Position numbers and translations under genes: made by a program. This document shows positions 1 to 64,000 of a stretch of DNA of 64,000 nt, in pieces. The notes below the pieces were generated by a model that did not search any database, was not told the DNA's origin, and saw only the letters and a program-made list of their open reading frames with translations. Source of the DNA: Thuidium tamariscinum (taxonomy: Eukaryota > Streptophyta > Bryopsida > Hypnales > Thuidiaceae); contig OX344753.2 of the NCBI GenBank assembly GCA_947034885.2, positions 20,708,001 through 20,772,000 on the forward strand. Reading direction: 5' to 3'. Position 1 is the first letter of the stretch. Each line of letters begins with the position of its first letter.

Positions 1-307
1 ACTCATCATTGACAATAAAATATATTTCAAACAACATGTTAGTTGTTCCTAGGTAGGAGTCACGTTTAGAACACTCAATACAATCGTTTTTAGAGTAAAC
101 TACCTTACACCAATGTTTGGGCCACTAGCTACTTATAAGTCCTTTATTTCAAGCATGATACCCCAATTACAATGGCCTTTGCCCAAAACAAGGTACCACT
201 TATGTTCATGAGTTAGAGCCCAAATTTTTTGGTGTAAAGAGGCCCTTACTACTCATAGGGCTTTGGTTGGTAATGGGTGGTCCTACTTGACTCAACTAAA
301 GAGCAAG

Positions 308-1177
308 CATTAGAAGATTTTTGATGTGCATAGAAGGCCTCCAAATATTGACATATACTCCTATTTAATGAAGAACAAAACTAGATGACAAAACAACAAG
401 GTATTATTACCAAATATTAAATTTAGATAGTACAACATTATATTGATGGTTGCCGAAAAAGAATCCATTAGTGGAGTGGATGTACAATTCTATATTATTA
501 TCTTAATAGTTGTACAATATAATGTTGATGGTTGGATAAAACTTGTGTCATCCCCATGTTCTAAACCCAATTTTAAATGACAAAGCTTCATCATGGTCTT
601 TGTAACTCATCCTATGGGAGCTATTGTCCCAGAAAAGTACATCAATATTCTTTTCTTTTCCAATGAGTGAGTGTAAAGAAATAGTCTTCTTTAAGGACAA
701 CATTTAAATACAAAAGCACCCTTCCAACTACTAAGAGTATCCCCATGCCAAACCCCTCAAGTAGGGGCACCAAATGGGGTTTGATATGGGCTGATGGCTA
801 GTGAAGGTACTTCATGCCCCATGCCTACACTCTTAATTCACTCACTAAACATGTCTCTCAAGCCAAATAACTACTTTTATGAAGTCAAGTAAAAGATGTC
901 AGTTCAAGTGTGGGGCCTCCGAGCTCCGAATGGCTGAACATTCCCTGAGAGTGTGCCAGAATTGAGAAAATCAAGGTATAGTGGGCCACGAGGAACAAAC
1001 ACAAAAGTTCAATGCCATTGTTACTTTGAAGTGTTTGATGGCTAAATTTTTTGTTTGGAGTGCTTGGCATGGGACAGTTTCATAGGACAAACACGCTACA
1101 TTATCATTTTTCAACCCTTTGACGTGTAGGCATGGGGATGCTCTAAACCCTCTTTAGAACTCAAAAATCCTCTAATG
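308..1177. mobile_element. CATTAG-type TIR element, interrupted by a Tourist-like MITE
   Basis: The left end reads CATTAGAAGATTTTTGA and the right end is its inverted match, TCAAAAATCCTCTAATG with one or two differences. Without the 409-bp insert it would be about 460 bp. Related ends occur at 11005, 39509 and 39873, and a lone matching end lies at 23279-23297. I see no coding sequence and no convincing target duplication. The superfamily is not assigned. Confidence 0.5.
735..1143. mobile_element. Tourist-like (PIF/Harbinger) MITE
   Basis: The termini are inverted repeats: GAGTATCCCCATGCC at the left and GGCATGGGGATGCTC at the right, with one mismatch. The element is flanked on both sides by TAA (732-734 and 1144-1146). 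A 3-bp TAA/TTA duplication is the hallmark of PIF/Harbinger MITEs. It is 409 bp long, non-coding, and inserted inside the CATTAG-type element. Confidence 0.8.
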
Positions 1178-3925
1178 CGACAGCCTCTCAGAACTGAATG
1201 GCTGGGGTTGCCCTTCCCAAAGTCGTGTAAAGGAGGACTCCGTCTCAGGTTGACAGTCGATCACGCGCTCCTCGTTTGCCAACTGTTCGGCATTCCGTTC
1301 GGCACCAATCCATATTCCATAACTCCGTCGTCATGCTGTAGGATTCCAGCAAGTTAAGCCAAGGGAGCATATTCGAATCGATCCCCATAGCTTTCAGTTG
1401 AGTAATGTCCGTGCTTCTGTAATTTTAGTGTGGTGGTAACTGTGCTTCTTAATCTGTACTGGAGGGCGCAAATGAATTTGAAGCCTTGTTGTTATTCTAG
1501 TTTTAGCTTGATAATTTAATTGCGTTGTGTTTAATTCTGTTTACCAGTGATCGATGCGTACGGTTTCCAATTGATCCGCTCGTTCAAGCTTCGTAGAAGA
1601 CAACGGGATGTAAGTTGTTCAATCGTGGGTCATCTTAATTAGGGTTTGGTGTCCGGACTCATCGCTGGGAAGTTCACCACGTCGCCTTGGGCGGAAGCAT
1701 ACTGTATATCGTTGCCGGAACACTGTCCAGGAAGAAGTTTTAGCTTAACCGGTAAAATCCTACATTTTCTTGCACCAACCGGTTGCTCGGAGAATACTCT
1801 CGGCTAGGCCTCCAGAAATTAAAGAATATTCTTTTTTTTTTCCTCTAAAATGATCGCTTTTTTTCCTGGACTTCATTTGGAAATTCTGGATTTCAACCGA
1901 CTAACTTGTAACTAAATACCGGTACTCCCCGCGCAGGAAACTCATATCACGTTCCCGGTGTTGATTCCCGGTGAGTCTTGTTTTCCCCACTGAACTTTAA
2001 AATTTGACACCTGTAAAAACTTTACTAATTACAGTAATTTTGGACACGTGTTGCAACTACACATACACAGGGAAAAACGAGACTCACGCCGTTCATTGTG
2101 CTGGAAACATGATGCGACAGTTTCGCCGGCCCAGAGAGGTTGCCAGTGTACCGGCAGAGGACATTCATTAATGTTGGCATAATGGAGACACAAGGCTTGG
2201 TTTGGTTTGGTTCACTGTCCAAGCAAGCGCGTACGTACAGTACGTATATGTGCATACGAAGGAGGTTTTCAGGAACACGAAATTCTATTGCATCTCCTCG
2301 GGAGTGCAAGCTACTTGCAATGCACGGAATCGGTACTTGGGATTGGAGTAGAAGATAGATAAGGGGGCAAACACAGAGATAGAAATCGATCTCGGGTAGT
2401 GGAGATGCAGAGTTGCATCAACTCAGTAGCTTTTGTCACCTCAAGAAATCGAGAAGAAAGAGAATCGTTTCTCAGTGGAAACTAGTAGTAGATCGACACA
2501 AGCATGTTACAACGCAAGATAGGTACAATTCTCGGTGCAAGTTGAAGATCCAGCCCCAGGTGTTCGGAAACAGAATCGTTTCTCGGTGCAAGAGAAGAGT
2601 CAACCTCGCAGGTAATGTCAGTGTAAACAGAATGATTTTTTTGTCGGTTGCAGGGAGATTCTATCAGAAATCGTGGGCGTTTAATTTGCGTGCTGAAGCT
2701 AGAGTGGTCAGGAGACTTGACTACCTGGTAGTTTAGACTTTAGAGGATCATGCTGGAAACTGAAGTGTGTCTGTTAGTGCACCCGGGCTGAATGGCTGAT
2801 CTACGCCTTTTTCTTTAAAATATAATACTCCGGAGTAAAAAAAAGGAACGAGGACAAATGTATTAAAAATAAATGATGATACTCCTTTCTCTCTTTCTCT
2901 TTTTACACCGGATTCCTGCAAGAATGCCTGTTGATTTTTATTCCTTTCAATATACACGATCACTAATTGAGAAAAAAGCAGGCTAGGAAGAAGAAGCTAA
3001 GAATGCCTGTGGATTCGCCCGTCCTCCCACGTGGAAATGTGGAATATAATCTTGCCCGTTGGGCTCTTGGGCCGTTGGCCACGGCGCTAGGTCGAGGGAT
3101 GCTTCCGAACTCATAATATTCGATATTCCTTTTGGGACAGACGTAAGGTAATGTCTCCCAACGAAACGTACTCTGACCAAAGACTTCAGATGAACGTCTG
3201 TTGATTTGTACGTGGCAAACACAGGAATTAAATTATAAACTGGACACTTGCAGCTGGTTGAATTATTATCGCAAGTTAAATAAGGGTGACAGAATTTGTT
3301 GACGACGTACACTGCATTAATAGACTTACAGACCTTTTGTTATTATTCTTCACCTGAACAGGACCTCGATCAGCTAGCGACAGGTCATTTTCATTTCTTA
3401 AGAGTGCAACTTCTGTTTTGCAATCAGGCCAGTGTGACCACCTTTGGAAAAGCGATAGGGAATTCAGGTACTAATCTGGACAACTTAAGCCAGTTTCGCA
3501 TGTTCACGACTTTAAATTGTTGGTAGAGTGTGGTCAGTCGGTGATTACGAAGGTCTAATCTGTGGCAAGGAGGATTCATTTGATAGAGCTCTAGTCACAA
3601 TTGATAAACTTATTGCAACTAGTTGGGTGTTCCATAGCTGTGTCTGATCCCTTGCGTGATTATTACTCTGCTAGGATTCGACTAGAATTCTATCAAATCC
3701 TCCTTAAGTTAGCACAAATTACATAAAAACCTTGGAAGCTTAACTCGGGAGTAGTGCCGTGCCCCTACCCCGGCGAAGCAGGACATCTTGGTTGGAAAAC
3801 ACTTCTGATGAACTCAATACATGAATCATGAGGTCGATTAGAGTATTGTAGTAATGAGTTTTCGGTTTCCTTGATTGTTTTTTTGTATCATAAGAATGTC
3901 TCGTGGGTTCCATTCAGGGTGAAAC
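1178..3925. other. Upstream region of the phosphorylase-like gene, no gene resolved
   Basis: This is mixed-composition DNA, less AT-rich than the repeats further on. Short open frames exist on both strands but none has family motifs or a coherent exon structure. It probably holds the promoter and possibly non-coding 5' exons of the gene starting at 3926. A sequence resembling a splice donor (GGTGAGTC) lies near 1970. No element termini were seen. Confidence 0.4.
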
Positions 3926-6900
3926 ATGGCGACAGGATTGCTTCCACTGCTGTTTCTATTGGTCACTTTTGTTGCTCAAGTGACTGCCAGGTTGCCTCCA
4001 GCAAGGTAAACAGAGAAACAACTAATCCCAACTCCTTACGTTGAATCTCACTGACGTTCAGTTGTTCTAATTATCCTCAATGGAGTGCATTTCTGTTCAT
4101 TTCTGTAGCATTAGTGATGGAGAGCATGGAGACTGTATCTCTTTAGCATCAAGGTAACCTTCTCTGTAGCCACTTGATTGGGCCCGTTTGAAATCGGTAG
4201 GATTCAACCGTAGACGTTTCATTTGGTGAGTACGGCATTGGTATAGAAACACCCTACATGATCTCTTGCCGCTCCCGTAGCTTGGCCTGTTGTTTCTTGT
4301 TGCAAGGCTCTACTTTCACAAAGTCTCGATAATGCTCACTAACTAGGTCTGTGTTTAACAAAAGTGACGTTAGCCATCCCATTTGTGTCACAATCCACTT
4401 GTGGGCGTATCTGTGCTACCATTTACGTACAAGTAGTGCACAGACCGGGATTTGAAACGTGTAAATACTTCGGTAGTGCACAAATAGGATGACCGATTGT
4501 TTGTCTGAGGTTCAAATTAGATGTCTTACCGTAATTATGTTAAACCATGTCCTCTAGAAGCTAATGTAGTGTAGTGACGCTCATATGCACACATGATGCT
4601 CGCGCCACACTGCAGCATTATATTATATGCAGGACTTCAATGAACTCCAGGAGTGGAGTTATCATTTTTTCTGACGAGTACATTGGTGGCACCTGACTCA
4701 TTATGCAGGAGATACCTGACTGCGACTGAAGCCTGCTTGGAAACCTTCAACGCTACAGAGTATACAGTGCTCATGGTGGCTGACCCTGGCACTTTCTCTG
4801 GCACTCCAGAAGCGATCCACTTCGAGGAGTCGTTGCAGAGCCCTGTTTCCATTCCGAACGGCATTTTGTTGTGTCCTCGTATCACGGTGGGCACGATGCT
4901 GGGCCAGCCTACGATTGTTGCCACTTCGGGTGAGTCGTCGAACCAGGTGTTCTGATCGATCAGGACTGGCAAATTATGTGATTCTCATTCATTAGCTCAA
5001 CTTGCTAAAACACACCGCTAAATGTGCTAAGCTTTGCGAACTTAGCACTGGTTTGGATATAATTCACATGTTCTGTTGCTGCAACAATATTTGGCAGACG
5101 TTTCAATCTCTAAATTTGGCCTGATTCATAAAAACTGGGGAGAAATACTTGATCAGCAATCTTGAAATCGAGCTATCCTGGCTACCCCCTTTTCTTCATC
5201 ACACTCCGACAGATCCCCTTATTTGAGTGTCGTCTAACCACTGATCCGAGATGTGATTCATATTGCTAGAACACACTGATAAATGGGCCAATCTTTTCAA
5301 ATTTAACACAGTGGCAGCATATTTTCACATGCTCTGGTTTCTGTAGCAAAAATTTGGCAGAAGCCGTCGAGGATGGATGGAAGTGCTAACAATGTTGCCC
5401 ACTATGGATCCTTGTGGTGGCAGGCATTGGGCCAACAACAGCTGCATTGTGTGCTATCGACATGGCCAAGTGCCTGGGACCCAAATTCAAGGAACTGATT
5501 TATGTGGGGACATCAGGTTGGTCTGCTGCCGTGGGGGGCATCCTCAACGCTGGCCACTGCGAAAAGGCGAATCCAACAAAGCAAGTGAGCTCTCTTACAG
5601 AAGATTAATCTTCTTTCATTTAAGGGTTTTCAGAGAATCTTCAGGAAAACTCCTCCAGCATGTGAATTTCATTAATATCATTCTGTTTGTCTTGACAAGA
5701 TGCATCTATCAACCTAAGTATTGGGTTTTGAATCACAATTCGAACATGTAGATTTTGCACTGGAAAGTGTGATAAATTTTTTTGAAAAGCGGCTTTGAGG
5801 TTGACAGTCTAAGCTCGTGATTGATTGCTCATCATTTAAGAAAGATTCTGAAATCCAAGTTTGGGTAGCACTCCGAGGACCTCCTATGTCCTTCTTTCTA
5901 GGTTTAGCAGTTGCCTTCCGAGTGGAACTTGGAGCTTAGTAGTTAGTGCCTCGTACTTGTACTTATCCTAGACGTTATGGCTCAAGGTTTTAGTTGGCCA
6001 CCGCAAAACCCATGTGAGCAATTGAATGTGACATTGGTTACTCACCGGTGGGAGCATTGTCTGCGAAGACTTGGGAAATGACTCCCCCAAAGACCCGCAT
6101 TATCAATTAATGCGCAGACCACAGGCGTGTCCCCTAGAGACGTTCCCGAACATGACCATGAAAATCATGAACTTCAGTTGGCGTCGTATTTTCTCATGAT
6201 CAGCATTCGTGGCTACAATTGTGATGATCTGTTGCTTCGCTGCAGATTACTCGTTTTGGTGACGTTTGCGTGACTCCCATGTCGATGAACTGGAACTGCA
6301 AGCTGGCGGATTGGGTGGGACAAGCCAAAGGATACCCTAACATGTGCTTTCTCCCCGAGGAAAAGAACGGCCCGCAGGATGCTTTCCTCTACGGAGACTG
6401 CATTTTTGACACACACACAAAAGGCAGCCTTGCACTGGCTGATGAGATTCTGGCTGCTGCCGCCACCAAAAATAGTCTCTCCGAGGCCCCTCTCCGCAAC
6501 ACAATCCTCCAGGTAAGTACGCAGAGAATAGAATGATTCCCGTAGTACCATGAATTGATTGGGCCTCTCTTGAGCACTCCGACCCCTTAATTGCAAACGT
6601 AGCAGTAGAGATCACATGGCAGCTTTGAACGACAATCGCGTGAACTTAAATCGGCGGAATTCCACAACTTTGGCACTTTCAATGGCGGCTTTCAATAGCG
6701 GCTTTTCATGGCAACTTTTGTACTTTTTACGTGCACCCTCATATACTACTGTGAATGGTGAGATATGTGTGTATATGAGTGACTTAAGATTGGAGACCTG
6801 AGCCATATTTTCGTCCAATTTCATACTGGGATTGCCTTAGTCTATATAGACAAGCATCTGCAATCTGATCTGTATCAACTATGAATCGTTGAGTCTGGAA

Positions 6901-8691
6901 AAAGTCTAAGAAAAACTTGCCATGAGGAAATGTGGCCTAGCGATTCACTTCTGTTGTTCCAATGAGCAATGGGAATGAATAACTTGAACTCTTGAATGTC
7001 TGGAACCAGGCATTTCAGGGACAATTTTCTTCTACTGATCATGAAATTAGTTCATTCATTCATTGACGTACCCAGCTCGAACATGTACGTAGTGATTGTG
7101 ATTCTGTGAGTGCAGGGATTTGAGAAGGAGTACTGGGGATACATCCACAACTCGACCAACACAACGTACGACTTGAACCCCAAGAACCCTCCCAAAGTGT
7201 ATGATTACAAGCAGTGCGTGGAGGTCGATTCTCAGTTTTTCTATTCGGGCGTCCCCTGGGATATGACCGCCAGGAATTACACGGCTCTCACCATCAACCT
7301 GGCTTTCAACACATCTCTCACAGCACTCGATGTTATTGTAGCGTAAGTGCAGGGGTCCCTGACTCTGATGTACCCTCCCTCAAGTGCTGCTTTTTCCCCT
7401 CAATATTTTTATTGCTGAGTACGTCAATTTTTAAATTAGTTTTGATGACTTTGTGGCATTACTGTCAACTTAGAGAGAATAAGGAACTCTGCTGCTGCAT
7501 CAAAAAAATACACAGATTTGAAGATTTAGGAACGCAAAATGGATGAGAAGAGCGTACCCATCAGCTATTGACCCTTGGTTTGTTAAACGTGCAAAAAACT
7601 GAGAGTCAGTTTGTTTGGTAACAAATGTTTGTTGTGCAGGTCTGCCATGGAGGCTGTTGGAGTAGCCCAAGCACTTGACGCTTATAATGCCCTCAATAGT
7701 ACCAAGTCAACAATTCCTTATGTGTTTGTTAGAGGCAACTCGGACTGGTATGTCCAACAATCCCATTCTCTCAACTTCAGCTTAACATTCTTAAACTGCA
7801 AGACAGGGGTACCTTTGCTTCACTGTAAAGAAATCTTGAAGGGAAGGTTGTCATGCGTTGTAAGCCAATGAGAAAGAATAATTTTTATTGTAACACAAAT
7901 GAAATGACTCTGTAGACACACGGGACCCAAGCCTCTCTAACTAGTTAAGAATGCCACGAGTGTATATGCAAATAAGATAACTTAAAAAATATTGCTTTTC
8001 TTCATCATCTAATCATAAATTACTTATTGCGAAGTGTGAGGTGGCTTCCTCTTAAATAGTAAGAATTTCTGCATTGCTCTACATGATCTCAATCCAATGT
8101 TTTCATTAGAAACACATGTTTCAACAAAACTTTTTACAGTTTCGTGTAAGTTTGCAACCCATTAGTTCATTCCATTGATCTTATGGACTAGGATATGTGA
8201 AAAGAGCCTTGTTGTTAGAAATAACATGCCAGGGTAGAACCTTACAACAGTAGCAAGGCAAGGGATGTTATTTTCATCATGACGTGACACATAACCTCAA
8301 CGGTTATATCCTGTTCAATCATGCTCAAATGAGGGTGTAAAACGAGATCACCATAATGCTCGATAATGCTCGATAGTGCTCGGGGACATTCAAGATTATG
8401 ACGAGATTATGAGATCCAATTGAGTAACTGGGTTGCCGCCTCATTCCACAAAAATGGACTCTGTTGATATAATATTGTGTGGATTCTTTGAACAGGCTTC
8501 ATCAACCAGTGGTGCAACTAGATGACGGCACATGGACGTACACAGCCGAAGTGCCCATCAACTTTGCGGACGGATACAAGTATGCCATTGCCACGACATC
8601 AAACGTGGTGTTCAGCATGCTCAGCGCGCGATGCCAAAACCTCACATATCCCTCCAACGCCTTGTGCAAGTATTCGATTAGCTACAGCTAA
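3926..8691 (+). CDS. Secreted nucleoside phosphorylase / bark-storage-protein-like protein, 8 exons
   Basis: I resolve eight exons: 3926-4005, 4109-4153, 4709-4929, 5424-5584, 6246-6512, 7116-7342, 7640-7747 and 8496-8691. All junctions are GT-AG and the phases agree, giving 434 residues. Residues 1 to ~20 (MATGLLPLLFLLVTFVAQVT) form a signal peptide, so the product should enter the secretory path. The core contains a GIGPTTAALCAIDM stretch, a YVGTSGW stretch, an SAMEAVGVAQAL helix and a C-terminal FVRGNSDW segment. These resemble the PNP/UDP phosphorylase fold of plant bark-storage and purine-nucleoside-permease-like proteins, which bind or cleave nucleosides. Sequons such as NTT, NYT, NTS and NLT fit a secreted glycoprotein. 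The start of exon 3 is the least certain: an upstream acceptor near 4671 is also in frame. Catalytic activity is inferred, not shown. It stands alone, with no neighbouring gene on either side. Confidence 0.8.
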
Positions 8692-11004
8692 AGATATTGT
8701 ATTAAGTCTGATCGTAACTTGTTTGGTGGTGGCTGTGAGTCATGCTCTCGATGACTTTAGACAAATTCAGAGTGTTTCTTGATTTAGTGTGTGGGAAGAC
8801 AAATTAATAGCAAGATTGTTGTGTGTATGTCTATAAAGATTTGCTGCTTTGCAATTTTTTATAGATAGATAACTTCCATCCTTTTTGTTCAGAAAAAATA
8901 ATTGTGAATCATGGAATTTGTATGAACACTGTGCTTATTAAATCTATGATGAAAAGAGTTTGGAAATCCGGAGTTTAATGATCTGGTTGACATCGCAAGT
9001 GACGCTCAATTTATCGACTCCTTTCCTGCGCGCCTTTCCTTCTTTGAGACTTGCAAAGAGATTTTTTGTGTTAATATGTGAAAAGCATAGCATGCCCCAA
9101 GATCTTTGTTGTGTTTTATGTTAGACAAATGCTACCTTGAGGTAGCGTGAATTTTAAGAAATAAAGTATAGGGATGGCACCTACACACTCCGCTAAGCGC
9201 TAGCTGATTCTTCTGAGGTCTTGGAGATCTTCAAGAAAAACGGTGACTAGCACTAACCAGCTGTAGGTAGACCTGATATTTGAAAACTCCGCACTGATTG
9301 GAATTGGAAGCGGTGACGTATCGCTATCCACCTTACGAGATTGACAGAAGAATTTCATGATTTTGCAAAGGTTTTCCAACCACACAATAACAGTTTTAGT
9401 CTACAGTAGCGAAAGGAGTGTTCTGGCCTCCAGGTATGGAAGCCTCCATTTCAATTAAAAGATTAATTCTGAGAAGCCAAAACTCTCTGTCTGTCGACAT
9501 TTTGTGAATTGGTTGGCCAGGTAGATGAGCCACAACTAAGCCAAAGTGCTTCCCACCAAGACAACGATTGTGGCGCGTGGACCGACAGCCATGGCCACGG
9601 CAGCAGGCTGTGCCCCGTCACATACGTAGGTCTCTTTTGTGCAGTAAACCGAACTAATGTAGTTTGACAGCCAATCTTCTAATTGTTGGCAAAATTTCGC
9701 CAAACCCTTTGTATTGTTCACAATCTGAAGATTTCATGACGAGGGAATATGGGTTTCTGGGAACCTCATTTGTCAAGTCTGAGTATAGGCCACGCACCAC
9801 GTTGCCTCAAACGTACGCACTTGCCCTCAATGGGATTGCGCTGGTAATGCACGAACTGTGATGCCAATTGCGGTGGAGGTCCAACATGTGGAACAGGACA
9901 AAAATTGCTCCGTATGAATCAACCCTTGAAGAACGGACTGTTGGCAGTGGAAAATAATTACTACGACGCGGAGGACGTCTGGCGTCCGACGGATGACGAA
10001 AATTTCATCTGCAGTGTATCCCAAGATCGTTTTTCATCTTTTTCTTTTCCAACATGATCGTGGAGGTGTGCTGCATCGTACAAAGCAGAAAATAGTACCG
10101 TCGACTTCTTATATATTTTTAAGCATCAACAGATTCATGTACACGGTTCTGAGGTGCATGCTGCCCTCCTGTCAGTTTACAATGAGGGCAGCTCACCTCC
10201 ACTTTTTCATTTGCAGCGCTCCCTGATCATGAAAATTGTTTCTTATGTGGTCTGGTGCTACGGTCTTCAGGTCCATGCTGACATGAAGCTTCCACGGGGA
10301 CCAGTCCGTCGTTCAAGGGTTAATATGCATTTTGATACCATGTGACACTATCTACTTTGAATAAGTCAAATATACTCATTGGAAGTCAAAGTACTCTAGA
10401 AGATTTTCCCTTTCCACCCCTAATACCAAAGATGAATAGTTGCACTTTTGTGCTTCAAGGAAAGATTCATTGTCTTTCATATGCCACAAAACCTCCTTAT
10501 CAATGTTTAACCTTACTATTCATAGACAATCAAATCACCATGGAAAAATTGCCATAGAAGAAGGTTCCAGCCTTGGGGGTACAAAATGAATAATACTTTT
10601 CTCCTTGTTAAAAAGAATCTCACTTAATCCTTTCAAATATTCATCTACAATATTATTGAAAGCATTTACAATATATTTCTTAACACTCTTCCTTGTGTGA
10701 CATAATAAAAATAAAATAAAATAAAACAATAAAGTTGATATATACTAGTCAATGGAGGTGATAAAGTTGACTTAAAGTCAAATTCAATCATTATATTGGA
10801 TTGGTACATTAGTGGTTAATCAACCAATTTGAAGTATCACTAGTAAGCAAGAATAAACAACCAACCTACTACCTACCCCTAACATATATTGTGACAACAA
10901 GATGATAGGTGTTCCAAGATTTTTAACAAGTTACCACATTGACCATTGAATTGTAGTTTTCACCAAGACTCCACCTTTTCCTACACAATGTTCTATGTAA
11001 TAAT
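8692..11004. other. 3' flank and unassigned intergenic DNA
   Basis: The first few hundred bases are the likely 3' UTR of the phosphorylase-like gene. An AATAAA sits near 9160 but is rather distant. From 9.2 to 10.3 kb the DNA has gene-island composition but no complete gene could be built; one coding-like patch is listed separately. From 10.3 kb composition turns strongly AT-rich. Confidence 0.4.
9848..10057 (+). other. Coding-like open patch, possible exon remnant, unknown
   Basis: This is a 70-codon frame without a convincing start. Its first part is cysteine-rich (CTNCDANC, then GPTCGTG), followed by NQPLKNGLLAVENNYYDAED and VWRPTDDENF. Amino-acid composition looks protein-like rather than random AT-rich translation. 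No family was recognised, and upstream or downstream exons could not be joined with proper splice sites. It may be a relic exon or chance. Confidence 0.2.
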
Positions 11005-11274
11005 CATTAGGAGGGATTCGAGGACTCCAAAGGGCTGTTTCGGGACTATTCTTGAAATTGGTATGGGAAATGGCTGGCCACTATCAGGCCAACATTTCTA
11101 AAAAAATAAAATGGGTCCTAAAATATGAAAAAAATTCAAAAAAAGAAGAAGTTAATGACATGGCAATTGCTCAACCACGTAGGATTCCTACAAAACTGCG
11201 TTCCCGCAACAAATTACGCGATTTCAGGCTATGGGAACTCGTGGGTTCCTAGAGCCTTCAAATCTCTTCTAATG
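11005..11274. mobile_element. CATTAG-type MITE, copy 1
   Basis: It begins CATTAGGAGGGATTCGAGG and ends with the inverted form CCTTCAAATCTCTTCTAATG. The interior shares blocks with the copy at 39873-40130, including ACCACGTAGGATTCCTA. It is 270 bp and non-coding. The flanks do not show a clear target duplication. Confidence 0.6.
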
Positions 11275-11539
11275 TTTTGTAATCACTCAAGATTATGGAT
11301 TGATGGTTGTTGCTTCATTAAAATCCTATTTAAAAAAACCTTAACGATGGTCAAGGAGAAAAACACAAATGAAGGAAAAAAAGAATATAACAACCTCTAA
11401 TAATCCATTCTAACTCATGGTAAAAATTGGTGAAAAAAATCTATAGAAGCATAGCAAAGGTTTCTTCAATTTTTGCAATAAGATTATTGAATCTCTTGTT
11501 CTAAAATATTGCATTGGATTCCAATGCAATAAATAAGTT

Positions 11540-12070
11540 GATGGATACATAATGGAAAAGTCTTGGTGAAAAGATTGGTAAGATTATCTACTAATATAAA
11601 TTTTTTGATTTCAAGTGTTTTACTTGTAATCAAATCATAGATATAATTGAAATATTTTAGATCAATATATTTACTTTAATCACCTATAATAGAACCCATT
11701 TACATTTATGCAATATAAACATTGTTTTTATATAAGACAATTGGAGAATCATCATGTAGTGATCAACAATTTGTTTGAATAAATTTATCAATTAAATTGA
11801 ACAAGGTGTAATTTTGAGATGCTTTATGTAAAGCAATAACTTCTACATGATTAGATGATGTTGCAATTATTGTTTGCTTTACCCGATTTCAAAATATTAA
11901 GCTCTATTTTGCAAGAAAAATATAGCCTATTTGAGACTTGGTTATTTTAGGATCAAATTTATAGTTAGCGTCAATATATCCAATCAATTTGGGATCTATT
12001 GATTGCATATAATGTAATACCAAATCTTCAATTCATTTCAATCAACAGAAATGGTGTTTAGAGTCATTCC
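11540..12070 (-). mobile_element. Ty1/copia retrotransposon fossil, RNase H end of pol
   Basis: Read on the minus strand, this stretch carries recognisable copia RNase H remains, ending in the block SKYIDLKYF...DLITSKTLEIKK...NLTNLFTKTFP. That block corresponds to the family's TKHIDI..., IEIKYVPT and LADIFTKPLP segments. Only this part of pol was found; no LTRs or other domains could be assigned nearby. It is broken in many places and looks old. Confidence 0.65.
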
Positions 12071-15000
12071 AATGTTGTAGTGTAGGACAAGAACTATGCC
12101 TTGCAAAGACACTAATGCAATATTAGGCCTTATAATTATAAAAAGATGTATTAAAAATAGGATTTCGATTTTTTGAAATTGAAATTTGGTTTACTTGAAT
12201 AAGATTGAGTAAGAATGAAATGATAATTATGCTTATGAAAATCTACCAAATATATTCTAAAATGTACAAAAAAATTTGAATGGCTCCAATAGGCAATTTA
12301 TAAGATTACTATACTAAACTATTCAATACAACAAGTAAAATACCAAACCCCAAATCAATCCTTCCTAAATGTTGACCCCTATTTTTGAAGGAAAATTACA
12401 TAGGCAAGAAGTCTAAAGTGGTGAGCGTTTTAGAAAGACAAGTGTTAGCTTGAGGGGTTACTAAGGGTTGATTTTAGATAGTGAATGACTATTTATAAAT
12501 AATTGTGGAGGTGGCAACCCTACAAATAGTCAATTTTGAATACATTTTATTTTATTTTTACATCTTTACACTAGTTGAAAAAATAACCCTAATCAATAGT
12601 GTTAAGTTGATTTAGACATCTAAATTTAACAAATTTCAACTTAGTTGTATTGATTTGGATGCTTTCTATTGGTTAAGACATCTTGATTTGAGTAGGACAT
12701 CTTAGAAGCAATTTTTGTGATATGTTTTGATCCATTTCTATTCATTGATTTTTCTTTAAATTATTTTTTTGATAGTAGAGAAACAAATAAACTTCTAAGG
12801 AATTTAGTTTTTATGAAAATTCCACAACTGAAAGAAAATTATACATTTTTGTTTTGTTTTGTATCCTAACTTAGGGAGATGTGGTAACAACATTATTTTG
12901 ATTTTAAAAATTGTATATATCTTACAAATATGAAGCTCTAATCAAATATGAAGTATCTAAATGTTTTTTTGTAAGAAAAATTTGAGTCTTACTTTCAAGA
13001 AGGTGTTACTCTTGCAAATATATTTCTTTTTAATCCTTAATTTACCAAACAACTTTTTTTAGGCAATATAGCAATTTTAGGCAACTAACTACAAACAAAA
13101 TTTTTAATTTTTTTCTTTGGAACTTTTATACAACATGTGCCCAAAGAGTAGATTTAAGGTGCAATAACTTTCATATCTTTTAACTAGATTTGAGTTATTC
13201 GTAAAGTGCACTAAACCGGGGCTTAAACCCATGAGTTTTGTGAAAAAGCCGGTTAGGTTAAAAAAGTCAAAATAAAAGTAGGTATGAAACTTATTTTTCC
13301 ATCAAAATGGTGCCTAAAAAAGTTTGGTCCCTACTTTTGAAGTTGTGTGACATAAGTATCTTGCAAAAAAGTTTGACGCTTCAACTATAGTTGCCTTCTC
13401 AACTTCAAAAAAAGTCATGCCCAAAGGGGGGGGGGGACTTTACAAATAACTCAATTGTCAATAAGTTATTATATGCCATGTATGATTTTTGAAATCTTTG
13501 GATAGCCTAGGTAGCCCAAAATATTTCTTTAAAATTGAAAAAATAAAAATTTGAAATAGATTTTCTACATTTATATGGATGTGGAAAGCTTTGAATCATT
13601 CCATTTTGATTAATGAGGTAAAAATTATGATGAATTTTAGTTTGTAGGTAATAAAAAATTTAGAGATTTCATTACTATCCACAAAACTAAAATTCTCCAT
13701 AACTTTTATAACATTCAAGGTTATTGGATGTTAAGCCAAGAATATTATATAGTTTTGGTACTAGTAGAAAATCATGATCAAAACAACAAAAAATCAAGCA
13801 TTGTAATGACTATTTTCAATGATTTTTGAATTTTTTGTAAAAACCATCCAAATGGACACTTACTTTCTATTGATTCAAATAGTGCAATGACTCCATTAAC
13901 AAATTTAACAGGAATTTGAAATCTTTTTTGAATCTTCTTGAATCTTTTCAAAATCTTTTAGGAATGTGATGGAATCTTTTGGAGCTTTTTTAAATCATTG
14001 GATTTTATTTAATACATTCAAAATATTTTAGGATATTTTAGAATATTTTAGAATATTTTAGAATACTCTTAAAATGTTACAATAGAGCAAGGTTAGCACA
14101 TTGATGCTAAATAATTAATTTGTTAATCTATAAAGTCTTTATGCACTATTTCAAGTCATTTTTTATTTTGAAATAGGCCTTTTTTTGATGCAATATTTGT
14201 TAAATATATGATTGTGAAATCTTACCAAAGTTGTATTTGGCCATTAGCTCAATACTCTTGTCAATCCCTAAAAAGTTTTAGACCAATCCAAATAGTGATT
14301 GAAAAATTATGTGACCTAATAAAGTCATTTGTTTTTTTCGTAAGAAGAAGTTTTGCGCAACCATTACAAGTAGATACAATTGGTTTAAAATCCTTTACAA
14401 ATACCCTCAAGAAGATTGTTAACATAATCCTAAAAGTTGAAAGGCAATCAAACAAATAAGTTTTAACTTACAAGCATTTGAAATAAGATTTTCCAATTTG
14501 GGCAATATTTTTTTAACTTAATCATTTAGTACGATTCAATTTTTGTACTAACTCAACAAACTTTGGTGGCTATTTTGGCAAAGAACTAAAACATTATTTC
14601 TTGTTTTTACAAAACTTTGTAAACCCCCCCAAAGTTGGAAAATCAAGCTAAATTTCATCTCCAAAAATTTGTTTGAGATTTTGAGTCTCTAATTAAAAGT
14701 TATGGACAAGATTCAAAGGGGGATTTGAAGGGATAATTTTTTGGACATTTTCAAACATCCTCTATAAATTTTGTCCATGACTTTTGATTATAGATTCAAA
14801 CATTTTTGAAAATGAAAAATAACTTGGGTTTGCAACTTTTTTAGTTCAAAATAGTTAGAAAAAATTATTCTAATATGACAAAATGACCTTCAATATTTAA
14901 AAAAATAGAGAATAGTAAATGGATAAATAACAAAAAAAATATCTTCATTGTATTGTAAATTGAAATTGAATAGGGGTGGTGGTGATTAATTCTAGAAGAA

Positions 15001-15499
15001 TGGACTCATATATGTGGAAATCATCCTTTTTGCAACAATGCAAATCATCTATTTCAAAAAATTTAAAGTATTCATTGGAGACCAAACTACTGTTCATGAT
15101 CTCCTTTTTTCGTACAAAATTCTAAAGATAAACAATTGCATTTTTTATTACATGCAAGAATTGTTTATCATCCATCAAACATTTAGTGTCTAACTATCTA
15201 TAGCGTCCTTCTAGGCTTAAGACCTTGGCTTTTGGGCTATGAGATCATGATTTCAAAATTGGTGGGTAATCTAACGTGACTACCTAATTTTTGGGTAGTG
15301 ATCAATTTCTTTTGACTGCATACAAATTTGGGGCAATAAATTTTTTTTTTGGCTAGTTTTAAAAAATAAATTTTGAATTTAAACAAATTAGAAAATAATA
15401 CATTAACAAAGTTTTGTTCATTCTTATTCATGATCATCACAATTAAATTGTTAGAAAAAATCAACATTTTTGCATTGATTTAAATATTCTTACAGTTAT
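12071..15499. other. AT-rich intergenic DNA, no gene seen
   Basis: This is very AT-rich with poly-A/T runs and short homopolymers, including an eleven-G run near 13427. A short tandem run of a TTTAGAATA-like motif lies at about 14030-14065. No open frame carries a recognisable motif and no element ends were identified. Confidence 0.5.
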
Positions 15500-15789
15500 T
15501 TACGGGTGTCTAAGCGTCAATCCATTGTGCCTTCCAAGCAATGGATCTTTTTACTAACCTACCTATCCTAATGTGGGCGTTGTTTCTACTTAAGGCGTGG
15601 TTCCCCTCCTATGTTATGCTTTCCTACTTCTACTTGTGGTGTTTTTCTACACTACCTTATGCATTGTGGATCTGATTAATCTAATCTATGTCCTATATGG
15701 GTCTAATCTACCTCTATGTGTCGTATGGGGTTACTCCTACTTCTACGTATTGTATCCTTTTAGTCTATTCTACTTATGGTATGTGCTTC

Positions 15790-15935
15790 TACATATTTTG
15801 GATTGGATTAATCTACTTTACGTATTTTGGATTGGATTATTCTACTCTACGTATTTTGGATTGGATTAATCTACTCTATGTATTTTGGATCGACTTAATC
15901 TACTCTACGTATTTTGGATTGGATTAATCTATTCT
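15790..15935. repeat. 29-bp tandem repeat
   Basis: About five imperfect copies of a unit like TATTTTGGATTGGATTAATC plus TACTCTACG. The period of 29 is not a multiple of three, so the protein-like translations here simply cycle through frames and are not genes. Confidence 0.75.
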
Positions 15936-16369
15936 ACCTACGGTATTTTCTTACTCTCCTCTATGTATTTGGGATTTGATTAATCTACTCTAACGATTTG
16001 TATTTATCCTAGCTTATGTATTGCATTCCCTTTCACTTGCCCCCTTTAACTCATGATTGTTCCTTGGTTTCATTCCATACTTGCTAATCACGATTAGCTT
16101 GTGGCCCTTGATTCTAATCACTTGCTTGGTCTAACAATTGCATCAAGGAAAGGAGAATGTGAGTTTAAGGTTAGACACCCACCTCTAACGTGTGTGTGAT
16201 GGCTTCCTCTAATTCTGCCGTGCCCCTCACCATGTCTACCATAGCCATCCCTTGGCCCCAATTGGTTCCTGGTCCCGCTTCCTTTAATTATCCCTTTTCG
16301 GGTGGTTTACAAATAGACTTCCTCCTAGACTATTCTCTAACCCCACTATTTCCTAAACTATTTTCTAGA

Positions 16370-16530
16370 CCTAAGGCCCCCCGAACCCCAAGGCCCCTGG
16401 ACCCCCCGAGCCCCCTGGACCCTGAGGCCTCCGACCCCCGATCTGGCTGCTGGCCCGGCTGTGGTACCCAGCTGGCTGCCTGGCCGCCCCGGCTCACTGG
16501 CTGCGGACCCTAGCTGGTTGGCTGGATCCA
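16370..16530. repeat. GC-rich low-complexity island
   Basis: A sharply GC-rich stretch of runs such as GGCCCCCCGA, CCCCTGGACC and GGCTGGCTGCC within AT-rich DNA. The open frame across it (proline/arginine-rich, ~107 codons) looks like a by-product of composition rather than a gene. Confidence 0.6.
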
Positions 16531-16852
16531 ACGCTGGGTTGGAGTCCCAAAAACAATATTTGGTTTTTGTTGCTCAAGTAGAACTAAGAGTTATCTAAGT
16601 AAGACAAGTTAATGGTTGCCCAAAAGGTTAACCCAATAGTTGCTCCCCTCAAAGGACTCACCAATGCTAGTTGTTGGATGCTAAATGTTGACTTAGTGCC
16701 AACCGTGTTGGACACTAAACGTTGATGCTAACTCAAGAGAAAGGTTATTTGACACCCCACTAAGACTTGCGGGGTTCAAAGCTTCGTCGTGAGGGTGAGG
16801 AATTTTGACAAATGACTAAGACTTATAGTTTCTAAGGACATTGGGGGCCATA

Positions 16853-17110
16853 GCTCCGCCGTCCCTCATGGGGTTGATTTAATCCCGTGAACAAGAGAAG
16901 AAAGAGAAGAGGGGGGACACACAACTCTTTTAATACTAATAATCAAAGCTCCGCCGTCCCCCTATAAATTTTACACCATGAACAAGAGAAGAGGGAGAAG
17001 AGGGTGGACACACAACTCTTTTAATACTACTAATCAAAGCTCCGCCGTCCCCTATGGGACTAGCTTAACCCCGTGAACAAGAGAAGAGGGAAAAGAGGGT
17101 GAACACAAAA
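16853..17110. repeat. Tandem repeat of 91-95 bp, three units
   Basis: Units begin at GCTCCGCCGTCC (16853, 16948 and 17039). Each continues with a GAACAAGAGAAGAGG block and a CACACAACTCTTTTAATACT block. It belongs to the dispersed repeat copy 1; a related 80-bp tandem module is found in copy 2. Confidence 0.8.
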
Positions 17111-18640
17111 TGCAACATACTTTCAAAGTCACCTCACTAGTAACCCCTTGGTTCCTCCCAAGTTCTCTCCCACAACACCTTTCAATAGTTTTACAATACA
17201 AAGAGCGGACCAACATCAATTTGTATAAGTTCCAACCAAACTTGGGGGGGTCTCAAGTCTCTAAGTGCAAACCACAAGTACCAAGGGTGTAACAACCCCC
17301 AAAAAACTATCAAAGGCTCTTTCGGCATAACAAGCCAAAGGAATTCTAGCATAACCCGGGCCCAATAGTCTTCCTCCCTTAAATAGTGAAGAGTGAGAAA
17401 GAGAGAGAATGAGAGGAGAATGCCGCCCTTTTATACTAAAAAAGGAGCAACACCCCCCCTTAATCTACTAAGAAAATCTAGATAAGGGAATTTAGGCGGT
17501 CCGTACATGTTTACCAATCCCAAATCTAACTATCTACTTAAGATTTATGTAATTTGAATTGAGTAATTCAAATCTCACCTAACCTTACAAGAACTTGCAA
17601 ATCCACCTAATTTATCTTCCCCAAAATCTACAAGTTCCCATATGGGAGTGGTTCCCATGTGTTCCCACCTACTTTTAGTTTCAATTTGAAATTACTTACA
17701 CCAAGCACTTGGAGCCACCTCCACTAAATTTTTGAGGTGGTTCTTGATCCCGCATGTACCTGGAGTTCCCCACGCGTTCCCTATACGTTCCCCACGGCCA
17801 TTGGGGCCCAAACTCTCCAAATTGGCATTGGGGAGTCTTAAACCCCATTTTCTCCTCCATGTGCTGTCCCCAAAAGGCTAACTTTTGGAGTTTAGCTCCA
17901 ATTGGCAAACGGATTGCGCCATTGGATCCGGGAGGCCATAATTTCTTTCAGAAAGATCCCTTACCCCTTAAAATATGTCCCAAATCCTAAAAAAACCTAG
18001 TGTAAGCTGAGGTCAAAGTTGGGATAAATTCCCAACTATTAGAGTTTGACATTTTTAGACCCCAAACCTTCACCAAGATCTTAAGTAGATAGAAGGAGAT
18101 AGGAATAAACCCAAAGTAGGCCTTGATACAATGTTGTATGCCCCCGGTACGCCGGTCAACTGCAAATACCGTTATTTAAATTGTTATTTGTGGAGGGATG
18201 TCGCCGATTCGGGGTCTTCCACCTATTGATTTGTCTTGAAACTTGGGGAAGCACTCCGTTGGTGTGAGACCGCCTCGCCGGATTTTTAGTGGGATTTTAC
18301 CACACTTTGGGATATTCTTTCAAATTCCCATCCAAAGACTGCTGCGGTTGACCGTCTAGGAAAATATCCAAACTATCTTGGAAAATTCCCAAACTTTGGA
18401 GGGGACCACCCACAGGATCCTTCCACATGGATGCAAACCTGCATCCCCACTGCATGCTCCTAGAATTATGAAACTGTCCGGTGCCTGCATTTAAAGGTTA
18501 GTATTCCGCCCGTATTCTCTTCGATGCTATGGGGAGTGGGAGATTCCTCCTAGATTCTCCTATGAGGACTTCATAACCTAGCTAGGGCCTTTTTAGGCTT
18601 CTTACCCTAATCTTGCACATTACTATCAGTTTGACGTCTA

Positions 18641-19260
18641 TTTGACCAAGACAAGACCTTTTTTGGATGCAAATTATCTTAAACCCCTTCTAATAACCAA
18701 ATGGCATATTGGTATGCGTAATGCCAATACCAATTTAATACTCTTTTGTGGGTGTTCTGGGCCTAATTATGTCTTGGATTGTATAGGAATCTGAAAAAAG
18801 AACCCGTGAATCCCCGATGATGAATTGGGGGCTCATAAGGTACATTTTGCATTTGCCCTCATCATTCGCTCAACTTTACAGTGAATGCTAGACTAGCTAT
18901 ATTTTGTGCTGAAGCTCCCACCATAATAGTGAGGTTGCAATTTTACTATCAACTCTACTGTAACAAATGCTTTGCCTCGTAAAGTCCCTCCCTAGAAGCT
19001 TTCCACCACCTGAAACCCTTAGTGAAATTCACATAGCTTCTAAAAAATGGAGGTTGGACTAAATATAGAATCTCTTCTGTTGTAGGCACTTTCGTTGATG
19101 CAATAGCGAACCACTTAAGTCAAAGAAATAAAAAGGTGAAATCTAACTAAAATTTGGTAGAAGAAGACACTAAAGGTAACATTGAAGCAAACTAGCGAAT
19201 TGACAAATCTTATTTAACGGGCACTTTGGGAGACTTGTGCTCTTATAGTGTGAGTGAGGC
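18641..19260. other. Intergenic DNA, no gene seen
   Basis: Between the dispersed repeat and the Harbinger ORF1. I looked for a terminal inverted repeat matching the sequence near 23.3 kb and found none that is convincing. It may include the unresolved left end of the Harbinger element. Confidence 0.35.
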
Positions 19261-19330
19261 TTAGGCTGAGCTTAGGATCAGGCTCAGGGTTAAAAGAAGT
19301 TTAATATTACTTAAGATTTTTTTTTGGCTC

Positions 19331-20141
19331 TTGCTTTTGAGGATTGCAATGGCTAATCTTGGCTTCTTGGCTAGTATGATCTTTGAAGACGATGAGAATG
19401 CAGAGAGTTTGTTAGAGTCAGAGTTTGAAGAGGAAAACTTTGAAGAAACCATAGATATTCCAATAGCAATTGTTGCAACCTCTACTTTCATGCCAACCTC
19501 AGCTTTACCCCTAAATGCTCCACTTCCTATACATCGTGAGTGGGTCAATGCCCAAACACAATATTTGTTAGACATGTTGCACGAGCGTATTGTAGAATCG
19601 GGATGGCAATCTATTCAAGCCAAAGTTTGGACTTCTATGCGTAATCGTTTGGCTATACAGTTTCTTTTGGAGGCTAGTTGTCAAAGGGTGCATCTCAAGG
19701 ACATTAGTAGGCCAAAATGTGGCAACAATATTTTCGGCAAAAGAAGTTGTACAATGTTTCGGGAGACAACTCGGGGCTTATATAGTAGACATGATATATG
19801 CTATGGATGCCATGTTGAGTGAGACAGTAAAAGTCAACAGTATTCCTAGTGCAAATAATCAAGGGGCACCTGCCATTGGCATTAAGGTTTCTCTACAGGA
19901 AGATGTGATCACTGATGTAGCTGTTCATGCTAGTACTTTACTACGAGTTCATGGAGCTCCCGTGAAGTGTCGAAAACTTAACAGTGATATGGCTAGTGCT
20001 TTAAATCGCTTTGCTGAATCCTCTACTCATATTGAGAAGATGAAGATGGGGACTGCTATTCAACTTGCAAGAGAGAAGAAGAAGTTCGAATTGGATGTTC
20101 TCTACTTCTCCAAGCAACACAAGCTTCTTAAGAGCAAGTAA
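19331..20141 (+). pseudogene. PIF/Harbinger ORF1, Myb/SANT-like DNA-binding protein, frameshifted
   Basis: The first frame (from ~19331) has an acidic N-terminus, then a helix-rich segment REWVNAQTQYLLDMLHERIV...SGWQSIQAKVW, like the Myb/SANT-like domain of plant PIF accessory proteins. That domain binds the element's ends and assists the transposase. The reading frame shifts at about 19.69-19.72 kb. The second frame runs to 20141 and ends in a charged helix (IEKMKMGTAIQLAREKKKFE) typical of the C-terminus of such proteins. The transposase remnant lies on the opposite strand about 1.9 kb away, so the two genes converge. The family call is by resemblance only; the frameshift makes it a likely dead gene. 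Confidence 0.5.
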
Positions 20142-21141
20142 GAACTCTCTTTGCTGATGTTATTCGTAGCCAGTCGACTAGAAAGGACTATGTAACTGAG
20201 TGAAAAAAATGTATGGTTTTCTAAATATGCAATAAAAAATATATATTTTTGTTGCAATTCTTTTTATTTATTTCTATTCAAAGCATTAATTTCATTTCTC
20301 ATACAAACAATTTTTTCTTTACTTGAAAAACTAATTTCTCATGGCCATTGACATTGTTGTTGGATTTTTTTTCTTCAATCCATAATTTTTTTTCCAAAAT
20401 ACTACTAAATATTTTCTACTAGGGTTTCTGATAGAAATTGATATGAAAAAGTTCTCATTGACATAGATGCCTTCAATTAAGAATTAATATCACTATAATT
20501 CAAAAAAAAATTTAAACACAGAAATTACCATTGTAATATTACAACATATTGTGGACATCAAAACCATAGTGACATGTGACTAATACTATCTAGCTCTCCT
20601 GTACATGCGGCGCACTTATAAAATGTACTATTAAAAACTGACTCATAACCATCAAATAGTGCATGGCTATTTTTTAATTCATATACTAGTTTTGGGAATC
20701 ATTGATTACCATGTTCAGTTTGGGTATATCATGAGAAGTATTACAAAGAGATTGATCATTGTAATAATGCAGGTTTGGGTTCAAATCCCATTGACCGCTA
20801 CTCTTCAACCATGGGTACTTTCCTGATATTGAGCTTAATCGTGCAGTTCACATATCATTCAAATTTTTAATTTTTTATATAATGAATTTGAACTTCCTTA
20901 TGTTTTCACTTTTTTTATCATAAGCTTAAAAAAACCCAAATAAAAATAGAATTCTTCTAGTGACTTAGTACATTGAAATGCATAGCGCCTTTATGACATT
21001 TTGAATTAACATAAGCATTCACTTAAAAAGGGGGGGGGTCGTGGTGAGAACTACAGTTTGGAGTTCAATATTGGAGCTTGTTAACAATCTTGGGGTACTA
21101 TGCATCTTGTCACATTACAGTTTTGAGGTGGGATTGCAGGT
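20142..21141. other. AT-rich interior of the Harbinger region
   Basis: No gene is visible. A B-box-like sequence (GGTTCAAATCCCA near 20778) occurs without a convincing A box upstream. A nine-G run lies near 21031. Confidence 0.4.
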
Positions 21142-21275
21142 CAATTTTTTTTCTTGCCTCATTAGCATGCCAAGCTGTGAGTTCTCCAATCCGGTTAATG
21201 AGGCCGACGGGGATCGAATCGCGGACCGGTTGGGTAACCAACGACGTATGAAACCAACTAACTAAGTCCACGATT
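21142..21275 (-). mobile_element. tRNA-derived SINE-like element
   Basis: On the minus strand a tRNA-like head has an A-box-like TTAGTTAGTTGG and a B box GATTCGATCC at normal spacing, with an imperfect GTTGG/CCAAC anticodon-arm-like stem between them. A body of ~50 bases follows, then an A-rich tail (AAGAAAAAAAA on the minus strand, near 21150). This layout of RNA polymerase III boxes plus an A-rich tail fits a plant SINE or a retroposed tRNA pseudogene. Confidence 0.5.
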
Positions 21276-22019
21276 TGGCGGCTGTTTTTAGCAAGCATTA
21301 CATTTTATTCCTTTCATCGACTTCTTTTAAACAAAACAAGTGAAAGCAGAATATCTTTTAGGCCATCTAACTTCATAGTTTCTCATTTCATTGTTCTAAA
21401 ATTTACTGTGACAGGTGCAGTTCTCATGGATAGGTGCACAAAGTGGCCAACTGAAATTCTTTAAAAAATAATTTGAATATGTACAATAAGATAGATTTAA
21501 GAATTCTTTCTTCATCTTTCTTAGCAAGTATCCTAAAAGAACCTATGGTAACATATGTCATTGTTTGTATGTTTTATTGAATTTTAAAATTTATTTTAGA
21601 AATGGCCATTTTTTATTGGTTTCAGTGAGGTTGAAGACATAAGCGTGTGGGAGTTATTTGAAATCAATTATTTTTACTTAACCTTTTACAATGCAAGATT
21701 CTTTAAATCCAAAAAAAAATGAAAAAAATCCACAAGAACAATAGAGAATATTTATTCAATTACAGAGAATGAATATATAATTATAGGAGAATAAATATAT
21801 AAATACACATGTTAGTGAAGAACAAAACAAGAACTATTGAAAACTATGATTATTAATAATATAGTACCTATGTACTAGAATTGCTAGCTAACCAAGTTCC
21901 ATATAAAGCCCTCCTCATATATTCTTCAACTAATTTCGTTCTATTACCATCATTTGATAAACATTGTGTTGTATAAGTCCACGGTGTCTTTCTGCAAATG
22001 GATCACCTTCTTGCCTTGC

Positions 22020-22960
22020 TATGTTAGGTGCTATGAGTCTTTCATTGTGCAACTCGTAGTTATTGTGCGAGATACAACAATTGTGACGGTTGCACACTTG
22101 TTAACGTTGCCACCGAAACTTTTCAGAATTTTTCACTGACTTTTCAAAACCCCAAATGCATATTCAATGACCACCTTGCCTATATTGATTGTGGAATCAA
22201 ACCTCTTCTAATTACGAAATGTAGGATTTGTTGGCTTGTAGTTCTTCAACAAATATGGATGGCTTTGATACACTGAATCCCCTATCAAGTATAGTTTGAC
22301 TTGCACCCCTGTAACCACAATAGTAGGATTTAATAAAATTCACCTCTAATGTAAATCATACTACAAAGAGGACCATCTAAATTGTCTAGTATTATGAACC
22401 CTACTAGGTTGCCCTACACAGACATTCCAAAATATTCTATCTATGTTACAAATTCCTTGCAATACAACACTATGGAACTTCTTCCTATTGAAAAAATCTG
22501 ATACTATAAGTATGATGTGACTACCGGGACGTCGAGAAAGATGAATGTGTGTTTCATCAATAGCTTCATAAATATTAGGCAATCTTGTAGAAATCTTAAA
22601 TCTCTCCATAATGTCTTATAGTTTATCTCTTGTTAGAGTGTAAATGTATGTGGTAAAAATACCATCCTCCGTACTATTTAGGACTCTACAAATTATATCT
22701 ATATATTTATGAATCGTGGATGCCCCACATCCATATAAGTCATTCATCTTCTCACATGAATGACTAGAAATCAACCAATAAAGTGTCAATTTCACTTGTT
22801 TGTGAATTGATACAAGGGACCTTACAAAGTATGATGTATATGATTGTAAAAAAAAGAATCAATTCTAGCACCAACTGCTCAAATGTCAAAAAAGATATAT
22901 GAAAAGTGTCTAAATATTTTTTGTCAAGCATGTCATGGGATGTATGCTATACATCATCCT
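22020..22960 (-). pseudogene. PIF/Harbinger DDE transposase, dead copy
   Basis: One minus-strand frame can be followed for about 300 codons. It shows a helix-turn-helix-like EKMNDLYGCGASTIHKYI, then EAIDETHIHL (first catalytic Asp), NRKKFHSVVLQG, YLIGDSVYQSHPYLLKNYKP (second Asp) and KVVIEYAFGVLKS (catalytic Glu). This is the DDE_Tnp_4 / HARBI1 pattern that cuts and joins element ends at TTA/TAA targets. Several in-frame stops interrupt it: after DKL near 22620, three close together around 22330-22360, after FRN and after LKS. The frame itself is otherwise kept, so the copy died without large rearrangement. It converges with the Myb-like ORF1 at 19.3-20.1 kb; the TIRs of the element were not identified. 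Confidence 0.75.
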
Positions 22961-23178
22961 CGACAACATCATGATACATATATTGGTAGGATTCAACTCA
23001 CTAAAATCTTCCATCGAATCGTTCTAGCCAAGTAACTACCACAACAAATGGCAAAGTAGTAATACTTACAAACAATTCTAAAATATCTATAGGTGGAGAA
23101 AGACGCCTTTGCCGAGTAAAAACCGCCAAATTTAAAAAAAAAATAAAGCCAAAAGGAGAGAATTTGCTTCATCCTCAT

Positions 23179-23914
23179 CTAATGTCATAGCTACTAATGT
23201 GCACCAATAAACTTAAAAAAATCGCTTGAAAAACAAGTTAACTTACTAAATATTTAGGCAAGTGAGACTATGAGAGAGACTCAAAAATCCTCTAATGTGG
23301 TGTTAACACAATTAATTGTACATATTTTAAAGATTTTTTAGTGACATTTTTTAAAGATTTTTTAGATATTACATGTGAAAAGGTACTTGCGACAAGTGTT
23401 TGATTTAGTGGTAAGAAAAGAAAGTTCTTGTATATAATTAGAAAACTTCTAGATCTTTAAACTTTGCCATTAATGTTTCATAACACATATTAACTCTATT
23501 TGCTTAGTTCACAACAAAAAAGCAAAAAAAGAACTTGAGTTATCAAGTCCAAGAGTCCAGCCACTGGACCTTCCGAATGTTATAAGAGCACTCATCAAAA
23601 GCTAAGCCAGCTATTGGCACTGTTACCTTTCCGCCAAGGTTTCTTCCCCACTCCCCCCCCCGCCACCTGAATGACGACGAAACCCATCCAAGATTGCCAC
23701 AGCTACTGATTGTCGCATGTGCAAACAGCTAATACTCTCTCTACAAAATTAAAGTTGTTTCTCAAAATAGAGAGGTGAGAAGCCTACACATCCTTGGGTC
23801 TTGAACTTTGAAGCCCAACCCTTCGCTTTGTTAGAAGTCAACTTTAAAAAAAAATCAAAACTTAATATTCATCTTTCAAATAAGAGCATGCAATATTTAA
23901 ATTATTAAACGAGA
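23179..23914. other. Intergenic DNA with a lone CATTAG-type end
   Basis: An ACTCAAAAATCCTCTAATG end (23279-23297) matches the right terminus of the element at 308-1177. No partner was found to its left. The rest is AT-rich with a C-rich spot near 23655; no gene is visible. Confidence 0.4.
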
Positions 23915-24100
23915 AATAGTGCACGTCCCCAGTCGGGGACGTACACTTACTGCACTATAGACCTATTTTTTACAATAACACAAATTCAGTGAATAGTGCA
24001 CGTCCCTGGCCAGAGACATTCACTGTTCAATGAAACTCAATGAAGGAGAAAAAACAGAAAGTAGTGCTTGTCTAAGGCAGTGGATGAGCACTATTCACTA
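23915..24100. mobile_element. Short AGTGAATAGTGCAC MITE-like hairpins
   Basis: The right half (23988-24099) starts AGTGAATAGTGCAC and ends with the inverse GAGCACTATTCACT. Just left of it lies a related unit with the palindrome GTCCCCAGTCGGGGAC. Ends containing CACTATTCACT are frequent in plant hAT-type MITEs; target duplications are not clean here. Confidence 0.45.
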
Positions 24101-25436
24101 AATCCACCAACTTCCGCTCAGTCCTTGGGTAAAAATCTATTGCACATGCGAGAACGCAAATAAATTTGAAATATGATGATTTGCTTATTTGTTGGTATGT
24201 GTGAGCACTCGATTACCCATTTGTAGCAAACGAGTTAATACAACCGAGTTCTTATTTTTAAGCTCTTGGATTCAGTGTTTATGCGTTGGTCCTTTGTGCC
24301 CTCCAAATAATGGAACTTTATATGGTTTGTAAGTGTTTAGGAGTTAAAATAACCTTAATTTATCCTAAATTAGGTTTTTAGTGGCTTTTTTGAACTTTAA
24401 TTAGGCCGTTGTGATTATTTAATTAAGTATCGTTTAGACTAAAGTTCAATACATATTCTTATAAATCATTTTCTATTCATTTCAAAATGATAAGACTCAA
24501 GTTATTTGAACTTTCCTAGTAAAAGTTATGAGTAGATGAAGTTTGACCGCTAATCAGTATTTTAAACTTTAGCCATGGTTTTCTACCATTTAGTAAACTA
24601 AATTAGGAATTTTCTCCACTTAAAGTTTTTTAAATTTTTTCCTCTCCAAAATTCAGTCAACTTATTCCACTTTTACTTTTCCTAACTACTTTTCATTCAT
24701 TTTAATGACTAAACTTCATCCAGCCCTTTCTTATTCGTTTGAAGTTCAAATTTTAAATTTAATATGTTTTTGAAAAGCTAAAAGAATGTTCTACACTATT
24801 ATTATTCAGTATTCTAGAAAAAGTTTTAATTTCAACTATTGAATCACACTTCTAATTCGGTTTCACTAATATAATTGTTCTTTTTTGAAATTGCCTAAGT
24901 TACAAACAAATTAGGCTTTTACCTTGATATGTAGAGCATTTTGAAGGTTGTTGTAAATTTTTTTTTATCTTTTTTCATTTGCCGTGATTGAAAGTTGTTT
25001 AACAATTTTACTCATCGCTTGAAAGTAGGATTTATTCACAGTTTGTGATTCCAATTTCCTATTTCTTATCTTTATCGGGTTTTGTTTTTTTACATTACTG
25101 AAACTATTCTTTTTCAAACTTCCTACACAAACTAGAAAGAATTTATCCTAATCTATCCTATCCTCAGATATGTATTGTATAGTTGAGAGGAAATCTCTAA
25201 GATTTTTTCCTCTTTCTTCTTCCTCAACCAATTTCTGAACTTTATCTAAACTTCCAATCACAATTTCATCGTTCTTCAACTTAAGTCTTTCAATTCAAGT
25301 GCCTCTTCTATTGTAGTATAAGTTAATGGGAGAAAGAATTGTGAAATAGGAGTTGCTAATTCCTACACTTTGAGTTGTTAATCTTCTATATCTAACTTTT
25401 AATTCTTTATTCTTTCATTCCTAAGTGCTTTAGCTC

Positions 25437-26060
25437 ACAGTCTGACTTTTGACAAATTACTATTTTTAAATTTTTAAATTTTTTTTCTTGTAGAAGCTAA
25501 AACTAGCTTTCTAAATTGATGCGGAACTTACAAATCGGACTTTCCTAGTAGAAGTTATAGATGAATGAAGTTTTGATTACTAATTAGTGATTGAAACTTC
25601 ATCCGCTTATAACTTCTTCAATTCAACTCAAATTTTTTTTAACTTTATATTGTTGAAAAGCTCTCAACCTCTACTATTAGATTCTTAACTCAAATCTATA
25701 TTATCACCCCCTTTTAATGGTCTGATTTTGCTTTTAGCCTCAGCTCTACCTACACTCTAACTCTCAACTGATTTTTAATAAATTACTATTTTAAAATTTT
25801 GAGTGATTTTTATTTGTAGAAGTTAAGATTATCTTTTTAGATTGATGTGAAACATGCAATTTAGATCTTTTTAGTAGAAATTATACATGGATGAAGTTTT
25901 ATTAGCTAATTGGTGTTTAAAACTTCATCCGCTCATATCTTATTTAATTTAATTTGGATTTATTTGTATATTATGTTTTTGGAAAGCTCTTAACTTCTTT
26001 TATGACATTATGAACTCAAACTTGTACTGACACATCTTCTTAGCATTTTGAATAAACTTT
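25437..26060. repeat. Diverged tandem duplication, ~310 bp units
   Basis: Two adjacent units share TTGTAGAAG, GATGAAGTTTT, AAACTTCATCCGCT and GAAAAGCTCT-like blocks in the same order. A third, weaker unit lies near 24480-24800. Blocks like ATGAAGTTTGATTTGCTAA also recur near 41640. Non-coding. Confidence 0.6.
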
Positions 26061-26426
26061 TACTCTTGGCCCTAAAAAGAACTAATAAAAATTAACACAC
26101 TTAATTAAATATGACCAAATTTGACCAAGCTAAGGCCAAAAAGGCCTAATGACCAATGGAAAGAGGGAGGTTCAAATTTGTATCGTCAAAACTTCAAACC
26201 CTATTAAGTCAAAGTTTCACTTTAGTTTTGAAAACAAGAAAAACACTTAATAAATTAAATTCCTACAAAGTCAAAGCTTCGCTGTTCAAATGAAACAAGG
26301 AAAATGATTAACACAAAAACAACAAAACAGTTGTTAGTGTACAACTATGGATGTTAGTATAACCATAAAACAAGTATTTTGAATAAGTTAAAGTTCAAAA
26401 TACGTAAGAAATTAGTAGCTACAGAC

Positions 26427-26575
26427 TTTCCTAAGCGGCATCGCTAGTCACAAGAGAAAGGCTTTAAGATTAATATAAAAATACTTCAAAAATAGCACTA
26501 AAGTTTTTTCCTAAACGGCATCGCCAATTACAAGGGGAGGGGCTCTAAGATTAGTACAAGAAATACTTCAAAACT
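26427..26575. repeat. 80-bp tandem repeat, two units
   Basis: Units start with TTTCCTAAGCGGCATCGC (26427) and TTTCCTAAACGGCATCGC (26507), each followed by a CACAAG...GGCTYTAAGATTA block and an ATACTTCAAAA block. Part of dispersed repeat copy 2. Confidence 0.75.
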
Positions 26576-27906
26576 CAAGATAATTTTACTAAAACTCTTT
26601 AACACATGCAAAAGAAGTTAGTAAACTTTGAAGGGACCCCAATGTCCTTCAAAGTTCAAAAATACACACCAAGAAGGAGCTTGAAATGCTCCAAAACACA
26701 TACGTTTGTAACTTTGACTTAAATTTGGCCAAAAAGTCCAAATTATTGAATCAATGTGTATTGTGCCAAAATTTTAGTTACAAAATGGTTTAAGAGGTGA
26801 GTTGAGAGAGAAATGGATGCCCATGTATACTCTTTCAAGGGCACCCACCTCTTCTCAATTTCGGGTGATAAACTTATCATCTAAAATTTTCATCCTAATC
26901 CAACCATTTTTTTACTTTCTACGCTGAACCTATTTATAACTTTTGGAGTTTGACTTCAAATTACAAATGGATTGCGCTATTGACTTCAGAAGGCCATTTT
27001 TAGTTGGGTAGACCCCCTCCCTCTTTTCATCCACTAAAAACTCAACAAAACCCAATGCTAGATTAACAACCAAATAGGGTAAAAATTCAACTTTTGGAGG
27101 TTGAATTTTCTATGAAAAGTAATTAGCCTAGGATTTCAATTAGGTTTGAGGGAGTAAGAAAACACCTAACTTGGGCCTCATTTCGATGTTGTATGCACCT
27201 ATAATGCTAGTCAACTTCTTTGTAATATTTTAAACTTGTCAATCCAGAGATAAATTCTTTAATTCGGATATTTTTCATTATCAAAATATCTTGAAACTTG
27301 TTGAAGATATTTATTAACATAAAACAAGATATCTAATTTTTAGTGGGATTTTATCACAACTTGGATAATTTCTATGAATTTCCTGTTGAAGGTTAAAATT
27401 GTTGACCATTCGGAAAGGCATCTTCTGAATATCAAAAAAATTTGAAATTTTTTTTGGAACCTCCCATGAAATTTCACAAAAGATGTGTAAATCCACATCT
27501 AGATTCTATACAATTGCCAAAGGAGAAATAAATTTTGCTCCATCCTTTAATTATCGGGCTTCGAGGAATCTTCCACAAAAAGAGAAATCTTGACAAAGCG
27601 ACTTTGCTATTGATCTCCTAACATGATTTTAACTCAAGAGCACTGTCCTCTAGCCATAGATTCCCTTCGTAGAGTCATCGTGACAAAATCCATCTCATAG
27701 GCTAAAAATTGGGGTTTTTACTAAATGTAGGAAATAGTTGTAAACATAAAACCTATCCAAGGAACTAGGCTCTAGGACTCTTAAGACCTAATTTTAGTCA
27801 ATCATTGTCACATGCAAGGTAGATGTGGCTATTTTGAAAATTCACACAAAAGATGAGTATTATTGAGGTTTTAATCTTTTTACAATCAGGATTTAGATCT
27901 AAATGG

Positions 27907-28634
27907 GGGTCGTTGCAAGAAACACTTACCGGTTTTGGCTCAAAATGGCTCAAAATCAATGAGTCCTGTGAGTCCTATGACCCTTTGAAATTAAAAAAAT
28001 TGAAATTGAAAGAAATGTTAATAATTTGAAGAGAAATGAGAATATTATGTCTCTTGAAATTCAAACCTAAGTAAATTTTTCTCTAAATGTTATAGACAAT
28101 GGAAAATACAATGAAAATAGCTCTTTTTTCGCTAATTTGGTAAAAATAGTAAAAAATTCAAAAAATGAAAATGAAAAATTCATTTTTTCTCCAAGTAAAG
28201 GTCTTTCTTTTCCAACAAATTTCATCTTAGGAAAAAATTAATTCTATTCTCTACACTTGCGCAAAGTCAGCCACTTTGACGACATGTGGAGGTTGAACAA
28301 TATAGTATTTTCAAAAAACCTCTTCGTGGTCTTGTGTAACTTTAGGTGAGGTCCTTGCATGACAATTTTCAGCTCAAAATTTTCATTTTTGGGTCAAAAA
28401 TAGGACTAAAACCCCCCAAAATGGCCACAGTAGACACCCAATCAGGGATAGTTTAAAAATAGTAAAATAATTTTGAAAAAATTGAAAAAATTACAAAAAA
28501 TGTAAAACTTTTGTAGGCACCTTCATTTCAAGTTTCAAGTCAAATGAACAAAAGATGCAAAAGTTATGAGCAAAAAACAACCTCCTAAAGGTTAAGGGGA
28601 CAAAAAAAAGGACAAGTGTTTCTTGCAATCACCC
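27907..28634. mobile_element. GGGTSATTGCAAG-TIR element, copy A
   Basis: The left end is GGGTCGTTGCAAGAAACACT and the right end is the inverse of GGGTGATTGCAAGAAACACT. The flanks are ATGG on both sides (27903-27906 and 28635-28638), a 4-bp target duplication. It is 728 bp, non-coding, and inverted relative to copies B and C. Confidence 0.85.
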
Positions 28635-28638
28635 ATGG

Positions 28639-29953
28639 ATAAAAACATTAGAAATATGACCAAATACTATATTGGCACGTCACATGCCTATTTTGATTTT
28701 ACACTTTTTTTTGGGCTTTTTGCACTATTTTACACACTATATTTTACCAAAAAAACGAAAAAAAAAATTGTGAGTCTAAAGTGACGAATTTGGAGCTCAC
28801 AGTATGCCGATTTCAAGCAAGTTTGTCAATTTGACGCACTTTTGTTTGTGCTTGTGATACACAACACCCGTTACTATAAAGTAGTGAACCTTTAGAAAGT
28901 AAGCAATCGCCATTTAGTAAAGTTTCGTGGCAAGGGAAATGATTACAAAATTATGAGAATAACGCTTTGAAAATGAAACAAAGCACCACAATTCTCGAAG
29001 AATGCACTTACAGAAACCTCACTTGTCAAGCAATTACAAATCATCATGGCACCTCAAAGTCTGAATAGGTAGGGTTTTAGCGAAACAACGTGCAAAAGAA
29101 GTAGAAGTTTCGTGAGGGGAACCTTATGTTGTGGCTTTGAAGGTGAGTGTTGGAGTTAGGGTTTCGTGGGTGAGGATTTCTCAGCAAATAGGGTTCAATC
29201 AGCAAAGGGAGCACAAGATTTGTAATTGGATCCTCTTATTCTGGCTCAAATGCGTAATTCTGTGGGTTTGGAGTTGATGAAAGGAGCTAAGGTTTCATGC
29301 ACTAGGCCGTTCAGATCTTCCTCAATTCCAATTGCAAGGTTGGATAACTAAGGTAGTATGCTAGAAAAGTGACCATTTAAAATTGGAGGTCAAAATTAAC
29401 TAGTAAGGTAGGGGGTTTCAAATAAGTATTGAAATTTTTGTAATTTTAAAATTGAACACCTCATTTTTGCAATTCCAAGCTTGAATAAGAGTCAATGCAA
29501 TTTTAGCATGGTCTATCACTTAATAAACTTTCACATTTGGAATGTTAGAAAAATATATACTTTAGTGACACCAAATGCAACCCTTGGATAGGACAACAAC
29601 TTCACAAAGTATTTCTAAAAAATAGGATGACTTTCATCCAAGCTATAATGAGAAAGATACGGGAGTTTAATTTGTACATCTTTCATAAATTAGGAATTGG
29701 TGTGCTTTAGGATTAAACTACCCATAACCAACTAGCTCGACATAGCCAATCTATAGATTGATATATTTCCAATTAAGGCTAGAAGGTGTTCTTTTATCTA
29801 TTTCAAAATTGGGACTCAAAGTTCATGACATATGTCCCAAAGCTATGAAGAAGAAGTGAGGAAAAAATTGTGAAACTATTCATAGCTTTTATATTATTGA
29901 CTTTTTTTCATATTTTAAAGTGCACTTAGTGAAAATAGAGCAATAGGAGACAA
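28639..29953. other. Intergenic DNA, no gene; contains a dispersed repeat segment
   Basis: The part from about 29620 to 29890 (GATGACTTTCATCCAAG..., CAAAGTTCATGACATATGT) is recognisably related to 37660-37900. No coding motif was seen. Confidence 0.4.
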
Positions 29954-30488
29954 ACTACACATGTTGGGAGATTTTGTATATCTTTTCTTTGGTAATTCAT
30001 TTGAACTTGAAATTTGTATCACATATTACCAACATAGAGATGACTTCACAAAAAAACATTTATGGTAAGAAACCAATTTTTCAGCCCTTGGAAGGGAGTC
30101 AAAGTTGGCAATTGTGAAAATTTTCTCAAAACTACACATGTTGGGAGATTTCATATATCTTCTTAAAAAACTTCTTTTTAACTTGAAATTTTTTATACAT
30201 ATTAAAAACATAGAGATTGTCTCATGACAAATATTTCATGGCAAAAGAAAATAAACTCAATCCTTAGGAAGGTGTCAAAGTTGAAAGTAGTAAAATGTTT
30301 CTCACCACTACCCATGTTGGTAGATTTTGAATAACTTCTTTTTGGTGAATCTTTTGGCCTTGAAATTTTTCATACATATAATTAACTTAAAGGTGATGCT
30401 GTGGTAAAAATTTTGTGATAAAATACCAATTTTTGAGCTCTCGGTACTTGGTAGCCTTTCAAAGTTGGCAGTACTAAAATTTTTCTCA
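29954..30488. repeat. 176-177 bp tandem monomers, three units
   Basis: The anchor ACTACACATGTTGGGAG or its variants start units at 29954, 30131 and 30307. Each unit carries TTGAACTTGAAATTT, a CATATTA...AACATAGAGAT block and GTCAAAGTTGGCAATTGTG. The last unit ends in TTTGATTGGTACCCCATTGT near 30530. The same monomers occur inverted and direct at 33981-35371. Confidence 0.8.
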
Positions 30489-30530
30489 CTGCGAATTCAA
30501 AAACGACATTTTGATTGGTACCCCATTGTA

Positions 30531-31547
30531 CAAAGTTTTTAAGTGAATGCACAAAAGCACAATACATATTGTACTTAGGAAGAAATGATTATATATCACA
30601 AATATAGATTGATTTGAAAACTATATTTCCTAAAGGCATTATATGTAAATACTTACCTACACGAGTAATCTTGAAAGTTATAATTTTATTAGACAATATA
30701 AAAAATTTCTTGACTTTCATAAAAATCTATTGTAAGACTTTGAAATTGGAAGAATCAATTGGTCAATAAGTTGGTCAATTAAAGAGTTGTAAGTTAGAAA
30801 TAATTCATAATGATAGATTTGAATTTTTCATTTCTTGTTTATAACTACAGTACTACACCCTAGGAAAAGTGAGATAATAAACGATCGAGAAAGCATATAT
30901 TAAAAATTATTTATTTATTTATAAATATGCTTGGAAGGTATAATTATGAAGGGTAAACCACCTCCAAAATCAAATACTATACAATTATGTTTTGTAAAAG
31001 TTACTAAAATTTTTTAGGTGGAAAAAAATGACATGTAAATGTTTTCAAATGAAGGAAGTGAAACTTCTACAAATGGCGGGACAAATGGGATAGTTTTGAG
31101 AAGAATTTATGTAGATTCTTTACAATTTTGAAATTGTCTTGAATAACTTAAAGAAGTGGAGAAGTACAAGTATTTACCGGCTCTAACAAGGGAAAAAAAA
31201 GTTGGAATTTTTTTACCAATATCTATACATTGAGTCATAGATAAGTTCAAGAATGCCAATTGTGCTTTTATTTTATTTTATTCATAAATTATGACAATTC
31301 ATTTCACAAAATATCCTTTAGTGTTCTGTAACAGTGTTTTATGTATCTTAAATCATGCACTAAAAATCTACATTTTGTGTAGTTTTTTTTTAAAGTTAGA
31401 TCTCAAAGAAGATAAGTGTTGCAATAGTCACCTTACAAAATATTGCTAGTTAATTAGAGTTGACCTTCATGTGGCTTGAAAACTATAAAAATGATTTATG
31501 AAAGATATATCATGCATTTATATTATTATACATCACAATAATTTGGT
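30531..31547. other. AT-rich intergenic DNA, no gene seen
   Basis: AT-rich sequence between the monomer array and the next inverted element. Nothing with coding or structural signal was found. Confidence 0.4.
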
Positions 31548-31551
31548 TTTG

Positions 31552-33016
31552 GGGTGATTGCAAGGTCATTGCAAGAAACACCGACTAGGTTTTGTACACT
31601 TTTGCCATTGTAGTCATTTTTTCCCGGGAGTACTTTAAAAATAAAAAAACAATTTTTTTTAAATCTGAAAAATATATTTAGTCTATATTTCCTTCAAAAG
31701 AAGGTACCCTATGAAGGAAAAGTGTAGGAAAATTCTCTAAGTAGGTGAAATAGAAAAGTGCAAAATCTCTTGAAAATAGGCACTTTGACATTTTAATTTG
31801 TAAAAAATAGGAAAATAATTGTTTTGAAAAAATAAAAATTTTACATTTGAGGATAGTTGATGATGAAAAGATTTCACCAAAAAAATGATCTAAGAACCAT
31901 CTTCAATGTTAAAAAACTGTGTGCAAGGGGATTGTTGTTTGTTCTCACGTGGAGGACATAAAATAATAAATTTACAAATTTCCTGTGGTAGATACATTAT
32001 TCTCTAGTATGCAAATAGACCATGAAATTTTGAGCACTAGATCATTAAATTTGGGTACTCCTAATGTAGTAAAAACCCCAAAATTGCTAATTGTGACAAA
32101 TTAGCTAAATTAAAATAAAAATATAATTTTTTTTAAATTCAAAAAATAAGGGATTAGATTAACACCAAGTTAGGCATCTCTAATAAAAACTTCAAAATCT
32201 TGGGATTCATGCTTCAAAAGTTATAGCAAGAAATAACAATGTCACTTCAATTGTGACAAAGAATAGGACCGATGTGTTTTGCAATGACCTTGCACAAAAC
32301 ACTCGTACTATTTTTCGTCACATGTCTCATGCTAATCTGTTTTTTGATCATAACTTTTTCATTTTCGCTCCAAATGACTCAAGATTTCTAAAGAAGGTAC
32401 TCATCACTATCATACACCTTACGTAATTTTTTCATAATTTTCAAAAATAGTTTAATATTAAAATAGTACTAGTGATTGAATGTCACAAATTACAATTTGG
32501 ATGTTTTTAGTACTAAGAAGTACCTTTTTTTTTTAATGATTTTAAGATGAAATTTGGATGAGATTGTCATCTAGTAGAATTCTAGCTCTCTAATGAAAGA
32601 TTTTTTAAAATAGTTAATTTTATGTGGTGTGAAAGTCTACAAAGTGAGCTTCTTTCTGCTTGTATTTTGAAATATGTAAAATATTATTTTGGTGGTTTCT
32701 TTCGTAAATGACCATCTCCATAAAGTTCTTGTAAATTCAAACTCTTATTTTTTTATTTACTTATTTTTATTATTTTTTCCTAATTAAAACATGAAGATAT
32801 GTATTTCCTTGAAGTTTGGCACTTTTCAAGTTCTCCTACTTAGAGAATTTTTCTATACAATTCCTTCTATGGGTACCTTCATCTTAAGGTGTATACATAA
32901 GTCATAGTTTTTTAAAAAATTAAAAATTAATTTTTTAATTTAATAGTACTCCAGAAAAAGTCAGGAGTATTGTTGCAAAACGCAACAAATAGTATAGGTG
33001 TTTTGTGCAATCATCT
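31552..33016. mobile_element. GGGTSATTGCAAG-TIR element, head-to-head double form (copy D)
   Basis: The left end is GGGTGATTGCAAG and the right end the inverse of AGATGATTGCACAAAACACC; the flanks are TTTG on both sides (31548-31551 and 33017-33020). A second pair of inner ends meets at about 32285 (TTTTGCAATGACC / TTGCACAAAACACT). The outer few hundred bases of the two halves are inverted copies of each other: GAAGGTACCCTATGAAGGAA near 31694 matches the inverse near 32865. It therefore looks like two family members joined head to head and moved as one 1465-bp unit. Confidence 0.65.
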
Positions 33017-33980
33017 TTTGAAGCAAATAAGAATTGAATATTTTGCATTTTGATGGACTTTAATATTCATTTTGAATATTTTGAATTTAAAGTCTTTGAA
33101 TTTTATAAATGAAATTTTCAATAAGAGCCTTTCATTGTTCATACAACAATGCCACTTTATTCATCTATTGCAATCTCATTAGTAATTCTTTGTCATCTTG
33201 TAGACATTATTAATTCAGTTTTTGTTTATAATTCATAAATACTTCTATCTAACAAACTTCTAAAAAATAAATAATAGATTTTTGTAGATTATTTTATTTT
33301 TTAGAATCCCAACCAAGTTTCCTTCTATAAAGATTTGAAACTCATAATTGAATGGTGGAATATTTTAAAATAAAGAAGGTGTAAAGTCCAAAAGCATAGT
33401 CTTAGTAATTGTTTTCTTCACTTTAAATTCAAGAATCTTGTAATTTGAATTGTCAAAATTTTGGATATTCATTCCATCCATTGTCATGCAAATTAAGTGT
33501 AAGATCTAGTAATGAAGATGTTCATAAATAATAATTTTCAATTCAATTTCATTAAACTATTTGAAATAGAAATGGCAATTTTGAATGTTTTCAACAAAAT
33601 AAAATCCTTGGTTCTTTAAGTGGTCAGGTGTTTTTCTATCAAATTCTAAAATTTGTTTTCCCACCTTGTAAATGTAGAGTCCTCGGGTGGGTCACTTCCT
33701 GCATTTTAAAAACTATGTGCAGTATAATATAGTATAGATTTTATTGTTTCAAAGTAAAATTTATAAAGGATTTACAAATAAAGTAGGGGACTTTCAAAGT
33801 TAAAAATGCATTATAAGTAAAATAGGTAGCTAAAAATTCTCAAGTATTAAAAAAATTTATATATAATTTAAGGACTAGAGATTAGGATCTTGAAAATTGT
33901 ATTTAGTAGGATTAGTTTTATTTAGAGTTGAAGTTAGAGTATAAAGGTGGTACATGATGTTTGCATAGCTGGTTTTACAA

Positions 33981-35371
33981 TGGGGTACCAATCAAAATGT
34001 CGTTTTTGAATTTGCAGTGAGAAAAATTTCAGTATTGCCAACTTTGAAAGCCTCCCGAGAGTTCAAAAATTGGTATTTTACTATGAAATTTTTACTACAA
34101 CATCACCTTTAAGTTAATTATATGTATGCCAAATTTCAAGGCCAAAAAATTCACCAAAAAAATTTATTCAAAATCTACCAACATGGGTAGTGGTGAGAAA
34201 TATTTTACTACTTTCAACTTTGACACCTTCCTAAGGATTGAGCTTATTTTCTTTTTCCATGAAATTTTTGTCATGAAACAATCTCTATATTTTTAATATG
34301 TACAAAAAATTTCAAGGTAAAATAAATTTTTTTTAAGAAAATATTTGAAATCTCCCAACAGGTGTAGTTTTGAGAAAATTTTCACAATTGCCAACTTTGA
34401 CACCCTTCCAAGGGCTGAAAAATTGGTTTCTTACCATGAATTTTTTTTTGTGAAGTTATGTTTATTTTGATAATATGTTCTCCAAATTTCAAATTCAAAT
34501 GAATTACCAAAAAAAGGATATACAAAATCTCCCAACATGTGTAGTTGTGAGGAGGAGTTTTTGAGCCCTTAGTTATAGTGTTATTTTGTGGAGCAAAGTT
34601 TGACACAAATGTAAAAACTCAATCTCACAACTACACATGTTGAGAGATTTTGAATATCTTTTTTTGGGTAAGTGTTTTGAACTTGAAATTTGGAACATAT
34701 ATTATCAACATAAATTTGATCTTATTCAAAAACTTTCATGTTAAATAGACAAATTTTAAGCCCTTGGGAGGGTGTCAAAGTTGGCAATAGTGAAAATTTT
34801 CTCACAACTACACATGTTGGGAGATTTTGTATACCTTTTTTTTGGTAATTCATTTGAACTTGAAATTTGGAGAACATATTACCAAAATAAACATAACTTC
34901 ACAAAAAAAATTCATGGTAAGAAACCAATTTTTTAGCCCTTGGAAGGGAGTCAAAGTTGGCAATTGTGAAAATTTTCTCAAAACTACACCTGTTGGGAGA
35001 TTTCAAATATCTTCTTAAAAAAATTTTATTTTACCTTGAAATTTTTTATACATATTAAAAATATAGAGATTGTTTCATGACAAAAATTTCATGGAAAAAG
35101 AAAAAAAACTCAATCCTTAGGAAGGTGTCAAAGTTGAAAGTAGTAAGATGTTTCTTACCACTATCCATGTTGGTAGATTTTGAATAAATTTTTTTCGGTG
35201 AATCTTTTAGCCTTGAAATTTTTCATACATATAATTAACTTAAAGATGATGTTGTGGTAAAAATTTCATAGTAAAATACCAATTTTTGAGCTCTCGAGAA
35301 GCTTTCAAAGTTAGCAATACTGAAATTTTTCTCACTGCAAATTCAAAAACGATATTTTGATTGGTACCCCA
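33981..35371. repeat. Large foldback: inverted arrays of 177-bp monomers
   Basis: The ends are TGGGGTACCAATCAAAATGT and its inverse. The left arm has three monomers in reverse (anchors at 34545, 34368 and 34191). The right arm has four forward (34630, 34807, 34983 and 35160). Spacing is 176-177 bp throughout. The spacer between the arms is only about 80 bp, so a transcript could fold into a ~600-bp imperfect hairpin. It is closely related to the array at 29954-30488. Confidence 0.85.
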
Positions 35372-35385
35372 CTATACAAAGTTAT

Positions 35386-35489
35386 TAGAGTATAAAGGTG
35401 ATACATGATGTTTGCATAGCTGGTTGTACAAAGTAGTTAGAGTATAAAGGTGTTACACAATGTTTGCATAGCTAGTTGTTGTGTTATAT
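35386..35489. repeat. 52-bp direct repeat flanking the foldback
   Basis: TAGAGTATAAAGGTG...TTTGCATAGCTGGTTGTACAA occurs at 35386 and 35438. A further unit at 33935 lies just left of the foldback, so the foldback seems inserted into a small 52-bp array. Confidence 0.7.
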
Positions 35490-36260
35490 TGAGTAATAGA
35501 CCTTGGATGGATGAAAATATGGGTGATAGAGATGTAGTTGAAGTTGTGTGAATGGACTTTGAGCTTCAAGTTAGGGTTACGTGAACTTACCATTGCGATT
35601 TGTGTCTCGTTTTTCAAAGCATTACAAATTCTATAAACCATGATTCTATTGTTTTCCTTTCATGCATTGTCAAACTATGTTTTTCATATACTATAGAAGT
35701 TCTTGTACATTCAATTTTTGGATTTTTGTGTATTGCAAGTGGTAAAATTGTCATACTAGTTCACTTGACTAAATTCTATATACAAAAAGGGTGTGACAAC
35801 AGAAAAGAATATTGAGCAAAGTAAACATCTCAACTTTTTATGCAAATTTCTTTTATCTTCTCTCTAATCTTCTTGTTTTTAGCTTTCTCTTCAATTCACT
35901 TTTTCTCCTTATAAAAAAAATACCCTACAAAAAAATACTTTCATCTACGTAATATAAGTAAATATAGGATGCCATAATATAGGACATTTTTACAAATTAT
36001 GTAATTATAGGGGACCATTTATTTGAGCCTTCGAGGTAAATAGCCCCCCAAAAAATACCCCCTTGCCGCACGTGGGGGGGGGGGGTATGAAACATACAAA
36101 GAGTGACCCACCCGAGGTGGAGTTTTAGTATTGAGGTTTAAATTATGAGGATAGAAAGTTTTATAATGAAGTTTGAGAAGTTGCCATAAAAAATTCTTTA
36201 AGTCATTTGGAGTGCTTATGTATTGTAGAATTAAATGTTAGGATTTATAAGATTTCTTCT

Positions 36261-36476
36261 CACTAGTAGAAGCCCCCGTTTAGTGTGACAAGGCCTAAAT
36301 TTTCTTGACAGATTTTGCTAGGCATCAAAAGTAACAACCCGTGTTTTTATATCAGCATTGATGTTGTGTTGAACGTTTTTGTTGACATAAAAACACAGGT
36401 TGTTACTTTTGATGCCTAGCAAAATCCGTCAAGAAAAATTAGGCTTTGTCACACTAAACAAGGGTTTCTACTAGTG
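36261..36476. mobile_element. CACTA-type hairpin MITE
   Basis: It is almost fully palindromic over 216 bp, starting CACTAGTAGAAGCCCC and ending in the inverse of CACTAGTAGAAACCC. CACTA ends are typical of CACTA elements. The 3-bp flanks are TCT and TTT, one mismatch. Confidence 0.75.
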
Positions 36477-39400
36477 TTTTATATAAGTGCATATTAAACT
36501 CATGCAAGATTCTATAGTTTTATATGCAAAGGAGAAAATACTTTAGGGCTTTAAGTACAACAATCTTAAGTTTAGAATTCCATATTTCCACCTACAAAAC
36601 TATTGCAATTCAAATCCAATACATTTGAAGTAAGCATGAAATGTAGAGGAGGTAAGGTGAGTGATGCAAATGGAAGACATTGAACATGATAAAGGCCAAT
36701 TGGTTGTTGGAATTTTTTAAATGGATATAGGGTCTAAGAAGTCAATTTGGAAGGAAAGATTTTCAAATTTTTACAGAAACTATAGACATTGATTGTCAAT
36801 GCGAGAATATAATTTTTTTTCAAATTTTTTTTAATGCAGAGGTGATATTTTGTAGGTTTTTAGACAAGGCAAGAAACTCATATAAACATGTGCAAAGTAC
36901 TTCTTGTATCTTGGAAATTATGCGGGTGTGTAACTTGTATGACATTTAATGTAGAATTAACCAAAAAACTATGAATTGTACAATACATTATTGGATGGAA
37001 CAATATAATTTGTTGTCCTTGTATAGAGTGGGCTTCTAATTAATTTTTTGGCCTTAATAGAATGTACTCTTTTAACTTGCCAAGTCAAAGTTTTTAGAAA
37101 CAATTCTATAAATGCACATAGTAGTGTACTACAACTGTAGGAAATTGAACATCATTGTATTCTCTTCCCTTACATGAGAAGTGATATATTTTATTATTTG
37201 TACATGTTGTGCAAACAAAGGAGATAGCGATCATTTCGACAAAGGCTAAACTGCATCTTCTTGACTACATGGCAATGCAAATGGAAAACCTAGACAACCA
37301 ACGTTTGCACAATGATTTGAATATGTATCAAAGAAATATCATATTGTAGAAAGTGTTTTTGACCTTGTAGTTGTAGGCATTTCCTTGTACAATATTTCAA
37401 TGTGAAGTACAAAGGAATATTCCTTGTAAGCAATGTAAAGAGAAAAATGTACAAGATTTTTATGAAGTAATTGAAAAGCTTGAAGCAATTTGACATATAT
37501 TCAACCCAATATTCAACAAACTATTTCTCCTACAAAGAGTGAATGGTATTTTTGGAATTTTGCCCCCGCCCCTTGGATTTGAAAATGTAGACTTTTGATG
37601 ACATCCGACCAAGTGCAATGTCACACACCCCAAGTGCAAAAATATATCTCTACAAATTATGATGACTTTCATCAAAGATGTAATGAAGATGAAAATTAAG
37701 TTTCAATCTGTAAGATAGAACCACCTATTTATAACCAAGAATCCATATCTAACTTGTAGGATGTAGCTATTTCCAACCAAGATTGAAATAGATTTTTAAT
37801 TGAAGCTTGGAATATGTTTTTTTTCTCCTTTTCAAGGTTGGAACTGATAAAGTCACAACACATGTGCCAAACTATCATGAAGTGTGTGGAAAGTACCGAG
37901 TGGGAATGTAGTCTCACTTATGATCTAAATTGGAAGATTCTAGAAGTTTAAAATCCATTTCCAATCACTTTAAGAATTCACCATAGCTCCTAGTTGAGTT
38001 TGGTGGGGGATATTTTTTTCCTATGTAGAGGTATAGATTTAAGACAAATTTTTGAAATTTTATCATATTTTTCCAACTAAAAACAAAATTATTGTGAATT
38101 TTTTTCATTAAGATTCTTTGAAATCTACTCTTAACATATAGGTTTGTCTAATGTTAACAACAGATTGGTCAAGAAATGTAGAGGAAATCAACAACTCATA
38201 ATGTATCATAATGGGTTGGTTACTTCCATCTCCTATGCTTGAAGATAGAACAATCTAGACTTTGGAAATGGGAGGCTAATTGTAAAAGGATCCACTACCT
38301 TAGACATTGGCTATGGGTTCTAAGTACTTTTTTGCTTCCAAAATTTATAGTAATTTTAATCTTGTTAATAAAAATATGAAAAATTTAAAGTCTCAATATT
38401 TTTAAATGGTATACAAGAGAAAAATTTGAATTGTCTCATATTGCTCATGATCTATTCCAAAAGCACTTAAGTAATGAGATACATGTGGTTCTATCTTACA
38501 TCATCTAGAAATTGGATGTTAGAGCATTTCAATTGTTAGAACATTACAGGAAGTCCAAAGAATTGATGTACAAGATAACACTCACTAAAGATTCCATACA
38601 AAGCCTCTAAAGAAGCCAATTAGAGAATATTTAATAGTAAGGTAGGAGCACTCTAAGCCCTCAAGTTGGCACTTAGAAGTCTAGAATCATTTTTGTAAAT
38701 TTTTTAGAGTTTTTAGTATAATTTTGTGAAAAATAATATAAAATGAGTGTTATCCAATGTTTTAATAGAAGTCCCTATCAATATAGTGAAATGTCTTTCT
38801 AGAAATTTAGAATATAAAATATCTTATTTTTTCCTATTTTTAGATCTTCATTATCAACTTGAAAGATTAGTTAGCAATTTTGAGAAGAGACAAGATTTAA
38901 GTATTAGCTTATCCTATTGTCTTGTCCATATAAAACTAGGTCTATAGAACACATATAAAAACTTGGCTAAATGTCATAGTCTATTTATTTTAGGCCTAGA
39001 GAGTCAAAATGGATCAAAATCCAATTTCTAGAGGATTTAGGTTTGTTAGTTGATATACCACAAGTAACTTTGAGATTCCCAAGTGAACTCCAAGTTAGGT
39101 GGAGGAATAGGTGATTGGAACATATAGAAAGATATTTTTTGAATAAAAGCATGTGAAGAGGTCAACATGGGAATCGATCATCCAAGATTCTTCCTAGTAC
39201 CTAAATGATTTGTCCCTCGGGTGGAATTTATTAGGAAATTTTCAATTTTAGCATCCCTGTTAATAGTGCAAGTAGTATGTCAATGTGCACTTAGGCTTTA
39301 AGAATTTTCTAGAAGTTACTCAAAAAGTTTCAAATTTTTGTGAAATTTCATGATGACTCTGTGGGAAGTGAATTCCTTATAAATATACTAATGAATTCCT

Positions 39401-39508
39401 AAAAATTATGTATGTTTTAGTAAAATATCACTAAAAATTAGAATAGAGTGTTGTGTACTAATAAAGATCCCTATCAAATTTGAAGACATTCCAACATTCC
39501 TAAGTACT
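36477..39508. other. AT-rich intergenic DNA, no gene seen
   Basis: The segment 37660-37900 repeats sequence from 29620-29890. Short open frames here are AT-driven and lack motifs. A C-rich spot (GCCCCCGCCCC) lies near 37562. Confidence 0.4.
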
Positions 39509-39774
39509 CTAATTGGAGGGATTTGAAGGCAATAAGAAACAATGGATTTTTTTGAGTTTCCAAACTGTAGGAACGTACGACATTAGGAATTTGATATAGT
39601 AAAAAAAATTTCAATTCAATCTTAGGTTTCATAACACTTTTTAAATTTTTTGGAAAAAATTTTAATTTGAAAAATTCATCCAATAGGGTTGGTTTGTAGT
39701 TTTTTGACAACATACGGAAGGGGCTAGAAAATAGCCTGAAACAAGCTTTTCTTGCCCTCAAATCCCTTCTAATG
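39509..39774. mobile_element. CATTAG-type MITE, copy 3
   Basis: The left end is CTAATTGGAGGGATTTGAAG and the right end is the inverse of CATTAGAAGGGATTTGAG. It is 266 bp, non-coding, and only ~100 bp from copy 2. Confidence 0.6.
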
Positions 39775-39872
39775 CAACATCCAATTTTTTTAAAATTTAT
39801 AACTTTGTAGAATTGTAGCGGGTTGACCAACATACTAGAAACTTAAGGTTTCCAATTGGAGAAAATCATATG

Positions 39873-40130
39873 CATTAGATGACATTTGAGGGCACTGGAG
39901 GGCCATTTTAGATCTGTTTTCGAAATGGTTCCCGATGTTGCTAGCCATTGTCAGGTTGGCATTAATAAATAAAAATTTAATTGAAGGGTCTTGAAATATG
40001 AAAAGAAGTCCAAATTTTTTTTTCAAAAATAAAATATTTAATTTCGTGGCAATGTCTTGACCACGTAGGATTCCTATTCTCGCAGTCCGAAAACCCACAA
40101 TCTTCCAATGCCCTCAAATTTCATCTAATA
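39873..40130. mobile_element. CATTAG-type MITE, copy 2
   Basis: The left end is CATTAGATGACATTTGAGGG and the right end is the inverse of TATTAGATGAAATTTGAGGG. It shares the ACCACGTAGGATTCCTA block with the copy at 11005-11274. It is 258 bp and non-coding. Confidence 0.65.
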
Positions 40131-40183
40131 TCTTTCACTACTTCTATAAACCTTCCAAACAACCCTAGGTAGACAAATTCTTC

Positions 40184-40417
40184 TACTACAAGAGAAAGGG
40201 GTGTTTTAAATATAGTCTAAGAGCTAAGATTTTAAGTAATGACCTTTTTAAAAGATTTTTATTATGAATTTACTAGAAATACGTGTCTTTCTTGTAAAAT
40301 TTTACTAGAAAGACAAGTATTTTTAATAAATTCTTACTAAAAATCTCCTAAAAAGGTTATTACTTAAAATCTTAACTCTAGGACTATATACTTAAAACAC
40401 CCCTTTCTCTTGTAGTG
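40184..40417. mobile_element. CACTACAAGAG hairpin MITE, older copy
   Basis: Left end TACTACAAGAGAAAGGGGTG, right end the inverse of CACTACAAGAGAAAGGGG. The interior is a decayed palindrome with AGATTTTAAGTAATG blocks. CACTACAAGAAA-like ends are classic En/Spm (CACTA) termini. No clean 3-bp duplication remains. Confidence 0.75.
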
Positions 40418-43128
40418 ATTTTTGATATGATTTTTGTTGCCTTTTGAAGTGCAACTACCATGCTTTCCACAAGGTAAAAAAAAATGATTTTTGAACATTC
40501 AAATGCTAAATATCTTATAACCTATATGGAGAAAAACTCTGAAATTTTTTTGTACATGTTCACAAACCAATTTACTACAAGATTCTATGGCTAAATATCT
40601 CAAAAACTGTTTTAAGAAAATTTGGTATTGGTACTAGAAATGGTATTTTTTTACCTTTTTTGAAATAAACATAGTCAAGGAACCTAAGGAGTTAAGGTTG
40701 GCAATGGAAGTGACAAATATGAAGTTTTGGTTTTTTAATCTACAATTTGAATCTTTCAACATTCCATCTCACACATTCTATCCAAAGCAACACAACACTT
40801 TCAAATTATCTCCAACATTTTACACGCAAATGAAGGAAGAATAGAAGGGAAGGAAATTAAAGGAGAAAATAGAAGACAAAGGGAAGGAATTATACAATCA
40901 TTAATAAATTGCTTTAGGTGAGCATGTTAGTATTGAAACTAAATTTTTCATTCTTAATTAGTTTTTTTCTAGTAATTAATTAAGATTCTAGAGGGAACTA
41001 GGAACTTTGGATTTTTGTAGTTTTTATTTTATTAGCCAAATAGAAACAAAGAAAATTTTAAAAAATACCTTAGGATCATTAGAAAATTTCAGAACAAAGA
41101 AGCAAAGTTCAAATAAATTCAAAATTCTAATAAAACTCTATATAAATTAGCGAGAAATTAGTGTAAGAAGGGACTTCAACAATAAATGGAATTGATTTTG
41201 AATTTACAATGGATTAGCAAAATGGAGGGAGAAGGAAATTACAAAATGATTTTTTTGGTGGCTCTCAAGAATGGTACGGTGGAGTCTTTCAAGGAAGAGG
41301 TATGTTAAATTAACCTTTGTTTTTTCAATTTCTTTTAATTTTTATATGTCAAAGTTTCAATTAAAAATCAATCTTTTGGTCAGAATCTTAGATTTCAAAT
41401 TGAAATTCAGATTATTTTAGATTGTTGTTAGAGGTTTCCAAAAATATATTATACTTGAAAAATAACCAAAAAATAAGAAAGTTACAAGTGGATGAACTTT
41501 GAGTGATAATTTAGATGAAAAGTTAAAATTCCATTCAAAGGGATCGAAAAGAAAATCTAAGAATCTAGGAGGGATTTTGAATTTTCAAGTGAAATCAAAA
41601 GTCAAATTACTTGCTCAAATTGAAAGTAATTGATGGATGAAGTTTGATTTGCTAAGTTTTAAAACAAATTTCATCCATTAATATCTTTTCCATTAAAAAT
41701 TTAATATTTAAGGATCTTACCAAAGGTAATTTCATTATTTTTTTCAATTAATAAATTAAAAAATCCTAAAAATAGTAATTTTAGAATAGAAAATTTGTAA
41801 TAGGTTGGTTTGATAAATTAAAAAATTAGAATTGCTTGAGAGTTCACTATGAAATATTCCATTTTGAAATCTTTCAGGGTATCAAAAAGAGGATTCCAAA
41901 ACTATTTTACACTTTCAAATAATTCATTTTTGAGTGAATTAAAGGTGGATGAAGTTTGGAACCAATTTGGATGAACTATTCTAAATTTAATAAAAATTAG
42001 AAAACAATTTAGGGATAGTAATTGAAACAAATTAGAAAATAGTGGATGAAGTTTTATAGGCTAGTTAGAGCTTAAATTTCATCCTTGGATAACTTTTATA
42101 AGAAACTCTTATTTTTTCTCACATTACCATTTTAGAAAGCCAAAAATAAAGTTTAGATGTTGGATTTGGTTAGACTTTTATTTCCATTCTACAAACTCTA
42201 CTAATTGAACAATTAGTTTAAAAGCTCCTAAGGTCCCAACTATTAACATGTTTAGTGGTTATTAAGTGTTTTTAGGATAGAAACAATACAAATTAAGTGT
42301 CCATTGCTTTGAAGCCACTAACTTGTTCACCCATAAGACAAATTCATCGTTTTGCCATAAAAATTTGTGTATGAAGGTTTTAATGTAAGGGTTTAGTTAG
42401 ATCACTCACAAGCATCCATTTTATTTCTTTGTATCCATTGTTTGACACTAAAGTTCCCATAAATTGGTCCCAAAAAATACCTTGAAATCATCCCCATGCT
42501 TAATTATGGTCGGTGGGCTTTGATTTTTTAAAAGATTTTGGTGTGAAAATCAATGTAGATTTCCCAAATGTAAACAATCTAGTGAGTCCTACTCTGAAAT
42601 TTCATAGAAATTACATGACTTATCCAAAATTTCTACTTTTAAAAAAAAAATTATGATTTTCAATTGCTAATACTCTTAAAATATTCTTTTAAGAAAAAGA
42701 TGATTCCAAGTATGCTAAAATTGCTTAAATTGACTGTTATGTGTGCTCCTACCTTATACCAAGTTTAGGTGATGGAGCTAACAATGGTGGATACTAGTGT
42801 TCATAAAACTAGCTAATAATGCTAGAAATCTACCAAAAAAAATGGGGAGCTAAATGTCCCTCTTAAAAAAATTGAAATTGAAGATTTGAGACAAAATTTT
42901 CTACAAATAAATCTTTGTTTGTTGGCAAATGTTCCTTTTCACCCATCAATCACGTAGCATTCATTGGCTAGGGTTTTCAAGGCTTGTTGCGTGGCACCTC
43001 CCGAACCATTGAGATCTTGAGTCCTATGGCCACATTTAGGCTATCGAAGTCATGTTAGGGTTTTAAGTTGTCTTCTTCTCCTCCATTGCACTTGTAGCCC
43101 TCAGTTGTCTTCTTCTTGTAGCACATTC
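40418..43128. other. AT-rich intergenic DNA, no gene seen
   Basis: Rich in A/T runs. It has a few GATGAAGTTTGA blocks (41640, 41950, 42050) like those in the 25-26 kb repeat. No motif-bearing frame was seen. Confidence 0.4.
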
Positions 43129-43331
43129 CACTACAAGAGAAAGGGGTGTTTTAAGTAGTGTCCTAGACATCACGTCTTTTAAGTAATGTCTTTTAAGTAA
43201 GGTTTTAAGTAAAATTTTACTAAAAAGACAGTCTTTTTAGTAAAATTTTACTTAAAATCTTACTTAAAAGACATTACTTAAAAGACGTGATGTCTAGGAC
43301 ACTACTTAAAACACCCCTTTCTCTTGTAGTG
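43129..43331. mobile_element. CACTACAAGAG hairpin MITE, well-preserved copy
   Basis: A nearly perfect 203-bp palindrome with ends CACTACAAGAGAAAGGGGTG and its inverse. It is flanked by TTC on both sides (43126-43128 and 43332-43334), the 3-bp duplication expected for CACTA elements. The arms contain repeated TTTTAAGTAA blocks. The intact pairing suggests recent insertion. Confidence 0.9.
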
Positions 43332-43334
43332 TTC

Positions 43335-44179
43335 GCAACCTCAAAATTTTGTAGTAACTTACATGTTCAGTGTTTAGACTTCAAAGCTCTAATGAGCTCT
43401 CTTCTTCCTCCTTGGCTCTTCATTGAATGCTCAATGCTATTTTCTTGATTGACAGCATCACAACATTGTATGCATTTCATTAAAGCGCTAATTCCATCCA
43501 TAATTGTGTTTTGAAAATGGCATATTCCCCATTTAATTTTGGGCATTTGCTACTCTTACACTTTGGGGTTGATGGGCTCCAAATTTCCATAGCGCCACTT
43601 CTAAGCTCTAGTAAATATTTAGGAGGTGTGCTTCTTCATTGTCTCCTTTGCATTCATTGCAATTGGAAATGATAGTTGTTTGAGTATTGTGAAGAGTGGT
43701 AGGCGCATAGACGTATAGAGAGCGGTTAGCAATTTGGCATTTGGCAATTGCCAATTCTTGAATTTTGCCAATTCACGAATCATGCGTCACAATGGTTTAG
43801 GTAACAATGTTGTTGTAGTAGAATTTAAGCTCCTCCCCTTGTTCATTATCGCATCACTCGCTTGCACAGTTCTCTTCCTCGCTCAGTTGCTTACAATTGC
43901 TCCAAATTTATAGAACATTGTACATTGATGGAGTGTTGGACTACTAGTGTTTGTGAGTTCTTTTTTGGAGGTTTTCTTGTAGTCTTATGTAGGACATTGT
44001 GACTGAAGTTGTCTGAAAACTTCAAGATTTGATGCTAAAATTTGAGCTAAAATTTGAACAGCATAGGGAAGTATGTTGTTGATACTTTCCATGTGGTTTT
44101 GGTAGAAAATTTTCCAATGGCAAGTAATGTGCGTGAATTGACGCATGTCTTCAAGACTCACCTCTCGTAGTCTTTGTGT
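43335..44179. other. Intergenic DNA before the hAT remnant
   Basis: No gene was recognised. The composition is slightly richer in G and C than its surroundings. The 3' part may be the decayed N-terminal coding region or leader of the hAT-like transposase. Confidence 0.35.
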
Positions 44180-44850
44180 CATCCAATTGTCCGTGAGTTG
44201 CCTTCTGATGAAACTGTCACATCCCTGGTGCTTAATGATGTTCCAAGTGAGATCAATGTAGAAGTTTGTGGGATGAACAAGAGGAAGAAATTAGAAGCCC
44301 CCATCATGCGGAAAAAGAAACCTGATGCGCCTTCCCTCACATGCAAGTGGCAGAAAAAGTGGGCGTGCAAGTTTGCATGGGTAGAGGGTGAGTTCAATTT
44401 GGATAGTCACCTCATTGGCGTCATTTGCTAGAGCTACTTAATAATCACAAGGAGGAAGAAAGTGATTGTTATGAAGCTTAAGAATTTGGAAAAATACAAT
44501 GGAAAGCGTCTATACTTGGAAGATGGCGAGCCGTTGGCGCATCTGAAGAAATGTGATACATTCTATAACCTTAATTGCAAGTACGCCAAGCATTGTAAAC
44601 TATGGGCTTTCTGCAAGCTTGGTTCGATTGTGGCTCAAAAATTGACAGCCGATGAGGAGGGCGAGTATAAAAGGAAGGGGGTTCAATTCTCAATCCTGTT
44701 TCAAATTCTCTCTTATGGCCATCCTTTGTCTAATTTTGAGAACCAATAATACTTGTTTAGGCATTTGAAATTCAAGAATTTACACTAGTTGAAGTCTACT
44801 AGCTAAGAGATGTTCGAGCATTTGCACCTTGTTGTTCTTGCAGTGTTGAA

Positions 44851-45579
44851 GGGTGATTGCAAGAAACACTTGTCCTATTTTTTGTCCCCTTGACCTCTAA
44901 CATGTAGTTTTTTGCTCATAACTTTTTCATTGTTTGCCCTATAAACTTGAAATTTGGAATGAAGGTTCACACAAAAGTTTTATATGTTGTGTAATTTTTT
45001 CAATTTTTTTCAATTTTTTTTTACTATTTTTAAATTGCCCCCGATTGGCTGTCTACCTTGGCCATTTGGGGGGGTTTTAGTCCTATTTTTGACCCAAAAA
45101 TGCAAATTTTGAGCTGAAAATTGGCATGCAAGGACCTCACCAACAGTTACACAAGACTATGAAGAGATTTTTTGAAAATACTATACTGTCCAACCTCCAC
45201 ATGTCGTCAAAGTGGCTGACTTTGTGTAAGTGTAGAGAATATAATTTATTTTTTTCAAAGATGAAATTTGTTGGAAAAGAAAGAGCTTTACTTGAAGAAA
45301 AAATAGATTTTTCATTTTCATTTTTTGAATTTTTTTACTATTTTTACCAAATTAGTGAAAAAAGAGCTATTTTCATTGTATTTTCCATTATCTATAACAT
45401 TTAGAGAAAAAATTTCTTAGGTCTGAATTTCAAGAGACATAATATTTTCATTGCTCTTCAAATTATACATATTTTTTTCAATTTAAAAAAAATAAATTCA
45501 AAGGGTCATAGGACTCACAGGACTCACAAATTTTGAGCCATTTTGAGCCAAAACCGGTAAGTGTTTCTTGCAACGACCC
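44851..45579. mobile_element. GGGTSATTGCAAG-TIR element, copy B
   Basis: Left end GGGTGATTGCAAGAAACACT, right end the inverse of GGGTCGTTGCAAGAAACACT. TGAA flanks both sides (44847-44850 and 45580-45583). It is 729 bp, highly similar to copies A and C, and inserted in the hAT-like transposase remnant. Confidence 0.9.
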
Positions 45580-45898
45580 TGAAGCGGGTTGTTCAGTCGA
45601 CAGATTTTATCTTGATTAATGCTAATGAGGTCACTACTATCGATACTACTTTTTGGGTTGACGTTCATGTTTACTTTGTAGACAATTAGTCTAGAGTGTC
45701 ACACCTGTTATATTTATCTTGTATGGTTGATGAGACCACATGTGATAATCTTACTATCATAATAATGCATTCTCTCATTGAGGAAGGAGGTCTTACTCAC
45801 GTTGAGATTGTAGATGAACTTGTCTATTTCGGTTTTGATGGTATCAAACTATCAATACGTTTTAGGGTCCTAAGATAGGTGAGGTAATCCACATTCTT

Positions 45899-46665
45899 GG
45901 GGAGGACACTTCTTGTATATTTGGGGGACCCACGTGCGGCGGTGTCGGGTAGAGAGGAGCGTGCTTAGGGAACACACGGGGTGTCTGGCTACTAGTTGTT
46001 GAGTAGAAGAGTTAGTCAATAGAAGTTTTATTAAGTTAAGTTACCAAAAAAACATATACATTAAGTTAGGTTACCCAAAAAAATATATATATTAAGTTAA
46101 GTTCCCAAAAAAAACATAACATTTATGTTAAGTGGAAGATGCTTAAATACACCTCCAGACATCTATTGGCCAAAGTAAAAGAACAAGAACATAAGTTCAA
46201 GTTCACTTCAACCAAAGTAAAAGGAGGTAAAAACTAAAGTCAAAGAAGAATCCTAAGACTCTAAATCTCATGACTTCATAAAAACCCTCCAGTTCAACAT
46301 TTTAGTGTTGAACTTCAAACCTAAAAATAGATTCTAAAACTTAAATACTAAAATCTGATTTGAATATAAGATACGTATACATTTTAAATAGTGTATGTAT
46401 TTACATCACGACAGCGGTGGGGTATTTTTAGGGGGCTATCAATTACTTGTAATCATTACTTGGCAACATTAAAAAAGTCCCTATTTTACCATAAAGCGGA
46501 AAAATCAGCCATATTATCATCCCTATTTTATTTTTAAAACACTTTGCCTTTTTAATGTCCCCTATTTTATATGTAAATTTTTTATAAATTTTACCTAAGA
46601 TTATTTAAATGTACCCTATATTCCGCCGCACGTAGGTTATTAAAAAAATGGGAAGTGTCCTCCCC
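45899..46665. mobile_element. GGGGAGGACACTTC-TIR element, possibly Mutator-like
   Basis: A 14-bp perfect TIR GGGGAGGACACTTC with inner ACGTGCGGCGG / CCGCCGCACGT subterminal repeats. The interrupted transposase frame resumes at DKWASF just after it. The flanks (ATCCACATTC and GTCCAAATTT) could be a decayed ~10-bp duplication, which would suggest a Mutator-type element, but this is weak. It is 767 bp and non-coding. Confidence 0.65.
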
Positions 46666-47090
46666 TAGTCCAAATTTGGGACAAGTGGGCTTCGTTTTCT
46701 CCAAATTCTAGTTGCATGAATTATAAGGTTAACCTTGTGGTTGAGACACTATCAAAGTACCCCATGTTGTCTAGGCTTGAGCAACTTTTCCAGACTATGT
46801 ATTCATTTTTTTGCCATAGCAACAAGAGACATTTTGAGCTAGTCAAGTTAACAAATCTCATGGAAACTAAGGGCAACAAGATGTTGTGCAATGTGGGAAC
46901 AAGGTGTATTTCTATGAAGTGTCTTGCATTGTGAATATTGTCTGAGTACAAGGCTTTTCTTGTCAAAATTGGAGTTGATCTCATTGTTGGCCATAGACAC
47001 AAAGTTGTGCCTAGAGCTACCAATCTGTAAGGTGCTGCTATCTTTGGTATATTTTACATGACTTTTAAATGTAGTTTATAGCTTGATGAA

Positions 47091-48674
47091 GCTTTTTTAG
47101 GCGTGAGATATCTTTATCTATGACTTTTTGCAAGTAGTAAAAGTATGCCAAGCAAAGCTTGCTTGTTTGTTCATTGATCTTGCTACTTCTTTTAATAAGG
47201 ACTTCCTCCTTTATACCGATTTGGTGTCTTTGCAATGCAGAGACATTCCATTGTAGCGGAAAGAGCTCGGACCTAGACCATCAAGTACCGATTTGCAAAT
47301 ATCAGACTTGTACCTATTTCCAATTTCTTTTGGCTTTTTGCTTTCCATTTGTATGGTTTTGATTCAATTTCCAATTTTTTTTTTGTAAGTCATGTTCTTC
47401 AAATTTTGAGCTTGTATTTGTGCTCATTTTGCTTCCAATTTTTTTCTTGTCTATATTGTTATTCAAATTCTTTACTTTAGTTGCTTTTGATTTAGTTTCT
47501 CATTGATTTTTGTTCTGCTTCAGTTGTTTAGTTGACTCATAGAGTTACAAGTTGTTCTCTATAAGAAAACTGCGTTTTGGGTGCTGTTTGCAAAAAAACA
47601 TGTTATGTTTTGTAGGATGTCACACGTTTTCAAAAACATTAGCAAAAACATAATTTTTTTGTGATGTCACAGAAAACATGTGTGGCTAAATTGGAGAACA
47701 AGTAGATTTCACAGTAGACAGACATATCTTTCATGATGTTTAAAAAAACAAGTTCATTTTTTTTGTGACATCCAAAGAAACATAGACTAGCATGTCAGCA
47801 AAAAGCTTATTTTGTTTATAGATAAATTAGTAAAAACTTCTATGGTTAGTGGCAAAATTTTGACCAAAAGTAAAAAATTTAGGAAAAAAGTAGCCACATG
47901 GCATATTTGGCAAAAATAAAGGGAATGGATGGACGATTTTGATGTATAAAATGGATGAAAACAAATGGTCTTCATACAAGTGCAGCAGTGGTAGGAAGAA
48001 AACATTCCATATGGGATATGCAAATGAACAATTGTATTCAAGGTGAAATGTCAAAAACAATGTTAAGATGTTTGAAAGAACATCGACATGTCCAAAAAAA
48101 TATTGGCATGTCTAAAAAAATGTTGGCATGTTTAATGGTCAGATTGCCACATTTTAATGCTTCCATATCCTTTGTCTCACCATTGGCTAAGAATGGATAT
48201 AAGTATAATCCCCCTCCCTTTCATTTTCATTAACTTTTGATGAAGTAATTTCTTTATTTCGCCATCAAAAATTCTCTAAAAGGTAAATGGTAAGTTTTAT
48301 TCAATTTTTGTTGAATTCAATAATTTTGTTTCTTCATTTTATTTTATTCTTAAAATTATGTTTTAAATATTTTTTTATTGTCTCTGGCCTTGTATGTAGA
48401 GTATGTACCAAGTGATGTTCAATTTGACGTTTGAGAGAAGATCATTAAAAATTTTAAATGACACGAAAGTTTGTTGACAAAGCATGCCACATCATCACAT
48501 TTTACCAAATTAGTACACTTGTCGCAAGTTGCACTCTTCCAAAGAAAAACAAATTTATACATAATTCTACCTTTTTTTCCAGAATTTATCTGGTGCCTTC
48601 TGCAATAATTTATGATAAATTGCAGAAATAGCCCCGTGTTAGTCACAAATATAGCATTGCTACAAATTAATCTA
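47091..48674. other. Intergenic DNA, no gene seen
   Basis: Holds decayed sequence downstream of the hAT remnant and a stretch at 47590-47800 with several AAAAACAT / GATGTCACA motifs in both orientations, possibly another old MITE. Three close GACATGTCTAAAAAAAT-like units lie near 48085-48130. Confidence 0.35.
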
Positions 48675-48947
48675 AGGTGGGTACACCCAAAAGCGCCTTG
48701 TTCCTAAAAGCACCATCTACAGTGCACATACATTTCCGAAATCACTCCTGTTCACAGGCTGTAGATGGCGCTTTCAGAAATAGACTTTGACTATTAATAA
48801 CTTTTGCATATGGTATCCAAATCCTGTGTTTTTTGGTGCGTTGGAACATGCTTTCACTTGCCAACAAGACTACATAAAAATTTGAACTCATTAATATCAG
48901 GAACTAGGCTCAGTATGAATAAATGGCGCTTTTAGGTGTACCTACCT
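48675..48947. mobile_element. Tc1/Mariner-like MITE with TA target
   Basis: Left end AGGTGGGTACACCCAAAAGC, right end the inverse of AGGTAGGTACACCTAAAAGC, flanked by TA on both sides. A TA duplication is the mark of Tc1/Mariner (Stowaway-like) elements. A second internal inverted pair (CACCATCTACAG / CTGTAGATGGCG) sits near the left end. 273 bp, non-coding. Confidence 0.75.
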
Positions 48948-49090
48948 TATATTTATTCTAGGAACACTGCTTGGGAGCTGCCATTTTAAAAATTAATAAT
49001 AATTCGCTTACATGGCTTATCCAGTGATAATAATTTTTGAAAAAATCATGATATTCAATTCCTTACACCGACTACAAAAATATTTTTTTT

Positions 49091-49378
49091 CTTGAGAAAG
49101 GAGCCCTCATCAGTGCTGAGTTGCTTACTTTGACGGTTTGGGCAATCGCCTTCATTGAGCTTTTATTTGGGCAACCGCGGAGCTGCTTCCATTCGTACGT
49201 TTCCCTGATCATCAGTTCTCCTGGTTTGAGAGTTTTTGGAGTATGGACGGATCTTGCTCTTCTTCTTGCTCTTCTGAGAATTGTGAGTTTCTTTTCCAGT
49301 GAAGGAGGTTCGGCTGATCATGAAGGGGATGGGAGTCTAGTTGTCGTTCAACACCATATCAAGTTGCTAAGTTACTGA
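49091..49378 (+). other. Possible exon of an unknown hydrophobic protein
   Basis: This is an open frame without a clear ATG. It encodes a hydrophobic stretch, with ELLTLTVWAIAFIELLFG and WTDLALLLALLRI segments, and a GTGAGT donor-like site falls right after LLRI (~49287). It marks the start of the second gene island. No family was recognised. It may be an internal exon or chance. Confidence 0.2.
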
Positions 49379-50471
49379 AACATTGTATCATGTGCCCATC
49401 CTCTCCTTGTTGGAAATACAGAAATGGGTAAGTCATCGTCGTTTGAAACCTACGTATTCAGTTGGTTTTAAATTGTACTTCCGTGTCCTGTATTCATAAT
49501 CTGCATTGAACCCAAATCGACATTGATACCTATATGTGGTAGAATCCATGGAGGAGCTGGAGGGCTGCTCTGGCCATATTGCTCAATTTGAATCGTCTGG
49601 TGTGTTAATACATAATTGGGTGTCAGTTGGATGGAACCATTTCAAGAAGACTTGTGTCGGTGTTGTTTCCAAACTTGTTTTTGGACCTTGAATGTTGTCG
49701 GTGGGAAGAGCACAAGGTTATGATCTCACATGCATACTCAGAGGATCGAGCCTCTGGTATTGCTGCTGCTATGTTTTAGTTCTTGGATCCCTTTGTCTGA
49801 TTGAAATTCTGAAGGCTATCGCCTTCCCATGAGCTAGCACACCATTTCATTAGCAGTTACATAACCGTCATCTGATTCATTTGGTCTAAAAAGCTTGTTG
49901 CGTGGCCACAAGCTTTGTCAAGGATTCAGAAAGAGCGAACAGTACTGGATCAGTTCGACTCATGAGCCAGTTTAAGACGCTTTCTTTGCACAAAAGACTG
50001 AAAGTTACCACAATTCTTGAAACAAGATCTGTTGAATTGCTCATTGCTTTTGTGGGATCGTTTTTGTTTTCTTCTTCCACTTTGCCGTCGAAACGAAAGT
50101 CGTTGTGCTTCTTTACTAAATTAGGGTTTCTCTATACTCTGCACTCCGTTGGTTGGTCCTCCCTCGGGCCTGAAATTAGCTACCACTTTGAGTAGGTCAC
50201 AATTATGGAGGCATTCTTATGTCCAATTTTATTTTGGTTGCGATGAACACATGCAATGTTCTTCATCGATTCCGGTGCTATTATAAAATTTAGAACCTTT
50301 CTGAGTTATGTTTTTCACACTATGATCAATGAAGTTGGTATTAAACGATTTTAACAAAACTGCAGATACTTAAAATCAGGACGGGACGGAGTGAGTATCT
50401 GAATATATCGGTTGGTCGATGGTGCCAACCTTTGAGAAAAGAAACAGTATTATAACTAGCAGTGTCTTTTT
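49379..50471. other. Intergenic DNA at the edge of the gene island
   Basis: Balanced composition. Open frames of 60-100 codons overlap on both strands around 49.9-50.2 kb but neither shows motifs. No gene is called. Confidence 0.35.
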
Positions 50472-50873
50472 ATGGTGTTTCCAGCCCTCTTGAAGTTCCC
50501 TTGGGTCCCCCCCGACGTGTGGGACGCCACCGTAGTAACCACCCTGTGTATAGCCGTCTTTTCTATGGTCGCCCCATGGCTCCAGACCCTCGTAGAGTCA
50601 CAAGATGTATGGATTCTATTTGTAGTAGCAGCTCTAGTTCTCTACTGCCTGATTGAGGAGCTTCGTTGCCAGCACCCTCACTCGCTGTGCATTTTCTGTC
50701 TCTTGGATGGGCTTCTGAGCCAGAAGGTGTATGACCCTCTCTACGTTGTGATCGAGGAGTTTCTCTACATCCCCTTGTGTGTCATTGCCGAGGAGCTGTA
50801 CGATGAGGTAGCAGGTTGGGTGCAGGGGATGGTCTCTCTCGTACGAAATGATGTGACGCCGTCCATCTTGTGA
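50472..50873 (+). CDS. Small predicted membrane protein, unknown function
   Basis: An ATG-to-TGA frame of 133 residues. Residues ~22-41 (VTTLCIAVFSMVAPWLQTLV) and ~47-64 (WILFVVAALVLYCLIEEL) look like membrane helices. The second half is amphipathic with repeated acidic and hydrophobic pairs (DPLYVVIEEFLYIPLCVIAE). Composition and codon use look like a real plant gene rather than AT-rich noise. A TTTCCAG just after the start could be a splice acceptor, in which case this is the last exon of a larger gene. It lies ~600 bp upstream of another small membrane-protein gene on the same strand. No family was recognised. Confidence 0.4.
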   Translation: MVFPALLKFPWVPPDVWDATVVTTLCIAVFSMVAPWLQTLVESQDVWILFVVAALVLYCLIEELRCQHPHSLCIFCLLDGLLSQKVYDPLYVVIEEFLYIPLCVIAEELYDEVAGWVQGMVSLVRNDVTPSIL

Positions 50874-51464
50874 TGACAATGAATTGCTCAAGTCTGCACG
50901 CATGTGGATTGCCTTCTGTGTTTGGTGAACAAGATCAAATGTATGTGAGTTTAGCTCATTTGCTTTCTCTGTGGGAATTTTACTTGACATGTGTCGGTTG
51001 CAAGAGTTGCAAGATGAGGATTAGGGTTATAGAGATCAAGGTTATGAACTGGAAGAGGGTTCGGCTCTCGTGAGCACGAAAACTTCTGAAATTCTGTGAT
51101 TAAGTGGGATGTATATCTTGCAAATGCCAAGATGTTGCAAACAAGTCTCTCAATCTTGCCAAGATGCTGAGATGCCAAAACAGACTCCTATATGTTGCAA
51201 ACAAGTCTCTTAAATTTTAGAGATTGTTATGAAGGGGATGATTCAGGGGAGGTGTTTTTACAGTCACAGTAATCATAAGCTGCATCTACAGCTTCGCTTC
51301 CTGAGCCACTCGCAGTGCACCTGCTTATTTAGCTCGTGTTCCAAACCTCAAACCATCACTGTTTATCAGTGCTTTATCTTGAGAGCAGTTTCCCAAAGCA
51401 CTGAACATGATTCCTGTTGCATGTTTCGTCATCAGGTGGAAGTGGGTTTTGTCAAGGAGAGAAA

Positions 51465-52313
51465 ATGAGTAACGTGACAGATGATGAAGCAATGGGGGAG
51501 TACCGTGACACCCAGTCGAAGGGATACATCAGTCTCCTCTGGCACGTGCTGAGGAACTTTCTGTTTCTCACAAGCATCGTATATGCTATTGTGCTGCACT
51601 TGGCGCATGGAGCTGGTCGAAGCTCAGTTGTGTCTCTAAACGCTGTGTAAGATTCACCTTTGCAAAACCTGCTCGAAAACCGAGGTCTTGTAAGTTTACT
51701 GACCACCATTACCCAATTTTCTGAAAGAAAAATATTAGTCTGAAACTTTTTGTTCAAAATGAACGCAAAGGACAAGATCGACTTTGAGAGCTTGAGGAGG
51801 TTTTTGGAAGACATGCCAGAGTCATTTCATTGAATCCTGGACATCTAGATCAGCACAATTTTTGGTTGGTTGAAGGGCTCACTTTGAACAAAAGGGTAAA
51901 GAGGCAATAATGCTTGCCTGACTAACTAGTAAGCGAGACAAAATTGTTAGACTTGGCAAATTTCAGTTGAATGGTCCATACCCTTGGATGAGAGTCACAA
52001 GTGTGCTAGCTACACTGATTTGTCTGATAATGCGTGAATTTACATATGGTTATAGCTTTTTAGAAGTAGAAATTTTCTTAGCAATGACATTTGCGAGAGT
52101 CTCAAGTAAATAGTAAGTAATCCATCTGTGAATATGCTTGTGTGCAGAGACGTTGACGCCGAGATAATGATGCAGATCTATGGGGGGTCCACCTTGCAGC
52201 TGAAAACGGTGGTGATAGCCGAGACGGTGGTGCCATACGAAGTCATGACTGGAACACTGAGGGAGTTCATGGGTAATATGTTTCAGACCAAAATAGCACT
52301 AGACTACTGGTAG
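51465..52313 (+). CDS. Two-exon small predicted membrane protein, unknown function
   Basis: Exon 1 is 51465-51646 and exon 2 is 52148-52313, joined by a GT-AG intron with matching phase, giving 115 residues. The N-terminal ~25 residues are polar (MSNVTDDEAMGEYRDTQSKG). One membrane helix follows (LLWHVLRNFLFLTSIVYAIV). The C-terminal part (DVDAEIMMQIYGGSTLQLKT, then VVIAETVVPYEVMTGTLREF) is mixed. The clean splice agreement and sensible protein on both sides support a real gene. The family was not recognised. It might be the 3' part of a gene that also includes 50472-50873. Confidence 0.4.
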
Positions 52314-53960
52314 GCCACAGCCCATCTGGATTGCTTTGGGATTCTCACCAAGTTGTGCACGTAAAGTTGCGTGATGGCTTTCATCATCATGTCAGCCCAA
52401 CGACATTCACACAGAATCATTGTGACATGGGCATCGGGCAAGGCAATGGCCCTTCATGGATTCAACACCTGGGCCTGCAGATTGAAGTGTTTTCTGTCTG
52501 CTTCAACTCGCTTGTCACGGTCGCTTCGCTTTCACCTTCAGTTGTCCCTACACCGATTATCCAGCTCATCGAAGTCGGGCTTAAGATTAGATATTGTGGC
52601 ATGGCTCTAACTTCGAATTGAAGGACCAACCTGGTTGTACGCAGTCCAAGTCCACGATTACGAAAGCTTGTTTGCAGTCAGCCGTAATCTAAGGTGCAAC
52701 GCCCGGTCCACGGAAGTCATTCGAATCGGGAGAAATTTTATTAGAAAAAACTCGACCCTCGATCAGCACCTGACATGGTGGTGGAGCCTTCCATTGCAAG
52801 AAGGCAGACTGGCACAAGGATGGAATCACTTGGCCTAACTAATCAGATCATTGCCCGGATCATTGCAGCTTATCAACACCTGGATGGGGATTAATTAGCA
52901 ACTGAAAATGAAAGTCATCGTAGTATTGGAAACTGTAGTTTAGGGTGTACAGCGCAAATTGAAAGTAAAGTCTGCTTAGTTTACAGTATGTATGGAAACT
53001 CATGTCAGCAGCTCTCAAGCTCCGTTGAATTTGATGAATTCAGATTAATTTATATCTGGCAAGGCCTCTTGCCTAGCTTAACACAACATACATTAGCAAT
53101 CAATTTTTTGAATGGTAAGCTTGTAAGCCTGAGGCTCGTGTTGACAATTTATACCTTGAAAACTAAAGTAGCTAGCTTTGAGAAGTTTTGCTCATGAATA
53201 CACATTTCTTTGTGGCAATAGCCATCTGTATCATTGCGCAATCATGAAATTTAGAAAGAAAACATTCAGGATTGATTTCGGTGAGTGAATCTGTTCCATC
53301 CCCCAATATTTTCTCAGACAACGCGAAGTTCCTGTTCTAATTAGAGGTCAAATTCGAGATAATCTTAGTTCCAATATTATAATTAGAAAGAATCCTCTGG
53401 CCAGAAAATTTTGGTGGACAAAGTACCACCATGGGTCACGATCAACCGCCCCAAATGCCAAATATGCTGGCGTGGATATTCCTCCACTCACTTATGACAT
53501 CATTTGTAAATCCTCATGTTTGAAGTATTCCCAAGCTTCTCAAACACCACGGATTGGATGCTGGAGTTCGAGTTCAAGGGGCTCATGTGTGCATGGAGTG
53601 TGATCAATTTAGAGCTTGTTTTTGCTTCACCTGTTCCATTCCAAGCACAAAAAAGAAATCTCCGTCACCTGGTATGAGTAACCTGGACTCGATCAATCTA
53701 ACCGTCATGGTGTCTACTGATTTCCGCACAGATTTCCGCCCTTGAATCTGCTGTGAAGTGATTTACACTTGCCACTCATTCAACTTCAATAATCTCTTCA
53801 GTTTGACTGAGCTGCCTGCTTGATGTTTGCATCTTGGTAGAGATGATTTGTGACTGAGAGTTAAGAGTTGTGATGAACCGGGTGCTGTATGATTGTTAAT
53901 TGCGTACATAATTTTAGATTTTTTTTGTTGCTGCGCGCAGTGGCGTAGTGGAAGAAAATC
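52314..53960. other. 3' flank and upstream region of the AUX1-like exon
   Basis: No gene is resolved. A polypyrimidine tract followed by GCGCAG at 53935-53940 looks like the acceptor of a 5'-UTR intron belonging to the exon that starts at 53961. Confidence 0.4.
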
Positions 53961-54149
53961 ATGGCAATGGAGATAGGGAAGGCTACTGCACCCGCTGCGG
54001 CAGAGAGTTATGGTGAAATGGGAGAACAGAACCAGAGGCTGGAGAGCGAGCGAAGCATCCCAGATCCCACCATGAGAGGCAAAGTCCATCGCCTCCTGTG
54101 GCATGGAGGCTCTGTGTACGACGCTTGGTTCAGTGCGGCGTCGAACCAG
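53961..54149 (+). pseudogene. Orphan first coding exon of an AUX1/LAX auxin influx carrier
   Basis: The exon encodes exactly 63 residues, from an ATG to CAG|GTGGGT. The C-terminal block KVHRLLWHGGSVYDAWFSAA SNQ is almost the AUX1/LAX signature (FLWHGGSVYDAWFSCASNQ), and in these genes an intron follows SNQ. AUX1/LAX proteins are plasma-membrane proton/auxin symporters of about 480 residues with ten or more helices. None of the remaining sequence was found: AQVLLTLPYSFSQLG and all transmembrane parts are absent from 54.15 kb to the window end on this strand. The polar N-terminus (MAMEIGKATAPAAAESYGEM) and a 5'-UTR intron acceptor are kept, so this is the gene's front end cut off from its body. 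The exon identity is solid; whether it is still transcribed is unknown. Confidence 0.75.
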
Positions 54150-54705
54150 GTGGGTACCTAATCCAGCAGACTTAGTGTTTGAAACAACAAATAATTGCAA
54201 AGCTGTTTAAGTTTTTTGCACTTGTATGGTATCTGCAGTGATCTCAATCTCGAATTTCGCTACAAGAAAACTAGTGTCCGAACCAACAGTTTTTGATCAA
54301 AGTGACTGAGTTTTTATTTATTTTTATTTTTGTCAATTTGGACGTGTTTTCTAGTGGTGCTGCAACAAAACATTGAGTCATGCCCTACTTTCCAGACACG
54401 ACATTCCGTAGCTATTCCATCTTTCATATGTAAAGATGTTGAGATATTGCACTGCCAAAGTATTGTTCACTTGCTTGGTTCTACAGTCACCCCGTATGCA
54501 ACCAAAAGCATCACTCTGTGCTTACAATCATCATAATTTTTTTTTCCTGTCATCAACCTCCCTGAAGCTCTCAACCGTTCGAGATCTCATCAAGAATCTT
54601 AGAGCAATTCGGCATGCCAACTTCAAGGCACTGCGCAACTGATTAAAGCAGCTTTCGTCAAAACAATAATTTTCTGATGCATTAAGGAAACCAACCTCTA
54701 AAATT
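54150..54705. other. Sequence after the orphan exon, no auxin-carrier exon found
   Basis: It begins as intron sequence after the donor. A short hairpin-like pair, AAAACTAGTGTCCG near 54266 and the inverse of CCACTAGAAAACACGTCC near 54345, may mark a small MITE. The rest is the 3' flank of the caleosin locus on the other strand. Confidence 0.35.
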
Positions 54706-56423
54706 TCACTTAGGAATCTTTAGGTTGCTTTGATGTAGTTTGGCCATGGTACAGAAAAGAGACCCATCATAAATTCCACGGGTGTGCTCCTTAGACACAA
54801 AGCCATTGTCATCCCTGGCAAGCAGATACGCAAAAAGCCACTTTAGCTTTGCTGCCGTCCACCCAAATAGATCGTACGCATTCATGTTGGCATTGGTGAG
54901 GGTAAGTGTCTAGTCAAAGTGTAACCGAGTCTTGTCACTATTGGAAAATTTGCTGAACAGCTCCTCAAACTTCTCGGGCACAAACCAGCAAACTGCAGTC
55001 GCACCCAATTCCGTTTGAAACAACATGCAGGTTCTACAACTGCAAGCATCAAGCAAACAGTTACTGTGCCAAGATCTTCCTTAGCAGCAAATTTAATGGC
55101 TCATATGCTAGTAAAAAGAGATCAACTATTTGTAAGACTACCTGCCCTCGGTATCATACACTTCAGTATCACTGCCCAGATTGTCCTTGTGAGTGTTCTT
55201 GATATAGATAGAAAACGAGTGATGGAATCCAGGACTGCACAGATCGATCCGCAAATAATTCACGTCTATGGTGTCGAGAGTAGTACTTAGACTCAATTAG
55301 AACACCAAATTCATTACATAGAAAAGTTTCCGAGTCCCAAAACAAAATGAGACGGAAGAACAGCATGTCAAGCTAAATCTGTTGAAACCAATATTGGAGA
55401 TCCGAACTTGAGGGCAAGTATTTAATAATTCGACTGTGACTTACATCCAGAGTAGGGTAACTGAAGGCTCCGTTGATAACCACGATGGCAATCAAACTGA
55501 CAAGAAGATTGAATCCAACGGCTCGGAATTCTGCAAAAAAGTTAAGCAATTGCTTGCGCCAACCCCATGATTGATACACACTCCACCAGATAAGTTACTG
55601 TAAATACTATGTTCCATGGTGTGTACCTCGGAAGGTCTCCCAGGGATAAAAAATGCCATCCTTGTCGAAATCGAAGAACAAGACGTGTTGCTACAGCACG
55701 GAATAGCCATGGCTATTATACTCGGGCATTTCATGTGGGTGGGCAGCGTCCACGGCCTCCAACGCCTGCGGCACATCTGCACCACCAGTCACACAAGGGA
55801 TCGAGAACACAACAAACTTCTAGCCTCTCGAATATAATCTCAATCTATAATAAATTAAGGAAGACGCTTCTACAGTAGAACTATAGCGCCCGGATTCCGT
55901 CTCCTGTTGACTGACCCCTGTTACCAACCTATTCATACACTTCAATTGGCCTTCAATTAGCAAGTTGGGTGTAAGCACGACTTGACTAAATGTCTGACCA
56001 CTGATCGTTGAATTGAACAGGGTTTGTCTATCGTCCATTTAACAGTGTTTGCAACCTCGCACTTGAGTGATGGCATAAGAAAACATCTTACATCCTAGTG
56101 AGAATTTTTTTGAACTCAAGAAAGATTGGCTATTTTAACCCAAAGTCATCTCTCCTGTAGCTTCTATACTTATCTCCCCATGAAAGCACATTCCTAAATA
56201 CTGGTTTAAATGCTTAATAAAATGACAGAACAGTATCTGCATACTAAAAGTATTCAAAGCAATTAAATTATACTAGAACATCGTTTATCAGTATAACGAT
56301 ACACTTACTTGGTATATGGATGGCTTCGAGGCTGTGCGGGGACACGAAGCGTTGGGAGGTCACAAAAGCCAACGTTTCCACACACTCATCCTCACCCAAT
56401 GTCGTCTCTGCAGCCGCTGCCAT
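54706..56423 (-). pseudogene. Caleosin / peroxygenase, pseudogenised
   Basis: The minus-strand exons are 56309-56423 (MAAAAETTLGEDE..., TSQRFVSPHSLEAIHIP), 55627-55776 (PQALEAVDAAHPHEMPEYNS, HGYSVLQQHVLFFDFDKDGI, FYPWETF), 55445-55530 (EFRAVGFNLLVSLIAIVVIN..., SYPTLD), 55142-55234 (SWIPS..., IYIKNTHKDNLGSDTEVYDT) and ~54706-54986 (FVPEKFEELFSKF..., NAYDLFGWTAAKLKWLFAYL, KEHTRGIYDGSLF). Caleosins are lipid-droplet or ER proteins with one EF-hand, a proline-knot hydrophobic segment and haem-dependent peroxygenase activity. The EF-hand DFDKDGIFYPWE is intact. Exons 1-3 splice in phase. In exon 4 the frame shifts between SWIPS and SIYIKN. The expected acceptor of exon 5 reads TG instead of AG before GTTTGTGCC. 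An in-frame TAG follows RLHFD in exon 5. Three separate lesions argue for a true pseudogene rather than a sequencing error. Confidence 0.8.
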
Positions 56424-57624
56424 GGTGGTATTTTGACTTGCGTAATAGAGGAGCTGCTTGAAGTTTGCCCAGCAGCAAAGTTCGGAAAGCTAGATGTAAG
56501 AACCATGGGATTCGATTCAAAGAAGGGGAAAATGGCATCGATATCCTGTGCACAGGCAGCAGCAAATTATCCAGATCTAGTACAAGACGAAGTTGGGGTG
56601 CAGGAGAATATTTACAAAGAGAGAAGGGAGGTTGCGTAAGAAGCCTATAGCCCCAAAACGCAGATATTGCCTCCTTGCAGTAGGAAATACTAGGTAGCTG
56701 AAAAAATCCTGAGACGTAGCCACTCTGCCACTCTGGCAGCAGTTTCAAATCCTCGCTTTGACTTTCAGCAACATCCGCAACTACTGCACTGTGCAATACA
56801 CTGAAACCCTCTTCCATCGTACCATCCGGGTCCCAATTCTTGCAGAATAATACGGTTTCACAGTGCGACAAGTTGTTACTGCAGGAGGAGTCACACTGGC
56901 TTCAGTGCTTCAGTGAGGTTAAGCGAGTTGATAGGAAGCCTTTTTCATCCCTTGAGTGAGTGCAAGACAATTCAACGACTCTTGGCCATCCACTCTCATC
57001 CCCTTCCACATGCAATTCTACAACGAGTTGGGGAATGAGGGCTCCCTACTGTGACTCCACCTCAATAATGTGGTAAGTCTTTGAGATATTCTAGAATGTC
57101 CTCAAAAAGTAGCTAATTATAAAGAGTTGTATGTAATGTCGCACAGCCAGTTCCAATCGACTTCCATTGTACTCTCCTGCGCTTCGGCTTCCACTCGAAC
57201 CTCCTTAGCTTAGTAACCACAACTTTCCGTATGCTTATTCCTAATCCATCGGATAGAGGGCTCCGAGTGCTGCATGTAACTGTAAGAGGGTCCATAAACC
57301 ATAAGCTGTGCAAAGAAAAAACATTGACAATTCCGAGAGCCGAGTCCAAAATCTCTCTCCATGCCTACGAAGGTCGTGATAATTTCATTAAGAAGAGGAA
57401 GATGCAACATTTGGAGGTGCTCCTCTGTTTGAACCATGGTTTACAGAGACTGATCAAACAAAGAATACTGTCAACTAAAAGTACCCTAATGGCGGAGTGT
57501 CAAAACTCATGAAATTCACCTGAAAACGATTCGAGTGACCTTAATCATCCACTGAATGCACATCCGTTCCGCGCGAGGGAAAATTCATGAAATCCAAAAC
57601 CTAAATGTCACTAAGCCCTAAACC
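56424..57624. other. Upstream of caleosin and downstream of TIM17, no gene resolved
   Basis: Open frames on the minus strand (56392-56871 and 57113-57437) look fairly protein-like but I recognise no motif and could not place starts or splice sites. This stretch probably holds the caleosin promoter and the TIM17 3' UTR. Confidence 0.35.
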
Positions 57625-58329
57625 TCACTTGAGATCAAAACCTGGCGTCGGAGGCGCGGGATTTGCATCGAAGCTATCCAACTTCTCGCTTCGAACCGGC
57701 TCCGGCTTCTCATTCTTGCGGCCAAACCAACCACCGAAGAAAGACGGTGTCTCGGGCTCCGAAACTGGGGGATACGACTGCGAATACGTCGAAGAAGAAG
57801 AAGAAGCAGACGAAGGTTCACCCGTCTCCGGATACACTCCACCCGGGAAACCAAGCCCTGCTGAAGCTCCAGCCATCGGAGGCATTTCCTCCATGGGCGG
57901 GGGCTGCTGTAAACTGGCCAACGTTCTATTCAACATGATCCCCGCGCCTTCAATTAACCCTAACAGCACGCCTCCGAAGATGGCCGACCTCGCGGCAGAC
58001 CTCGCCCCCGCCCGCAGTTGCAGAAACCCTCCGGTGGCCGCACCAGCGGCGATCGAGTTCCACGGATCCTCCTTCTGCCGCAAGTACACCATCGAGCAAT
58101 CGAACGTACTGAACAGACCCCCCCACACAGCGAAACTACCTCCGAGACGAGGTGCATTCAAGCGCACGGCCTGCGTCCCGCCAATCAACCGCTCGCCTTT
58201 CGGAGAATTCTTCATGCCTTTGATGAAATGCCAAGCTGAGCCGCCCACGGCGCCCATGCTGAACGCGCCCCCGATGTCGTCCAGGATGCGGTCCGGACAC
58301 GGCTCCCTCGCGTGATCGGGAGTCGACAT
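57625..58329 (-). CDS. TIM17: Mitochondrial inner-membrane translocase subunit TIM17
   Basis: The start is the ATG at 58329, giving MSTPDHAREPCPDRILDDIG and 234 residues; the open frame extends seven codons upstream but only across an intron boundary. The Tim17 family core is complete: REPCPDRILDDIGGAFSMGA, WHFIKGMKNSPKG, APRLGGSFAVWGGLFSTFDC, MVYLRQKEDPWNSIAAGAAT, and RSAIFGGVLLGLIEGAGIML. Four membrane segments with GxxxG-like packing lie in about residues 14-140. A low-complexity P/S/G-rich tail (~residues 150-234) is longer than in fungi but usual for plant TIM17-2-type proteins. TIM17 is a core subunit of the TIM23 complex, which passes presequence proteins into the mitochondrial matrix. 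The CDS is uninterrupted, with a single coding exon and a 5'-UTR intron. It is the best-preserved gene in the second island. Confidence 0.95.
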   Translation of the reverse strand: MSTPDHAREPCPDRILDDIGGAFSMGAVGGSAWHFIKGMKNSPKGERLIGGTQAVRLNAPRLGGSFAVWGGLFSTFDCSMVYLRQKEDPWNSIAAGAATGGFLQLRAGARSAARSAIFGGVLLGLIEGAGIMLNRTLASLQQPPPMEEMPPMAGASAGLGFPGGVYPETGEPSSASSSSSTYSQSYPPVSEPETPSFFGGWFGRKNEKPEPVRSEKLDSFDANPAPPTPGFDLK

Positions 58330-58344
58330 CTCGGGCGTCTCAAC

Positions 58345-58420
58345 CTGCAAACGAATCCTCTGGTTTGCGAATTCTTTTCTGCCACCGCAAGCACAAGGAG
58401 TATGCTCGAAGTTTTCTTAC
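58345..58420 (-). other. 5'-UTR intron of TIM17
   Basis: On the minus strand a GTAAGA donor follows AAAATT (58420) and the intron ends in TTTGCAG (58345), 16 bases before the ATG. It is 76 bp, near the lower size limit for plant introns. Inferred from splice motifs only. Confidence 0.5.
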
Positions 58421-58599
58421 AATTTTGCAAATTCTACCTCCACAAGCAACATGAATATGTCTGAAACGGAGGAAAAAGAAGGGAGGCTCAGAATCTGCAA
58501 GAAAAAAACAAGGAAATTGGCTGAGACAATCGAGACACCGAAGTGTGGAATTGTGAAGAAACCGCAATTGCGAGATAGACAGTAGTGGTGAACGGGAAA

Positions 58600-60193
58600 C
58601 CCTACGCGGACGAGAAGGTTTGTCGTTGAATCTCCCCCAGTTTCTCGTTCTGTTTTTCGTCCGATTTTAGCTACAAATATCTATTTTACGCTTTTGGCAT
58701 CTCAACATTGAACTCTTTTTGGTGTGAATTTGGAATGTTTTTTGAGATTTTTTGGAGAAGAAAAGATATTTGCACAACTTAGATGTTCTCAACATGTTTT
58801 CACATACAAATCCTGAAAATTCATCACTAATTGTTTTCTATAAACTATCATGTAAATATTGATGATACACTTTAAAAGTTCATCTAAAATGAAGTCTTAA
58901 TTTTTCGAGCTTTTAATTTGGTATAATTGATCAAGTCATTTTCATTTTCAAATTGTTCCAAATATTTTCCACAGTGTACAAATTTTTTGAATGATTCAAA
59001 AAAGCATTATGTATTTTCATTAGAGGACATTGTATTTGATGAATTACTAATTTTGATGCATCCCAAAAAGTTTTCCATTGGTCAATACAAAGGACATGCT
59101 TTGAGGCAACAATACTAATAATCTTACAAATCTTTCAAATTAGAGATTGAAAGTAGATTGCTAATTTGGATGGATTCCAAAAACTCTAAATTGGTTGAAT
59201 TAGAAGGCATGCTTCAAGGCAGTAGTACCCAAAATCTTACAAATTAGGGATTGATAGAATTTCTTATAATTGAATCAAAAAGACTTTTATTGGATTTATC
59301 AAAAGGGAATGTCATGGCTTAAAGGGAATGCCATGGCTTCTTCAGAGTTTAATCCCTATATAAAGGACCGTTGTCCCTTCAAGGAAGAAATTAGATTTGG
59401 GCATATATCTAAAGTCTCAATTTTTGTCATAGTTTTTTAAAAATAAATTTAATATAGAAAAATTGATTATGTTTGTTGGAATATGATTTTTTTTTCCAAT
59501 TGGAGCTTGGAAACAACCCTTTTTCTTGGGCAATTTGGTACCAGATTGTACCATTCTAAAATAAATGTCTACTTTTCATCAAATAAAAGTAATCTTTTTT
59601 CACCATAATTTCTTCATTTCTATTCAAAATATAGATGAAATTGCCGAATTTGGATGAAAAGTGCATGGATGTGACTGAAAAAGTGTTTTTTGGTCAAAAA
59701 GATGGATGGACGGAGATATATAATGCTTCACAAAATTTTAAGTGGTCGCCATCTGGGAACTTTCTCAAAAACTAAAAAAAAGGGTTGCTTGAAAACCAAA
59801 ATTATGCCCAAATAAGCTCAAAATAGGAGAGATCGAGTAGCCAAAAAAAATTTTAAGTCTTGAATCTTTTTCTTAAGTGTTTTTTCTAGTAGATTATATT
59901 TTTGTCAACATGAAAAGCTTTGGTTCATTTCATTTGAGTAAGTGATGTGAAAATTATGGGAAATCTTGTTTTTCAAGCAATCTAAGTATCTTCTTGAAAA
60001 AATAAATTGTTGGATTCATTTTTGAATGGAAATTTTACAAGATTTCCTTCCAAAAAAAGTTCTACAATGTTTGTTTTTCTTGCTAAAATGATCTCACCTT
60101 TGAAATTAGTACATTTTAATTCCATCTTAGAGATATTTATAATTTAGGTATTCCTTTTATTTTGTACCTACTTCTATTTAATAATTTTTGTAA
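58600..60193. other. AT-rich intergenic DNA, TIM17 promoter side
   Basis: The first few hundred bases should include the TIM17 promoter. From about 58.9 kb the sequence is AT-rich without genes. A small duplication (AAAGGGAATGYCATGGCTT) lies at 59306-59340. Confidence 0.4.
59047..59272. repeat. ~113-bp direct repeat, two units
   Basis: Units start CTAATTTTGATGCATCCCAA (59047) and CTAATTTGGATGGATTCCAA (59160). Both continue with an AAGGCATGCTT-like block and AATCTTACAAAT. Confidence 0.65.
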
Positions 60194-60421
60194 CAACGAT
60201 GCTAGTGTGTGAGGATGTAAGCTCCTAATATGTATAGAAGTAAATATATATACTACCACCTTTGAAAGTGTTTATAGTAATAATACCTATAATATAGGTA
60301 CCTATAGTATAAATATAGTCTTATCATAGAAGGTTTCTATAATATAAGCACCTATACTATAGATGCATTATCTTTGAGGCTCATGAGCTCACACTTCTAT
60401 GCTCACATACTAGCAACCGTG
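60194..60421. mobile_element. MITE with 10-bp target duplication, Mutator-like
   Basis: Left end CAACGATGCTAGTGTGTGAG and right end the inverse of CACGGTTGCTAGTATGTGAG. ATTTTTGTAA flanks both sides (60184-60193 and 60422-60431). A 9-11 bp duplication suggests the Mutator superfamily. The interior is rich in CCTATAATATAGG palindromes. 228 bp. Confidence 0.65.
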
Positions 60422-61299
60422 ATTTTTGTAAGAATGAAAATTTTGTTTTTTTGAATTCATTTTTTCCCCTAGATTCTCAACTCAATTTTCCACCATAGAG
60501 ATTTAAAGTTCAAAGCTCTATAGTGCAAAAAATTTAACTTAACCCTTAGATGTTAAAGGCCTTCTTAGAGCTTCTAGGAATTTGCTCTAAAGTGAACAAA
60601 AAATCAACTTTATAATGAGTCATATGAATTTTATTGAAATGAAACCATACAAATTCAAACTAAACATGTAAGAGATCATTTAGACAAAAAAAACATGACA
60701 ATATCACTTATGGATTGAAAGATTATAATGCTTGATCATGAAGGTGTTAAAATTGCAAAAGTGATGTGAAGTCTTTCAATCCTCTTTTCGCAAGTCAAAT
60801 CTAAAAAATTGGTGACCAAAAAAATATGAGGTGAAAGGGTTTAACATATATAACCCCAATTGATTTATGGCTTCTCAAAACCTACCGTACAATTTTGTTA
60901 ATTGAATTTGCAATGTGATTTTTCTCCAAGATCTAGTGTATTTGAGGCTCGTTTCCAAGAGCCCTCAACACTAGAGAAAGTCAAGATTGCAATTAGTACC
61001 ATTGCACAAAATCTTGAATAGAAAAATCATAGCCAAAGATTTTTTAGATTGGATTTTTAAAGCTTAAAGTAGACTTCAAAAAGAATTCTCTAAAAATATA
61101 AACTACTATAAATAGCAACTTAATTAGGTTTTATTTGCCCTCAAAGTTTTGCAAACACCAGATTTTGGTGCTTTTGGCATTTAGGTATTAAGAAGGTTCA
61201 AAGTCAAATAACCTAGTCCTGCAATAAATAAAAATTTAAAAAACTTTCTTCACTTTCAACATAGATATCTTGTGGTTTAAAATTTTTAATTTATTCCAC
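60422..61299. other. AT-rich intergenic DNA, no gene seen
   Basis: No motif-bearing frame, element terminus or repeat was recognised. Confidence 0.4.
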
Positions 61300-62016
61300 G
61301 GGTGATTGCAAGAAACACTTGTCCTTTTTTTGTCCCCTTGACCTTTAGTAGATAGTTTTTTGCTCATAACTTTTGCATATTTTGTTTCTTTGACTAGAAA
61401 CTTGAAATGAAGTTGCCTACAAAAGTTTTACATTTTTTGTAATTTTTATAATTTTTTAAAAATTAGTTTACTATTTTTTAATTGCCCCCAATTGGGTGTC
61501 TACTTTGGCCATTTTGGGGGGTTTAGTCCTATTTTTGACCCAAAAATGAAAATTTTGAGCTGAAAGTTGGCATGCAAAGACCTCACCTAAAGTTACACAA
61601 GACCACGAAGAGATTTTTTGAAAATACTATACTATTCAACCTCCACATGTCGTCAAAGTGGCTGACTTTGCGTAAGTGTAGAGAATAGAATTTATTTTTT
61701 CCAAAGATGAAATTTGTTGGAAAAGAAAAGACCTTTACTTGGAGAAAAAATGGATTTTTCATTTTGAATTAAAATTTATTTTTACTATTTTTACCAAATT
61801 AGTGAAAACAGAGCTATTTTCATTGTATTTTCCATTCTCTATAACATTTAGAGAAAAAATTTCTTAGGTTTAAATTTCAAGAGACATAATATTCTCATTC
61901 CTCTTCATATTTTTTCAATTTAAAAACGAATTATTCCAAAAGTCATAGGACTCATAGGACTCACTGATTTTGAGCCATTTTGAGCCAAAACCGGTAAGTG
62001 TTTCTTGCAATGGCCC
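61300..62016. mobile_element. GGGTSATTGCAAG-TIR element, copy C
   Basis: Left end GGGTGATTGCAAGAAACACT, right end the inverse of GGGCCATTGCAAGAAACACT. CCAC flanks both sides (61296-61299 and 62017-62020). It is 717 bp and collinear with copy B, including a TTGACCCAAAAATG-like central block and ACATGTCGTCAAAGTGGCTG. Confidence 0.9.
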
Positions 62017-62020
62017 CCAC

Positions 62021-63485
62021 ACATTTTTGTACAAGTTAGATGTAAGATCCTATAGTTGAATGCCCAAAATTTATGATTTTCAAACTTTTTTACTCTTTGC
62101 AATGGAAATGATAGTTTAGAGTGTTTTTTGATGAAAAAAAATCCTAGACCTGTAGGACTAAGCAATTTAATAATCAATTTAAGTACAAAAAATAGTTACA
62201 CAATCCCTCCAGAAAAATAAAATTTAATCAATCAATTTTAAAATGTAATTGAAACAAGTTAGGCATTCATCCTAGTTGTTCTTACGATTTTTAGATGGTT
62301 GCTACTACTTTCATCTAAAGTGTCCACATTTAACTAAACCCTTGTCTTGACCTCTAGATCCTAAACTTTCTACTTGGTGTACTAGAATTTTGTTTTAAAT
62401 ATATCAGTTTGTTGGATGTGATAGATTGTACTTTAGAATGGTCAAAATGGCAAGGCAAACAATTTTGTAGTAAATGTTTACATATATTAACAAAGAAGAA
62501 ATGTGAGATTGTATGAAGAAGATTAAATTTCTATGAATTGAATGTGAGTTAAAATTCTATAAGTTAGTGTGCATATATATATAGTCACAAATTTTCCATG
62601 GCTTGTAACTTCAAAATACAAGAAACTCTAAATTCAAACACAAAATAACAAGAATGTGTTTCCAAGGAGTTCTATCCACTTGACCATAAAAAAAGATCAA
62701 TCTCCAAAAGAAGTAACATCACCCTAAGCTTTGTCTTGTATAATAGAAATTGTTGATAATGACTACTAGTCCTTAAGATAGACTATTGTAGGACTTCTTT
62801 TCTACCTTGAGCATTCCATCCTTGCTTCTATCTAGAACCATCCACCAAAATAAAGTCCTAGTTATACTTCTTCAAATCATATCTTATCAAAATCTTAATT
62901 CTCTACTTGGAATTACCAAACTCCAAGTTTCAATTTACTTGTTTTCATTTAGGAGTTGTATAAGTCCAATGCACTAGTCATCCAAGTGAAACTGTCTACT
63001 TCTACCACATAAATCCATTCTTAGCAGATATCTATCTCCAAGCAATTTTTGCTTATCTACTAATGCACATTTTATCATGAATTAGCTCATGATCATCCAT
63101 CAATGCATTCATCCATCAAAGGTCATGATAAAAATCATGACACAATCATCATAAATTCTTTCATCTATCAATGTATTTATCCATCAAAGATTATGTGACA
63201 AAGGTCATTACATATATACTACAAGAAAATGGATATTTTATGACTATGAAAATATGAGTAGAAATGATTGGTGATTGCTCACAATTATATTCTTGGAGGC
63301 CAAGAGTTTGGAAAAAAAAATATAACAACAAATATGATTGCCAATCATAGTTTAGACTTGTATTTCATGGATGTATAGTATATGGCTATTGAGAATGCCA
63401 ATATACTTCGTAGTGTTCAAACAACAAGAACATGACTGGGGAATGCCTAGTCCACATATTTTGTAGTTATATTTTTGCTTCAATC
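62021..63485. other. AT-rich intergenic DNA, no gene seen
   Basis: A CACTA-like end (ACTACAAGAAAATGGATATT near 63220) without a clear partner, and a TTTTGTAGTTATATT stretch near 63460, suggest another decayed MITE into which the next element is inserted. No gene is visible. Confidence 0.4.
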
Positions 63486-63716
63486 CACTAGAAGAAAACC
63501 CTGTTAGAATCTCTGAAAACACGTCATGTAGTTTATGTTGAATTCATGTTTCAAAACACAGTCAAAATGCAGTGAAAACACAAGAAAAAAATGCAAAAAA
63601 ATGCTTTTTCTGCGTTTTTCTGCATTTTTCTGCGTTTTGACTGCGTTTTGCAACAGCAACTCAACATGAAACACATGACATGTTTTCAGGGATTCTAACA
63701 GGGTTTTCTTCTAGTG
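63486..63716. mobile_element. CACTAGAAGAAAA hairpin MITE (CACTA type)
   Basis: Ends CACTAGAAGAAAACCCTGTT and its exact inverse. ATC flanks both sides (63483-63485 and 63717-63719). It is 231 bp, with an inner run of TGCGTTTTTC-like motifs on one arm. The 3-bp duplication and CACTA ends fit the CACTA superfamily. Confidence 0.85.
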
Positions 63717-63719
63717 ATC

Positions 63720-64000
63720 ACATTTTGTAGTCATATTCCATGATAGTCACTATCTAAAGTGATTGGTTTGTCACCCCTGGTTTTCAATAGTAGCCCCCTG
63801 TCCAAATCAGGAGTCATTGAATTGGAGGAAAAAAATTTCTACCCCCCTCAAAGAAAAATCAAGAGCCATTGGATCTTAATACAAATATAAATATGTATTA
63901 TCAAATACAAATACATGTATCAAATTATGTATATTTATATGTATATGGACGACAAAATATAAATACAAATATAGGGAATGATGTTTGCATCTCCCACCTA
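63720..64000. other. Window end, no gene seen
   Basis: AT-rich sequence with an ATACAAATATAAATATG low-complexity region at the end. Confidence 0.4.

Follow-up and report, generated by a model that had tools for sequence, protein, structure and literature searches.

The inverted repeat at positions 33981-35371 of the window (the whole 64-kb stretch of DNA analyzed) is probably a DNA transposon of the foldback type, non-autonomous and with terminal repeats that consist of tandemly arrayed 176-177-bp monomers. We assign this reading a probability of about 75%. Evidence for a transposon comes from the paired arms, the order of the monomers within them, a terminus common to two loci and a position within an array of 52-bp units with TACAA on either side. 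Counting against it, the two target copies are imperfect (6/8) and the second locus is one-armed, with no duplication seen there. The original prediction, which had described a discrete foldback of satellite-like monomers and a long hairpin transcript, is partly supported. Discreteness has gained support and, given the shared short target and the one-armed second copy, the feature further looks like a transposon insertion. Both the one-armed copy at 29952-30525 and the interrupted 52-bp tandem array had been overlooked.

The features are listed below in order of position, with the evidence for each in brackets.

29952-30525, + strand: second locus, a single arm of three monomers that likewise has the GGTACCCCA terminus, opposite arm absent (blastn, three-way alignment)
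30526-30537, + strand: TTGTACAAAGTT, flanking the second locus on its right (letters identical to those of the foldback's inferred site)
33924-33975, + strand: 52-bp host tandem unit 1, left flank (79% to the unit at 35375 over 52 bp; core identity 40/41 bases)
33973-33980, + strand: left copy of the putative target-site duplication, TTTTACAA (6/8 bases as in the right copy, TACAA exact)
33981-34551, - strand: left arm, 571 bp, TGGGGTACC terminus and reversed monomers L4, L3 and L2 (94.7% arm match, 176-177 spacing)
34552-34622, + strand: middle segment, 71 bp, perhaps the decayed 3' part of a forward monomer ("R0") (shuffle comparison with the monomers)
34623-34799, + strand: monomer R1, an extra right-side monomer without a left partner
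34800-35371, + strand: right arm, R2 (from 34800), R3 (from 34976), R4 (from 35153) and the GGTACCCCA terminus
35372-35379, + strand: right copy of the putative target-site duplication, CTATACAA (flank comparison)
35375-35478, + strand: 52-bp host tandem units 2 and 3 (Tandem Repeats Finder, period 52, 88% matches)

Architecture of the foldback

The 1,391-bp inverted repeat has exact ends, TGGGGTACC at 33981 and GGTACCCCA at 35371, just as the original prediction had placed them, and its count of three reversed and four forward monomers is borne out by the measured spacings. Forward monomers start at 34623, 34800, 34976 and 35153 (177, 176 and 177 bp start to start), and the three reversed copies, 176 and 177 bp apart by the same measure, lie within 34018-34551. 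The spacer between the two arrays, put at about 80 bp, measures 71 bp. Tandem Repeats Finder reported a period of 176 for part of the forward array (34623-35003). In a blastn comparison of the arms, 33973-34551 matches the complement of 34801-35379 at 94.7% over 580 bp (900 bits, eight flanking bases at the outer end being included), while the best non-self score in 20 mononucleotide shuffles of 33600-35800 was 35.6 bits.

The middle segment was compared with the four monomers in two orientations (eight comparisons), and its best match, to R2 in the forward direction, was equalled by 1 of 300 shuffles; the match to R1, in nearly the same register, was reached by 66 of 300. From these comparisons the segment may, weakly, be read as the decayed remnant of a further forward monomer.

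The terminus is specific in the window. A search for the 17-base TGGGGTACCAATCAAAA with up to three mismatches returned three matches, all of them exact, two at the ends of the foldback and one at that of the second locus. When up to two mismatches were allowed, the shorter pattern GTACAATGGGG matched 16 times against 11.8 expected and is uninformative on further copies. Derivation of the terminus from a diverged partial monomer was rejected, as the in-register matches that follow TCTCAC do not surpass those of shuffles for 7 of 7 monomers compared (p 0.10-0.46). Across R1 to R4, 88 of 176 columns are invariant and these are clustered (equal clustering in 45 of 5,000 shuffles); we do not press their interpretation as binding sites, since runs of A and T may contribute.

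As is characteristic of the foldback class, long inverted repeats with tandem direct repeats fill most of the element and there is little or no coding capacity, with a single ORF of at least 75 codons (34385-34618) that has no match in Pfam. No transposase was found among the 36 ORFs tested against Pfam (105 ORFs were listed in the window). Among these 36, a Tim17 match alone reached the curated cut-off, and two matches below it (E 0.012 and 0.025) were taken as chance. The Tim17/Tim22/Tim23-family ORF has 263 codons (57625-58416, - strand; E 1.7e-33) and carries the domain within one ORF.

Putative insertion site and candidate superfamilies

The 52-bp unit occurs once to the left of the foldback and twice to the right, and the array is interrupted at a unit boundary. 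The junction of units 2 and 3 (35419-35441) was used as a stand-in for the empty site. It reads GCTGGTTGTACAAAGT, the left flank ends in GCTGGTTTTACAA and the right flank starts with CTATACAAAGTT; against the junction, 12 of 13 left-flank bases up to and including TACAA agree, as does the right flank from TACAAAGT onward. TACAA is thus present on both sides of the foldback, yet only once in the unit junction, as transposition would leave it. When duplication lengths of 2-11 bp were tried at the symmetric TGGGG terminus, 8 bp gave the best agreement (6/8) and 9 bp gave 4/9, and under the 8-bp reading the inferred ancestral target would be the palindrome TTGTACAA. Two random 8-mers from the window agree as well (6/8) in 0.76% of draws, a figure to be read with the several registers tried in mind. 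TACAA is exact at 5/5 only if the termini are unequal by three bases, and a TA duplication of the Tc1/mariner type matches at 2/2 if the termini are CAATGGGG and TAGTGGGG. By our own count, the 8-bp reading needs three changes and the TA reading also three. Insertion of a whole foldback is visible only at this site.

On these comparisons a duplication of 8 bp is favored and would fit the hAT superfamily, with Mutator and TA readings standing beside it. In the hAT consensus, an 8-bp target duplication of the form nTnnnnAn accompanies YARNG-like ends. TTGTACAA fits nTnnnnAn and the end TGGGG agrees with YARNG at 4/5 positions (by hand), the target copies agreeing at only 6/8. CACTA elements have CACTA ends and a 3-bp duplication, and Helitrons have a 5' TC and a 3' CTRR without long inverted repeats. 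Both were rejected, as the ends here are TGGGGTACC with 3-bp agreement at 2/3, and inspection reveals long inverted repeats and ends other than those of a Helitron. For Mutator, with its duplication of about 9 bp, the flanks agree at 4/9 over 9 bp and at 6/8 over 8 bp; extracts of the report on the Drosophila virilis foldback transposon Tetris ascribe duplications of 8-10 bp to Mutator (PMC4079207), and 8 bp is therefore compatible with this superfamily as well.

The one-armed relative, the order of events and competing explanations

When the window was searched with the element by blastn, 29953-30541 matched 34806-35387 of the right arm at 91.0% over 590 bp, a match that spans R2 through the terminus and a few flanking bases. 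No opposite arm lies within the window, and no target duplication was seen at this locus. Its right flank shares its first 12 bases with the 52-bp unit. When 115 bases of this flank were aligned locally to the unit, 10 of 500 shuffles did as well as the best alignment; with the first 14 bases removed, 492 of the 500 did, and no similarity was seen beyond these bases. Insertion of the second locus into the same 52-bp repeat was rejected, since the likeness stops after the first 12-14 bases. The simplest account of TTGTACAAAGTT beside both copies, as yet unproven, would be a target-site preference, and alternatively the terminus could be longer than drawn or the shared letters could be what is left of that 52-bp repeat.

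Between the two arms, monomers that occupy corresponding positions are 93.5-96.6% alike; for either arm against the second locus the figure is 89.6-93.0%, while for monomers in non-corresponding positions it is 62.4-81.8%. In the three-way alignment 507 columns are invariant and 19 gapped, and those unique to one sequence number 31 (second locus), 14 (left arm) and 12 (right arm). Because position-matched monomers are closer to each other than monomers of different positions, the array diverged before the inversion of the block and its copying to the second locus. We infer that three already diverged monomers and the terminus were copied in inverted orientation beside a longer forward array, which would have left three monomers facing four. 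A transposase encoded elsewhere would then have recognized the TGGGGTACC ends, possibly together with the repeated monomers; the element would have been cut out and inserted at a palindromic site like TTGTACAA, and this insertion would have made an 8-bp duplication that has since mutated. With the order of monomers preserved and the second copy truncated, the sequence of array, inversion and transposition becomes readable from the DNA.

Alternatively, the locus could be a piece of a dispersed satellite in which a palindromic duplication produced the inversion in situ, without any transposition. Satellite units are usually of lengths that include this size range, and the 176-177-bp unit falls within it; the second locus can be seen as a simple array of three monomers that lacks one end, and the middle segment may, again weakly, be a partial monomer. 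The likeness to a plant satellite or nucleosome repeat in the original prediction held for unit length alone, as there is no large array in the window, where the longest run of monomers is four, and nucleosome phasing was rejected on an AA/TT autocorrelation of about zero at lag 10 (0.004). An inversion in place is hard to reconcile with an exact terminus beyond the last monomer that is common to two loci, or with the place of the foldback, which lies between units of an unrelated 52-bp array and is flanked on either side by TACAA, and we consider it unlikely. That the arms are an artefact of assembly, or that the second locus is a collapsed foldback, is more improbable still. Long inverted repeats are hard to assemble, and the inner edge of the one-armed second locus falls about 6 bp or less from the position of the left-arm inner edge (by eye, from the alignment). 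Against this, differences between the arms occur at 26 of the 564 three-way columns without gaps and are spread over their length, and the two sides have unequal numbers of monomers, so one arm is not a mere duplicate of the other.

A further explanation, compatible with a transposon origin, is that the locus has been retained as a functional source of hairpin RNA, in which a promoter would read through both arms and the small RNAs made by Dicer-like enzymes would silence related sequences, the second locus among them. The folding of the 1,391-nt strand is in keeping with it: the predicted minimum free energy is -887.9 kcal/mol against a mean of -277.9 (sd 8.5) for 16 dinucleotide shuffles, 556 of 637 predicted pairs lie on the arm diagonal, and there are 11 uninterrupted helices of at least 21 bp, the longest of 87 bp. 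A flank control of equal length (31500-32890) gave a fold z of -6.6, perhaps due to another inverted repeat there, and the second locus, with its one arm, has a fold no stronger than that of its own shuffles (z 0.1). If transcribed, the foldback would give an RNA that pairs along almost all of its length and could serve as a Dicer substrate, and on predicted folding the foldback is an excellent potential hairpin. The long-hairpin transcript of the original prediction thus stands on thermodynamic grounds. That prediction had also staked itself on good pairing energy and on a monomer found elsewhere, and both hold, the pairing being strong and the monomer recurring at the second locus.

Mutation patterns bear on the same question. 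Of the 26 arm-specific changes, 16 are C>T or G>A, compared with 30 of 94 changes in a control repeat family (Fisher p 0.011), a share that resembles what methylated DNA would show. However, the excess relative to reverse transitions is not significant (16:5 against 30:14, p 0.57), and by context the changes number 14 in CHH, 2 in CHG and 0 in CG, where the right arm has 146, 7 and 6 cytosines, respectively, so that a CG excess is absent. Methylation-type mutation is therefore suggestive against one control and not against the other. Pairing, for its part, would arise in any foldback and does not in itself indicate selection. Retention as a hairpin-RNA source appears rather improbable.

Known elements and other repeats of the window

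By analogy, the foldback works most like Tetris, as far as extracts of PMC4079207 describe it. The terminal inverted repeats (TIRs) of Tetris contain tandem repeats of about 220 bp, which number three or four in the two alleles described, and the extracts report no conserved ORF and no transposase. Its three complete copies have duplications of 8-9 bp, with fragments and rearranged copies elsewhere; its repeats gave rise to satellite arrays, and the authors suggest the Mutator superfamily (PMC4079207). Long TIRs of satellite-length tandem repeats, little coding and fragment copies are thus common to both. In Tetris, however, a non-repeated domain of up to 866 bp forms the outer part of the TIRs, whereas the array here starts about 45 bp or less from the terminus, and the host of Tetris presumably belongs to another kingdom. 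The likeness is one of structural description. Galileo, a Drosophila element of the P superfamily with long TIRs, offers a second parallel in the extracted text of PMC3573991: subfamily F has internal tandem repeats of about 210 bp whose number differs between the two TIRs of one copy, and such repeats contain secondary transposase-binding sites. Long TIRs with tandem repeats in unequal numbers at the two ends are shared, but Galileo differs in its known P-type transposase, its 7-bp targets and TIRs that are only partly repetitive.

The nearest plant case among the papers covered is that of Mutator-like elements with tandem TIRs, where the authors think that duplication may aid recognition by the transposase (PMC3310237). 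Those elements have whole TIRs duplicated around an internal region, whereas the monomers here make up nearly all of the element, and the flank agreement over 9 bp is the 4/9 given above. Tandem arrays derived from MITEs, such as Xstir of Xenopus, also tie tandem units to inverted-repeat elements (PMC12628747, in extract); host and sequence are different, and the likeness is by description only. Among the matches listed in literature searches of titles and abstract openings, no plant element of satellite-length monomers is built in this way, which is weak evidence as few subscription papers were covered, and no title on TTGTACAA with hAT or target site duplication concerned such an element family. 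Of four sequence strings looked for in papers, one turned up in a single listed paper, which concerns the Drosophila visual system. Viral contigs contained neither an exact 22-base monomer pattern nor an exact 28-base terminus, and bacterial and archaeal genomes gave 0 matches to the monomer pattern. One match in a plasmid collection (5% of the query, E 9e-3) was taken as chance, Rfam gave 0 matches at the gathering threshold, and ARAGORN (bacterial code) gave 0 tRNAs.

A bolder and doubtful proposal is that a plant transposon family with satellite-length arrays as its ends is the source or carrier of a large 177-bp satellite in this genome, centromeric or heterochromatic, with the monomers as repeated transposase-binding sites. 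If true, a mobile element would spread ready-made satellite seeds. A plant example would let this idea of satellite seeding, reported for Tetris in flies, be tested in another kingdom.

The window also holds other repeats. An element of about 730 bp occurs in three copies that are 87-90% identical (27904-28643, + strand; 44851-45579 and 61290-62019, - strand), with inverted ends GGGnnnTTGCAAGAAACACTT and 4-bp target duplications ATGG, TTCA and GTGG (by eye); a duplication of this length is unusual among plant DNA transposons. Four palindromic CACTA-type miniature elements of 203-232 bp (36261-36476, 40185-40416, 43129-43331 and 63486-63716) have a self-complementarity of 81-98.5%; those at 40185 and 43129 are related, and clean 3-bp duplications are seen at 43129 (TTC) and 63486 (ATC). 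Together with the Tim17-family ORF, these miniature elements point to a plant as the probable host. Between the second locus and the foldback sits a pair of inverted repeats of about 280 bp (31562-31841 and 32739-33017), 70% identical and about 900 bp apart, perhaps an older long-TIR element. Direct repeats of about 254 bp, 76% identical, are located at 25442-25694 and 25768-26020, and tandem arrays of 91-bp and 29-bp units at 16888-17107 and 15788-15992, respectively.
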